This document shows, piece by piece, positions 1 through 32,722 of a stretch of DNA of 32,722 nucleotides. Both the position numbers and the translations under genes were made by a program. This DNA is from Thermomicrobiales bacterium (GTDB lineage: Bacteria > Chloroflexota > Chloroflexia > Thermomicrobiales > UBA6265), in NCBI GenBank assembly GCA_020853615.1, contig JADYYO010000061.1, positions 1-32,722 of the forward strand, in the 5' to 3' direction. How positions within the stretch are numbered: the first letter of the stretch is position 1; every line of letters starts with the position of its first letter. The notes below the pieces were generated by a model, which was given only the letters and a program-made list of their open reading frames with translations, was not told the origin of the DNA and searched no databases.

Positions 1-31
1 AGGCGTGCCGTTGCCGGACGAGCCGTCCCTG

Positions 32-113
32 CTGTCACGCCATCTCGCCACATGCTCCCCTCTCCCACCGGAGTGGGCCGGGACCCGCTGGGTGGCGGCT
101 GGGGGTGAGGGTT
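32..113 (+). repeat. CCCTCTCCC/GGGGTGAGGG interspersed repeat, copy R1
   Basis: The stretch starts GTCACGCCAT, contains CCCCTCTCCCACCGGAG and ends GGCTGGGGGTGAGGG. The same layout recurs at 19934-19999, and in reverse complement at 19657-19739, which shares the GGGTGGCGGCTGGGGGTGA end. It lies in the 327-base gene-free left edge, where I see no gene: the ORF called at 5-403 runs through repeats and overlaps the real gene at 328. Confidence 0.7.
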
Positions 114-171
114 TGCGGGGCCGATACGAATGCCCCGTCCTGCTACCCAGCCCCAGCACCCCAAGCCGGTC

Positions 172-225
172 GAAGGCGGCAAAGGCGGTAAAGGCGGTAA
201 AGGCGGTAAAGGCGGTAAAGGCGGC
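172..225 (+). repeat. 9-bp tandem repeat, six units of AAAGGCGGT
   Basis: Six head-to-tail units of AAAGGCGGT (the outer ones vary by one base) fill 54 bases about 100 bases upstream of the PdxA2-type gene. Read in the ORF-track frame it gives a meaningless AVKAVKAVK string. The number of units could vary between strains. No spacers are present, so it is a short minisatellite and not a CRISPR. Confidence 0.85.
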
Positions 226-327
226 AAACTTGTGGGGGCCGGGAGGCGCATCCCCGTCGAGAGCGTCCCGCCCCGAATACCGTAAGATCAGGACGGCGGT
301 GTTCGATCGAATGAGGGAGACTGCGCG

Positions 328-1353
328 ATGGACGAATCAGCCCGGCCGCTGCTGGCGATCACGCTCGGCGATCCCGCCGGGATCGGGCCGGAGGTGGTGC
401 TGAAGACGCTCGCCCATCCCGATGTCTATGCGCGCTGCCGCCCCCTCGTCATCGGCGACCGCCGCATTCTCGAGCGCGCGGCGGACGCGCTCGGCATGGC
501 GCTCGACCTCGATATCGTCACGGACCCGGCGGCGGGCGCCTACGCCTTCCCGCGCGTCACGCTGCTCGACCCCGGCAATGCGGCCCCTGATGCGTGCCCG
601 GTCGGGGTGGAGAGCGCGGCGGCGGGCGCGGCGGCCGTCGACTACGTCTTCCGCGCCTGCGACCTGGCGATGGCGGGCGCAGTCGACGCCATCGTCACCG
701 CCCCGCTCAACAAGGCGGCGATGCACCTCGCGGGCTACGACTACGCCGGGCACACCGAACTGCTGACGGAGCGGACCGGGGCCGAGAAGGTGAGCATGCT
801 CCTCATCGGGCCGAACCTGCGCATCGTCCACGTCAGTACGCACGTCGCCCTCTCCGAGGCGATCGAGCGGGTGACGCCGCGCCGGGTCGAGGAGGTGATC
901 CAGATCGCCCATGACGCCTGCCGCGCGCTCGGCATCGAGCGGCCGCGCATCGCGGTCGCGGGGCTCAACCCGCACGCGAGCGAAGGAGGGCTCTTCGGCA
1001 ACGAGGAGGCGCGAAGCATCGTCCCCGCGATCGACGCCGCCCGCGCCCGGGGCCTCGACGTCAGCGATCCGCAGCCGCCCGATACCGTCTTTCTCCGCGC
1101 CACGAAGGGGATCTACGATATCGTCGTCGCCCAGTACCACGACCAGGGGCACATCCCGATGAAGCTGCTCGCCTTCGATTCGGGGGTGAACGTCAGTTAC
1201 GGGCTTCCCGTCATCCGCACCTCAGTCGACCATGGCACCGCCTTCGATATCGCCGGCCAGGGGATCGCCAGCGAATCGAGCATGTTGGCCGCGATCGACG
1301 TCGCCATCCAGATGGCCCATGCCCGCGCGGCGAAGACGGAGGCGCCGGTATGA
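328..1353 (+). CDS. pdxA2: PdxA2-type 4-phosphate dehydrogenase (D-threonate/4-hydroxythreonine-4-phosphate dehydrogenase family)
   Basis: This 341-residue protein spans the whole PdxA family. Visible signatures are GDPAGIGPE at the N-terminus, TAPLNKAAM followed by GHTELL (first metal-binding His), GLNPHASEGG (second His) and AQYHDQGHIPMK (third His), then the GTAFDIAG nucleotide/substrate end. PdxA proper oxidises 4-phosphohydroxy-L-threonine in B6 synthesis. PdxA2 paralogues oxidise D-threonate or D-erythronate 4-phosphate, and the product decarboxylates to DHAP. The stop overlaps the start of a DUF1537 kinase (ATGA), the known PdxA2-DtnK pairing, so the catabolic role is preferred. A GAGGGAG ribosome-binding site about nine bases upstream supports the start. 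No other B6 gene is nearby. Family certain; substrate inferred from context. Confidence 0.9.
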   Translation: MDESARPLLAITLGDPAGIGPEVVLKTLAHPDVYARCRPLVIGDRRILERAADALGMALDLDIVTDPAAGAYAFPRVTLLDPGNAAPDACPVGVESAAAGAAAVDYVFRACDLAMAGAVDAIVTAPLNKAAMHLAGYDYAGHTELLTERTGAEKVSMLLIGPNLRIVHVSTHVALSEAIERVTPRRVEEVIQIAHDACRALGIERPRIAVAGLNPHASEGGLFGNEEARSIVPAIDAARARGLDVSDPQPPDTVFLRATKGIYDIVVAQYHDQGHIPMKLLAFDSGVNVSYGLPVIRTSVDHGTAFDIAGQGIASESSMLAAIDVAIQMAHARAAKTEAPV

Positions 1354-2591
1354 CGCAACTGGCCATCATCGCCGACGATCTCACCGGCGCCGCCGACACC
1401 AGTGCCTGCTTCGCCGACGCCGGCTACGCCACCGTCATCCCGCTCGGCGGTGCGGCTGCCCCCGCGGCCGATGTGGTGGCGTTGACGACCGAGAGCCGGG
1501 ACATGGACGCCGCTGAGGCCGCCGAGACGGTCAGGGGAGCAGTCTCCGGCCTGCGACCACGCGACGGCGGACTGCCACACTGGATCTACAAGAAGATCGA
1601 TTCCGCCCTGCGCGGCCACCCCCGCGACGAGCTCTTCGCCACGATGGATGCGGCCGGGATCACCCGCGCGCTCGTCGCGCCGGCCCTGCCGGCCGAGGGG
1701 CGCACGACGGTGCGCGGCCGGCAGCACATCGGCGGCGTGCCGCTGGAGCAGAGCAGCTTCGGCCGCCCCGGCGGGCTCTCCGATCTGCTCCAGATCTTCG
1801 CCAACGATCGTGGCTGGCCAGTGCAGCTCCTCGACCTGGAGACGATTCGGCAGCGGCCAGGGACGATTCCGGCTCTCCTCGATGGCGAGTCAGCCGGGAT
1901 TCTTCTCGCCGACGCGGAGACCGAGGAGGATCTGGCGACGCTCGCCCGCGCCGCGGCCGGCGGCGCACCCCGCATCCTCTGTGGTTCGGCGGGATTCGCG
2001 CGGCAACTCGCGCCGGCGCTCCCCCTTACCGCGGCGGTTCCGCGCCCCGTCAAGCCCCGCGCCACGGACCGGCCGATCCTGATCGTCGCCGGCAGCCAGC
2101 ATGGAGCGACGGCGCGCCAGATCGCCGTCCTGGCGAGCGCGGGAAGCCCGATCGTGCGCCTCGAACAGGTGCAGATCGACGATCTCACCGCGCCCATTGA
2201 CGCCACGATCGCCGACGTCGCGGCGCGTCTCGCCGCGGGGAAGAGCACCGTGGTCACCACCTCCGGGCTGATGCCCTCGGTCAGCGGCGAGCGGTCGGTC
2301 GCCATGCGCTTGGCCGAGATTGCCACAGCTCCGATGGTGCGGGATGGCTATGGCGGCCTGGTGCTGACCGGCGGTGATGTCGCCGCGGCGGTCTGCCAGG
2401 CGCTCGGCGCCACGGCGCTCTGGCTCGGCGGCGAGATCTACGCGGGCCAGCCGTGGGCCTTGCTGGCGGGCGGCGCGCTGCCCGGCCTCCCCGTGGCGAC
2501 GAAGGCCGGCAGCTTCGGCGGCGACGGGGCGCTGACCGCCTGCGTCGCGCACCTGCGGGAGATCGATGCCACCGCGGCGGCCACGCGCTGA
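1350..2591 (+). CDS. dtnK: Four-carbon acid-sugar kinase, DUF1537 family (DtnK/OtnK type)
   Basis: The 413-residue protein begins with the family hallmark IIADDLTGAADTSA and has KKIDSALRGHPRDEL, a substrate-domain segment PALPAEGRTTVRGRQ with GVPLEQSSF, and a C-terminal nucleotide-binding region LTGGDVAAAV ... TKAGSFGG. Family members phosphorylate C4 aldonic acids such as D-threonate, L-threonate or D-erythronate at O4. The start ATG overlaps the stop of pdxA2 by four bases, so the two are probably translationally coupled. No OtnC aldolase or OtnI isomerase is present in the window, which favours the two-step D-threonate route (kinase then PdxA2 giving DHAP) over the L-threonate/D-erythronate route. 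The DtnK symbol rests on this context. Confidence 0.88.
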   Translation: MTQLAIIADDLTGAADTSACFADAGYATVIPLGGAAAPAADVVALTTESRDMDAAEAAETVRGAVSGLRPRDGGLPHWIYKKIDSALRGHPRDELFATMDAAGITRALVAPALPAEGRTTVRGRQHIGGVPLEQSSFGRPGGLSDLLQIFANDRGWPVQLLDLETIRQRPGTIPALLDGESAGILLADAETEEDLATLARAAAGGAPRILCGSAGFARQLAPALPLTAAVPRPVKPRATDRPILIVAGSQHGATARQIAVLASAGSPIVRLEQVQIDDLTAPIDATIADVAARLAAGKSTVVTTSGLMPSVSGERSVAMRLAEIATAPMVRDGYGGLVLTGGDVAAAVCQALGATALWLGGEIYAGQPWALLAGGALPGLPVATKAGSFGGDGALTACVAHLREIDATAAATR

Positions 2592-2620
2592 GCCGGCAAG
2601 AGCGCGGCCCAGCTTTCCCG

Positions 2621-3325
2621 ATGCCTGACGTTGAGGCCGCGCGGCGCCGTCAACGCACGAGTGGCCACGAGCCTCCCGGCATAGCACCCCAATCGCTGCG
2701 CGGCGCTCTGCTCGCCCGCGCCGGGGCGGCGGTGGCCGCCGCCCTCTGCTTCCTCTTTCTGCCGGCCTCGCTCGGCTGGGTCATCCGCGTCGTCTCCGCC
2801 TGGGATCTGGCGGTGCTGATCCTCATTGGGGAGGGGTGGTTCGCCATCGCGCGCTCCAGCCCGGCGCAAACTCGGCAGTATGCCGCGATCGAGGATCCGG
2901 GCCGCATCGCGCTGCTGGCGATCTCCCTCGGCGCGAGCGCGATCAGTCTGATCGCCGCGCTGCTGATGGTCACGCAGGATCAGGTGGAGCTTGCCCGCGC
3001 GCCGAACTGGCTGCGGCTGCTCCTGAGCGGGGCAGCCATCGTCGGCGCCTGGGCGCTGCTTCACACCTCCTACACGCTCCACTATGCGCGCCTCTACTAC
3101 GCCGACCCGAGCACGATCGACAGCCTCGCCTTCTTCGGCGGCCCGCCGGACGGCTGGGATTTCGCCTACTTCGCCTTCGGCATCGGCATGACCTTCCAGG
3201 TGCCGGACGTCAACGTGCTGAACCGGGCGATGCGCCGCGTCGTGCTCCGCCACCAGCTCGCCTCGTTCGCCTACAACACCGCGATCCTGGCGCTGGTCAT
3301 CAACCTCATCGCCGGGCAACTCTGA
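2621..3325 (+). CDS. DUF1345 family integral membrane protein
   Basis: This 234-residue membrane protein is recognised by the DUF1345 core: WALLHTSYTLHYARLYY, then GWDFAYFAFGIGMTFQVPDVNV and a hydrophobic C-terminus. About five membrane segments are visible (roughly residues 25-50, 58-75, 95-125, 135-155 and 210-232). The ORF-track start at 2453 lies inside the kinase gene in another frame. The ATG at 2621 sits 29 bases after the kinase stop and gives a basic, cytoplasmic-looking N-terminus, so it is preferred. Function of the family is unknown. It may be co-transcribed with the kinase, but nothing in the protein ties it to sugar-acid metabolism. Confidence 0.8.
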   Translation: MPDVEAARRRQRTSGHEPPGIAPQSLRGALLARAGAAVAAALCFLFLPASLGWVIRVVSAWDLAVLILIGEGWFAIARSSPAQTRQYAAIEDPGRIALLAISLGASAISLIAALLMVTQDQVELARAPNWLRLLLSGAAIVGAWALLHTSYTLHYARLYYADPSTIDSLAFFGGPPDGWDFAYFAFGIGMTFQVPDVNVLNRAMRRVVLRHQLASFAYNTAILALVINLIAGQL

Positions 3326-3666
3326 CGGTCTCGAACATGGCATGGCGAACGCGGGCAGGGGACTGGTCTGGTTCATGCAACGCCGGGACGCTCGATGAAT
3401 CGATGCACCATCGCGACTGGAACGTTGTCGACGCGTTCATGGCCAGGAGTGAGTCAGGATGACCGGCAACGACCCGCTTCCCTCATTCGATCCGGTCCTC
3501 TATACAGCGGCGTGCGCAAGACGTGTCAGGCTGAGGCACGAAGCATCTCGGCGCAGGGGAGACGGGGTTGCCGGGAGTCGAGATCCTGCGCTGCGCTCAG
3601 GATGACACTGTCGCCGTGTCGCGGCACGCACGATGACACGACTTCTCCGCACTGCTCCAAACGTCT
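3326..3666. other. Gene-free stretch between convergent genes
   Basis: The 341 bases between the DUF1345 stop and the FGGY kinase stop carry no convincing ORF. The second half holds one copy (3523-3608) of the GTGTCAT/CTCAGGATGACAC inverted-repeat element, which could act as a bidirectional barrier between the converging transcripts. No T-tract terminator is visible. Confidence 0.5.
3523..3608 (+). repeat. GTGTCAKGCTGAG...CTCAGGATGACAC inverted-repeat element, copy A
   Basis: The element starts GTGTCAGGCTGAGGCACGA and ends GCGCTCAGGATGACAC, with inner GCATCTCGG / GTCGAGATCC arms. Its ends are imperfect inverted repeats and it matches two other copies in the window (16283-16367, and 21547-21687 in reverse). 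It contains no coding sequence, so it looks like a MITE-like or other non-autonomous intergenic element. Confidence 0.8.
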
Positions 3667-5121
3667 CTACATGCTCGGCCCGCTCCACGCGCCGCGAGTG
3701 GCGTCGAGGCGGTCGAGGTAGCAGGCCATGCCGGCGTCGTAAAGGTGGGCGAGCGCGGGGCGAGGCTCGACGACCCCCTCGGGGGCCGTCCAGCGCGCGA
3801 TGTCGACCTCGCGCCCGGAGGCGGCAAGGGCGGCAAGCGCCGCGCCGCGCGCCCCAGCCTCCGGCTGCCGCGCCATCACCAGCGGGCGCTGCAGCACGTC
3901 GGCCAGGATCTGCCGCCAGCCGGCCGAGCGGACGCCACCTCCACTCAGGGTAACGCGGGCATCGGGCGCGAGTTGGGCGCTCTCCAGGCAGTGGCGGACC
4001 GCGTAGGCGATCCCCTCGCAGACGGCGCGGACGAGGTCCGCCCGGGTGGACTCCAGGCTGACCCCGATCATCTGCCCGCGCGCGGCAGGGTCGACAAAGG
4101 GCGCGCGCTCCCCCGCCGGGGCGAAGAAGGGGAGGACCATCACGCCGCCCGCGCCGGCCGCCGACTCCGCCAGCAACAGATCGATCTCCTCGTGCCGCGT
4201 TCCGGTCATCGCCAGGATCCACTCCAGCGACGGCGTTCCGACCATCGCCGGCATCACCCGCAGCCATTGCGCCTCCTTTGGCATGCAGATGAGCATGCCG
4301 GCCGGCGGGCCCTCCGTCTCCACCCGTTCGACCAGCACCGCGCAGCCAAGGGTGGTGCCCAGGATGACGAGCCCGTCGCCCGGCCGATCCACCCCCGCGC
4401 CCATTACCGTCGCACAGATATCGAAGGGGCCAGCGTGGACCGGCGTTCCTTCCGGCAGCCCGGTCAACTCGGCGCCAGCCTTCGACAGCGGGCGCAGCGG
4501 GGCGGGGGAGGGGTCGACCGGGGCGAGGAGGTCGCGCCATTGCGAGACGCCATAGAGCGCGAGCAGATCGTCGTCGTAGCGGCGCGCCACTGGGTCGAAG
4601 AAGGGGAGTGAGGCGTCGGAGGAGTCGGTGACGCGGGCGCCGGTCAGCCGCTGCAGGATGGCGTCCTTGCAATAGCCGGCGGTGGCGGCGGCGCGGAGCG
4701 ACCCCGGCTCCTCCTCCTGCAGAAAGGCGAGCAGCGGCGCCGCGGCGCCTGGGAAGAGCATGTTGCCGGAGCGGCGGAAGCCCGCTTCGGCAACGCCGGA
4801 GGCCATCCATTCCGTCACGATCCCTGCCGCGCGCGCATCCGACCAGAGGATCGGCGGCCGCACCTGATAGCCCTCACGGTCGAGGAGCCAGAGCCCGTCC
4901 CCCTGCGCGGTGATGCCGAGCAGATCGACCGGCTCGCCGGCGCTGATCTCGCGGATCACCTCGCCGACCGCCGCGATGACCGCCTCCAGATCCTGCTCGG
5001 TCCGGCCCGGCGACGGCACGATCGTCCGCGTCGGCCGCGCGGCAACGCGAATCAGCTCCCCCTCGTCGTCAAAGGCGACCGCCTTGACGACCGACGTTCC
5101 GGCATCGACCCCGATCAGCAT
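3667..5121 (-). CDS. FGGY-family carbohydrate kinase (tetritol/pentulose type)
   Basis: This 484-residue protein has the full two-domain FGGY fold: GVDAGTSVVKAVAFD (first phosphate loop) at the N-terminus, GITAQGDGLWLLD and WSDARAAGI in the sugar-binding part, HAGPFDICATVMGAG and ILGTTLGCAVL at the start of the second domain, and LSGGGVRSAGWRQILADVLQ (adenosine motif) near residue 400. FGGY kinases phosphorylate polyols, ketoses or their acids with ATP. The GDGLWLLD segment recalls the xylulose/erythritol-kinase side of the family, but specificity cannot be read from sequence. It lies downstream of the CUT1 transporter operon on the same strand, after a 374-base repeat-containing gap, so it may need its own promoter. 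A C4 polyol or ketose is the likely substrate given its neighbours. Confidence 0.85.
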   Translation of the reverse strand: MLIGVDAGTSVVKAVAFDDEGELIRVAARPTRTIVPSPGRTEQDLEAVIAAVGEVIREISAGEPVDLLGITAQGDGLWLLDREGYQVRPPILWSDARAAGIVTEWMASGVAEAGFRRSGNMLFPGAAAPLLAFLQEEEPGSLRAAATAGYCKDAILQRLTGARVTDSSDASLPFFDPVARRYDDDLLALYGVSQWRDLLAPVDPSPAPLRPLSKAGAELTGLPEGTPVHAGPFDICATVMGAGVDRPGDGLVILGTTLGCAVLVERVETEGPPAGMLICMPKEAQWLRVMPAMVGTPSLEWILAMTGTRHEEIDLLLAESAAGAGGVMVLPFFAPAGERAPFVDPAARGQMIGVSLESTRADLVRAVCEGIAYAVRHCLESAQLAPDARVTLSGGGVRSAGWRQILADVLQRPLVMARQPEAGARGAALAALAASGREVDIARWTAPEGVVEPRPALAHLYDAGMACYLDRLDATRGAWSGPSM

Positions 5122-5239
5122 GTTATCGACCCCGTATGGCGCAATCGCTTGCGTGTATCTGGCCGAATGCCGCGCCCCTCGAAGGTGTCACCCTGCAAGG
5201 GGCACATGCCACGATTCACCATGCGCGCCGGTTGCGCGA

Positions 5240-5280
5240 ACCCTCACCCCAGCCTTCTCCCTGTGCGCAGGACGAGGGAG
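5240..5280 (-). repeat. CCCTCACCCC element, copy R5
   Basis: ACCCTCACCCCAGCCTTCTCCCTGTGCGCAGG followed by an imperfect CGAGGGAG return arm. The copy at 5382-5421 is the same sequence in the opposite orientation. Confidence 0.7.
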
Positions 5281-5381
5281 CGCTGAATTCGTCGGCTCGT
5301 GACGGCCACGACGAGGCTGTAGGCGACGAGGCGTTGCCGAGCGGCGCGTCCCCTTTCGTCACGGCTCGTCGACGTCAACAC

Positions 5382-5421
5382 ACCCTCTCCCTGCGCACAG
5401 GGAGAGGGCCGGGGTGAGGGT
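5382..5421 (+). repeat. CCCTCACCCC element, copy R6, inverted relative to R5
   Basis: ACCCTCTCCCTGCGCACAGGGAGAGGGCCGGGGTGAGGGT has an internal hairpin CCCTCTCCCTG / CAGGGAGAGGG with a four-base loop. It pairs with R5 as an inverted repeat across roughly 100 bases. Confidence 0.75.
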
Positions 5422-5495
5422 AGATGCGACCAGCACGCCCGGCCACCGGAACCAACGTGCTTCCTTCATCAGCATGACACGCCCAGCAAGCCGCT

Positions 5496-6578
5496 CTATC
5501 CGGTCGTCACGGCGGCCGGGTTGGCGACGAAGCGAAGCGGCTCGCCGCGCAGGTAGCGCCCGACCTCGGCGGCGGCGATCGTCGCCGCTCGCTCGGCGGT
5601 CTCGCGGCTGGCCCCGGCGAGGTGCGGCGAGATGACGAGATTCGGCGTCGTGAAGACGCGCGAGCCCGCCTCCGGCGGCTCCGGGTCGTAGACATCGAGG
5701 GCGGCCGCGCGCAGCTTGCCGGCGTCGAGCGCGTCGAAGAGCGCCTCCTGATCGAGAAGGCCGCCCCGCGCCGCGTTGACCAGCACCGCGCCGTCTGGCA
5801 GGCGGGCGATCGCCTCGCGGTCGATTAGGTGGCGCGTCTCGGGGGTGAGCCGGGCGTGCAGGCTCAGGATCTCGGCCCGGGGCAGCAGCTCGTCGAGCGT
5901 CACCAGCGTCGCCCCCTCGCGCGTGACCGCCTCCGGGTCGACGTAGGGATCGGCGACCAGCACCTCCGTGCCGAAGGCGCGCAGCACGCGCGCGACCCGG
6001 CTGCCGACCGCGCCGAAGCCGACCAGCCCGGCCGTCTTCCCCTCCAGCTCGATGCCGGCCACGTCGTAGGCGTAGAGATCGCCGCGCCAAACGCCAGCGA
6101 GGAGATCCTTGTGCCCCTCGGCGATGCGGCGCATGGCGGCCAGCAGTAGGCCGATCGTGTACTCGGCGGTCGCGGCCGCGTTGCGGGCGGGGGAGTAGCA
6201 GACCGGGATGCCCCGCACCGTCGCCGCCTCGAGATTGACGTTGACCGGCCCGCCCCGGCAGACGACGATCAGCCGCAGCGCCTCCGACGCGGCGATGACC
6301 CGCCGCGTCATAGGGGCCATCTCCGTCACGACGATCTCGATGCCGTCGAGGACGCCGAGCATCTTCTCCTCGGTCCCCGCCGCCTCCTTCACCTCGGCGA
6401 CCGGCCCGAAGGGATCGACCGGCCAGCCGAGCACGATCTCGCGCAGCGCGACCCGGTCGCCGGCCTCGGCCGCGATCGCCTCGCGCAACAGGCTGTTCAG
6501 GACGAACTGATCGCCCGCCAGCAGCGTCGGGACGGCCTGCACGGCTACCTCGCGACCATTGACGGCACGCTCTCCCAT
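5496..6578 (-). CDS. D-isomer specific 2-hydroxyacid dehydrogenase (SerA-like), NAD-dependent
   Basis: About 360 residues when started at the ATG at 6578. The longer ORF in the track reads through the ABC gene in a shadow frame. The NAD-binding motif is GLVGFGAVGSRVARVL. The catalytic Arg lies in NAARGGLLDQEAL, the Glu in DVYDPEPPEAG and the His in ISPHLAGAS, so the Arg-Glu-His set is complete. CRGGPVNVNLEAA is the substrate-loop region typical of the phosphoglycerate-dehydrogenase-like group. No ACT domain follows, so this is not a full-length serine-pathway SerA. It is the last tightly linked gene of the ABC transporter operon: its start overlaps the ATPase gene by 34 bases. A role in oxidising or reducing a C4 hydroxy acid is inferred from context only. 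Confidence 0.87.
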   Translation of the reverse strand: MGERAVNGREVAVQAVPTLLAGDQFVLNSLLREAIAAEAGDRVALREIVLGWPVDPFGPVAEVKEAAGTEEKMLGVLDGIEIVVTEMAPMTRRVIAASEALRLIVVCRGGPVNVNLEAATVRGIPVCYSPARNAAATAEYTIGLLLAAMRRIAEGHKDLLAGVWRGDLYAYDVAGIELEGKTAGLVGFGAVGSRVARVLRAFGTEVLVADPYVDPEAVTREGATLVTLDELLPRAEILSLHARLTPETRHLIDREAIARLPDGAVLVNAARGGLLDQEALFDALDAGKLRAAALDVYDPEPPEAGSRVFTTPNLVISPHLAGASRETAERAATIAAAEVGRYLRGEPLRFVANPAAVTTG

Positions 6579-7702
6579 TCCAGACGTTCTCCCGTTTCGC
6601 GATCGAAGAGATGCGTGCGCTCCGGATCGAGGTAGAGCCCGACGGCTTCGCCGGAACGCGCGCGGACATCGTGGTGCGTCTCGATGACGACGCGCTGCTC
6701 GACCCCTGGCAGTTGCGCGGTCAGGCGGCCGACCTCCTGCAGCGGCTCGAAGGCGAAGACCGTCGCCGCCAGCGCGCCGGGAGCATCGGGCGGCTCCAGC
6801 CGGAGATCCTGCGGCCGAATCCCCAGCATCACCTCGCGCTGATTGGCCTCGCCGGCGACGATCCCCGGCAGGGCCACCCGCGCCTGATCCGAGAGCCGGA
6901 CTTCCAACTCGCCGTTGCCGCGATCGGAGAGCCGCCCGGGCAGGAGGTTCATGCGCGGCTCGCCGACGAAGTCGGCAACGAAGAGGTTTGCCGGCCGGTC
7001 GTAGACCTCGTCGGCGGTGCCGACCTGCTGCAACTTGCCGTCGTTCATGACCGCGATGCGGTCGGCGAGGGAGAGCGCCTCGTGCTGGTCGTGGGTGACA
7101 AGGACGGTCGTGAAACCCGTCTCCCGCTGCAGTCGCTTCAGCTCGCGGCGGGTGGCGTCGCGCTCGGCGGCGTCGAGGTGCGAGAGGGGCTCGTCGAGGA
7201 GCAGCACCGAGGGGGTGCGGACGATGGCGCGGGCGAGGCTGACGCGCTGCTTCTGGCCGCTGGAGAGCCCGCCCGGCTTGCGGTCGAGCAGGGGCGAGAT
7301 GCCGAGCCGCTCCGCGACCTCGCGCGCCCGGGCCACGGCATCCCGCTCCTTGCGCGCGCGCATGCCGAAGGTGATGTTCTCCTCGACGGTGAGCGGCGGG
7401 AAGAGCGCGTAGTTCTCGAAGGCGACCGCCACGTTTCGCTCGTGCGGCGGCAGCCCGACGATCGAGCGCCCCCCGACCCCGATGTCGCCGCTGGTCGGCT
7501 CCTCCAGCCCGGCGATCATGCGCAGCGTCGTCGACTTCCCGCAACCCGAGGGGCCGAGGAGGCCGAGCATCTCTCCCTCGTCGACCGTCAGGTCGATCCC
7601 CGCCACCGCATGCACCGGCGCCCGGCCCCGCTGGCGGAAGGTCTTTGTCAGGCGGCTGAGCACCATGCCGCTCGACCCGCGGTGCATCGGAGCACTAGCC
7701 AC
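6545..7702 (-). CDS. CUT1 ABC transporter ATP-binding protein (MalK/UgpC/GlpT-like), second of two
   Basis: The 385-residue ATPase has Walker A LLGPSGCGKSTTL (about residue 50), signature LSSGQKQRVSLARA, Walker B VLLLDEPLSHLDA, the H-loop VTHDQHEALSLADRI, and a C-terminal OB-like regulatory domain containing GIRPQDLRLE. It powers sugar or polyol import by the adjacent CUT1 permeases. The signature has LSSGQ where LSGGQ is usual, and the Q-loop region reads AFENYALFP where MalK has FQxYALYP, so the Q-loop glutamine appears replaced by glutamate. The gene start overlaps the preceding ATPase gene by eight bases. Two non-identical ATPases in one operon resemble the GlpS/GlpT arrangement of glycerol importers, and a heterodimer is likely. 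Confidence 0.9.
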   Translation of the reverse strand: MASAPMHRGSSGMVLSRLTKTFRQRGRAPVHAVAGIDLTVDEGEMLGLLGPSGCGKSTTLRMIAGLEEPTSGDIGVGGRSIVGLPPHERNVAVAFENYALFPPLTVEENITFGMRARKERDAVARAREVAERLGISPLLDRKPGGLSSGQKQRVSLARAIVRTPSVLLLDEPLSHLDAAERDATRRELKRLQRETGFTTVLVTHDQHEALSLADRIAVMNDGKLQQVGTADEVYDRPANLFVADFVGEPRMNLLPGRLSDRGNGELEVRLSDQARVALPGIVAGEANQREVMLGIRPQDLRLEPPDAPGALAATVFAFEPLQEVGRLTAQLPGVEQRVVIETHHDVRARSGEAVGLYLDPERTHLFDRETGERLEWESVPSMVAR

Positions 7703-8843
7703 GGCCGCTTACCTCGACTTCGCGCCATTGCGGTGTCTCTTCCACGCCGCCCGGCATCGCTAGCGGGATGCGCTGCCCCGCATCGCGGTCGAAGAGGAGG
7801 AGCCGCTCAGGCGGCGCCGAGACCGTCGCCAGCGCATCGGGCTGCAAATCCTCGAAGGGCGTGACGACCGCGATCTGCTGGCTGCCGATCTGGATCGTCG
7901 CCTCGCGCTGCCGCCCCAGCGGCTCGACGACGTAGATCCGCCCCCGCAACGGGTGCATCCCCGGCTCCTCGCCGAATACGAGATCGCGCGGGCGCACGCC
8001 GAGCTCGACCGCCGCGCCCGAGGGGAGGTCGACCGGGCCGAGCGGCACGCGGACGAGCCCGTCCGGGGTCACGAAGGCGGCTTCGCCATCGCGCTGCTCG
8101 ATCTGGCCGCCGAGGAGGTTGATCTGCGGCTGCCCGAACGCCCTCGCCACGAAGACATCGACCGGACGGTGCCAGAGATCCTCCCGCGTGCCGACCTGCA
8201 CCAGCTTCCCCGCGCGCAGCACCGCGATTCGGTCGCCGAGCGCCAGCGCCTCGAGGTAGTCGTGGGTGACGTAGAGGCTCGTCGTCTGTTGCAGCTCCCC
8301 GAGCGACTTCAGCTCGGCGCGCATCGCCGCGCGCAGCTTGGCATCGAGGTGCGACAGCGGCTCATCGAGGAGGAGGACATCGGCCGGGCGGACCAGCACC
8401 CGCGCCAGCGCCACGCGTTGCCGCTGCCCGCCGGAGAGCTCGCCCGGCATCCGCTCCAGCAGATGGCCGATGCCGAGCGTCGCCGTGACCCGCTCGATCA
8501 GCGACTTCGCCTCGGCCGGCGGCAGGTAGTAGCGCTTCGAGCGGAGGGGAAAGGCGATATTGTCGAAGACCGTCTCCTGCGGATAGAGCGCGTAGTTCTC
8601 GAAGGCCATCGCCACCCGCCGCGCGTTCGGCTCGACGTCGGTGACGTCACGGCCGCCGATGAAGACGCGCCCGGCGGTCGGCGTCTCCAGCCCCGCCACG
8701 CACTTCAGCGTCGTCGTCTTGCCGGCGCCAGAGGGGCCGAGGAGGACGAAGAACTCGCCATCGCCGACATCGAGGTCGAGCCCGTCGAGCGCGACGAGCT
8801 TGCCGAATTCCTTGCGCACCCCGCGCACTTCGAGCGTCGCCAC
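7695..8843 (-). CDS. CUT1 ABC transporter ATP-binding protein (MalK/UgpC/GlpS-like), first of two
   Basis: The 382-residue ATPase carries Walker A LLGPSGAGKTTTLK, signature LSGGQRQRVALARVL, Walker B VLLLDEPLSHLDA, H-loop VTHDYLEALALGDRI, and the C-terminal regulatory domain (ELGVRPRDLVFGE). Like its partner, its Q-loop reads AFENYALYP, with glutamate in the glutamine position. It begins three bases after the stop of the upstream permease and overlaps the next ATPase by eight bases, so it is firmly in the operon. The two ATPases share the fold but differ widely in sequence, which points to an old paralogous pair rather than a recent tandem copy. Substrate not readable from the ATPase. Confidence 0.9.
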   Translation of the reverse strand: MATLEVRGVRKEFGKLVALDGLDLDVGDGEFFVLLGPSGAGKTTTLKCVAGLETPTAGRVFIGGRDVTDVEPNARRVAMAFENYALYPQETVFDNIAFPLRSKRYYLPPAEAKSLIERVTATLGIGHLLERMPGELSGGQRQRVALARVLVRPADVLLLDEPLSHLDAKLRAAMRAELKSLGELQQTTSLYVTHDYLEALALGDRIAVLRAGKLVQVGTREDLWHRPVDVFVARAFGQPQINLLGGQIEQRDGEAAFVTPDGLVRVPLGPVDLPSGAAVELGVRPRDLVFGEEPGMHPLRGRIYVVEPLGRQREATIQIGSQQIAVVTPFEDLQPDALATVSAPPERLLLFDRDAGQRIPLAMPGGVEETPQWREVEVSGRG

Positions 8844-8846
8844 CCA

Positions 8847-9734
8847 CTACCCCTTCACGGCGCCGAACGTCAGTCCGCGCACGAGATAGCGCTGAATGGA
8901 GAGCGCGAGGAGGAGCGGCGGGATCAGCGCGATCAGCGCCGCCGCGGCGGTCAGGTTGTAGCGCGGCGTGGCGCCGCCCATGAAGGAGAGGGCGCCGACC
9001 GTCACCGTCTGCGCGTTGCTCCCGGTCAGGATGAAGGGGAAGATGAAGGAGTTCCAGGCGAAGATGAAGGCGAGGAGCGCGGCGGCGGCCATCCCCGGCT
9101 TCACCAGCGGCAGCGCCACTTTCACGAAGGCCTGCGGCCGGGAGTAGCCGTCGAGCAGGGCCGACTGCTCCAGCTCCGGCGTCAGGTCCTGGAAGTAGGA
9201 GCGGAGGATCCAGACGATCAGCGGCAGGGTGATCAACTGGTAGACCCAGATCAGCCCGAGGTGCGTATCGAAGAGGCCGATCCGCTGGTAAATAACATAA
9301 ATCGGAATGATCACCATCAGCTCCGGGGCGAAGCGGAAGGAGAGGAGGGTGAAAAGGAGGCTCTCGCCCCCCTTGAACTGGTAGCGGGCGAAGGCGTAGG
9401 CCGCCGGCACCCCGACCAGCAGCGAGATGAGGACCGCCCCGAAGGAGACGATCAGGCTGTTGATGAAGAAGCGGACGAAGGGGACGCTGCCGGAGGCGTC
9501 GAGCCCGAGCACCGCGCGGTAGGAATCGAGCGTCGGCGTGAACCGGAAGTAGGTGGTGAAGAGTTGATCCGGCGTCTTCAACGAGAGGAGAAGCATCCAG
9601 ACGAGCGGGAAGAGGGCGAAGATGAAGTAGACGATGGTGAGGAGATCGAGCGCGATGCCGCCGACGCTCCATCGCCGCGTGGCCGCCCGCTCCTCCTGCT
9701 CCGCCAGGACCGGGTTCGCCTCGATCGCTGCCAT
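8847..9734 (-). CDS. Carbohydrate ABC transporter permease, CUT1 MalG-like
   Basis: This 295-residue inner-membrane permease has six hydrophobic segments, the first at about residues 25-55 (LLTIVYFIFALFPLVWMLLLSL). The coupling-loop EAA motif is SALLDGYSRPQAFVKVALPLVKPGMAAAALLAFIFAWNSFIFP, with the conserved glycine and PLxxPG. The WNSFIFP end is typical of MalG-type subunits. GGGAGCC upstream of the ATG supports the start. It forms the channel with the MalF-like permease encoded upstream; the two genes are separated by a 200-base insert of REP-like repeats. Confidence 0.9.
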   Translation of the reverse strand: MAAIEANPVLAEQEERAATRRWSVGGIALDLLTIVYFIFALFPLVWMLLLSLKTPDQLFTTYFRFTPTLDSYRAVLGLDASGSVPFVRFFINSLIVSFGAVLISLLVGVPAAYAFARYQFKGGESLLFTLLSFRFAPELMVIIPIYVIYQRIGLFDTHLGLIWVYQLITLPLIVWILRSYFQDLTPELEQSALLDGYSRPQAFVKVALPLVKPGMAAAALLAFIFAWNSFIFPFILTGSNAQTVTVGALSFMGGATPRYNLTAAAALIALIPPLLLALSIQRYLVRGLTFGAVKG

Positions 9735-9934
9735 TAGCTGGCTCCCATGCTGGAAACGCCCGACCGGCCGTAAGGGCGACGCCTGCGTCGCGCGGGCTGA
9801 TCCGCCGCGACTGTCAATCCTGGCGACGGGGTTGCCTGGAGGTGAACGCCCTGGTATGGGGCTCGGGCGACGCCTGCGTCGCCCCTACGCGTGGATACGC
9901 ATGGAGAGACGAGTTCCATCACTATCACGCCCAC
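9735..9934. other. Repeat-filled gap inside the ABC operon
   Basis: Two hundred bases separate the two permease genes, unusual in an operon whose other junctions are overlaps or a few bases. Most of the gap is the inverted pair of REP-like hairpins at 9770-9888. I see no ORF that stands out. Confidence 0.6.
9770..9888 (-). repeat. REP-like hairpin pair with GTAA/CTAC feet (BIME-like), operon copy
   Basis: At the left is GTAA followed by GGGCGACGCCTGCGTCGCGC. At the right is GGGCGACGCCTGCGTCGCCC followed by CTAC (GTAG plus hairpin on the other strand). Between them CGCGGGCTGATCCGCCGCGACTG and GGGTTGCC recur almost unchanged at 32021-32136, next to the RAYT remnant. Hairpins with a GTAG foot are the signature of REPs served by RAYT transposases (family knowledge). 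Confidence 0.8.
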
Positions 9935-10867
9935 TCAAACCCCCGCCGCGCGGGCCTGCGCCTTCGCCAGAACCTTGATCAGGCCGAAGGTCGCGAGGTA
10001 GACGACAAACCAGAGGATGAGCATGTAGGTCTGCCCGATCGAGAAGTTCGAGAAGGGGATGGCGTCCTGATAGGCCTGAATCTGCAGCGCCATCGTCGCG
10101 TTGCCGGGACCGCCCCCGGTCAGGGCGAAGATCACGTCGAAGACCTTCAGCGAGTCCATCAGCCGGAAGATGACCGCGACCAGAATATAGGGCCAGAGCA
10201 TCGGCAGCGTCAGATTGCGGAAGGTGAACCAGAAGCTCGCCCCCTCAACCGCCGCCGCCTCGAACGGGGCGCGTGGCAAGGAGCGCAAGCCGGCAAGCAC
10301 CAGCAGCGCGACAAACGGGGTGAAGATCCAGACGTCGATCAGGATGACGGAGAACATCGCCATCGCCGGCGTGTCGGTCCACGCCTGATTGCCGAGGCCG
10401 ATCGGCGAGAGGACGTAGTTGAGGATGCCGACGCTCGGCTGCATCATCAGCCGCCACATGATGGTGGCGATGATCGGGGCGACCATCAGCGGCAGGATCA
10501 GGAAGCGCTCCAGCGTACGGCTGACGAGGCTGCTGCGCGCCAGGAGGAGGGCGATAGCCACCCCCAGCACCGTCTCGACGAGGGTCGCGCCGATGGCGAA
10601 CTTCGCCGTCACGCCGACGCTGTGCCAGAACTTGTCGTCGGTCAGGATCCGCTCGAAGTTGCGGAAGCCGATGAACTCCGGGTTCGGCCGGGTCGCCTTG
10701 TAGTTCTGGAAGGCGTAGATCGCGCCCTGGACGAAGGGATAGAGGATGCCGATCGTCAGCGCGACCGCCGGGATGACCAGCAGATACGGGCGCGCCGAAC
10801 GCCGCCACGCCGGCAGGAGCCCGTCGTTTGCCTGTTCCGTTGGGGCGAGCGCCGTGCCGCCACGCAT
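9935..10867 (-). CDS. Carbohydrate ABC transporter permease, CUT1 MalF-like
   Basis: The 310-residue permease has six membrane segments, beginning with PYLLVIPAVALTIGILYPFVQGAIYAF (residues 27-53). The EAA loop is FEAAAVEGASFWFTFRNLTLPMLWPYILVAVIFRLMDSLKVFDVIFALTGGGPG; the final TGGGPG stretch is the usual MalF/UgpA mark. AGGATTCGGGA upstream of the ATG is a plausible ribosome-binding site. It pairs with the MalG-like permease and receives substrate from the binding protein encoded just upstream. A 13-bp perfect hairpin separates it from the binding-protein gene. Confidence 0.9.
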   Translation of the reverse strand: MRGGTALAPTEQANDGLLPAWRRSARPYLLVIPAVALTIGILYPFVQGAIYAFQNYKATRPNPEFIGFRNFERILTDDKFWHSVGVTAKFAIGATLVETVLGVAIALLLARSSLVSRTLERFLILPLMVAPIIATIMWRLMMQPSVGILNYVLSPIGLGNQAWTDTPAMAMFSVILIDVWIFTPFVALLVLAGLRSLPRAPFEAAAVEGASFWFTFRNLTLPMLWPYILVAVIFRLMDSLKVFDVIFALTGGGPGNATMALQIQAYQDAIPFSNFSIGQTYMLILWFVVYLATFGLIKVLAKAQARAAGV

Positions 10868-10900
10868 TCCCGAATCCTAGCCGATCCCGTCATGAAACGG

Positions 10901-10929
10901 GGTCGCCGGCTCCGCTGGAGCCGGCGACC
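10901..10929 (-). terminator. Perfect 13-bp hairpin between solute-binding and permease genes
   Basis: GGTCGCCGGCTCC and GGAGCCGGCGACC pair perfectly around a three-base loop, 19 bases after the binding-protein stop. No T-tract follows on either strand. The position suits a partial terminator or 3'-end stabiliser that lets the binding protein be made in excess over the membrane parts, as known for mal-type operons; that role is inferred. Confidence 0.6.
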
Positions 10930-10948
10930 GATCGCACGATCCGCGCGG

Positions 10949-12397
10949 CTACTCCGTCGCCTGCTGGATCTCCTCGACGAGGGCGTCGAGCGTCTGCTTG
11001 GCATCGGCGCCACCGTAGATCTCCTGCAGCGCCCCGGCCCAGAGGGTGGTGGCGTCGAAGAACTGCGGCTGCGGCGTGAAGAGGATCTTGGTGTCGTCGA
11101 TGATCGCGTTGAAGGTCTCGAGGAAGTTCTGATTCCCCTTCATCTTGTCGATGAACTCGGGATCGTCGACGATCGAGCGGCGGACCGGGTCGACCATGTT
11201 CCCCTCGAGCGCCGCGTAGCGGAGGTGGTCCTTGCCGGTCGCCCACTGCAGGAAGGTCCAGGTCGCCGGCTTGTTCTGCGACTTGGCGTTCATCCCCAGT
11301 GACCAGATCCACTGGTTGGTGAGAAGCGAGCCGTCCGGTCCCTTCGGCCCGGTGTGCCAGGCGATCTTGCCGGCGCTGGCGCTGCCGCCCGGCTGGTTCT
11401 GGAAATAGGCGAGGATGTCGGCGTCGTAGATCATCGCCGCCTTGCCCGCGCCGAGGTCGGTGCCGACCTCGTACCAGTAGTAGTTCGTCCAGTTCGCCGG
11501 GCCGGACTGCTTCATCATCTTGGCCCACTTGTCGGTGAAGTCGACCGCGATGTCGGAGTTCATGACCGGCACGAGGACATCGTTCTGCAGCTCGAAGTCC
11601 TTGGCCCCCTCGCGCGAGTACTGGGTCATGAAGCCGGGGTGGATCGTCGCCCACTGTCGCGCGCCGCGGGTGGCGATGCCGTACATCCCCTCGTACCCGG
11701 CGCCGGGCGCGTCCTTCGTCAGCTTGGCGGCCAGCTCGACCAGCTCATCCATCGTCTCGGCCGGCTTGACGCCGAGCTTGTCGAAGACCTCAGCGTTGTA
11801 GGAGACGGTGTTCGCCTCGAAGCCCCACGGCAGCGCGTACTGTCCGCCGCTGCCGAGCGGCTCGCCGACGACGAGGCTCCAGTTATCGGAGGTGCGCAGG
11901 TTCGGCAGGACGTCTTCCCAGTCGTACTCGGGATTGGTCGCCGAGGCGTTCTGGATCCAGGGGCTCATGTCCTCCAGCCAGCCCGGAGGCCCATACTGCC
12001 AGACCATGTAGGCGCCGAGCATGAAGGCGTCGTAGGTCGCCTGCCCCGACTGCAGATCGACGGTGAGCTTGTCGAAGTAGTTGGTCTCCGGGAAGGTGTC
12101 CTGCTGGACCGTGATCCCGGTCAGGTCCTGGAAGGTCTGCAGATTCGCCTTCAGCGCGTCGGAGTAGGGGTGCTCGTTGAGGAGGACCTTGATCGTCGCG
12201 CCGTCGTAGCGCTTCCAGTCGAAGTCGCCGGTGACGTCCGCGGCCGCGCTGTCCTGCGCCGCGGCCGGGAAGTGCAAGCCGGCCATCCCGGTCATCGCCA
12301 GCGCCGCGCCGGCGCCGAGTCCGGCCTGCAGTGCGCGGCGCCGGGAAAGGCGACGCCCCAGCGTGTCAGTCAACGACGACCGATATCCACGAGGCAT
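10949..12397 (-). CDS. Extracellular solute-binding protein, CUT1 sugar/polyol ABC transporter
   Basis: This 482-residue secreted protein starts with a twin-arginine type signal (RRLSRRRALQAGLGAGAALAMTGMAG, cleavage probably after AAAQ). No lipobox cysteine is visible, so it is either released or held by an uncleaved signal. The body matches family 1 solute-binding proteins: DGATIKVLLNEHPY, FQDLTGITVQ, YDAFMLGAYMVWQYG, LPWGFEANTVSYNAEVFDKLGV and AAMIYDADILAYFQN. It should capture the substrate outside the cell for the two permeases. GAGAGGAG upstream of ATG makes a strong ribosome-binding site. It is the first gene of the - strand operon and faces the DeoR-family gene across a 446-base control region. 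A C4 polyol or sugar acid is a reasonable but unproved ligand. Confidence 0.9.
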   Translation of the reverse strand: MPRGYRSSLTDTLGRRLSRRRALQAGLGAGAALAMTGMAGLHFPAAAQDSAAADVTGDFDWKRYDGATIKVLLNEHPYSDALKANLQTFQDLTGITVQQDTFPETNYFDKLTVDLQSGQATYDAFMLGAYMVWQYGPPGWLEDMSPWIQNASATNPEYDWEDVLPNLRTSDNWSLVVGEPLGSGGQYALPWGFEANTVSYNAEVFDKLGVKPAETMDELVELAAKLTKDAPGAGYEGMYGIATRGARQWATIHPGFMTQYSREGAKDFELQNDVLVPVMNSDIAVDFTDKWAKMMKQSGPANWTNYYWYEVGTDLGAGKAAMIYDADILAYFQNQPGGSASAGKIAWHTGPKGPDGSLLTNQWIWSLGMNAKSQNKPATWTFLQWATGKDHLRYAALEGNMVDPVRRSIVDDPEFIDKMKGNQNFLETFNAIIDDTKILFTPQPQFFDATTLWAGALQEIYGGADAKQTLDALVEEIQQATE

Positions 12398-12495
12398 GCG
12401 GAACTCCTCTCATCTCGACGCCCTGACCACGCGGTCAGCGGGCCGTACGCGGAACGGAGAACCTGGAGCGCGAGATCGCTCCCGAACGCGCCGCT

Positions 12496-12520
12496 ATCAC
12501 GGATATGTGTGATGATTTCA
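12496..12520 (-). promoter_or_regulatory. Putative DeoR-family operator, ABC-operon side
   Basis: The site reads ATCAC-N8-GTGAT followed by GATTTCA. A closely similar arrangement in reverse complement occurs at 12754-12780 on the DeoR side. Paired, matching sites in a divergent region beside a regulator gene are what an autoregulated DeoR-family repressor would need. The assignment is inference from position and similarity. Confidence 0.5.
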
Positions 12521-12629
12521 CTCTAGCATGGGGGAAAGAGGAGGGCAAGACCTCCAGGTGGCAATCGCGAGCGGCCAGCGGTGGCTACGCGCGTTCAAGA
12601 TCACAAGCCGCGTTGGTTTTCAGTGCCCA

Positions 12630-12693
12630 GGGCACGCCATGGCGTGCCCCTATAAAAGGCGTGCATCGGGTAGGGGCACGGCATGCCGTGCCC
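12630..12693. repeat. REP-like inverted pair of 20-bp perfect palindromes with CTAT/GTAG feet
   Basis: GGGCACGCCATGGCGTGCCC followed by CTAT, then 16 bases, then GTAG followed by GGGCACGGCATGCCGTGCCC. Both 20-mers are perfect palindromes, and the tetranucleotides face each other. The plan (GTAG plus GGGC-start hairpin) matches the REP copies at 9770-9888 and 32113-32136, although the stems differ in sequence. A decayed third palindrome (GCGGCATGCCGC) follows directly. Confidence 0.8.
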
Positions 12694-12753
12694 AGTTGCG
12701 GCATGCCGCGCCCAATCAGGGAAGAACGCCGCGCCTCCCGACGACAGATGCTA

Positions 12754-12780
12754 TGATGAAATCACAGATGCTCATGTGAT
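12754..12780 (+). promoter_or_regulatory. Putative DeoR-family operator, regulator side
   Basis: TGATGAAATCACAGATGCTCATGTGAT contains ATCAC-N10-GTGAT. Its reverse complement (ATCAC...TGTGATTTCATCA) lines up with the site at 12496-12520. It lies 64 bases upstream of the regulator start and overlaps a possible -10 (TATGAT), as expected for autorepression. Confidence 0.5.
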
Positions 12781-12843
12781 CTTTGCGATGGCCCCAACGC
12801 GCTGCCACGGGAGCTGACGAGTGGACGAACGCGAGGCAGGTCG

Positions 12844-13665
12844 ATGACCGCATCCCTGGAGCGGCAGGCAGAGAGCGCCTCGCGGCCCGCCATGCCTGGG
12901 CTCAGCCCGAGCGCGCGCCGCGAGCAGATTGCCGCCATCGTCCTCGCTAACGAGGCGGTCTCTGCCCGCGAGCTGGCCGAGCGCTTCGCCGTCAGCGCGA
13001 TGACGATCCACCGCGACCTGGACGAGCTGGAGCAGCAGGGAGTTCTGCGCAAGACGCGCGGCGGCGCCACGCCCCAGCCCTCCAGCCTCTTCGAGAGCAA
13101 TGTCCGCTACCGGCTGGCGACGGCCCGGGAGGAGAAGGCGGCACTGGCCCGCTACACCCTCCCTCGGATCGAGCCGGGCCAGGCCGTCCTGCTCGACGAC
13201 GCCACGACGACGCTCGCCCTCGCCCCGCTGCTGCCCGATATCGCGCCGCTGACCGTGATCACCAACTACTTGGCGACGATCCAGATCCTGCACGATGCCC
13301 CGGGGATCCGGCTGATCGCGCTCGGCGGCGAATACTCCCCGAGCCACAACTCGTTTATCGGCATTGTCTGCGAGGACGCGATCGCCTCGCTGCGGGCCGA
13401 TGTCTTCATCATGTCGACCTCGGCCGTGGCCAACGGCATCGCCTATCACCAGGAGCAGGAGATCGTCGCCGTCAAGCGGGCGATGTTGCGCGCGGCGAAC
13501 CGGAGCATCCTCCTGATCGATCACGGCAAGCTGGGCAAGACCGCGCTGCACCGGCTCGCGCCCCTCACCGATTTCGATCTCGTCGTCGTCGACGACGGTG
13601 TGGACGCCGCGGGATTGCGCATTCTGGAAGAAGCGAAAGTGCCCTTCGCGGTCGCCCCGCGCTGA
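12844..13665 (+). CDS. DeoR/GlpR-family transcriptional regulator
   Basis: The 273-residue protein has the DeoR N-terminal winged helix-turn-helix (RREQIAAIVLANEAVSARELAERFAVSAMTIHRDLDELEQQGVLRKTRGGA, residues 20-75) and the DeoRC sugar-phosphate sensor domain (VLLDDATTTLALAP, TVITNYLATIQIL, IRLIALGGEYSP, ADVFIMSTSAV, SILLIDHGKLGK). DeoRC domains usually bind a phosphorylated sugar made by the pathway they control. It opens a + strand operon with a HAD phosphatase, a DhaK-DhaL kinase and an RpiB-like isomerase, and faces the ABC operon. It is therefore the likely local repressor of the C4-sugar genes, perhaps sensing erythrulose or erythrose phosphate. A start a few codons upstream cannot be excluded. 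Confidence 0.9.
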   Translation: MTASLERQAESASRPAMPGLSPSARREQIAAIVLANEAVSARELAERFAVSAMTIHRDLDELEQQGVLRKTRGGATPQPSSLFESNVRYRLATAREEKAALARYTLPRIEPGQAVLLDDATTTLALAPLLPDIAPLTVITNYLATIQILHDAPGIRLIALGGEYSPSHNSFIGIVCEDAIASLRADVFIMSTSAVANGIAYHQEQEIVAVKRAMLRAANRSILLIDHGKLGKTALHRLAPLTDFDLVVVDDGVDAAGLRILEEAKVPFAVAPR

Positions 13666-13713
13666 TGCCGGGGCGCGTTGCCGCGTGAGCGGGGCTCGAT
13701 CCAGGGGGAAGAG

Positions 13714-14478
13714 ATGGTGAATTCCGACGTCGCGCGCTTCGATGGCGTCGTCTTCGACCTCGATGGGGTGCTGGTCGAATCGGAGCATCTCTGGGAGGAG
13801 AACTGGACCCGGCATTCGGCCGAGAACGACTACGCGTGGCAGCCGTCCGACACCGCCACCGTGCAGGGTATGAGCGTCCCCGAGTGGTCAGGCTACATGG
13901 CCGAGCGGATCGGGCGGGGCACGCCCGAGGAGATCGCCACCTCGGTCATCGACGGCATGATCGGCGCGTTGCACGGGGGCCGGGTCGACCTTCTGCCGGG
14001 CGCGCGCGAGATGGTCATCACGGTCGCCGGGCGCGTCCCGGTCGCGGTCGCCTCCTCCGCGCCGCGACGGCTGATCGAGGCGGTGCTGGAGGCGGTCGAT
14101 CTGATGCCGCATTTCAGCGCCTACGTCTCCAGCGAAGAAGTGTCGCGCGGCAAGCCGTCGCCCGACGTCTATGAGGAGGCCGCCCGCCGCATCGGCATCG
14201 ACCCCGAACGCTGCGCGGGGGTCGAAGATTCGAGCAACGGCATTCGGGCCGCGGCCGCCGCCGGCATGACCGTGATCGCCATCCCGAATCCGGTCTACCC
14301 GCCCAAACCCGACGCCCTTGCGCTTTGTGCGAAGATCGCCGCATCGCCGGACGACGTGCGCCGCTACCTGCTCGAGCGCCTGCCGAGCGAGTCGAGGAGT
14401 CGAGGAGTTGAGAAGAAGTCGGAAGTCGTGAGTCGGAAGCCAAAGGCCAAGAGCCAGAAGCTAACAGCCGACAGCTGA
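13714..14478 (+). CDS. HAD superfamily hydrolase (phosphatase / beta-phosphoglucomutase-like, subfamily IA)
   Basis: The 254-residue protein carries HAD motif I FDLDGVLVESEHLW (nucleophile Asp and acid/base Asp), motif II VASSAPRR, motif III lysine in GKPSPDVYEEAARRIG and motif IV GVEDSSNGIRAAAAAGM. This is the HAD-IA layout with an alpha-helical cap, typical of small sugar-phosphate phosphatases. The ATG at 13714 is chosen because GGGGGAAGAG lies just upstream; the ORF-track start at 13678 lacks one. The last 25 or so residues (SESRSRGVEKKSEVVSRKPKAKSQKLTADS) are encoded by a low-complexity repeat and look like read-through into repeat DNA. It probably detoxifies or recycles a C4 sugar phosphate; substrate unknown. 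Confidence 0.85.
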   Translation: MVNSDVARFDGVVFDLDGVLVESEHLWEENWTRHSAENDYAWQPSDTATVQGMSVPEWSGYMAERIGRGTPEEIATSVIDGMIGALHGGRVDLLPGAREMVITVAGRVPVAVASSAPRRLIEAVLEAVDLMPHFSAYVSSEEVSRGKPSPDVYEEAARRIGIDPERCAGVEDSSNGIRAAAAAGMTVIAIPNPVYPPKPDALALCAKIAASPDDVRRYLLERLPSESRSRGVEKKSEVVSRKPKAKSQKLTADS

Positions 14479-14491
14479 TAGCTGATAGCCG
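14392..14491 (+). repeat. Low-complexity repeat GAGTCGAGGAGTCGAG ... AGCTGATAGCTGATAGC
   Basis: The tract mixes GAGTCGAG, AGTCGTGAGTCGGAAGCC and tandem AGCTGAT units and is purine-rich, unlike the coding DNA around it. It straddles the end of the HAD gene and supplies its last codons and stop. This kind of degenerate tract is common between genes in related genomes (from memory). Confidence 0.6.
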
Positions 14492-14502
14492 CGGGGGAAG
14501 CG

Positions 14503-16242
14503 ATGAAGCGGTTGCTCAACGAGGCGTCCACCTTTCGGGAGGAGATGATCTCCGGCTTCGCGGCGGCCTACGTGCGCTACCTGCGGCGGGCGCCGGGCGC
14601 GTCGGGCGTCATCGCCAATGGCATCCCGGCGCGCGGGCGCGTCTCGGTCGTGGTCGGCGGCGGTTCGGGGCACTACCCGGCCTTCTACGGTCTTGTCGGG
14701 CAGGGACTCGCCTCGGGCGCGGCGATCGGCGACATCTTCACCTCCCCCTCCGGCGAGCAGTGCTACCGGGTCGGCAAGGCGGTCGACGGCGGCGCCGGCA
14801 TCCTCTTCACCTTCGGCAACTACAGCGGCGACGTCATGAACTTCGGCATGGCCGAGACCCGCCTGCGCGCCGAGGGGATCGACGCGCGCACGGTCCTCGT
14901 CACCGACGATGTCCTCTCGGCCAGACCGGAGGAGGCGGACCGGCGGCGAGGCATTGCCGGCGGCTTCTACGTCTTCAAGAGCGCCGGGGCAGCCGCGGCG
15001 CGCGGTGACAGCATCGCCGACGTCGAGGCGCTGACCCGGCACGCCAACGCGCGCGTTCGCACCGCCGGGGTCGGCTTCGCCGGCTGCACGGTGCCGGGGC
15101 AGGCGGAGCCCCTCTTCACCGTGGAAGCCGGCAAGATGGAGGTCGGGCTCGGCATCCACGGCGAGCAGGGCGTCCGCGTCGAAGAGCATCCCCCGGCGAG
15201 CGAGCTGGCCGCGATGCTGGTCGACATCCTCCTCGCCGAGACGCCCCCGGGCGCGGGGAGCGAGGCCGCCGTGCTAGTCAACGGCCTCGGGGGCACCAAG
15301 TACGAGGAGATGTTCGTCTTCTACAACGATGTCGCCAAATTGCTCGACCGGGCCGGCGTGCAGCCCTACACGCCGATGATCGGCGAGTTCGTCACCTCGC
15401 TCGACATGCCGGGCATGTCCCTCTCCCTCTTCTGGCTCGACGACGACCTGAAGCCGCTCCTCGACGCCACCGCCGCCTCACCCGCCTTCACCAGCATCGG
15501 CCCCGACGTCGCCGCACTGCGAACTTCGAATGGGGACGAGGTGGCGGCCGCGGCAGCGGCGGAATCGAGCGCGGCGGCTGCCGAGGAGGAGGAAGCGCCC
15601 GGCGGCGAGATGGGGGAGCGCGCGCGCGCCGCGCTGCGGCGCGCGCTGGCGGCGATGCAGGAGAAGGAGGGGGAGCTGGGCCGCCTCGATGCGGCCGCCG
15701 GCGACGGCGACCATGGCGCGGGGATGGTGCGCGGGATGCGCGCCGCCGTCGACGCCATCGCGGGGAGCGCGGGCAGCGCCCGCAGCAGCTTCACCCGCGG
15801 CGGCATCGCCTTCCAGAATGCGGCCGGCGGTGCCTCCGGAGCACTGGTCGGCGCGTGGCTGATCGCCATCGGCAACGCGCTGCCGGCAGACGACGCCGCG
15901 GTCGACGCCGCGGCGCTGGCGACGGCGATGGCCGACGCGCAGGCGACGCTGCAGCGGCTCGGGCAGGCGCAGCCGGGCGACAAGACGATGATCGACACCC
16001 TGGCGCCCTTCTCCGACGCCCTCGCCACCGCCGCCGCGAGCGGGGCATCGCTCCTCGACGCCTGGGCGGCGGCGCTGCCGGCGGCCAAGGCGGGCATGGA
16101 AGCGACGACCGATATGGTCAGCAAGCGGGGGCGCGCCTCGCGCCTCGGCGAGCGCTCGCGCGGCACCCAGGATGCCGGCGCCACCTCGATGTACTACGTT
16201 CTGCAGGCGTTCGGCGAGGGATTCGCGGACCAGGGCGAATAG
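14503..16242 (+). CDS. derK: Fused DhaK-DhaL dihydroxyacetone-kinase-type kinase, probable D-erythrulose kinase (DerK-like)
   Basis: The 579-residue protein joins a DhaK domain (residues 1-330) and a DhaL domain (about 370-575) through an Ala/Glu-rich linker. In DhaK, VVGGGSGHYPAFYG is the substrate-site loop and GLGIHGEQG holds the histidine that binds the ketone covalently. In DhaL, AAAGDGDHGAGM is the Asp-rich Mg-ATP site and QNAAGGASGALVG is the phosphate loop. Such ATP-dependent single-chain kinases act on dihydroxyacetone or, in mycobacterial threitol catabolism, on D-erythrulose. The tyrosine in GGGSGHYP (GHEP in classical DHA kinases) and the adjacent RpiB-like isomerase favour D-erythrulose. 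GGGGGAAG upstream supports the start. Family certain, substrate inferred. Confidence 0.87.
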   Translation: MKRLLNEASTFREEMISGFAAAYVRYLRRAPGASGVIANGIPARGRVSVVVGGGSGHYPAFYGLVGQGLASGAAIGDIFTSPSGEQCYRVGKAVDGGAGILFTFGNYSGDVMNFGMAETRLRAEGIDARTVLVTDDVLSARPEEADRRRGIAGGFYVFKSAGAAAARGDSIADVEALTRHANARVRTAGVGFAGCTVPGQAEPLFTVEAGKMEVGLGIHGEQGVRVEEHPPASELAAMLVDILLAETPPGAGSEAAVLVNGLGGTKYEEMFVFYNDVAKLLDRAGVQPYTPMIGEFVTSLDMPGMSLSLFWLDDDLKPLLDATAASPAFTSIGPDVAALRTSNGDEVAAAAAAESSAAAAEEEEAPGGEMGERARAALRRALAAMQEKEGELGRLDAAAGDGDHGAGMVRGMRAAVDAIAGSAGSARSSFTRGGIAFQNAAGGASGALVGAWLIAIGNALPADDAAVDAAALATAMADAQATLQRLGQAQPGDKTMIDTLAPFSDALATAAASGASLLDAWAAALPAAKAGMEATTDMVSKRGRASRLGERSRGTQDAGATSMYYVLQAFGEGFADQGE

Positions 16243-16282
16243 GGCGTCCCTGGCGCGACTGCCAGAACGCTGCACCCAGAGC

Positions 16283-16367
16283 GTGTCATGCTGAGGAACG
16301 AAGCATCTCGGCTGAAGGGAGGCGATGATCCGGGGAGCCGAGATCCTTCGCAAGCTCAGGATGACAC
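16283..16367 (+). repeat. GTGTCATGCTGAG...CTCAGGATGACAC inverted-repeat element, copy B
   Basis: This 85-base copy is a nearly continuous imperfect inverted repeat: GTGTCATGCTGAG / CTCAGGATGACAC at the ends, CGAAGCATCTCGGCT / AGCCGAGATCCTTCG inside. It sits between the kinase and isomerase genes of one operon, so the mRNA could fold it into a long hairpin. Confidence 0.85.
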
Positions 16368-16405
16368 GGTTTTCCGTGGGGCGCTGTTACCGAAAGGACC
16401 CGACC

Positions 16406-16885
16406 ATGACCGAGGCCAGCGATCGCTACGTCGTGGCGATCGGCGCCGATAGCGCCGGCGCCGACCTGAAGAACTTGCTCAAGCAGCAGTTGGAAGCCGA
16501 CCCCCGCGTCGATGTCGTCGACTTCGGCGTGCCCGACGCCAGCGACGACACCGCCTATCCCCACGTCGGGCTCGACGTCGCGCAGGCGGTGGCTCGCGGC
16601 GAGGCGCGGCGCGGGCTCCTGGTCTGCGGCACCGGGATCGGCATGGCCATCAGCGCCAACAAGGTGCCGGGAATCCGGGCGACGGTCGCCCACGACTCCT
16701 ACTCGGTCGAGCGCTCGGTCCTCTCGAACAACTGCCAGGTCCTCACGCTCGGGGCGCGCGTCGTCGGGCCGGAACTGGCGAAGCGGCTGGTCAACGAGTG
16801 GCTCGGCTACGAGTTCGACCCCGGCTCGGCCTCGGCCGAGAAGGTGGCCGTCATCTCCGAGTACGAGGAGCGGGGCGGAGGCTGA
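16406..16885 (+). CDS. derI: RpiB/LacA/LacB-family sugar-phosphate isomerase, probable D-erythrulose-4-phosphate isomerase (DerI/EryI-like)
   Basis: The 159-residue protein has the RpiB fold signature: N-terminal VAIGADSAGADLKNLL, the active-site cysteine in LVCGTGIGMAISANKVPGIRA and the C-terminal NNCQVLTLGARVVGPELAKRLVNEWL. The first motif reads DSAG where ribose-5-phosphate isomerase B has DHAG; I recall DSAG-like forms in erythrose-4-phosphate isomerases but cannot check here. With the DhaK-DhaL kinase upstream it fits the step D-erythrulose 4-phosphate to D-erythrose 4-phosphate, feeding the pentose phosphate pathway. The ATG at 16406 follows AAAGGA; the longer ORF reads through repeat copy B. 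It is 163 bases from the kinase gene, a gap filled mainly by that repeat. Confidence 0.87.
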   Translation: MTEASDRYVVAIGADSAGADLKNLLKQQLEADPRVDVVDFGVPDASDDTAYPHVGLDVAQAVARGEARRGLLVCGTGIGMAISANKVPGIRATVAHDSYSVERSVLSNNCQVLTLGARVVGPELAKRLVNEWLGYEFDPGSASAEKVAVISEYEERGGG

Positions 16886-17157
16886 GCGGCTGCCGTCGGC
16901 GCCCATCACCGTCCATGGCCGCGAGCGCAATTGCCATGGCCACGAGTCCGCCGCAAGCGCCTCGTCACATCAGCCACGAGCCGCATGCACTCTGCCGAAT
17001 TGTCGCGCATGCTGCCCGATGGGGTATTGCCAAATCTGCATACCAGCATTAGGATCGATGGCAGAAAGGCGCGGCGTCACGTTGGTTTTCGCCGCTTTCC
17101 GCGGGCGAGCCGGCCGCGACCACGCTCGCCATACCCCAAGGAACGTGGAGGGAGTGC

Positions 17158-17370
17158 ATGGGAGCCCCGACCCCATTAGACGATCACGCCACCCCAGTCA
17201 GCCGGGTCATTGCCGAGGCGCTTGTGCTGCGCCAGGGGCCCCGGCGCATCGTCACCCGCGCGGTCAACCTCGGTCTCTCGCCCATGCTGACATGGGCGCT
17301 CGTCGTCGCCTGCGGCGCCGCGGCGCTCGACTTCGATGCCGCCGGCGCGGCGCGCCAGCAGGACGAATAA
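17158..17370 (+). CDS. Small hypothetical protein (70 aa)
   Basis: A 70-codon ORF is preceded by a strong ribosome-binding site, GTGGAGGGAGTGC, directly before the ATG. The product has a basic middle (RQGPRRIVTRA) and a modestly hydrophobic stretch (LTWALVVACGAAALDF). I do not recognise a family. It ends 26 bases before the -35 of the rpsP promoter. The 272 bases before it (16886-17157) show no gene. It may be real given the ribosome-binding site, but a chance ORF in GC-rich DNA is possible. Confidence 0.4.
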   Translation: MGAPTPLDDHATPVSRVIAEALVLRQGPRRIVTRAVNLGLSPMLTWALVVACGAAALDFDAAGAARQQDE

Positions 17371-17395
17371 ACCGGCGCTCCACGGCGCAAACTCG

Positions 17396-17425
17396 TTGAC
17401 GCTCCGGCGAATCTGGTGCTATAGT
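17396..17425 (+). promoter_or_regulatory. Housekeeping-type promoter with extended -10 for rpsP operon
   Basis: TTGACG, an 18-base spacer, then TATAGT preceded by TGC (extended -10). Transcription would start near 17432, leaving a leader of about 155 bases before the rpsP start. It is the best promoter match seen on the + strand and sits exactly where a ribosomal-protein operon needs one. Confidence 0.7.
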
Positions 17426-17586
17426 CGGGCGTTCCCTCGCTACGGTGCGGGAATGTTTGTGTGTGTCTCCGGGATCCGGCCTCATCGTTCCGCCGGGACC
17501 CGACGTCGGGGCATATCGCCGATCGTCACGAAACTGGCATGATGCGCGCCACCGGGCGCGCGGCGAAAGTAGAGGAGCAATTCCGC

Positions 17587-17847
17587 GTGGTCAAACTTCG
17601 GTTGCGGCGCATGGGCGCGAAGAAACGGCCAAGCTACCGCATTGTCGCCGCTGACAGTCGCTCGCCGCGGGACGGCGCGTTCATCGAGTCGTTCGGGTTC
17701 TACGACCCGATCACCGACCCCGCCACCATCAACGTCGATCTCGACCGCGCCCGCCATTGGCTGAGCGTCGGCGCGCAGCCAACCGAGACGGTCCGCTCCC
17801 TCCTCAAGAAGGCCGGCGCCTACCGGACCGAGGTCGCCGCGGAGTAA
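17587..17847 (+). CDS. rpsP: 30S ribosomal protein S16
   Basis: The 86-residue product [40 protein letters not shown] is an unmistakable S16, which binds 16S rRNA early in small-subunit assembly. The ORF track begins upstream, but S16 proteins start at VKLRL. A GTG start at 17587 with GAGGAG nine bases upstream gives the normal length and is preferred. It is followed by khpA and rimM, the usual order (rpsP-khpA-rimM) in many Gram-positive and Chloroflexota genomes. Confidence 0.95.
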
Positions 17848-17905
17848 CGCCGCCGGGCGCACGCGACTTCCGCGGGCGACGAACCGATCCCGACGACGCA
17901 GATGG

Positions 17906-17935
17906 CGAGAGGCGACCGGCCGCGGTCGCCTCTCG
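17906..17935 (+). terminator. 12-bp perfect hairpin between rpsP and khpA
   Basis: CGAGAGGCGACC and GGTCGCCTCTCG pair perfectly around a six-base loop. No T-tract follows, so it is probably not a full terminator. It may lower khpA/rimM expression relative to S16, or protect the rpsP 3' end. Confidence 0.5.
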
Positions 17936-17966
17936 GCGCATCGGCGGGAGACAAGGAGCGACGAGC

Positions 17967-18365
17967 ATGGATCTACACGGTGGTACGGAGGAGCGCCTCC
18001 ACGACCCGGACCTCGAGGGCGGGTACGACGAGGACGGCGCACCATTTGACGACGAAGCCGGCGAGTCCTACGCGGCGTATGACAACGGCCATGAGGACGA
18101 CGGCGCCGGACCGTCGCTCGATGCCGCCGAGCGGCTGCGCTCCCTCGTCGCCTATCTCGCCACCAACCTCGTCGACGATCCCGACGCCGTCGAGGTCGAG
18201 ACCCGGCAACGGGGTGGCAGCGTCTTCGTCAGCTTGCGCGTTCCCGAAGAGGAGCTCGGCAAGGTCATTGGTCGGGGGGGCAGGATCGCGCGCGCCATAC
18301 GCACGGCCCTGACGATCACCGGCTCGCGGTACAACGTTCGTGCCTCGCTCGACATCGAAGACTGA
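17967..18365 (+). CDS. khpA: KhpA-type KH-domain RNA-binding protein with acidic N-terminal extension
   Basis: The last 80 of 132 residues form a single KH domain of the KhpA/YlqC kind: LRSLVAYLATNLVDDPDAVEVE, then VSLRVPEEELGKVIGRGGRIARAIRTAL with the GxxG loop as GRGG, and YNVRASLDIED. KhpA forms dimers with KhpB and binds many RNAs, affecting division and translation in Gram-positives. Typical KhpA is about 75-80 residues; here a roughly 50-residue acidic, Asp/Glu/Gly-rich tail precedes it. AAGGAG before the ATG supports the long form. It lies between rpsP and rimM as usual. Confidence 0.88.
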   Translation: MDLHGGTEERLHDPDLEGGYDEDGAPFDDEAGESYAAYDNGHEDDGAGPSLDAAERLRSLVAYLATNLVDDPDAVEVETRQRGGSVFVSLRVPEEELGKVIGRGGRIARAIRTALTITGSRYNVRASLDIED

Positions 18366-19101
18366 AGGGCAGGGGCCGCGCCGCACCCAGCCCCAGCCGC
18401 CCCTGCCCGAGCCGGGCGGCCCGATCATCCCCATTCCCGAGATCGCCGCTAGCGGCCCCCAGGATGCGGATGGGGAGGGTTCGCCTGCCTCGCGGCTCGC
18501 GCGGACCACTCGCGCCCGGCGACGGCCGCCGCGGCGAGCCGCGCAAACGCCACCGCGACTGGCGGATACCGCTGGCCCCGAGCCCAGCGTGCCGCCCTCC
18601 CGCGTCCGCCTCACCGTTGGCACCATCCTCGGCCCGCACGGAGTGCGCGGCGAATTCAAGGTTCGCCTGCAGACCGATGATCCCGAGCACCTGCTGACGC
18701 TCAAGCGGGTCTTCCTCGGTGACGAGCCGACCCGCCGCACGGTCCTCGGCGTCCGGATGCATGCTGGTAACGCGTTGATGCGGCTGCAGGGGATCTCCTC
18801 GCCGGAGACGGTCGAGCGCTTCCGGGGCGCGCCCTTGCGTATCCGCGGCTCCGATGCGCGCCCGCTCGCGCCGAACGAGTACTTTCTCTACCAGATCATC
18901 GGGCTGGAGGCGTTCGACGAGGCGGGGAACCGCCTCGGCCGCATCACCGACCTGATGGAGACGGGCGCGAACGATGTCCTCGTCATCACGCCGGAGGAGG
19001 GTGCGGACATCCTCCTGCCCAGCCACCCCGACGTCGTCCTCTCGATGGACCCGGCCGCGGGGAAGATCGTCGTCCGCCCGCTCACCTACTACGGCGAGTA
19101 G
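18340..19101 (+). CDS. rimM: Ribosome maturation factor RimM, possibly with long basic N-terminal extension
   Basis: The C-terminal 170 residues are RimM: VGTILGPHGVRGEFKVRLQTDDPE at the start of the N-domain, then YFLYQIIGLEAFDEAGNRLGRITDLMETGANDVLVI of the PRC-barrel domain, ending LLPSHPDVVLSMD. RimM binds S19 and helps 16S rRNA maturation. The open frame reaches back to a GTG at 18340, overlapping khpA by 26 bases and adding 83 Pro/Arg-rich residues. An internal GTG at 18589 would give exactly the normal size but has no visible ribosome-binding site. The long form is listed because it keeps the operon continuous; the true start is uncertain. Confidence 0.85.
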   Translation: MPRSTSKTEGQGPRRTQPQPPLPEPGGPIIPIPEIAASGPQDADGEGSPASRLARTTRARRRPPRRAAQTPPRLADTAGPEPSVPPSRVRLTVGTILGPHGVRGEFKVRLQTDDPEHLLTLKRVFLGDEPTRRTVLGVRMHAGNALMRLQGISSPETVERFRGAPLRIRGSDARPLAPNEYFLYQIIGLEAFDEAGNRLGRITDLMETGANDVLVITPEEGADILLPSHPDVVLSMDPAAGKIVVRPLTYYGE

Positions 19102-19117
19102 CGCGAGGGAGGTCGCC

Positions 19118-19606
19118 ATGCTGCTCGATGCGTCCGCCGTCTTCGACAACGGCACACCCGAGACCGAGCGCGGCTGCCCCTTCTGTGCCATCATCCGTGG
19201 CGACGCCCCGGCCGACATCGTGCTCGACGAGCCGGCCGGGATCGCGTTCCTCGACCGGCGCCCGCTGCTGCCAGGGCATCTCCTCGTCACGCCGCGCGCG
19301 CACGTCGCCACGCTCGCCGGCCTCCCTGCCGAGGCGATCGGGCCATTCTTCGGGCTCGTGCAGCGCATCGCCGCCGTCATCCCGGAGGCGCTGGGCGTTC
19401 ACGGCAGCTTCGTCGCCATCAACAACCGCGTCAGCCAGAGCGTGCCGCACCTGCATGCCCACATCGTGCCGCGCCGCCACGACGACCGCCTCTTCAGCCG
19501 CAATCTCGCCTGGACGCGCCACCCCTACCACGACGACGCGGAGCGGCAGGCAGTCGCCGAGGCGATCCGGGAGGCGCTTGCTGGAGAGGAACGCCCGGTC
19601 AAGTAG
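19118..19606 (+). CDS. HIT-family hydrolase (histidine-triad nucleotide-binding protein)
   Basis: The 162-residue protein has the HIT catalytic triad HLHAHIVPR near residue 112, a CPFC zinc-type pair near residue 21 followed by AIIRGDAPADIVLDEPAGIAFLDRRPLLPGHLLVTPRAHVATL, and NNRVSQSVPHLH. HIT proteins cleave or transfer nucleotides from adenylylated or dinucleoside substrates, using the middle histidine as nucleophile. GCGAGGGAGG upstream of the ATG supports the start, 16 bases after rimM, so it probably belongs to the same transcript. Exact substrate unknown. Confidence 0.92.
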   Translation: MLLDASAVFDNGTPETERGCPFCAIIRGDAPADIVLDEPAGIAFLDRRPLLPGHLLVTPRAHVATLAGLPAEAIGPFFGLVQRIAAVIPEALGVHGSFVAINNRVSQSVPHLHAHIVPRRHDDRLFSRNLAWTRHPYHDDAERQAVAEAIREALAGEERPVK

Positions 19607-19656
19607 TGTCGGCAGGGAAGGGGCGGCAAGCTACCAGCGGACACGATCGCGAGCAT

Positions 19657-19739
19657 ACCTTCACCCCCAGCCGCCACCCGGAGGGTCCCCGGCCTGTGCG
19701 CGGGGCGAGGGGAGGGGTTTCGCAAGCTGGCGTGACAGG
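19657..19739 (-). repeat. CCCTCACCCC-type element, copy R2 (reverse of R1)
   Basis: Read in reverse complement it starts CTGTCACGCCAGCTTGCG and ends GGGTGGCGGCTGGGGGTGAAGG. The last part is the same as the end of copy R1 at 32-113, and both begin with GTCACGCCA, so the two are full-length relatives about 19.6 kb apart. Confidence 0.7.
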
Positions 19740-19765
19740 AGTGACGGTCGTGCCGGCGGCGCTCT

Positions 19766-19800
19766 CCCTCACCCCCTAACCCCTCTCCCACGCCGGTGGG
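19766..19800 (-). repeat. CCCTCACCCC-type element, copy R4 (partial)
   Basis: CCCTCACCCCCTAACCCCTCTCCCACGCCGGTGGG has the same CCCTCACCCC and CCCTCTCCC blocks, with a short CCCAC/GTGGG hairpin at the end. Confidence 0.6.
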
Positions 19801-19933
19801 CTATCCGTTACCCAGAAGTTCGCCGGGGGCGGTGGCAGAGGGGAGTGCTGCCGTCGAAATGTCAGGACAGCAGCGGCGAGTCGTCTGACTATGCCGTCGA
19901 GCAGCGTCGTCTCGCTGCCACAATGTTGCAGGC

Positions 19934-19999
19934 GTGTCACGCCATTTCGCTACACACTCCCCTCTCCCACCGGAGCGGGAGAGGGGCTGGGGGTGAGGG
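19934..19999 (+). repeat. CCCTCTCCC/GGGGTGAGGG element, copy R3
   Basis: GTGTCACGCCATTTCGCTACAC leads into CCCCTCTCCCACCGGAGCGGGAGAGGGG, a clean hairpin, and ends CTGGGGGTGAGGG. It is the best-preserved copy and differs from R1 mainly in the loop side of the stem. Confidence 0.75.
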
Positions 20000-20012
20000 A
20001 GAAGCGCCGCCG

Positions 20013-20489
20013 TTAGCAACTATCCTGGCAAACCCCGTCGCTCGGGTCGCCGCCGTAGATCGGGCAGCAGGTGAGGCCCGGAGCGCAGGCGGTCGGATCG
20101 GCGAGGCTGCAGGCGCCGCCGGCCTGGCTGTAGTAGAGGGTCGTGCAGGCGCCGTAGGCGGCGCAGAAGCCGCCGCAGCAGTCCGCGCACGGCTCACCCT
20201 GCGAACAGGAGGCCGGGCAGGCATCGCCGGTCCCCGTGCAGTTCAGCCCGCAGTTGCCCGAGGTGTTGCAGCTATTCCCGCAGCAGACAAGGCCCTCGAC
20301 GCAGGTCGAGTCGTCACTGCAGGGGCAGCCGAAGCCGGCGCAGGCCCCGGCCGCGGCCGGCTTCGAGCCAGGCAGGTTCCCGCCAGCGAAGACCGCCGCG
20401 CCGAGCGCGAGCAACGCGCGCGACACCGACCGCCGGGATCGAGTCCCGGCCAGGCCACGGGTCCATCGATCGAAGCGCGATGCGTCCAT
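20013..20489 (-). CDS. Secreted cysteine-rich protein with twin-arginine signal
   Basis: The 158-residue product starts at the ATG at 20489, preceded by GGGGAGGTGGC. A Tat-type signal (TRSRRSVSRALLALGAAVFAGG) is followed by a mature region with 22 cysteines in about 110 residues, in a repeating CxxGLxCC pattern (CVEGLVCCGNSC, CAPGLTCCPIYG) plus CGLNC, CADCCGGFC and CQDSC. An even count and paired CC motifs suggest a compact, disulfide-stapled or metal-binding exported domain. I do not recognise a function; short Cys-rich Tat proteins of this look occur in Thermomicrobia-type genomes (from memory). It has its own promoter at 20622-20649. Confidence 0.78.
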   Translation of the reverse strand: MDASRFDRWTRGLAGTRSRRSVSRALLALGAAVFAGGNLPGSKPAAAGACAGFGCPCSDDSTCVEGLVCCGNSCNTSGNCGLNCTGTGDACPASCSQGEPCADCCGGFCAAYGACTTLYYSQAGGACSLADPTACAPGLTCCPIYGGDPSDGVCQDSC

Positions 20490-20555
20490 GCCACCTCCCC
20501 ATGTGATGCGCGAAAGAGCCGAAGCACCCCCGGTCAGACCGGACGCGCCACTCGA

Positions 20556-20577
20556 GGACGTGCCACGTGGCACGTCC
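20556..20577 (-). promoter_or_regulatory. 22-bp perfect palindrome in the leader of the Cys-rich gene
   Basis: GGACGTGCCAC followed by GTGGCACGTCC is a perfect 22-base palindrome with a CACGTG centre and no loop. It lies between the promoter (20622-20649) and the start codon (20489) of the Cys-rich gene. It may be a binding site for a dimeric regulator; an RNA hairpin is also possible. Confidence 0.55.
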
Positions 20578-20621
20578 GCCTCTCGTGACGGCTCACGCTG
20601 GAGTCCGCGGGGCGCTCTTGC

Positions 20622-20649
20622 AGGATACGGGCGATTGCCGATGTGTCAA
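20622..20649 (-). promoter_or_regulatory. Sigma-70-type promoter for the Cys-rich gene
   Basis: On the - strand TTGACA, 16 bases, TATCCT. The -35 is perfect and the spacing is the same as in the promoter at 29205-29232. Transcription would start near 20615, giving a leader of roughly 125 bases that contains the 22-bp palindrome. Confidence 0.6.
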
Positions 20650-20665
20650 GATCACCCGCGAATCG

Positions 20666-21478
20666 CTACATCGTCGGCACCCGCTCAATCAGCCGGGCGA
20701 TCAGCTCGGCCGAGCGCCGCCCGACCTCCGCCGCCGGCAGGACGTCGATCTCGCCGACCAGCTCCGTCAGGACGTGGTACTCATTGTTGGAGACATCTTT
20801 CACCGTCATGAAGGGGACCTCATGCCGAGCGCAGACCTGGGCGATGGCCGCCGCCTCCATATCCTCGCAGAGGGTGCCGTGGCGGCCGTGCAGCCGGTCG
20901 ATCCGCTCGTGCTGCTGGTTCCACATGTCGGCCGAGCCGACGCGCCCGACCAGGACCTCCGGCGGCCGCTGCTCGATGCCGGGCGGCAGGTTGAGGCCCC
21001 GCGGCCACGGCTCGGGCGACCACCCCTCGGCCGCCGCGATCGTCAGATCGCGCAGCACCGAGTCCGTCTCCAACTCGGTCAGGGCGACGACCTCGCCAGC
21101 GAACTGGTACTCCGCCCCAGGGAAATACTCCTCGCCGGTGGCGAGGATGTGGACGGCGCCGTGGTTGACCACGCCATCGCCGATGATCACATCGCCGGGC
21201 AGAATGTCGCGCCGGTGCGCGCCGACGCAGCCGTAGTTGAGGATGGCGCGCGGGGCGAAGCGGCCGATCAGGTGCTCGGTCCCGGCCGCCGCGTTCACCA
21301 TGCCGATGCCGGAGCAGAGGGCGACGACCGTGGCATCACCCAGGCGGACGATGCGATCGCGCCAGGGGCCGTGCTGCTCCTCCCGCACCGGCGTAGCCAG
21401 CGCCAGGAAGTGCTGCAGCTCCGACTCCATCGCCACCACCAGCCCGATCGGCGGCCCGCCAGGCATCTCATTTGCCAT
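20666..21478 (-). CDS. mtnN: 5'-methylthioadenosine/S-adenosylhomocysteine nucleosidase-family protein
   Basis: The 270-residue protein belongs to the nucleoside phosphorylase/Pfs superfamily: IGLVVAMESELQHFLAL at the N-terminus, VVALCSGIGMVNAAAGTEHLI, ILNYGCVGAHRRDILPGDVIIGDGVVNHG, and the catalytic-end motif LCEDMEAAAIAQVCARHEVPFMTVKDVSNN. The DMEAAA glutamate and the following VKDVSN aspartate are the usual catalytic residues. MtnN cleaves methylthioadenosine and SAH to adenine. At 270 residues it is longer than the E. coli enzyme (about 232), with an insert around WSPEPWPRGLNLPPGIEQRP. A relative acting on another nucleoside cannot be excluded. GGGAGAAG supports the start. Confidence 0.85.
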   Translation of the reverse strand: MANEMPGGPPIGLVVAMESELQHFLALATPVREEQHGPWRDRIVRLGDATVVALCSGIGMVNAAAGTEHLIGRFAPRAILNYGCVGAHRRDILPGDVIIGDGVVNHGAVHILATGEEYFPGAEYQFAGEVVALTELETDSVLRDLTIAAAEGWSPEPWPRGLNLPPGIEQRPPEVLVGRVGSADMWNQQHERIDRLHGRHGTLCEDMEAAAIAQVCARHEVPFMTVKDVSNNEYHVLTELVGEIDVLPAAEVGRRSAELIARLIERVPTM

Positions 21479-21492
21479 TGTCTCTTCTCCCG

Positions 21493-21512
21493 TGCCGCAC
21501 GCTCGTGCGGCA
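21493..21512 (-). promoter_or_regulatory. Hairpin abutting the mtnN ribosome-binding site
   Basis: TGCCGCACG, two bases, CGTGCGGCA: nine perfect base pairs with a two-base spacer, ending directly upstream of the GGGAGAAG ribosome-binding site of the nucleosidase gene. It could modulate translation or be a small REP-like repeat; nothing decides between these. Confidence 0.4.
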
Positions 21513-21546
21513 ATCGTGTCATCCCGCGTGACGTGGCACTACGAGG

Positions 21547-21687
21547 GTGTCATCCTGAGTGGTCATGCCGCGACGCGGCGCCGCCACGGCATGAAACCCG
21601 GCGTGTTTCACGGCAGCGCAGCGAAGGATCTCGACTGCCCGAAACGGCGCCTCCCGAGCCGAGATGCTTCGTGCCTCAGCATGACAC
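21547..21687 (-). repeat. GTGTCATCCTGAG...CAGCATGACAC inverted-repeat element, copy C with insertion
   Basis: In reverse complement it starts GTGTCATGCTGAGGCACGAAGCATCTCGGC like copies A and B and has GAGATCCTTCGCTGCGCT. Then about 53 extra bases interrupt it before the terminal CAGGATGACAC. The extra piece has its own palindromic part (CATGCCGTGG...GCGGCATG). It fills most of the 256 bases between the nucleosidase and DUF1634 genes. Confidence 0.8.
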
Positions 21688-21734
21688 GTTCTTCGCGTCC
21701 ATGTGCGGGATTTTCGCGCGGAGGGCGCGACGCA

Positions 21735-22151
21735 CTAGCGATTGAGCGCGAGGGCGATGCTCACGCCGAGGATGATCAGGACGACCAGGGTGAGGAGCGC
21801 GTAGCGCCGGTCGCCGAGCCGCCAGAAGTCGACGGCGGCGACGATCACCGTCACCACCGGGACCCCCATGAACCAGAGGATGGCCAGGTCGATGATGCCG
21901 GCGGAATCGCCGGCCAGGACCCGCGCCGGCACGTTGGTGATCCGGTCTGCCTGATGCGCGAGCGGCTCCCCCTTGACCACCGCGACCAGGATGCCGATGG
22001 CGAGGATCGCCGCGCCGATGCGAAAGCCCCAGGCGAAGACGCGCCCCGCCGCCTCGTAGAGGGGTGTCAGCCGCTCGGTGCGCGCGGCGAGCTCCGCGAT
22101 CTCCTGCTGCTGTGCGTCCGCCACGCCGGGCGCTGCCTGCCTGGCGCTCAT
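21735..22151 (-). CDS. DUF1634 family membrane protein, partner of TauE/SafE exporter
   Basis: The 138-residue protein starts at the ATG at 22151, which overlaps the stop of the exporter gene (ATGA). It has a short cytoplasmic N-terminus (LAARTERLTPLYEAAGRVF) and three membrane segments: FRIGAAILAIGILVAVV, IIDLAILWFMGVPVVTVIVAAVDFW and YALLTLVVLIILGVSIAL. DUF1634 genes commonly follow TauE/SafE genes, and the two products probably work together, though their joint role is not defined. The longer ORF in the track is a shadow of the exporter gene upstream of this start. Confidence 0.85.
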   Translation of the reverse strand: MSARQAAPGVADAQQQEIAELAARTERLTPLYEAAGRVFAWGFRIGAAILAIGILVAVVKGEPLAHQADRITNVPARVLAGDSAGIIDLAILWFMGVPVVTVIVAAVDFWRLGDRRYALLTLVVLIILGVSIALALNR

Positions 22152-22996
22152 GACTGCCCCGGCAGGGTGATCCCGAAGGCGCGCAACAGGAGCGACCCGC
22201 CCAGATAGAGGAGGATCAGCGAGAAGAGGAGGGCGAGGCGCTGCGCCCGGATGCGCCGCGTCAGGCGCGAGCCGATCTGCCCGCCGGCGAAGACGCCGAT
22301 GACCGCCGGCACGACGAGCGAGGGGTCGATCTTGCCGCCCGCGTAGTAGACGAAGACGGTCGCCACCGAGGTGATGCCGATCATGAAAGAGGACGTACCG
22401 ACGGCCGCCTTGAGGGGCACGCCCATCAGCACGTTCATTGTTGGCACCATCACCACGCCGCCACCAACCCCCAGCATCCCCGAGATGATCCCCGAGCCCG
22501 CGCCAACCCCGATGCCCCAGCCCGTTCTGATCGGGATGTAGCCGACCTCGCGGCCGATCGCCGGGTCGCGGAAAGCGGCGCCGAGCTCGAGGCGGTCGGG
22601 GACGTCGAGCGAGGGAGGCATCGCCGAGCGGTCGGGGCGCACAATCATCGAGATGGCGGCATAGACGAGCACCGCGCCGAAGACACCGTAGATGACGCGC
22701 GGATCGGCAACGACCCCGTAGAGCGCGCCGACGATGGCGCCGGTGGCCGCGGCGATCTGCAGCAGCATCGCCAGGCGCGGGTTCGTGAAGCGGCTGCGCA
22801 GGTGGTTGGTGGTGCCGACGATCGAGTTGGTGACAACGGCGACCGCGCTGGCTCCGACCGCGAGCTTCGGGTCTACGCCGAAGAAGAGGGTCAGGATCGG
22901 GACGAGAAAGACGCCGCCGCCCAGGCCGAGCATGGAGCCGAGGATGGCGGCCGTCGCCGCCACGATGCCGATTTCGAGCGAAAAGGCGAGATCCAA
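22148..22996 (-). CDS. TauE/SafE (TSUP) family sulfite/anion exporter
   Basis: The 282-residue membrane protein has the internal duplication typical of TSUP: LGSMLGLGGGVFLVPILTLFFG at the start and SGMLGVGGGVVMVPTMNVLMG in the second half, each with the GGG motif, and about eight membrane segments. TSUP members move sulfite, sulfoacetate or other small anions, or sulfur compounds. A TTG start at 22996 is chosen because GGGGAGGGAAAC precedes it and translation then begins directly with the first membrane helix; the ORF-track start adds 47 residues of non-membrane, out-of-family sequence. Coupled to the DUF1634 gene downstream. Transported anion unknown. Confidence 0.87.
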   Translation of the reverse strand: MDLAFSLEIGIVAATAAILGSMLGLGGGVFLVPILTLFFGVDPKLAVGASAVAVVTNSIVGTTNHLRSRFTNPRLAMLLQIAAATGAIVGALYGVVADPRVIYGVFGAVLVYAAISMIVRPDRSAMPPSLDVPDRLELGAAFRDPAIGREVGYIPIRTGWGIGVGAGSGIISGMLGVGGGVVMVPTMNVLMGVPLKAAVGTSSFMIGITSVATVFVYYAGGKIDPSLVVPAVIGVFAGGQIGSRLTRRIRAQRLALLFSLILLYLGGSLLLRAFGITLPGQS

Positions 22997-23067
22997 GTTT
23001 CCCTCCCCGCACGCCTTATAGCACCGCTCGGCAGCGCGCGCTAGAGGGGGCGCAAGCGGACTGCTGA

Positions 23068-23097
23068 TTGACGCGGCATTTCTGCCGGTGCCACACT
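23068..23097 (+). promoter_or_regulatory. Weak candidate promoter for the riboswitch transcript
   Basis: TTGACG, 18 bases, CACACT. The -35 is good and the -10 poor. It lies about 50 bases upstream of the first riboswitch stem, which is a sensible distance. Confidence 0.35.
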
Positions 23098-23129
23098 CGT
23101 TCCACGCGTGGGGATCTGCCCGCGCCGAC

Positions 23130-23280
23130 CATCTCAAGAGCGTTCATGCGGCGGGCGCACCCGCGAGAGACTCTCGTGGGCGCTCCGGGGAAGCCGGTGC
23201 AAGTCCGGCACTGTCCCGCAACTGTGACGCCAGGCGACGAGCCGCCGGGCGGAGTCAGACACCCGACCCGCCGCGTCCAA
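23130..23280 (+). ncRNA. Cobalamin (B12) riboswitch
   Basis: The conserved core GAAGCCGGTGCAAGTCCGGCACTGTCCCGCAACTGT is the textbook B12-box region of cobalamin riboswitches, followed by GAGTCAGACACCCG in place of the usual GAGTCAGGA-ACCTGCC. An outer stem is visible: GCGGCGGG at 23148-23155 pairs perfectly with CCCGCCGC at 23267-23274. The element ends about 35 bases before the ATG of the barrel protein, whose ribosome-binding site is AAGGGAAAGGA. The downstream operon should be shut off when adenosyl- or other cobalamin is plentiful, as for B12 uptake genes. Exact 5' boundary is approximate. Confidence 0.93.
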
Positions 23281-23311
23281 CGCCCTTCGCGCGAAAGGGA
23301 AAGGACACGAT

Positions 23312-24382
23312 ATGCCGCGCCCATCGCCGGCCCGGTTGCGCCCGGCCATCCACGCTGGCGCCGCCCGGCTCGCCGCCGCCCTCCTCCTGGTCGTCCTCAC
23401 GGCGCTCTCGCCGCACGCCACGCTCGGGCAGACAGCCACGCCCGTCGTCCATGGCGCGGACGCGCATCTCGTCGCCGCGACCGACTGGCTCCTCGCGCTT
23501 CAGGACGACTCCGGCGCCTTCCCCGGCTTCACCGGCGAGCCCGACCCGGGCACCACGACCGACGCGGTCATCGCGCTCTACGCGGCGCGGGAGAGCGATC
23601 CGCGGGCCAGCGCCGCGCTCGAGCGGGCGGTCTCCTCCCTCGAGGGAGAAGCGAAGGGCTACGCCGGGATCGGCGCAGGGCAGGCCGCGAAGCTCGCCAT
23701 GGCGGCCGTCGCCGGCGGCCATGACCCGCGCGTCTTCGGCGGCGTCGATCTGCTGGTGGCGATGCAGGCGGTGCCGACGGAGACGATCGAGCACCCGATC
23801 CCCGGTATCTACGGCGCGGACCTCTACAGCCATGCGCTAGTCATCCTCGCCATCGCCGCCGCCGGGGAGCCGATCGCCGACGCGGCGATCGCGCCCTTCC
23901 ACGCGACCCAGAACGACGCCGGCGGCTGGGCCTTCGATGGCTCGACCGACGCCGGCGCGGCCGACTCGAACACCACGGCGCTGATCCTCCAGGCGCTCGC
24001 GGCGTCCGGCCACGGCGACGACCCGATGGTTGCGCGCGGCCTCGCTTTCCTGAAATCCCTCCTGGCGCCCGATGGCGGCTTCGCCTCGGGGACGACCGAC
24101 CCGCTCGTCGCCGACGCCAACTCGACGGCGCTCGTCATCCAGGCGCTCATCGCCACGGGTCAGAACCCGGCGGCGGCGGAGTGGGGGAACGCGCCGGCCG
24201 CGCTGGCCCGCTTCCAGACCCCCTCCGGCGGACTGCGCTATCTGGCGGACGACGAAGAGCCGAACCTGCTGGCGACGCTGCAGGCGATCCCGGCGCTCGC
24301 CGGCGCTCCCCTGCCGGTCGCCATCGGCTGCGCCGCGGGTGAATCCCCGGGGACGGGCGGATGCCTTCCGCTGGCGGCATGA
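23312..24382 (+). CDS. Secreted alpha/alpha-barrel protein (squalene-cyclase/transcobalamin fold), predicted B12-binding
   Basis: The 356-residue product has a signal peptide (LAAALLLVVLTALSPHATLGQ, residues 22-42) and then a repeating helix-pair pattern: LLALQDDSGAFPGFTGEPDPGTTTDAVIALYAA, QNDAGGWAFDGSTDAGAADSNTTALILQALAASG, LAPDGGFASGTTDPLVADANSTALVIQALIATG and FQTPSGGLRYLADDEEPNLLATLQAIPALAG. These QxxxGGF/W...TxxAL repeats mark the alpha/alpha-barrel shared by prenyltransferases, squalene cyclases and the N-domain of animal transcobalamin and intrinsic factor. Export, the B12 riboswitch and the DUF4430 protein encoded next point to cobalamin binding and not to terpene chemistry; no DxDD cyclase motif is seen. 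Its stop overlaps the next start. Function is inferred. Confidence 0.82.
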   Translation: MPRPSPARLRPAIHAGAARLAAALLLVVLTALSPHATLGQTATPVVHGADAHLVAATDWLLALQDDSGAFPGFTGEPDPGTTTDAVIALYAARESDPRASAALERAVSSLEGEAKGYAGIGAGQAAKLAMAAVAGGHDPRVFGGVDLLVAMQAVPTETIEHPIPGIYGADLYSHALVILAIAAAGEPIADAAIAPFHATQNDAGGWAFDGSTDAGAADSNTTALILQALAASGHGDDPMVARGLAFLKSLLAPDGGFASGTTDPLVADANSTALVIQALIATGQNPAAAEWGNAPAALARFQTPSGGLRYLADDEEPNLLATLQAIPALAGAPLPVAIGCAAGESPGTGGCLPLAA

Positions 24383-25065
24383 TCTGGCATACCGTCCGCC
24401 TCTGGCTGCTGCTCTCGCTGGCGACGCTCCTCATGGCGATCCTGCTGTCGCCAGCGCCGACACGGGCGGGCAGCACGCTGCATCATGCCGGGCTGATCGT
24501 CCGCGACGGCGAGGGTCGCGTCACCTACGCCTGGGTTCCGTTTTCAGAGGAGACGATCGACGGCATCGCCCTCCTGAAGCGGAGTGGCATCCCCGTCGTC
24601 ACCGTCGGTTTCGGTGCGCTCGGCGAGGGGGTCTGCTCTATCGCCGGCCAGGGGTGCGGCGCGGCAGAGTGCCGCCGCAACGTCTGCCAGGGGTCGGCGA
24701 TCGATGCTCCGTATTGGCAGTACTTCAAGCAGGACGCGAGCGACCCGGCGGACTGGAAGTGGCAGCCGCTCGGCGCCAGCGCGACGAAGGTCCGCGACGG
24801 CGACGTCTTCGGCTGGAGCTGGACGGCTCGCGAGCCGCATCTGCCCGGCCTGCCCGCGCGCGAAATCGCCAGTCTCGCCGGGGCGGGCGACGCAGCGGGG
24901 AATGCGCCTGCCACGCAGACGTATCTGCCAGAGGGGGTCTCCGCCGCGATCCCGGCGGCTCCCCCGGACGCGCGCACGACGGCGATCGCCTCCGGCATCC
25001 TGATCGTCATCGCCGCCTCGTCGCTCGCGCTCGTCAGGCGGCGACGCATGGAGGCGGCGGCGTGA
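24379..25065 (+). CDS. DUF4430 (transcobalamin C-terminal-like) protein, membrane-anchored
   Basis: The ATG at 24379 overlaps the preceding TGA (ATGA) and gives 228 residues: a signal segment (LWLLLSLATLLMAILLSPAPTRA), a DUF4430-like beta domain (EETIDGIALLKRSGIPV, GVCSIAGQGCG, APYWQYFKQ, WKWQPLGASATKVRDGDVFGWSW, residues 45-150), a Pro/Ala-rich stalk and a C-terminal membrane helix with basic stop (ASGILIVIAASSLALVRRRRMEAAA). PF14478 (DUF4430) is related to the C-terminal beta domain of transcobalamin, which closes over the bound vitamin. Four cysteines (VCS, GCG, ECR, VCQ) may form disulfides. Together with the barrel protein it resembles a transcobalamin split in two, tethered outside the membrane. 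Confidence 0.78.
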   Translation: MIWHTVRLWLLLSLATLLMAILLSPAPTRAGSTLHHAGLIVRDGEGRVTYAWVPFSEETIDGIALLKRSGIPVVTVGFGALGEGVCSIAGQGCGAAECRRNVCQGSAIDAPYWQYFKQDASDPADWKWQPLGASATKVRDGDVFGWSWTAREPHLPGLPAREIASLAGAGDAAGNAPATQTYLPEGVSAAIPAAPPDARTTAIASGILIVIAASSLALVRRRRMEAAA

Positions 25066-26102
25066 TGCGGGAGCCCTCCCGCCCGCTCGACCCGCGCGCC
25101 TGGCTCGTCTGGGCGACGGCGGCGAGCGTGCCGCCCCTCGTCGGGCGCAACCCCTGGCCCCTGCTGGCGACCCTCTGCGCCGTCCTCGGCGTCTGGGGAG
25201 TCTGGAGCGCGGGCGCGGCCGGGGCGCGCTGGCGCCCTCTGCTGCGGCTGGCGCTCCTCTTCGGCGCGGTGAGCGTCCTCTTCAACCTGCTCACGGCGCA
25301 CGTCGGCGATCTCGTCATCGCCGAGCTGCCGGAGGGGTGGCCGATCGTCGGCGGCCCGCTGACGCTCAACGCCCTGATCTACGGCCTGCTGAGCGCGATC
25401 GCGATCCTCTCGCTGGTCGCGGTCAGCGCGACGCTCGGCGCGACGCTCGACTGGAGTGTCGCGATCCGCCTGCTGCCGGAGCGGATGGCCCCGCTGGCGG
25501 TGGCCGGATCGGTCGCCTGGTCCTACCTCCCGCGAACGACGGTCGCCCTCACCGAGATCCGCGAGGCGCAGATGGCGCGCGGCTATCGGCCGCGCGGCCT
25601 GCGCGACGCCGGCCCCCTGGTCATGCCGCTGCTGGCGGGGGGGCTGGAGCGGGCGATGATCACCGCCGAGGCGCTGGAGGCGCGCGCCTTCGGCGTCCCG
25701 CTCTCGGCCGAGGCGCGCCCCCGGTCGTGGCAAGCCGCGCTCCTCCTCGCCGGCATCGTCGCCGCGCTCACCGGCATCTTCTGCGTCGCGCTCGGGCAGA
25801 TGCTCGCCGGGGCGGCGCTACTGGCGCTGGCGCTCGCCACGCTGGCGGCCGGCCTGCTCAGCGGGCGGCCCGCGAAGGGCGCGCTTCGGCGCACGCGCTA
25901 TCGCGACCCGGTCTGGGAGCGACCGGAGTGGATCGTGAGCGGCGTCTCGGCGGCGGTGCTCGCCGTGCAGATCACCCTCCTCGTCCTCGACCCGGCGGCG
26001 TTTCGCTACGAGCCCTACCCCTCCCTGACCGCGCCGGCGATCGACCTCCCCCTCCTGGCCGCGCTCGGCTTCCTCCTCGCGCCAGCGGCGGTGCGGCCAT
26101 GA
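25065..26102 (+). CDS. ECF transporter T component (EcfT/CbiQ-like) with C-terminal extension
   Basis: The 345-residue membrane protein has the EcfT coupling motif AQMARGYRPRGLRD and a second one, ALEARAFGVP, whose Ala-Arg-Gly / Ala-Arg-Ala-Phe-Gly arginines contact the ATPases. The N-terminal half shows four to five membrane segments (AWLVWATAASVPPLVG, LLRLALLFGAVSVLFNLL, LNALIYGLLSAIAILSLVAVSATLG). Typical EcfT is about 265 residues; here extra hydrophobic stretches follow (LLLAGIVAALTGIFCVALGQMLAGAALLALALATLAAGLL, then WIVSGVSAAVLAVQITLLVL and LLAALGFLLAPAAV). The ATG overlaps the previous stop by one base. It links the ATPases to a substrate-binding part that is not obvious here. B12 specificity is inferred from the riboswitch. 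Confidence 0.87.
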   Translation: MREPSRPLDPRAWLVWATAASVPPLVGRNPWPLLATLCAVLGVWGVWSAGAAGARWRPLLRLALLFGAVSVLFNLLTAHVGDLVIAELPEGWPIVGGPLTLNALIYGLLSAIAILSLVAVSATLGATLDWSVAIRLLPERMAPLAVAGSVAWSYLPRTTVALTEIREAQMARGYRPRGLRDAGPLVMPLLAGGLERAMITAEALEARAFGVPLSAEARPRSWQAALLLAGIVAALTGIFCVALGQMLAGAALLALALATLAAGLLSGRPAKGALRRTRYRDPVWERPEWIVSGVSAAVLAVQITLLVLDPAAFRYEPYPSLTAPAIDLPLLAALGFLLAPAAVRP

Positions 26103-27826
26103 CCGATCGCGCTCCGGGGGTCGCGGGCGATCCGCCCATCATCGCGTTTGAGAGCGTCACCTACGCCTATCCCGAGAGCGCGGCGCCGGCGCTGCGCGAG
26201 ATCGACTGGCGCGTGGCCCCGGGGGAGTTCGTGACGATCACCGGGCCGTCCGGCAGCGGCAAGTCGACGCTCCTTCGCTGTCTCAACGGGCTGACGCCCC
26301 ACTTCAGCGGCGGCACGTTCGATGGCGCCGTCACCGTCGCGGGGCACGACACCCGGCGCTACACCCCGCGCGCGCTCGCCCGCGTCACCGGCTTCGTCTT
26401 TCAGGACCCGGAGGCGCAGTTCGTTACCTCACGCGTCGACGACGAGCTGGCCTTCGGCATGGAGCAGCTCGGGGTACCGCCGCTGACAATGCGCAAGCGG
26501 GTCGAGGAGGTCCTCGATCTCCTCGGCATCGCCGCGCTGCGCGACCGGGAGATCGCCACCCTCTCCGGTGGCGAGCGGCAGCGGGTGGCAGTGGCGGCCG
26601 CCCTCGCGTTGCAGCCGGAGATCCTCGCCCTCGACGAGCCGACCAGTCAGCTCGACCCATGGGGCGCGGAGGAGGTGCTGGCGGCCCTGACGCGGCTGAA
26701 CGACGACCTCGGCCTGACGATCGTCCTCGCCGAGCACCGGCTGGAGCGGGTCGTCAGCCACGCCGACCGCCTGACCCTCCTCGACCGCGCGGGCCATATC
26801 GCGTCCGAAGGCCGCCCGCGAGATGTCCTTGCCGGGGCCGACCCGGCAATCCTGCCGGCGCTCCTCGCGCTCGGGCGGCAACTCGATTGGCAGCCGCTGC
26901 CGCTGACGGTCAAGGAGGGGCGCGCCGCCCAGCGCCGGGACGCGGCCGTCGGGCGCCTGCCGGCTCCCGCCCCGCCCGATCCTCCCGCGGCGACCGGCCC
27001 GGCCATCGTCGCCCTGCAGCGGGTGAGCGCAGGCTGGGGTCAGCGGAAGGTGCTGCGGGAGATCGACCTGGAGGTGCGGCCCGGCGAGCTGGTCGCGCTG
27101 ATGGGGCGCAACGGCTCGGGCAAGACGACGCTGCTGCGGCTCGTCGCCGGCCTGCACCGTCCGGCATCCGGGCGCGTGCTGCTTGAAGGCGCGGACACGG
27201 CACGCCTGCACCCGGCCGACATCGCCCAGACGACCGGTTACCTGCCGCAGAACCCCTCGGCTCTCTTCTTCGCCGAGACGCTGCGGGACGAGCTCGCCTT
27301 CACCCTGAAGCACAAGCGGGGCGCGGTGGCCGATCCCGAAGTGACGCTCGCCGCCCTCGGCCTCGCGCATGCGCTGGAGCGCAATCCGCGCGACCTGAGC
27401 GGCGGCGAGCGGGAGCGGGCGGCGCTGGCGGCGGTCCTCGTCGGCGCGCCGCGCGTCCTCCTCCTCGACGAGCCGACGCGCGGCATGGATGCCGCCCGCA
27501 AGCGCGCCCTGGCCACGACCCTGGCCCAACTCCGCGAGGAGGGGGTGGCGATCCTCCTAGCGACGCATGATGTCGAACTTGTGGCGGAGGTGGCGACGCG
27601 CGTCGTCCTCATCGGCGACGGGCGGGTCGTCGCCGATGGCGGCCCACGTGCCGTCCTCTCCGGCTCGCTCACCTTCGCCACGGCGATCAACAAGCTCTAC
27701 GGTGGCGGCTTCCTCACGCCGGATGACATCCTGGCGGGGTTCGGCCGCGACCGCTGGGCCGGATCAGATTCGATACGGGCTGACCTGGCACGAGACGACC
27801 GGATCACGCCGCATCGAATGCGGTGA
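26099..27826 (+). CDS. Fused double ATPase of an ECF transporter (EcfA-EcfA')
   Basis: The 575-residue protein has two complete ABC ATPase domains. The first (to about residue 265) has TGPSGSGKSTLLRCLNG, FVFQDPEAQFVTSRVDDELAFGMEQ, LSGGERQRVAVAAAL and LALDEPTSQLDP. The second (about 300-530) has LMGRNGSGKTTLLRLVAG, YLPQNPSALFFAETLRDELAF, LSGGERERAALAAVL and LLLDEPTRGMDA. The Q-loops followed by DELAF are the ECF-type fingerprint. A Pro/Ala-rich linker joins the domains. It starts four bases before the EcfT stop (ATGA), completing an operon in which all four genes are coupled. The last residues after TPDDILAGFG may be read-through tail. Confidence 0.92.
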   Translation: MTDRAPGVAGDPPIIAFESVTYAYPESAAPALREIDWRVAPGEFVTITGPSGSGKSTLLRCLNGLTPHFSGGTFDGAVTVAGHDTRRYTPRALARVTGFVFQDPEAQFVTSRVDDELAFGMEQLGVPPLTMRKRVEEVLDLLGIAALRDREIATLSGGERQRVAVAAALALQPEILALDEPTSQLDPWGAEEVLAALTRLNDDLGLTIVLAEHRLERVVSHADRLTLLDRAGHIASEGRPRDVLAGADPAILPALLALGRQLDWQPLPLTVKEGRAAQRRDAAVGRLPAPAPPDPPAATGPAIVALQRVSAGWGQRKVLREIDLEVRPGELVALMGRNGSGKTTLLRLVAGLHRPASGRVLLEGADTARLHPADIAQTTGYLPQNPSALFFAETLRDELAFTLKHKRGAVADPEVTLAALGLAHALERNPRDLSGGERERAALAAVLVGAPRVLLLDEPTRGMDAARKRALATTLAQLREEGVAILLATHDVELVAEVATRVVLIGDGRVVADGGPRAVLSGSLTFATAINKLYGGGFLTPDDILAGFGRDRWAGSDSIRADLARDDRITPHRMR

Positions 27827-27962
27827 TCGCCGGGACACGATGCCGACCCCGCTCGCTGGACCGAGACCGTCACCGTCGCCATCGCGTCACACAACAGCCG
27901 ATATCATCCGGGGCGGCGCGCGGGATCCCACCATTCTCGCGCCGCTCATGGGCAAGACCGCC

Positions 27963-29126
27963 CTACGCGGCCGCCGTCGCTTCCATCGTGGGGCAAGACG
28001 GCGGCATCATCTCCGCCGTTGCGGTCGCCCCGGAGGCCCCCATCTCGATCCGGCCGATGATTCCCTGCCCCTGGTCGGCGCCAATCCCGGGGATCGACAC
28101 GTAGAGCGCGCCGTCGGGGCCGAAGGCGAGCGAAACGGGGAACATCAGCCCGCTCGCGACCTCCTCCTGGCTGTCACGCTCGGTCTGGCGCACGATGCGG
28201 CCGCTGCCCGGCGCCATGAAGGGGGGTTCCTGCAGATTCCCGGTCGAGATCTCCGTGGCGTACAGCGTGCCATCCGGGCCGACCGCGACATCGGTCACGG
28301 CCGTCAGCCCGGACCACACATCGGTCACCGTGCCATCCGGCGCGACGTGGATGACCTTGCTGGCGCCATCCGGGTAGGGCACCGGCGTCAGGAACCCGAC
28401 GTAGACGCCGCCCTGCGGCGCGGCCACCAGGCCGGTCGGCACGCGATGCTCCGCGGAGAGGTCAACGATGCGGGTGACCGTCCCATCCAGCGCGACATTC
28501 AGAAGCTGGCCACTGTTGGGATCGCCGACCCAGAATGAGCCGGTCGCGGGGTCGGCGACCAGGCTGAACCCGGCGGCGTCCGGATCATGGTCGGGGGGAA
28601 GGACCGCGACCGGGTTCGCCCGCACCCACGCGGAGAGGTCGGCGACCAGCTCGGCGGTGCCGTCGGCGAGGATGCGGTAGACCCCGGCGGGATGGGCGGC
28701 GTTGCCATGCGCCTCGCCGCCGCCATCGATCGAGGCGTAAAGCTGCCCGTCGAGAATCGCCAGATCCTCGACCCCGAGCACCTCGCCGACCGCCGTCACC
28801 ACCGACGGCAGATTGCCGGCCACCGGGACGGGGCACCCCGCCTCGATGCGGACGACGCTGGCGGTCAGACCACCGTGAAATGGACCCACGGGGGGGGCCG
28901 CGACCGGCGTCCCGGGCATCGTGCCGCCCGTGCCGGCCTGCGCCACGTAGAGCGTGCCATCGGGCGCCCAGACGACCCCGCGCGGATTGACGAGCCCCGC
29001 CGCGATGGGCGTGACCGCTGCTCCGCTCACTCCGGTGCCCGGTGTCGATTCCTGAGCGAGGGCGCGAGGAGCCAATAGTGTCACGAGGAGGACGAAAAGC
29101 AGAAGGGAGCGGAGCGAACGCGACAT
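27963..29126 (-). CDS. Secreted ScyD/ScyE-family beta-propeller protein
   Basis: The 387-residue product starts at the ATG at 29126 (GGAGG six bases upstream) with a signal peptide SLRSLLLFVLLVTLLAPRALAQ. The mature part repeats NHL-like propeller blades: NPRGVVWAPDGTLYVAQAG, LAILDGQLYASIDGGG, GVYRILADGTAELVADL, AVGPDGTLYATEIS and LAFGPDGALYVSIPG. These features and the GVVWAPDGTLYVA opening match ScyD/ScyE-family proteins named after cyanobacterial scytonemin genes; the bacterial homologues elsewhere have no defined role. It converges on the end of the ECF operon with a 136-base gap that shows no clear terminator. Confidence 0.87.
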   Translation of the reverse strand: MSRSLRSLLLFVLLVTLLAPRALAQESTPGTGVSGAAVTPIAAGLVNPRGVVWAPDGTLYVAQAGTGGTMPGTPVAAPPVGPFHGGLTASVVRIEAGCPVPVAGNLPSVVTAVGEVLGVEDLAILDGQLYASIDGGGEAHGNAAHPAGVYRILADGTAELVADLSAWVRANPVAVLPPDHDPDAAGFSLVADPATGSFWVGDPNSGQLLNVALDGTVTRIVDLSAEHRVPTGLVAAPQGGVYVGFLTPVPYPDGASKVIHVAPDGTVTDVWSGLTAVTDVAVGPDGTLYATEISTGNLQEPPFMAPGSGRIVRQTERDSQEEVASGLMFPVSLAFGPDGALYVSIPGIGADQGQGIIGRIEMGASGATATAEMMPPSCPTMEATAAA

Positions 29127-29204
29127 CGATGCCTCCGTTCTGAACTTCACGCCGATGCGACGCGTCACAACGTACGACGATCTCTGGTCACATCGGTGCG
29201 TCGC

Positions 29205-29232
29205 AGACTACACCGGAATCGGGGAATGTCAA
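29205..29232 (-). promoter_or_regulatory. Sigma-70-type promoter for the ScyD-like gene
   Basis: On the - strand TTGACA, 16 bases, TAGTCT. The -35 is perfect. Transcription would start about 70 bases before the ATG at 29126. Confidence 0.55.
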
Positions 29233-29272
29233 GACTCGAACGGATACATCTGGCCGGTGTGAAACCAGGCTT

Positions 29273-30922
29273 TCAACACGATAAGGACTCGCGCATGCGC
29301 AGGGCGAAGACCCGCGCCAGGTACGAGGCGAGCGCGCCCGACTGGTGCGGGAGACCGCGATAGCCAAGGTAGCCGTCCGGCCGGATCAGGGCGACGAGGC
29401 CGTCCCGCGCCTTGAAGATCCGCCCGATATCGCCCCTCCGGTCGATCAGCGCCGGGGTTGCGAGGGCGTGCTCGGGCGTGGCATCGAGTAGAAGGAATGG
29501 CCGCACGGCGCCGCCGACGATCTCGCGCGCCTCGCCCGCGCGGGATTCCAGCTCCGCCAGGCGGGATGCATCGGGCGCATCACCGGCAACGAGCAGCATG
29601 ACCCAACCACCGGCGGTCAGATCGAAGAGGGCGACCCGCGCCCCATCCGGGACGGTCTGGAGGGAGGCGTCTGGCACGCGATCCCCAGCGCGCAATCCCG
29701 CTCGCCTCGGGTCGGCGTCGACGGAGAGGAAGGCGCCGCGATAGTTGACCTGGAGCTGCGCCATGGCCCCGGTGAGCCGGCGGCGCACGGGCGGGAGCCC
29801 GACGAGCAGCGGGAGCAGATGCTCTCTGGCCACCCGCGCGAGCGGAGCTCGGGCGAGCATCAGTCGCGTCCCGAGGTCGGTGCCGCGCAGCACGCCGCGC
29901 GCGATCGGATACCGCTCGGCCTCGTAGGTGTCGAGGAGGCCGGGCGCGGCTTCGTCCCTGACGGCCAGGGCGAGCTTCCAGCCGAGATTGACGGCGTCCT
30001 GGATGCCCGTGTTCATCCCCTGTGCGCCGACGGGGCTGTGCACGTGGGCGGCGTCCCCGGCCAGGAAGACCGTCCCCTGTCGGTACCTGTCCGCCTGCCG
30101 CCGACTGATGCGAAAGGCCGACGCCCAGATCGGCTCGCCAATCCGGCGGAAATGCATCCCGGATCGCTGCCGCAGCACCGCCTCGGCGCGATCGGCGATA
30201 GCGGCCTCCGAGGGGAGATCCGCCGCCGACTCGGCCGGGGAAAGCGGCACGATCAGCCGGTATCGCCGCGCCTCCGGCAGAGGGATGACGGCGGCCTCGC
30301 CGCCGTCGCCGATCCAGATCTGCCCCTCATCGTGCGGAAGATTCCAGTCGATGACGACATCGGCGAGGAGAAAGCGCTCGGGATAGGCCGCTCCCGTGAA
30401 GGCGATCCCGGCTTCATGCCGGACCGTACTGTGCGCGCCATCGGCCCCGACGAGGTACCGCGAGAGGATTTCGACGACGCCCGATGGTCCCCGCACACTC
30501 GAGAGCACCCGGCCGTCATCGAGGCGATAGCCGAGGAGCTCGACGCCGCGCGCGACGTGGCCGCCAAGCCGAGAGAGGCGCTCCTCCAGCACGCGCTCGG
30601 TCTCGGCCTCGTTCATGACGAGGAGCGGCAGCGCGTCAGCCGCACTCCCATTCATCGGGATTCGCGCCAGCGTCCGCTCGCCCTCGGCCAGCCGGAAGGC
30701 ACGCGGGCGGACCGCTGGCGTCAACGCCTCCTCGGGGATCCCCATCAGTTGAAAGGCTTCGATCGTGCGCGTCTGGGTGCCGAGCGCCCGCGAGGAGGGC
30801 GAGCGCTCCTGCTGGCGGTCGATCAGGAGAAACGAAACGCCGCGCCGCGCCAACTCGATCGCCAGCGTCAACCCGGTCGGCCCGGCGCCGACGATCAGGA
30901 CATCCTCCGCGCGATCGGTCAT
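29273..30922 (-). CDS. FAD-dependent aromatic-ring monooxygenase (PheA/TfdB, class A flavoprotein)
   Basis: The 549-residue flavoprotein has the FAD dinucleotide fold DVLIVGAGPTGLTLAIELARRGV at the N-terminus, the DG motif YLVGADGAHSTVRHEAGI in the middle, and the GD motif TVFLAGDAAHVHSPVGAQGMNTGIQDAVNLGWKLALAV. A thioredoxin-like C-terminal domain (GDRVPDASLQTVPDGARVALFDLTAGGWVMLLV) completes the phenol-hydroxylase layout. These enzymes hydroxylate aromatics, polyketides or antibiotics such as rifampicin using NAD(P)H. The ATG at 30922 has GAGG six bases upstream; an ATG at 30952 adds ten residues and cannot be ruled out. Substrate unknown; no pathway genes lie next to it. Confidence 0.9.
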   Translation of the reverse strand: MTDRAEDVLIVGAGPTGLTLAIELARRGVSFLLIDRQQERSPSSRALGTQTRTIEAFQLMGIPEEALTPAVRPRAFRLAEGERTLARIPMNGSAADALPLLVMNEAETERVLEERLSRLGGHVARGVELLGYRLDDGRVLSSVRGPSGVVEILSRYLVGADGAHSTVRHEAGIAFTGAAYPERFLLADVVIDWNLPHDEGQIWIGDGGEAAVIPLPEARRYRLIVPLSPAESAADLPSEAAIADRAEAVLRQRSGMHFRRIGEPIWASAFRISRRQADRYRQGTVFLAGDAAHVHSPVGAQGMNTGIQDAVNLGWKLALAVRDEAAPGLLDTYEAERYPIARGVLRGTDLGTRLMLARAPLARVAREHLLPLLVGLPPVRRRLTGAMAQLQVNYRGAFLSVDADPRRAGLRAGDRVPDASLQTVPDGARVALFDLTAGGWVMLLVAGDAPDASRLAELESRAGEAREIVGGAVRPFLLLDATPEHALATPALIDRRGDIGRIFKARDGLVALIRPDGYLGYRGLPHQSGALASYLARVFALRMRESLSC

Positions 30923-31073
30923 CGTCGCCTCGCCAGCCTCTGCCTTTATCATGGCTTTATCCTACACTCGCCTCGTGGACGGCGATGCGGGGCATCCGGC
31001 GCTGACAAGACGTTCCAGGCCAGGCCGCGCGGGATCGTCGTGTTCATCGCGAGCTCGGCAAGAGGGGGACTTC

Positions 31074-31961
31074 GTGGGGCGGACCGAATCAACGAGTCGT
31101 CGCGGCGATTGGCGCTCCGCGTTGGCAAAGGCGATCACCCTGGTCATCACGCTCCTGCTCCTGTTCGGGGCCTTCCCCATGCCGGCTCGCGGCGAAGGCT
31201 GGACAGCGCCGCCCGCCAACGCCAGGTTCGACTACCAGATCGGCGGCGATTATCCGCTGCCCAGGGGCGTCAAGGTCGTCTCGCGCGACTGGTTCGAGGG
31301 CGAGCTTCACGATACCCCCGCCTACGGCATCTGCTACGTCAACGCCTTCCAGACGCAGCCGGACGATATGACCGTCGACCGCCCTGACGAAGCATCGAAT
31401 TGGCCGCCCAATCTCGTCCTGAAGAACCTCGGCGATCCGGATTGGCCCGGCGAATACCTCATCGACATCAGCGATGACGCCAAGCGGCAGCAGGCCGCCG
31501 ACTACGTTGATGAAACGATGCTTGGCGTGTGCGAGGCGAAGGGGTTCAAGGGGGTGGAGTTCGACAACCTCGACTCGTGGACTCGCTTCCAGGGCACCGG
31601 GAAGGCCACGGATGTTCCCTTTGGGCGCTCCGACGCGGTTATCTACGCGGCGCTTCTCGTCGAACGAGCCCATGGCCGCGGCCTGGCCGCCGCCCAGAAG
31701 AACACGGCCGAGCTGACGAAGCAGGAGGCGCGCGACATCATCGGCTTCGACTTCGCGATCGCCGAGGAGTGCGGGCGTTACAGGGAGTGCGGCCGCTATC
31801 GCGCCACCTACGGCAACCAGGTCTTCGTCATCGAGTACCGGAAGCAGGATTTCCAGCGTGATTGCAAGAAGAAGACGCTGCGGAAAAAACTCTCGATCGT
31901 CCTGCGCGACCGCGACGTCACGGCACCGAACTCGAAGTCCTACGTCTACCGCGCCTGCTGA
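31074..31961 (+). CDS. GH114-like secreted glycosidase (endo-alpha-1,4-polygalactosaminidase family)
   Basis: A GTG start at 31074 after AGAGGGGGA gives 295 residues with a signal peptide (ALAKAITLVITLLLLFGAFPMPARG). The TIM-barrel motifs of the GH114/TM1410 family follow: FDYQIGGDYPL, YGICYVNAFQTQPDD, KGVEFDNLDSW (with the likely catalytic Asp), AAQKNTAELT and FDFAIAEECGRYRECGRYRATYGNQVFVIEYRK. Family members cut galactosaminogalactan-type or Pel-type polysaccharides made of partly deacetylated GalNAc, often outside the cell. The ORF-track start at 30765 overlaps the divergent monooxygenase gene and is rejected. Whether it acts on the cell's own biofilm or another organism's polymer cannot be told. 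Confidence 0.83.
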   Translation: MGRTESTSRRGDWRSALAKAITLVITLLLLFGAFPMPARGEGWTAPPANARFDYQIGGDYPLPRGVKVVSRDWFEGELHDTPAYGICYVNAFQTQPDDMTVDRPDEASNWPPNLVLKNLGDPDWPGEYLIDISDDAKRQQAADYVDETMLGVCEAKGFKGVEFDNLDSWTRFQGTGKATDVPFGRSDAVIYAALLVERAHGRGLAAAQKNTAELTKQEARDIIGFDFAIAEECGRYRECGRYRATYGNQVFVIEYRKQDFQRDCKKKTLRKKLSIVLRDRDVTAPNSKSYVYRAC

Positions 31962-32020
31962 CCGGCGGTCGGCAAGCAGTTCAACCGCCACGGTCTTCCA
32001 GCAGGCCCTCCACCCCTTGA

Positions 32021-32136
32021 GGCGATGCCGGCGTCGCCCGGGCTGATCCGCCGCGACTGGAGCGGGAGGAGACGGCGTTGCCAGGACACAACAGTCCCGA
32101 GGGGAGGAACGCGGGTGACGCAGGCGCCGCCCCTAC
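32021..32136 (-). repeat. REP-like hairpin pair next to RAYT gene
   Basis: GGCGATGCCGGCGTCGCC and CCGGGCTGATCCGCCGCGACTGG at the left, GGGTGACGCAGGCGCCGCCC followed by CTAC at the right. The whole stretch aligns with 9770-9888 over about 115 bases. The right-hand hairpin on the - strand is GTAG plus stem, and its TAG is the stop codon of the transposase gene. Confidence 0.8.
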
Positions 32137-32681
32137 GGGCATGACGGCGAGTTTGCCTCCATCCAATGGCCAGGATGATCCTGATCCTCGTCCCAATTGG
32201 CCGGGTTGTTGGCAATGTACTCGCGCGTCGCTTCGAGCTCCCGATCGTTTCTGACGATCCGCTCGACGTAATTGCGCTGCCAGATCGGGGCATTGCCCAC
32301 GAGGTTGCGGCGTCTGGCCTCGCGGCTGACCGCGCTCTTGAACCCGCCGATCATGGCGCCGAGCGACCTCGACCGTGGACCGCTTTGACTCGACGTTAGC
32401 GATCTCCCGTCCGCGCCCGGCAGTATGACAATGCCGTGCACATGGTTCGGCATCACCACCCAGCTATCGATCATCAGGCCTGGCGTGTGTCGCGGAATCT
32501 CCTGCCAGGCGCTTGCGACGATTTAACCGATCGCGGAGAGGACGACCTCGCCCTCGCTGCCATGGCCGAACAGACAGCGGCGTTCCGCCGAGCAGAGTGT
32601 CACGAAGTAGGCATGGTTCCGCGTGTAATCGAAATCTCGCAATCGAATCGAGCGCCGTTGCGGAAGCCCGTTTCGATCCAT
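32133..32681 (-). pseudogene. REP-associated tyrosine transposase (RAYT, Y1_Tnp/IS200-like), broken by one in-frame stop
   Basis: Two ORFs in the same frame make one gene. The N-terminal part reads RRSIRLRDFDYTRNHAYFVTLCSAERRCLFG and the C-terminal part reads SWVVMPNHVHGIVIL, then IWQRNYVERIVRNDRELEATREYIANNPANW. NHVHGI is the HUH metal-binding motif, and YIANNP contains the probable catalytic tyrosine. Between them GGT TAA ATC interrupts the usual G-x-IV...W..IP stretch; GAA to TAA would explain it. RAYTs are single-copy domesticated transposases that act on REP hairpins with a GTAG foot; such a hairpin abuts this gene's 3' end. Start taken at the ATG at 32681; the window ends 41 bases further. 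Suppression or a sequencing error could make it functional. Confidence 0.8.
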
Positions 32682-32722
32682 GCGGTGCTCCGTCCTTCCT
32701 CCATGACTGGCCGAATCCAACG

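Follow-up and report, generated by a model that had tools for sequence, protein, structure and literature searches.

Which sequence a bacterial regulator might bind between two divergent operons, and whether it could control both, is the question raised by the window analyzed here, a 32,722-nucleotide stretch that is the entire contig of a draft genome. Within it, a DeoR-family gene and an ABC importer operon face away from each other across an intergenic region of 446 bp (12398-12843).

The divergent operons and their relatives

The genes concerned are as follows:

3667..10867, minus strand: remaining genes of the ABC operon (those for two permeases, two MalK-type ATPases, 2-hydroxyacid dehydrogenase, FGGY kinase)
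10949..12397, minus strand: solute-binding protein (SBP) gene (SBP_bac_1 by Pfam), at the head of the divergent ABC operon
12844..13665, plus strand: DeoR-family regulator, the presumed binder (Pfam HTH_DeoR 6.2e-14, DeoRC 7.3e-42)
13678..16885, plus strand: remaining deoR operon genes (those for HAD phosphatase, dihydroxyacetone-kinase family protein with Dak1 and Dak2, RpiB-family isomerase)

The regulator thus carries both the DeoR HTH and the DeoRC sensor domain. The importer's substrate can reasonably be guessed to be a polyol, since the nearest solved relative of the SBP, 4rya, is a sorbitol-binding protein. The RpiB-family isomerase scored 169.7 bits against the equivalog model for D-erythrulose-4-phosphate isomerase (DerI; cut-off 240) and 177.3 bits against RPI_actino, over the cut-off of 168.2. 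PdxA and a threonate-kinase-like gene occupy the left end of the window, and an Rfam search gave no match over the gathering scores. Orthologues with 51-78% identity to the regulator occur within its own family, and also in a second family of the class and in other parts of the phylum; four of their loci (L022, L042, L047, and L038) have the divergent SBP gene in common. The order of genes in the ABC operon is kept in L042 and L047 up to the contig ends and is rearranged in L038, which comes from another family of the class and retains both the cluster and the operators described below.

A 13-bp palindrome is conserved upstream of DeoR orthologues

A first-pass annotation of this DNA had proposed paired ATCAC-N8/10-GTGAT sites with a TTTCA flank, one facing each operon. 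Both strings lie exactly where it placed them: ATCACGGATATGTGTGAT at 12496-12513, followed by GATTTCA, and ATCACAGATGCTCATGTGAT at 12761-12780, with TGATGAA directly before it. With spacers of 6-14 bp, ATCAC-N6..14-GTGAT occurs twice in the 32.7-kb window, both times at these intergenic sites, against 0.09 expected, and 1 of 100 shuffles matched this count. Genome-wide, ATCAC-N8..10-GTGAT is present at 18 places in 4.23 Mb (~12 expected at equal base frequencies); as this is near chance, the weight of the observation lies in conservation and in two sites falling within a single 446-bp region. At the first site in L022, a locus of the same genus, the left arm is not ATCAC, the sequence reading TAACA-N8-TGTGA, and the right part, TGTGATGATTTCA, is identical.

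For comparison, all palindromic 5-mer dyads with gaps of 0-20 were enumerated de novo in 10 upstream regions of DeoR orthologues. TGTGA-N3-TCACA ranked top together with its in-register variant GTGAT-N1-ATCAC, being present in 6 of the 10 regions, while the best of any dyad in 20 shuffles reached 3-5 regions. TGTGA..TCACA pairs peak at gap 3 (6/10 regions, versus 0/10 at gap 6), and TCACA..TGTGA pairs are enriched at gaps 6-9, gaps 7 and 8 each being seen in four regions. The conserved unit is the 13-bp palindrome TGTGA-N3-TCACA, located on or just 3' of extended -10 elements (TGNTANNNT), and on the strength of the dyad ranking and gap counts it replaced the ATCAC/GTGAT pairing as the primary unit. 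The strings noted earlier are real, and what changes is their reading: ATCAC-N8/10-GTGAT joins the facing half-sites of two neighboring operators, and the pairing of its arms is a by-product of the true unit. It corresponds to the TCACA..TGTGA arrangement, whose gap equals the distance separating half-sites that face each other in operators ~19-23 bp apart. The TTTCA flank is likewise present, but it is the main palindrome's outer arm in degenerate form.

The motif did not depend on the window for its discovery. An EM palindrome trained without the window and L022 was aTGTGATnATCACAt; when L043 and the own-genome paralogue L045 were dropped as well, so that the whole genus was left out, it was TGTGATnATCACA, with the consensus unchanged. 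With this genus-left-out motif, 12508-12520 is the top 13-mer of the entire 32.7 kb (12.5 bits, p 0.003 versus shuffles), followed by 12752 (10.6 bits), 29139 (10.5), 12754 (9.6), and 12775 (8.6), of which 29139 is the one top-five match outside the intergenic region. In leave-one-out analysis the site was recovered in 10/10 regions (p 0.001-0.008). Phylogenetic footprinting, a check suggested along with the paired sites, finds the palindrome conserved upstream of DeoR orthologues.

The palindromes adjoin extended -10 elements on both sides

In the window, the predicted operators and promoters are arranged as follows:

12496..12501, no strand: outer half-site (ATCACG on the plus strand), the left arm of the first-pass annotation, downstream of the ABC-side operator
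12508..12520, no strand: primary ABC-side operator TGTGATGATTTCA, TGTGA-N3-TCACA with a degenerate right arm; 12.4 bits
12520..12528, minus strand: extended -10 (TGCTAGAGT) of the ABC operon promoter, from composite-pattern search and alignment
12543..12548, minus strand: probable -35 (TTGCCC) of the same promoter, at 17 bp from its -10
12749..12757, plus strand: extended -10 (TGCTATGAT) of the deoR operon promoter; same element in the same register in L022 and L044
12754..12766, no strand: DeoR-side operator 1 TGATGAAATCACA, overlapping the -10; 8.8 bits (9.6 with the genus left out)
12775..12787, no strand: DeoR-side operator 2 TGTGATCTTTGCG; 9.3 bits (8.6 with the genus left out)

At the ABC operon promoter of the window, the last base of the extended -10 is the operator's first base on the minus strand; 6 of 7 ABC-side promoters read TGNTAGRRT, with the final T as first operator base, and two relatives have a perfect TTGACA as -35, 16 bp upstream. 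The outer half-site on this side varies between relatives in sequence and spacing. In the window, L022, and L044, the DeoR-side operator overlaps TGNTATGAT, and operator 1 keeps a common register in all three. Operators 1 and 2 are 21 bp apart, and tandem spacings of 20-22 bp recur in L044, L039, L041, and L047. Of the 17 promoters in the set, 13 have an extended -10 adjoining the operator against a background of 8%, with a nominal p of 1e-11 that is optimistic because register, and not top score, decided the choice of the DeoR-side sites in the window, L022, and L044. The window operators, at 12.4, 9.3, and 8.8 bits, score lower than the operators of most relatives, which reach 17.7 bits.

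Between both promoters, at 12627-12714, lies a repetitive palindromic element (GGGCACGGCATGCCGTGCCC and variants). It occurs at 24 places in the genome with at most one mismatch and is therefore REP-like; L022 has no such element at the corresponding place.

The motif follows one clade of DeoR-family regulators

To gauge specificity, the EM motif trained without the window and L022 was applied with a threshold of 12 bits. Matches of at least 12 bits were found upstream of 9 of 11 orthologues, compared to 0 of 18 other DeoR-family genes, whose upstream regions gave a mean best score of 5.75 bits, equal to that of random sequence (5.73). Seven of the nine positive orthologues, and L044 as an eighth, come from training regions, an overlap that the leave-one-out recovery covers; orthologues L040 and L025 have no clear site. 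A composite -10/operator pattern, TGNTAGRRTGNNANNNTCNC, has seven matches across 32 family genomes. Six are promoters of the DeoR clade studied here (one being the promoter of the own-genome paralogue on contig C103, L045); the reversed control pattern gave four matches in the same genomes. The independent lineages behind these counts are few, and related sequences share ancestry. Elsewhere in the genome, near-consensus matches are few and mostly inside ORFs, although the latter is a weak argument against a wider regulon because the genome is GC-rich, and we make no claim for or against one.

These comparisons bear on three other explanations of the sites. It is very hard to credit that their likeness reflects chance and common promoter composition: the near-chance frequency of ATCAC-N8..10-GTGAT on its own would fit, but held-out motifs recovered the site in all regions none of the 18 control DeoR upstreams had one, and the motif is kept across several genera. 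We also consider it improbable that ATCAC-N8/10-GTGAT is itself the operator, with one dimer spanning the wider spacing. The enrichment of TCACA-N6..9-TGTGA speaks for this arrangement, but the N3 palindrome is commoner, is nearly fixed relative to the ABC-side -10, and in several promoters has no good outer arm beside it. The outer arm also varies in sequence and spacing.

Still less likely as binder is a global CRP/FNR-type activator, DeoR then acting elsewhere. The half-site is identical to that of Escherichia coli CRP (TGTGA/TCACA), whose consensus gap is N6; TGTGA-N6-TCACA, however, is found in none of the 10 regions, so CRP-like spacing was rejected. Moreover, the sites overlap or follow the -10, a placement suited to repression, the motif tracks the DeoR clade, and the near matches in the rest of the genome are few and mainly within ORFs. 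The 13-bp palindrome very probably has the neighboring DeoR protein as its binder.

A model for repression of both operons

The motif, its conservation, its overlap with promoter-like elements, and its association with the DeoR clade were all computed directly, and the binder, repression, cooperativity, effector, and substrate are inferred. We think it likely that the DeoR-family protein represses both divergent operons from palindromes overlapping the -10 and that a phosphorylated intermediate relieves this repression. The intergenic region (12398-12843) would hold two back-to-back sigma70-type promoters, the extended -10 of each overlapped by a 13-bp palindrome, with a weaker tandem half-site or second operator ~20 bp further downstream at each. 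A DeoR dimer on each palindrome, perhaps cooperative across tandem sites, would block RNA polymerase on both sides. DeoR would thereby repress its own gene with the HAD, DAK, and RpiB genes and, divergently, the polyol-type ABC importer, the 2-hydroxyacid dehydrogenase, and the FGGY kinase, until released by a phosphorylated pathway intermediate, possibly a tetrulose phosphate.

This anatomy fits what is known of DeoR-family sugar regulators, which typically repress from sites in promoters or 5' UTRs, an intermediate of the pathway acting to release them (PMC8579813, PMC3870299, PMC12632272). In C. bescii, DeoR and LacI sites lie on promoters or in 5' UTRs, from which the authors infer repression (PMC8579813). 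The idea of one regulator over both divergent operons gains support from the conservation, the promoter position, and the DeoR-clade association. A separate motif upstream of pdxA2 and the FGGY kinase, where the first-pass annotation would have looked for one, did not appear: the best scores there were 4.0 and 4.8 bits versus 12.4 in the intergenic region, and no operator match above 5 bits lies upstream of pdxA2, FGGY, 2HADH, HAD, DAK, or RpiB in the window. Control of the FGGY kinase would come through the ABC operon, in which it is probably the last gene.

A DeoR-family gene near a two-ATPase importer, or near DAK- and RpiB-type enzymes, is familiar from the rhizobial glpR-glpSTPQV and actinobacterial erythritol/threitol loci, but their enzyme sets differ from that of the window, whose polyol substrate is putative. 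Literature searches on this motif and on DeoR with tetritol genes found no account of the motif. A parallel within the phylum and the regulator family is RhaR of Chloroflexus aurantiacus, which has its operator 5' of its own sugar catabolic operon and is released in vitro by the pathway intermediate L-rhamnulose (PMC3870299). RhaR too has several half-sites in a row, but they are four tandem TCGAAA units, whereas here a 13-bp inverted repeat, TGTGA-N3-TCACA, is in tandem at ~20 bp. A direct-repeat operator of the RhaR type (10-11 bp period) was rejected, as direct repeats of TGTGA at periods 10 and 11 occur in 0 of 10 regions and the gap-3 inverted pair dominates. The E. coli DeoR and MtnR repressors differ from the window operator in sequence and spacing, the MtnR site, CAAAT-N9-ATTTG, being itself only proposed (PMC12632272). 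The operator sequence is newly defined, while the kind of regulation, a divergent-promoter switch, is well known and ordinary, and no general principle is changed. What it offers is an operator sequence open to testing, with two candidate promoters, for an uncharacterized DeoR clade of uncultured Thermomicrobiales, and, by joining the importer and the kinase/isomerase set in one likely regulon, help in assigning the substrate.

A paralogue and further sites in relatives

The same genome has a second DeoR gene on contig C103, 61% identical over the HTH and truncated where the contig stops. It has the same -10/operator elements (L045 7582-7727) and a different ABC importer alongside. Since the paralogues share the operator code and the fused -10/operator promoter, they might cross-regulate the two importer loci as a small network, a possibility we raise tentatively.

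In L047, an inserted sugar transporter stands between the deoR operon and the DAK gene, and a 13.7-bit match at 12103-12115, 99 bp upstream of the displaced gene, is suggestive of a candidate operator; ~0.03 such matches are expected per shuffled locus, and no clear -10 was seen. In L039, two operators 20 bp apart (TGTGTTTATCACA and TGTGAAAATAACA, 436-468) lie upstream of deoR, and more strong sites, at 1605 and 1894, are upstream of a co-directional SBP gene.

Follow-up and report, generated by a model that had tools for sequence, protein, structure and literature searches.

The four-gene operon downstream of a cobalamin riboswitch in the source genome most probably encodes a riboswitch-controlled ECF-type importer for the salvage of vitamin B12 (cobalamin/corrinoid), equipped with a dedicated extracellular capture pair. 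In the proposed mechanism, low B12 would lead the riboswitch to permit expression of the operon. An exported alpha/alpha barrel and a membrane-anchored beta-grasp protein would act as a split transcobalamin that sandwiches B12 at the cell surface, and the pair would hand B12 to a distinct CbrT-like S component whose gene lies elsewhere in the genome, beside nrdJ. The S component would couple with EcfT and the fused ATPases EcfA-EcfA', with ATP driving uptake. We infer that B12 is bound by the pair, that the two proteins form a complex and pass B12 to the S component, and that this S component works with this ECF module. The original prediction, a split bacterial transcobalamin feeding an ECF transporter under B12 control, is supported overall, and the case for it is stronger than could be known when it was made.

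The window, that is, the whole stretch of DNA analysed, comprises 32,722 nt of contig JADYYO010000061.1 (assembly GCA_020853615.1); the source genome (G000) is 4.23 Mb. The operon contains the following features.

23187-23264, + strand: RF00174 aptamer of a cobalamin riboswitch, in the 5' leader; the barrel start codon follows after 47 nt
23312-24382, + strand: barrel coding sequence, exported alpha/alpha barrel of 356 aa, SCO2321-like, putative analogue of the transcobalamin alpha domain
24379-25065, + strand: beta protein coding sequence, 228 aa from the ATG at 24379 (the open reading frame from 24361 gives 234 aa), SCO2322-like
24481-24900, + strand: conserved ligand-type domain of the beta protein, from alignments A2 and A5 and the AlphaFold2 model
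25062-26102, + strand: EcfT, transmembrane coupling subunit of 346 aa, from PF02361 and hydropathy
26099-27826, + strand: EcfA-EcfA', ATPases fused in one protein of 575 aa with two nucleotide-binding domains, from two ABC_tran matches and TIGR04520

All four genes are linked by start/stop overlaps: ATGA between the barrel and the beta protein, GTGA between the beta protein and EcfT (for which the ATG at 25065 is an alternative start), and ATGA between EcfT and EcfA-EcfA'. Together with the aptamer score, these overlaps bear out the predicted arrangement of a riboswitch and four overlapping genes. On the opposite strand, the operon is flanked by a TauE/SafE-type transporter (window 22148-23011, - strand) and an NHL/SMP-30-like exported protein (window 27963-29168, - strand). 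A dihydroxyacetone kinase (Dak1-Dak2) gene is located at window 14503-16242, and a plasmid search gives no match.

The aptamer matches RF00174 with 41.7 bits in cmscan (E 2e-7), above the gathering score of 31.5, and is the sole cobalamin riboswitch detected across the 4.23 Mb genome. A scan of the + strand finds no terminator after the aptamer, making translational control the likelier mode; the riboswitch therefore probably acts at translation initiation. Among relatives, scanned for operons other than those of Dehalococcoidia type, every B12 aptamer is positioned ahead of the barrel. The aptamer reaches the gathering score in most relatives, is present in 10 of 10 loci from other Chloroflexota and 9 of 10 mostly Actinomycetota loci, and falls just under the threshold in all five Thermomicrobiaceae-type loci. 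Unrelated regulation of homologous operons, which would speak against the original prediction, is thus not what we see, as nearly all scanned loci carry a B12 aptamer. In Dehalococcoidia-type operons (our own reading of small Chloroflexota genomes), a winged-helix MarR-like gene is located upstream (L185:8110-8895, L188:6502-7284, L187:7266-8057, and L192:852-1646), and the L188 protein carries DUF7839. This gene may substitute for riboswitch control.

The barrel has a single N-terminal hydrophobic segment for export, and hydropathy reveals a second, internal segment (residues 175-193) within the barrel. It matches SCO2321_fam at 2.6e-24, under that family's cut-off, and SQHop_cyclase_C/Prenyltrans weakly. 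The export-type segment and the cyclase-type matches are in accordance with the predicted secreted alpha/alpha barrel. However, the nearest sequence relative of the barrel is squalene-hopene cyclase, not transcobalamin, which counts against the transcobalamin reading and favors an exported terpene cyclase or prenyltransferase whose link to the ECF genes is incidental. This alternative is extremely improbable. The catalytic DXDD motif of squalene-hopene cyclase (DVDD) aligns with DANS in the barrel family, indicating that the cyclase acid is lost; the barrel thus lacks the active site named in advance as evidence against a capture protein, and both the cyclase and the incidental-linkage readings are disfavored. 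In addition, the association of the family with ECF genes and B12 aptamers is conserved, and one homologue is fused with DUF4430 (L187). Some barrel genes (L024, L029, L035, L053, and similar) have long C-terminal repeat extensions that are Y/W/G-rich around a conserved HN-C motif.

The beta protein has N-terminal and C-terminal hydrophobic segments by hydropathy, corresponding to export and a membrane anchor. It had been described as a membrane-tethered DUF4430 protein, and the anchor stands. The DUF4430 assignment stands by a different route: a Pfam search matches the window protein to no family, leaving it below the gathering cut-off of PF14478 (DUF4430), and PF14478 is absent from the families matched by 37 relatives; SCO2322_fam is matched weakly, below its cut-off. 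When the 37 window-type domains are compared with nine PF14478-type domains by hhalign, the score is 38.1 with a probability of 84.6%; 150 column shuffles average 10.8 and reach 23.8 at most. In Dehalococcoidia-type genomes, a true PF14478 protein occupies the same slot between the barrel and EcfT, with the S gene after EcfA-A'. The profile-profile comparison thus points to remote homology, and the beta protein is a predicted divergent DUF4430/SLBB domain; these controls, the same-slot proteins, and the transcobalamin-like fused homologue described below all argue that the assignment holds up.

The ligand-type domain consists of two strands, a helix, a hairpin, and then further strands, with four conserved cysteines. 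These cysteines of the beta protein (window 24379-25065) probably form disulphides. In the AlphaFold2 model of the beta protein (pLDDT 91), the order of strands and helix agrees with the SLBB beta-grasp core and its beta-hairpin insert after the helix. The model alone has no significant PDB match in Foldseek, and no transcobalamin is among the 50 matches listed, which counts against the assignment; searching PDB sequences with either the beta protein or its profiles returns nothing useful.

At two loci, the barrel and the beta domain are joined in one chain. The barrel is joined to PF14478 in a single protein at L187, and two barrels are joined to a window-type beta domain at L126. For the second fold prediction, the L126 barrel-beta piece was chosen over the window barrel, using, of several alignment compositions, one that keeps the beta rows in place. 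The resulting model has a pLDDT of 85.7. In the PDB, transcobalamin and haptocorrin chains make up its 13 best matches, which cover ~475 columns and both domains, and cyclases rank after them. The transcobalamin fold and domain order are found in this fused homologue only; in the window, the single-protein architecture of barrel plus C-terminal beta-grasp is divided between two separate proteins. The domain orientation of the model counts against the comparison, since it differs from that of transcobalamin by an rmsd of ~22 Å, with a linker pLDDT <50, and we claim no interface. PDB sequence searches with the fused proteins match cyclases, not transcobalamin. Judging from the L126 model, the two domain types of transcobalamin are likely present in the window as two exported proteins, as originally proposed. 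Animal transcobalamin, haptocorrin, and intrinsic factor share with the window pair an exported alpha/alpha barrel and a beta-grasp domain. In contrast to these carriers, the pair consists of separate proteins, the beta one membrane-anchored, that are encoded with an importer and are putative B12 binders; the window beta domain is also divergent below Pfam detection and has extra conserved cysteines.

EcfT and the fused EcfA-EcfA' were correctly recognized in the original prediction. EcfT matches PF02361 (CbiQ) at 1.4e-11, as an ECF transmembrane protein should, and hydropathy indicates a C-terminal membrane extension to the CbiQ family. EcfA-EcfA' contains two ABC_tran domains (3e-62) and matches the ECF_ATPase_1 equivalog TIGR04520 at 6.9e-106, above its cut-off. 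The permease of the operon is EcfT, and no FecCD-type permease, as expected of BtuFCD, is present in it. The proposal that the system stands in place of BtuF/BtuCD is borne out in part. Five near-complete relatives with the system (G033, G037, G040, G042, and G052) have no FecCD permease over the cut-off, and another (G003) has a sub-threshold match only. The source genome, however, retains one strong FecCD match elsewhere, with no substrate assigned, which counts against replacement there.

An ECF importer requires an S component, and the window operon contains no S component gene. The earlier reading had missed this component. In the source genome, an S homologue is located at G000:C74:17005-17703, unlinked to the operon, with a PF07155 match below the cut-off. 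It sits just upstream of nrdJ, the gene for a B12-dependent ribonucleotide reductase of class II. Seven genomes have S and nrdJ as same-strand neighbors, with 395-708 nt separating the S match from the nrdJ domain, and in two more the genes are ~2 kb apart. The nrdJ gene beside the S gene (L160:1115-5674, G000:C74) contains an intein that bears a LAGLIDADG domain. A search with the protein of one in-operon relative finds S homologues in 47 of 61 genomes. Barrel and S occur together in 41 of the 61, barrel alone in 4, S alone in 6, and neither in 10 (Fisher p 6e-5, uncorrected for relatedness). Across the 61 genomes, presence of the barrel is not correlated with that of nrdJ, which counts against the preferred explanation. 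In many Anaerolineae operons, the S gene (PF12822) lies between the beta gene and EcfT; in others, and in Actinomycetota, it follows EcfA-A'. The pairing of the unlinked S component of the source genome with this ECF module is therefore suggested by relatives.

The location of the S gene outside the window operon would also be expected if the ECF module were shared (group II) by several vitamins, with the barrel and the beta protein unrelated to transport. We consider this very unlikely, since one operon holds the S gene, the pair, and the module in other Chloroflexota and in Actinomycetota, and since a B12 aptamer over the whole operon would starve the cell of other vitamins when B12 is plentiful. 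ECF-CbrT of Lactobacillus delbrueckii is likewise an ECF B12 importer, and its cbrT gene belongs to an nrdJ cluster, much as the S gene here neighbors nrdJ; it differs in that its module is shared with other vitamins, and the available part of the source describes no barrel/beta pair (PMC5997447).

As EcfT belongs to the CbiQ family, and B12 riboswitches elsewhere in bacteria also control cobalt/nickel transporters (PMC2667541), the operon could instead encode a B12-controlled cobalt ECF importer of the CbiMNQO type, in which the two exported proteins serve as accessory factors. However, CbiM is found neither in the source genome nor in its family, which disfavors the cobalt-import reading. 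CbiC has no match in the source genome, hence no sign of cobalt-requiring corrin-ring synthesis, and exceeds its cut-off in only one of 61 genomes (G038), which itself has neither barrel nor S. The lack of CbiC and CbiM fits salvage of B12, not import of cobalt. In addition, EcfT scores 26 for TIGR02454 (CbiQ), whose cut-off is 112, the S component is a vitamin-type one encoded beside nrdJ, and the exported pair is transcobalamin-like. Cobalt import is therefore highly improbable.

With B12 salvage as the preferred reading, the main ligand may be considered. A B12 precursor or other cobamide, for example cobinamide, in that role would accord with the known ECF-CbrT, which also takes cobinamide (PMC5997447), and with the presence of cobS and a cobC-like gene within one related operon; another related operon contains cobA. 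On the other hand, the nrdJ product encoded beside the S gene needs adenosylcobalamin, and we regard a precursor as main ligand as unlikely. It is a shade of the preferred explanation, not its opposite, and the ligands are not separable computationally.

Co-occurrence of the four genes across genomes was named with the original prediction as a check, and operons with a B12 aptamer are indeed found in Thermomicrobiales, other Chloroflexota, and Actinomycetota. The barrel is present in 45 of 61 related genomes. In the 40 loci taken from them, gene order agrees throughout: 32 contain all four genes, and in the other 8 the locus runs into a contig end, as judged from contig coordinates. A scan of named genomes gives 78 loci from Thermomicrobiales, Herpetosiphon, Oscillochloris, Anaerolineae, other Chloroflexota, and Actinomycetota. 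At six loci (L103, L106, L108, L119, L121, and L129), the barrel directly precedes EcfT and a beta gene is not detected, which counts against the preferred explanation. One further locus encodes three barrel repeats within one protein (L123:7647-10475); two beta-type genes come after it, and ECF genes are not detected there.

The general idea is already known. Burroughs et al. 2007 (PMC1796856) proposed B12 scavenging by bacterial transcobalamin-like SLBB proteins, often encoded with toroids and CbiO/CbiQ genes, in a clade reported in low-GC Gram-positives, planctomycetes, and euryarchaea. As here, these SLBB (DUF4430) proteins are exported, have a beta-grasp fold, are often accompanied by an alpha/alpha toroid, and are encoded alongside CbiO- and CbiQ-like genes in operons, and their hosts are usually without key B12 synthesis enzymes. 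The present operon is a divergent split variant of the predicted kind. It differs in its hosts (Chloroflexota and Actinomycetota), in being split and sequence-divergent, and in having B12 aptamers and an identified S component; the nrdJ neighbor of the S gene and the fused forms are further additions. The titles and abstracts of DUF4430-naming papers in the part of the literature covered do not describe the split variant. The NCBIfam families SCO2321 and SCO2322, to which the barrel and the beta protein are related with scores under the family cut-offs, are named by locus tag only.

These results give the SCO2321 and SCO2322 proteins a testable role in B12 uptake in two large phyla and point to a widespread, little-studied means of scavenging B12 in Chloroflexota and Actinomycetota. 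If true, a binding-protein stage would be placed ahead of the ECF importer. ECF transporters are understood to capture their substrate in the membrane S component. We give about even chances to an ECF importer that depends on an extracellular split binding protein, in which the two halves would close on B12 and the complex would dock on the S component for delivery; capturing the substrate in a soluble stage would be a mode new to the ECF class. The natural split and fused forms allow tests of how transcobalamin works and of where the animal carriers originate, and, if the proposal is true, the source from which animal transcobalamin arose would have a living relative in the bacterial operon.
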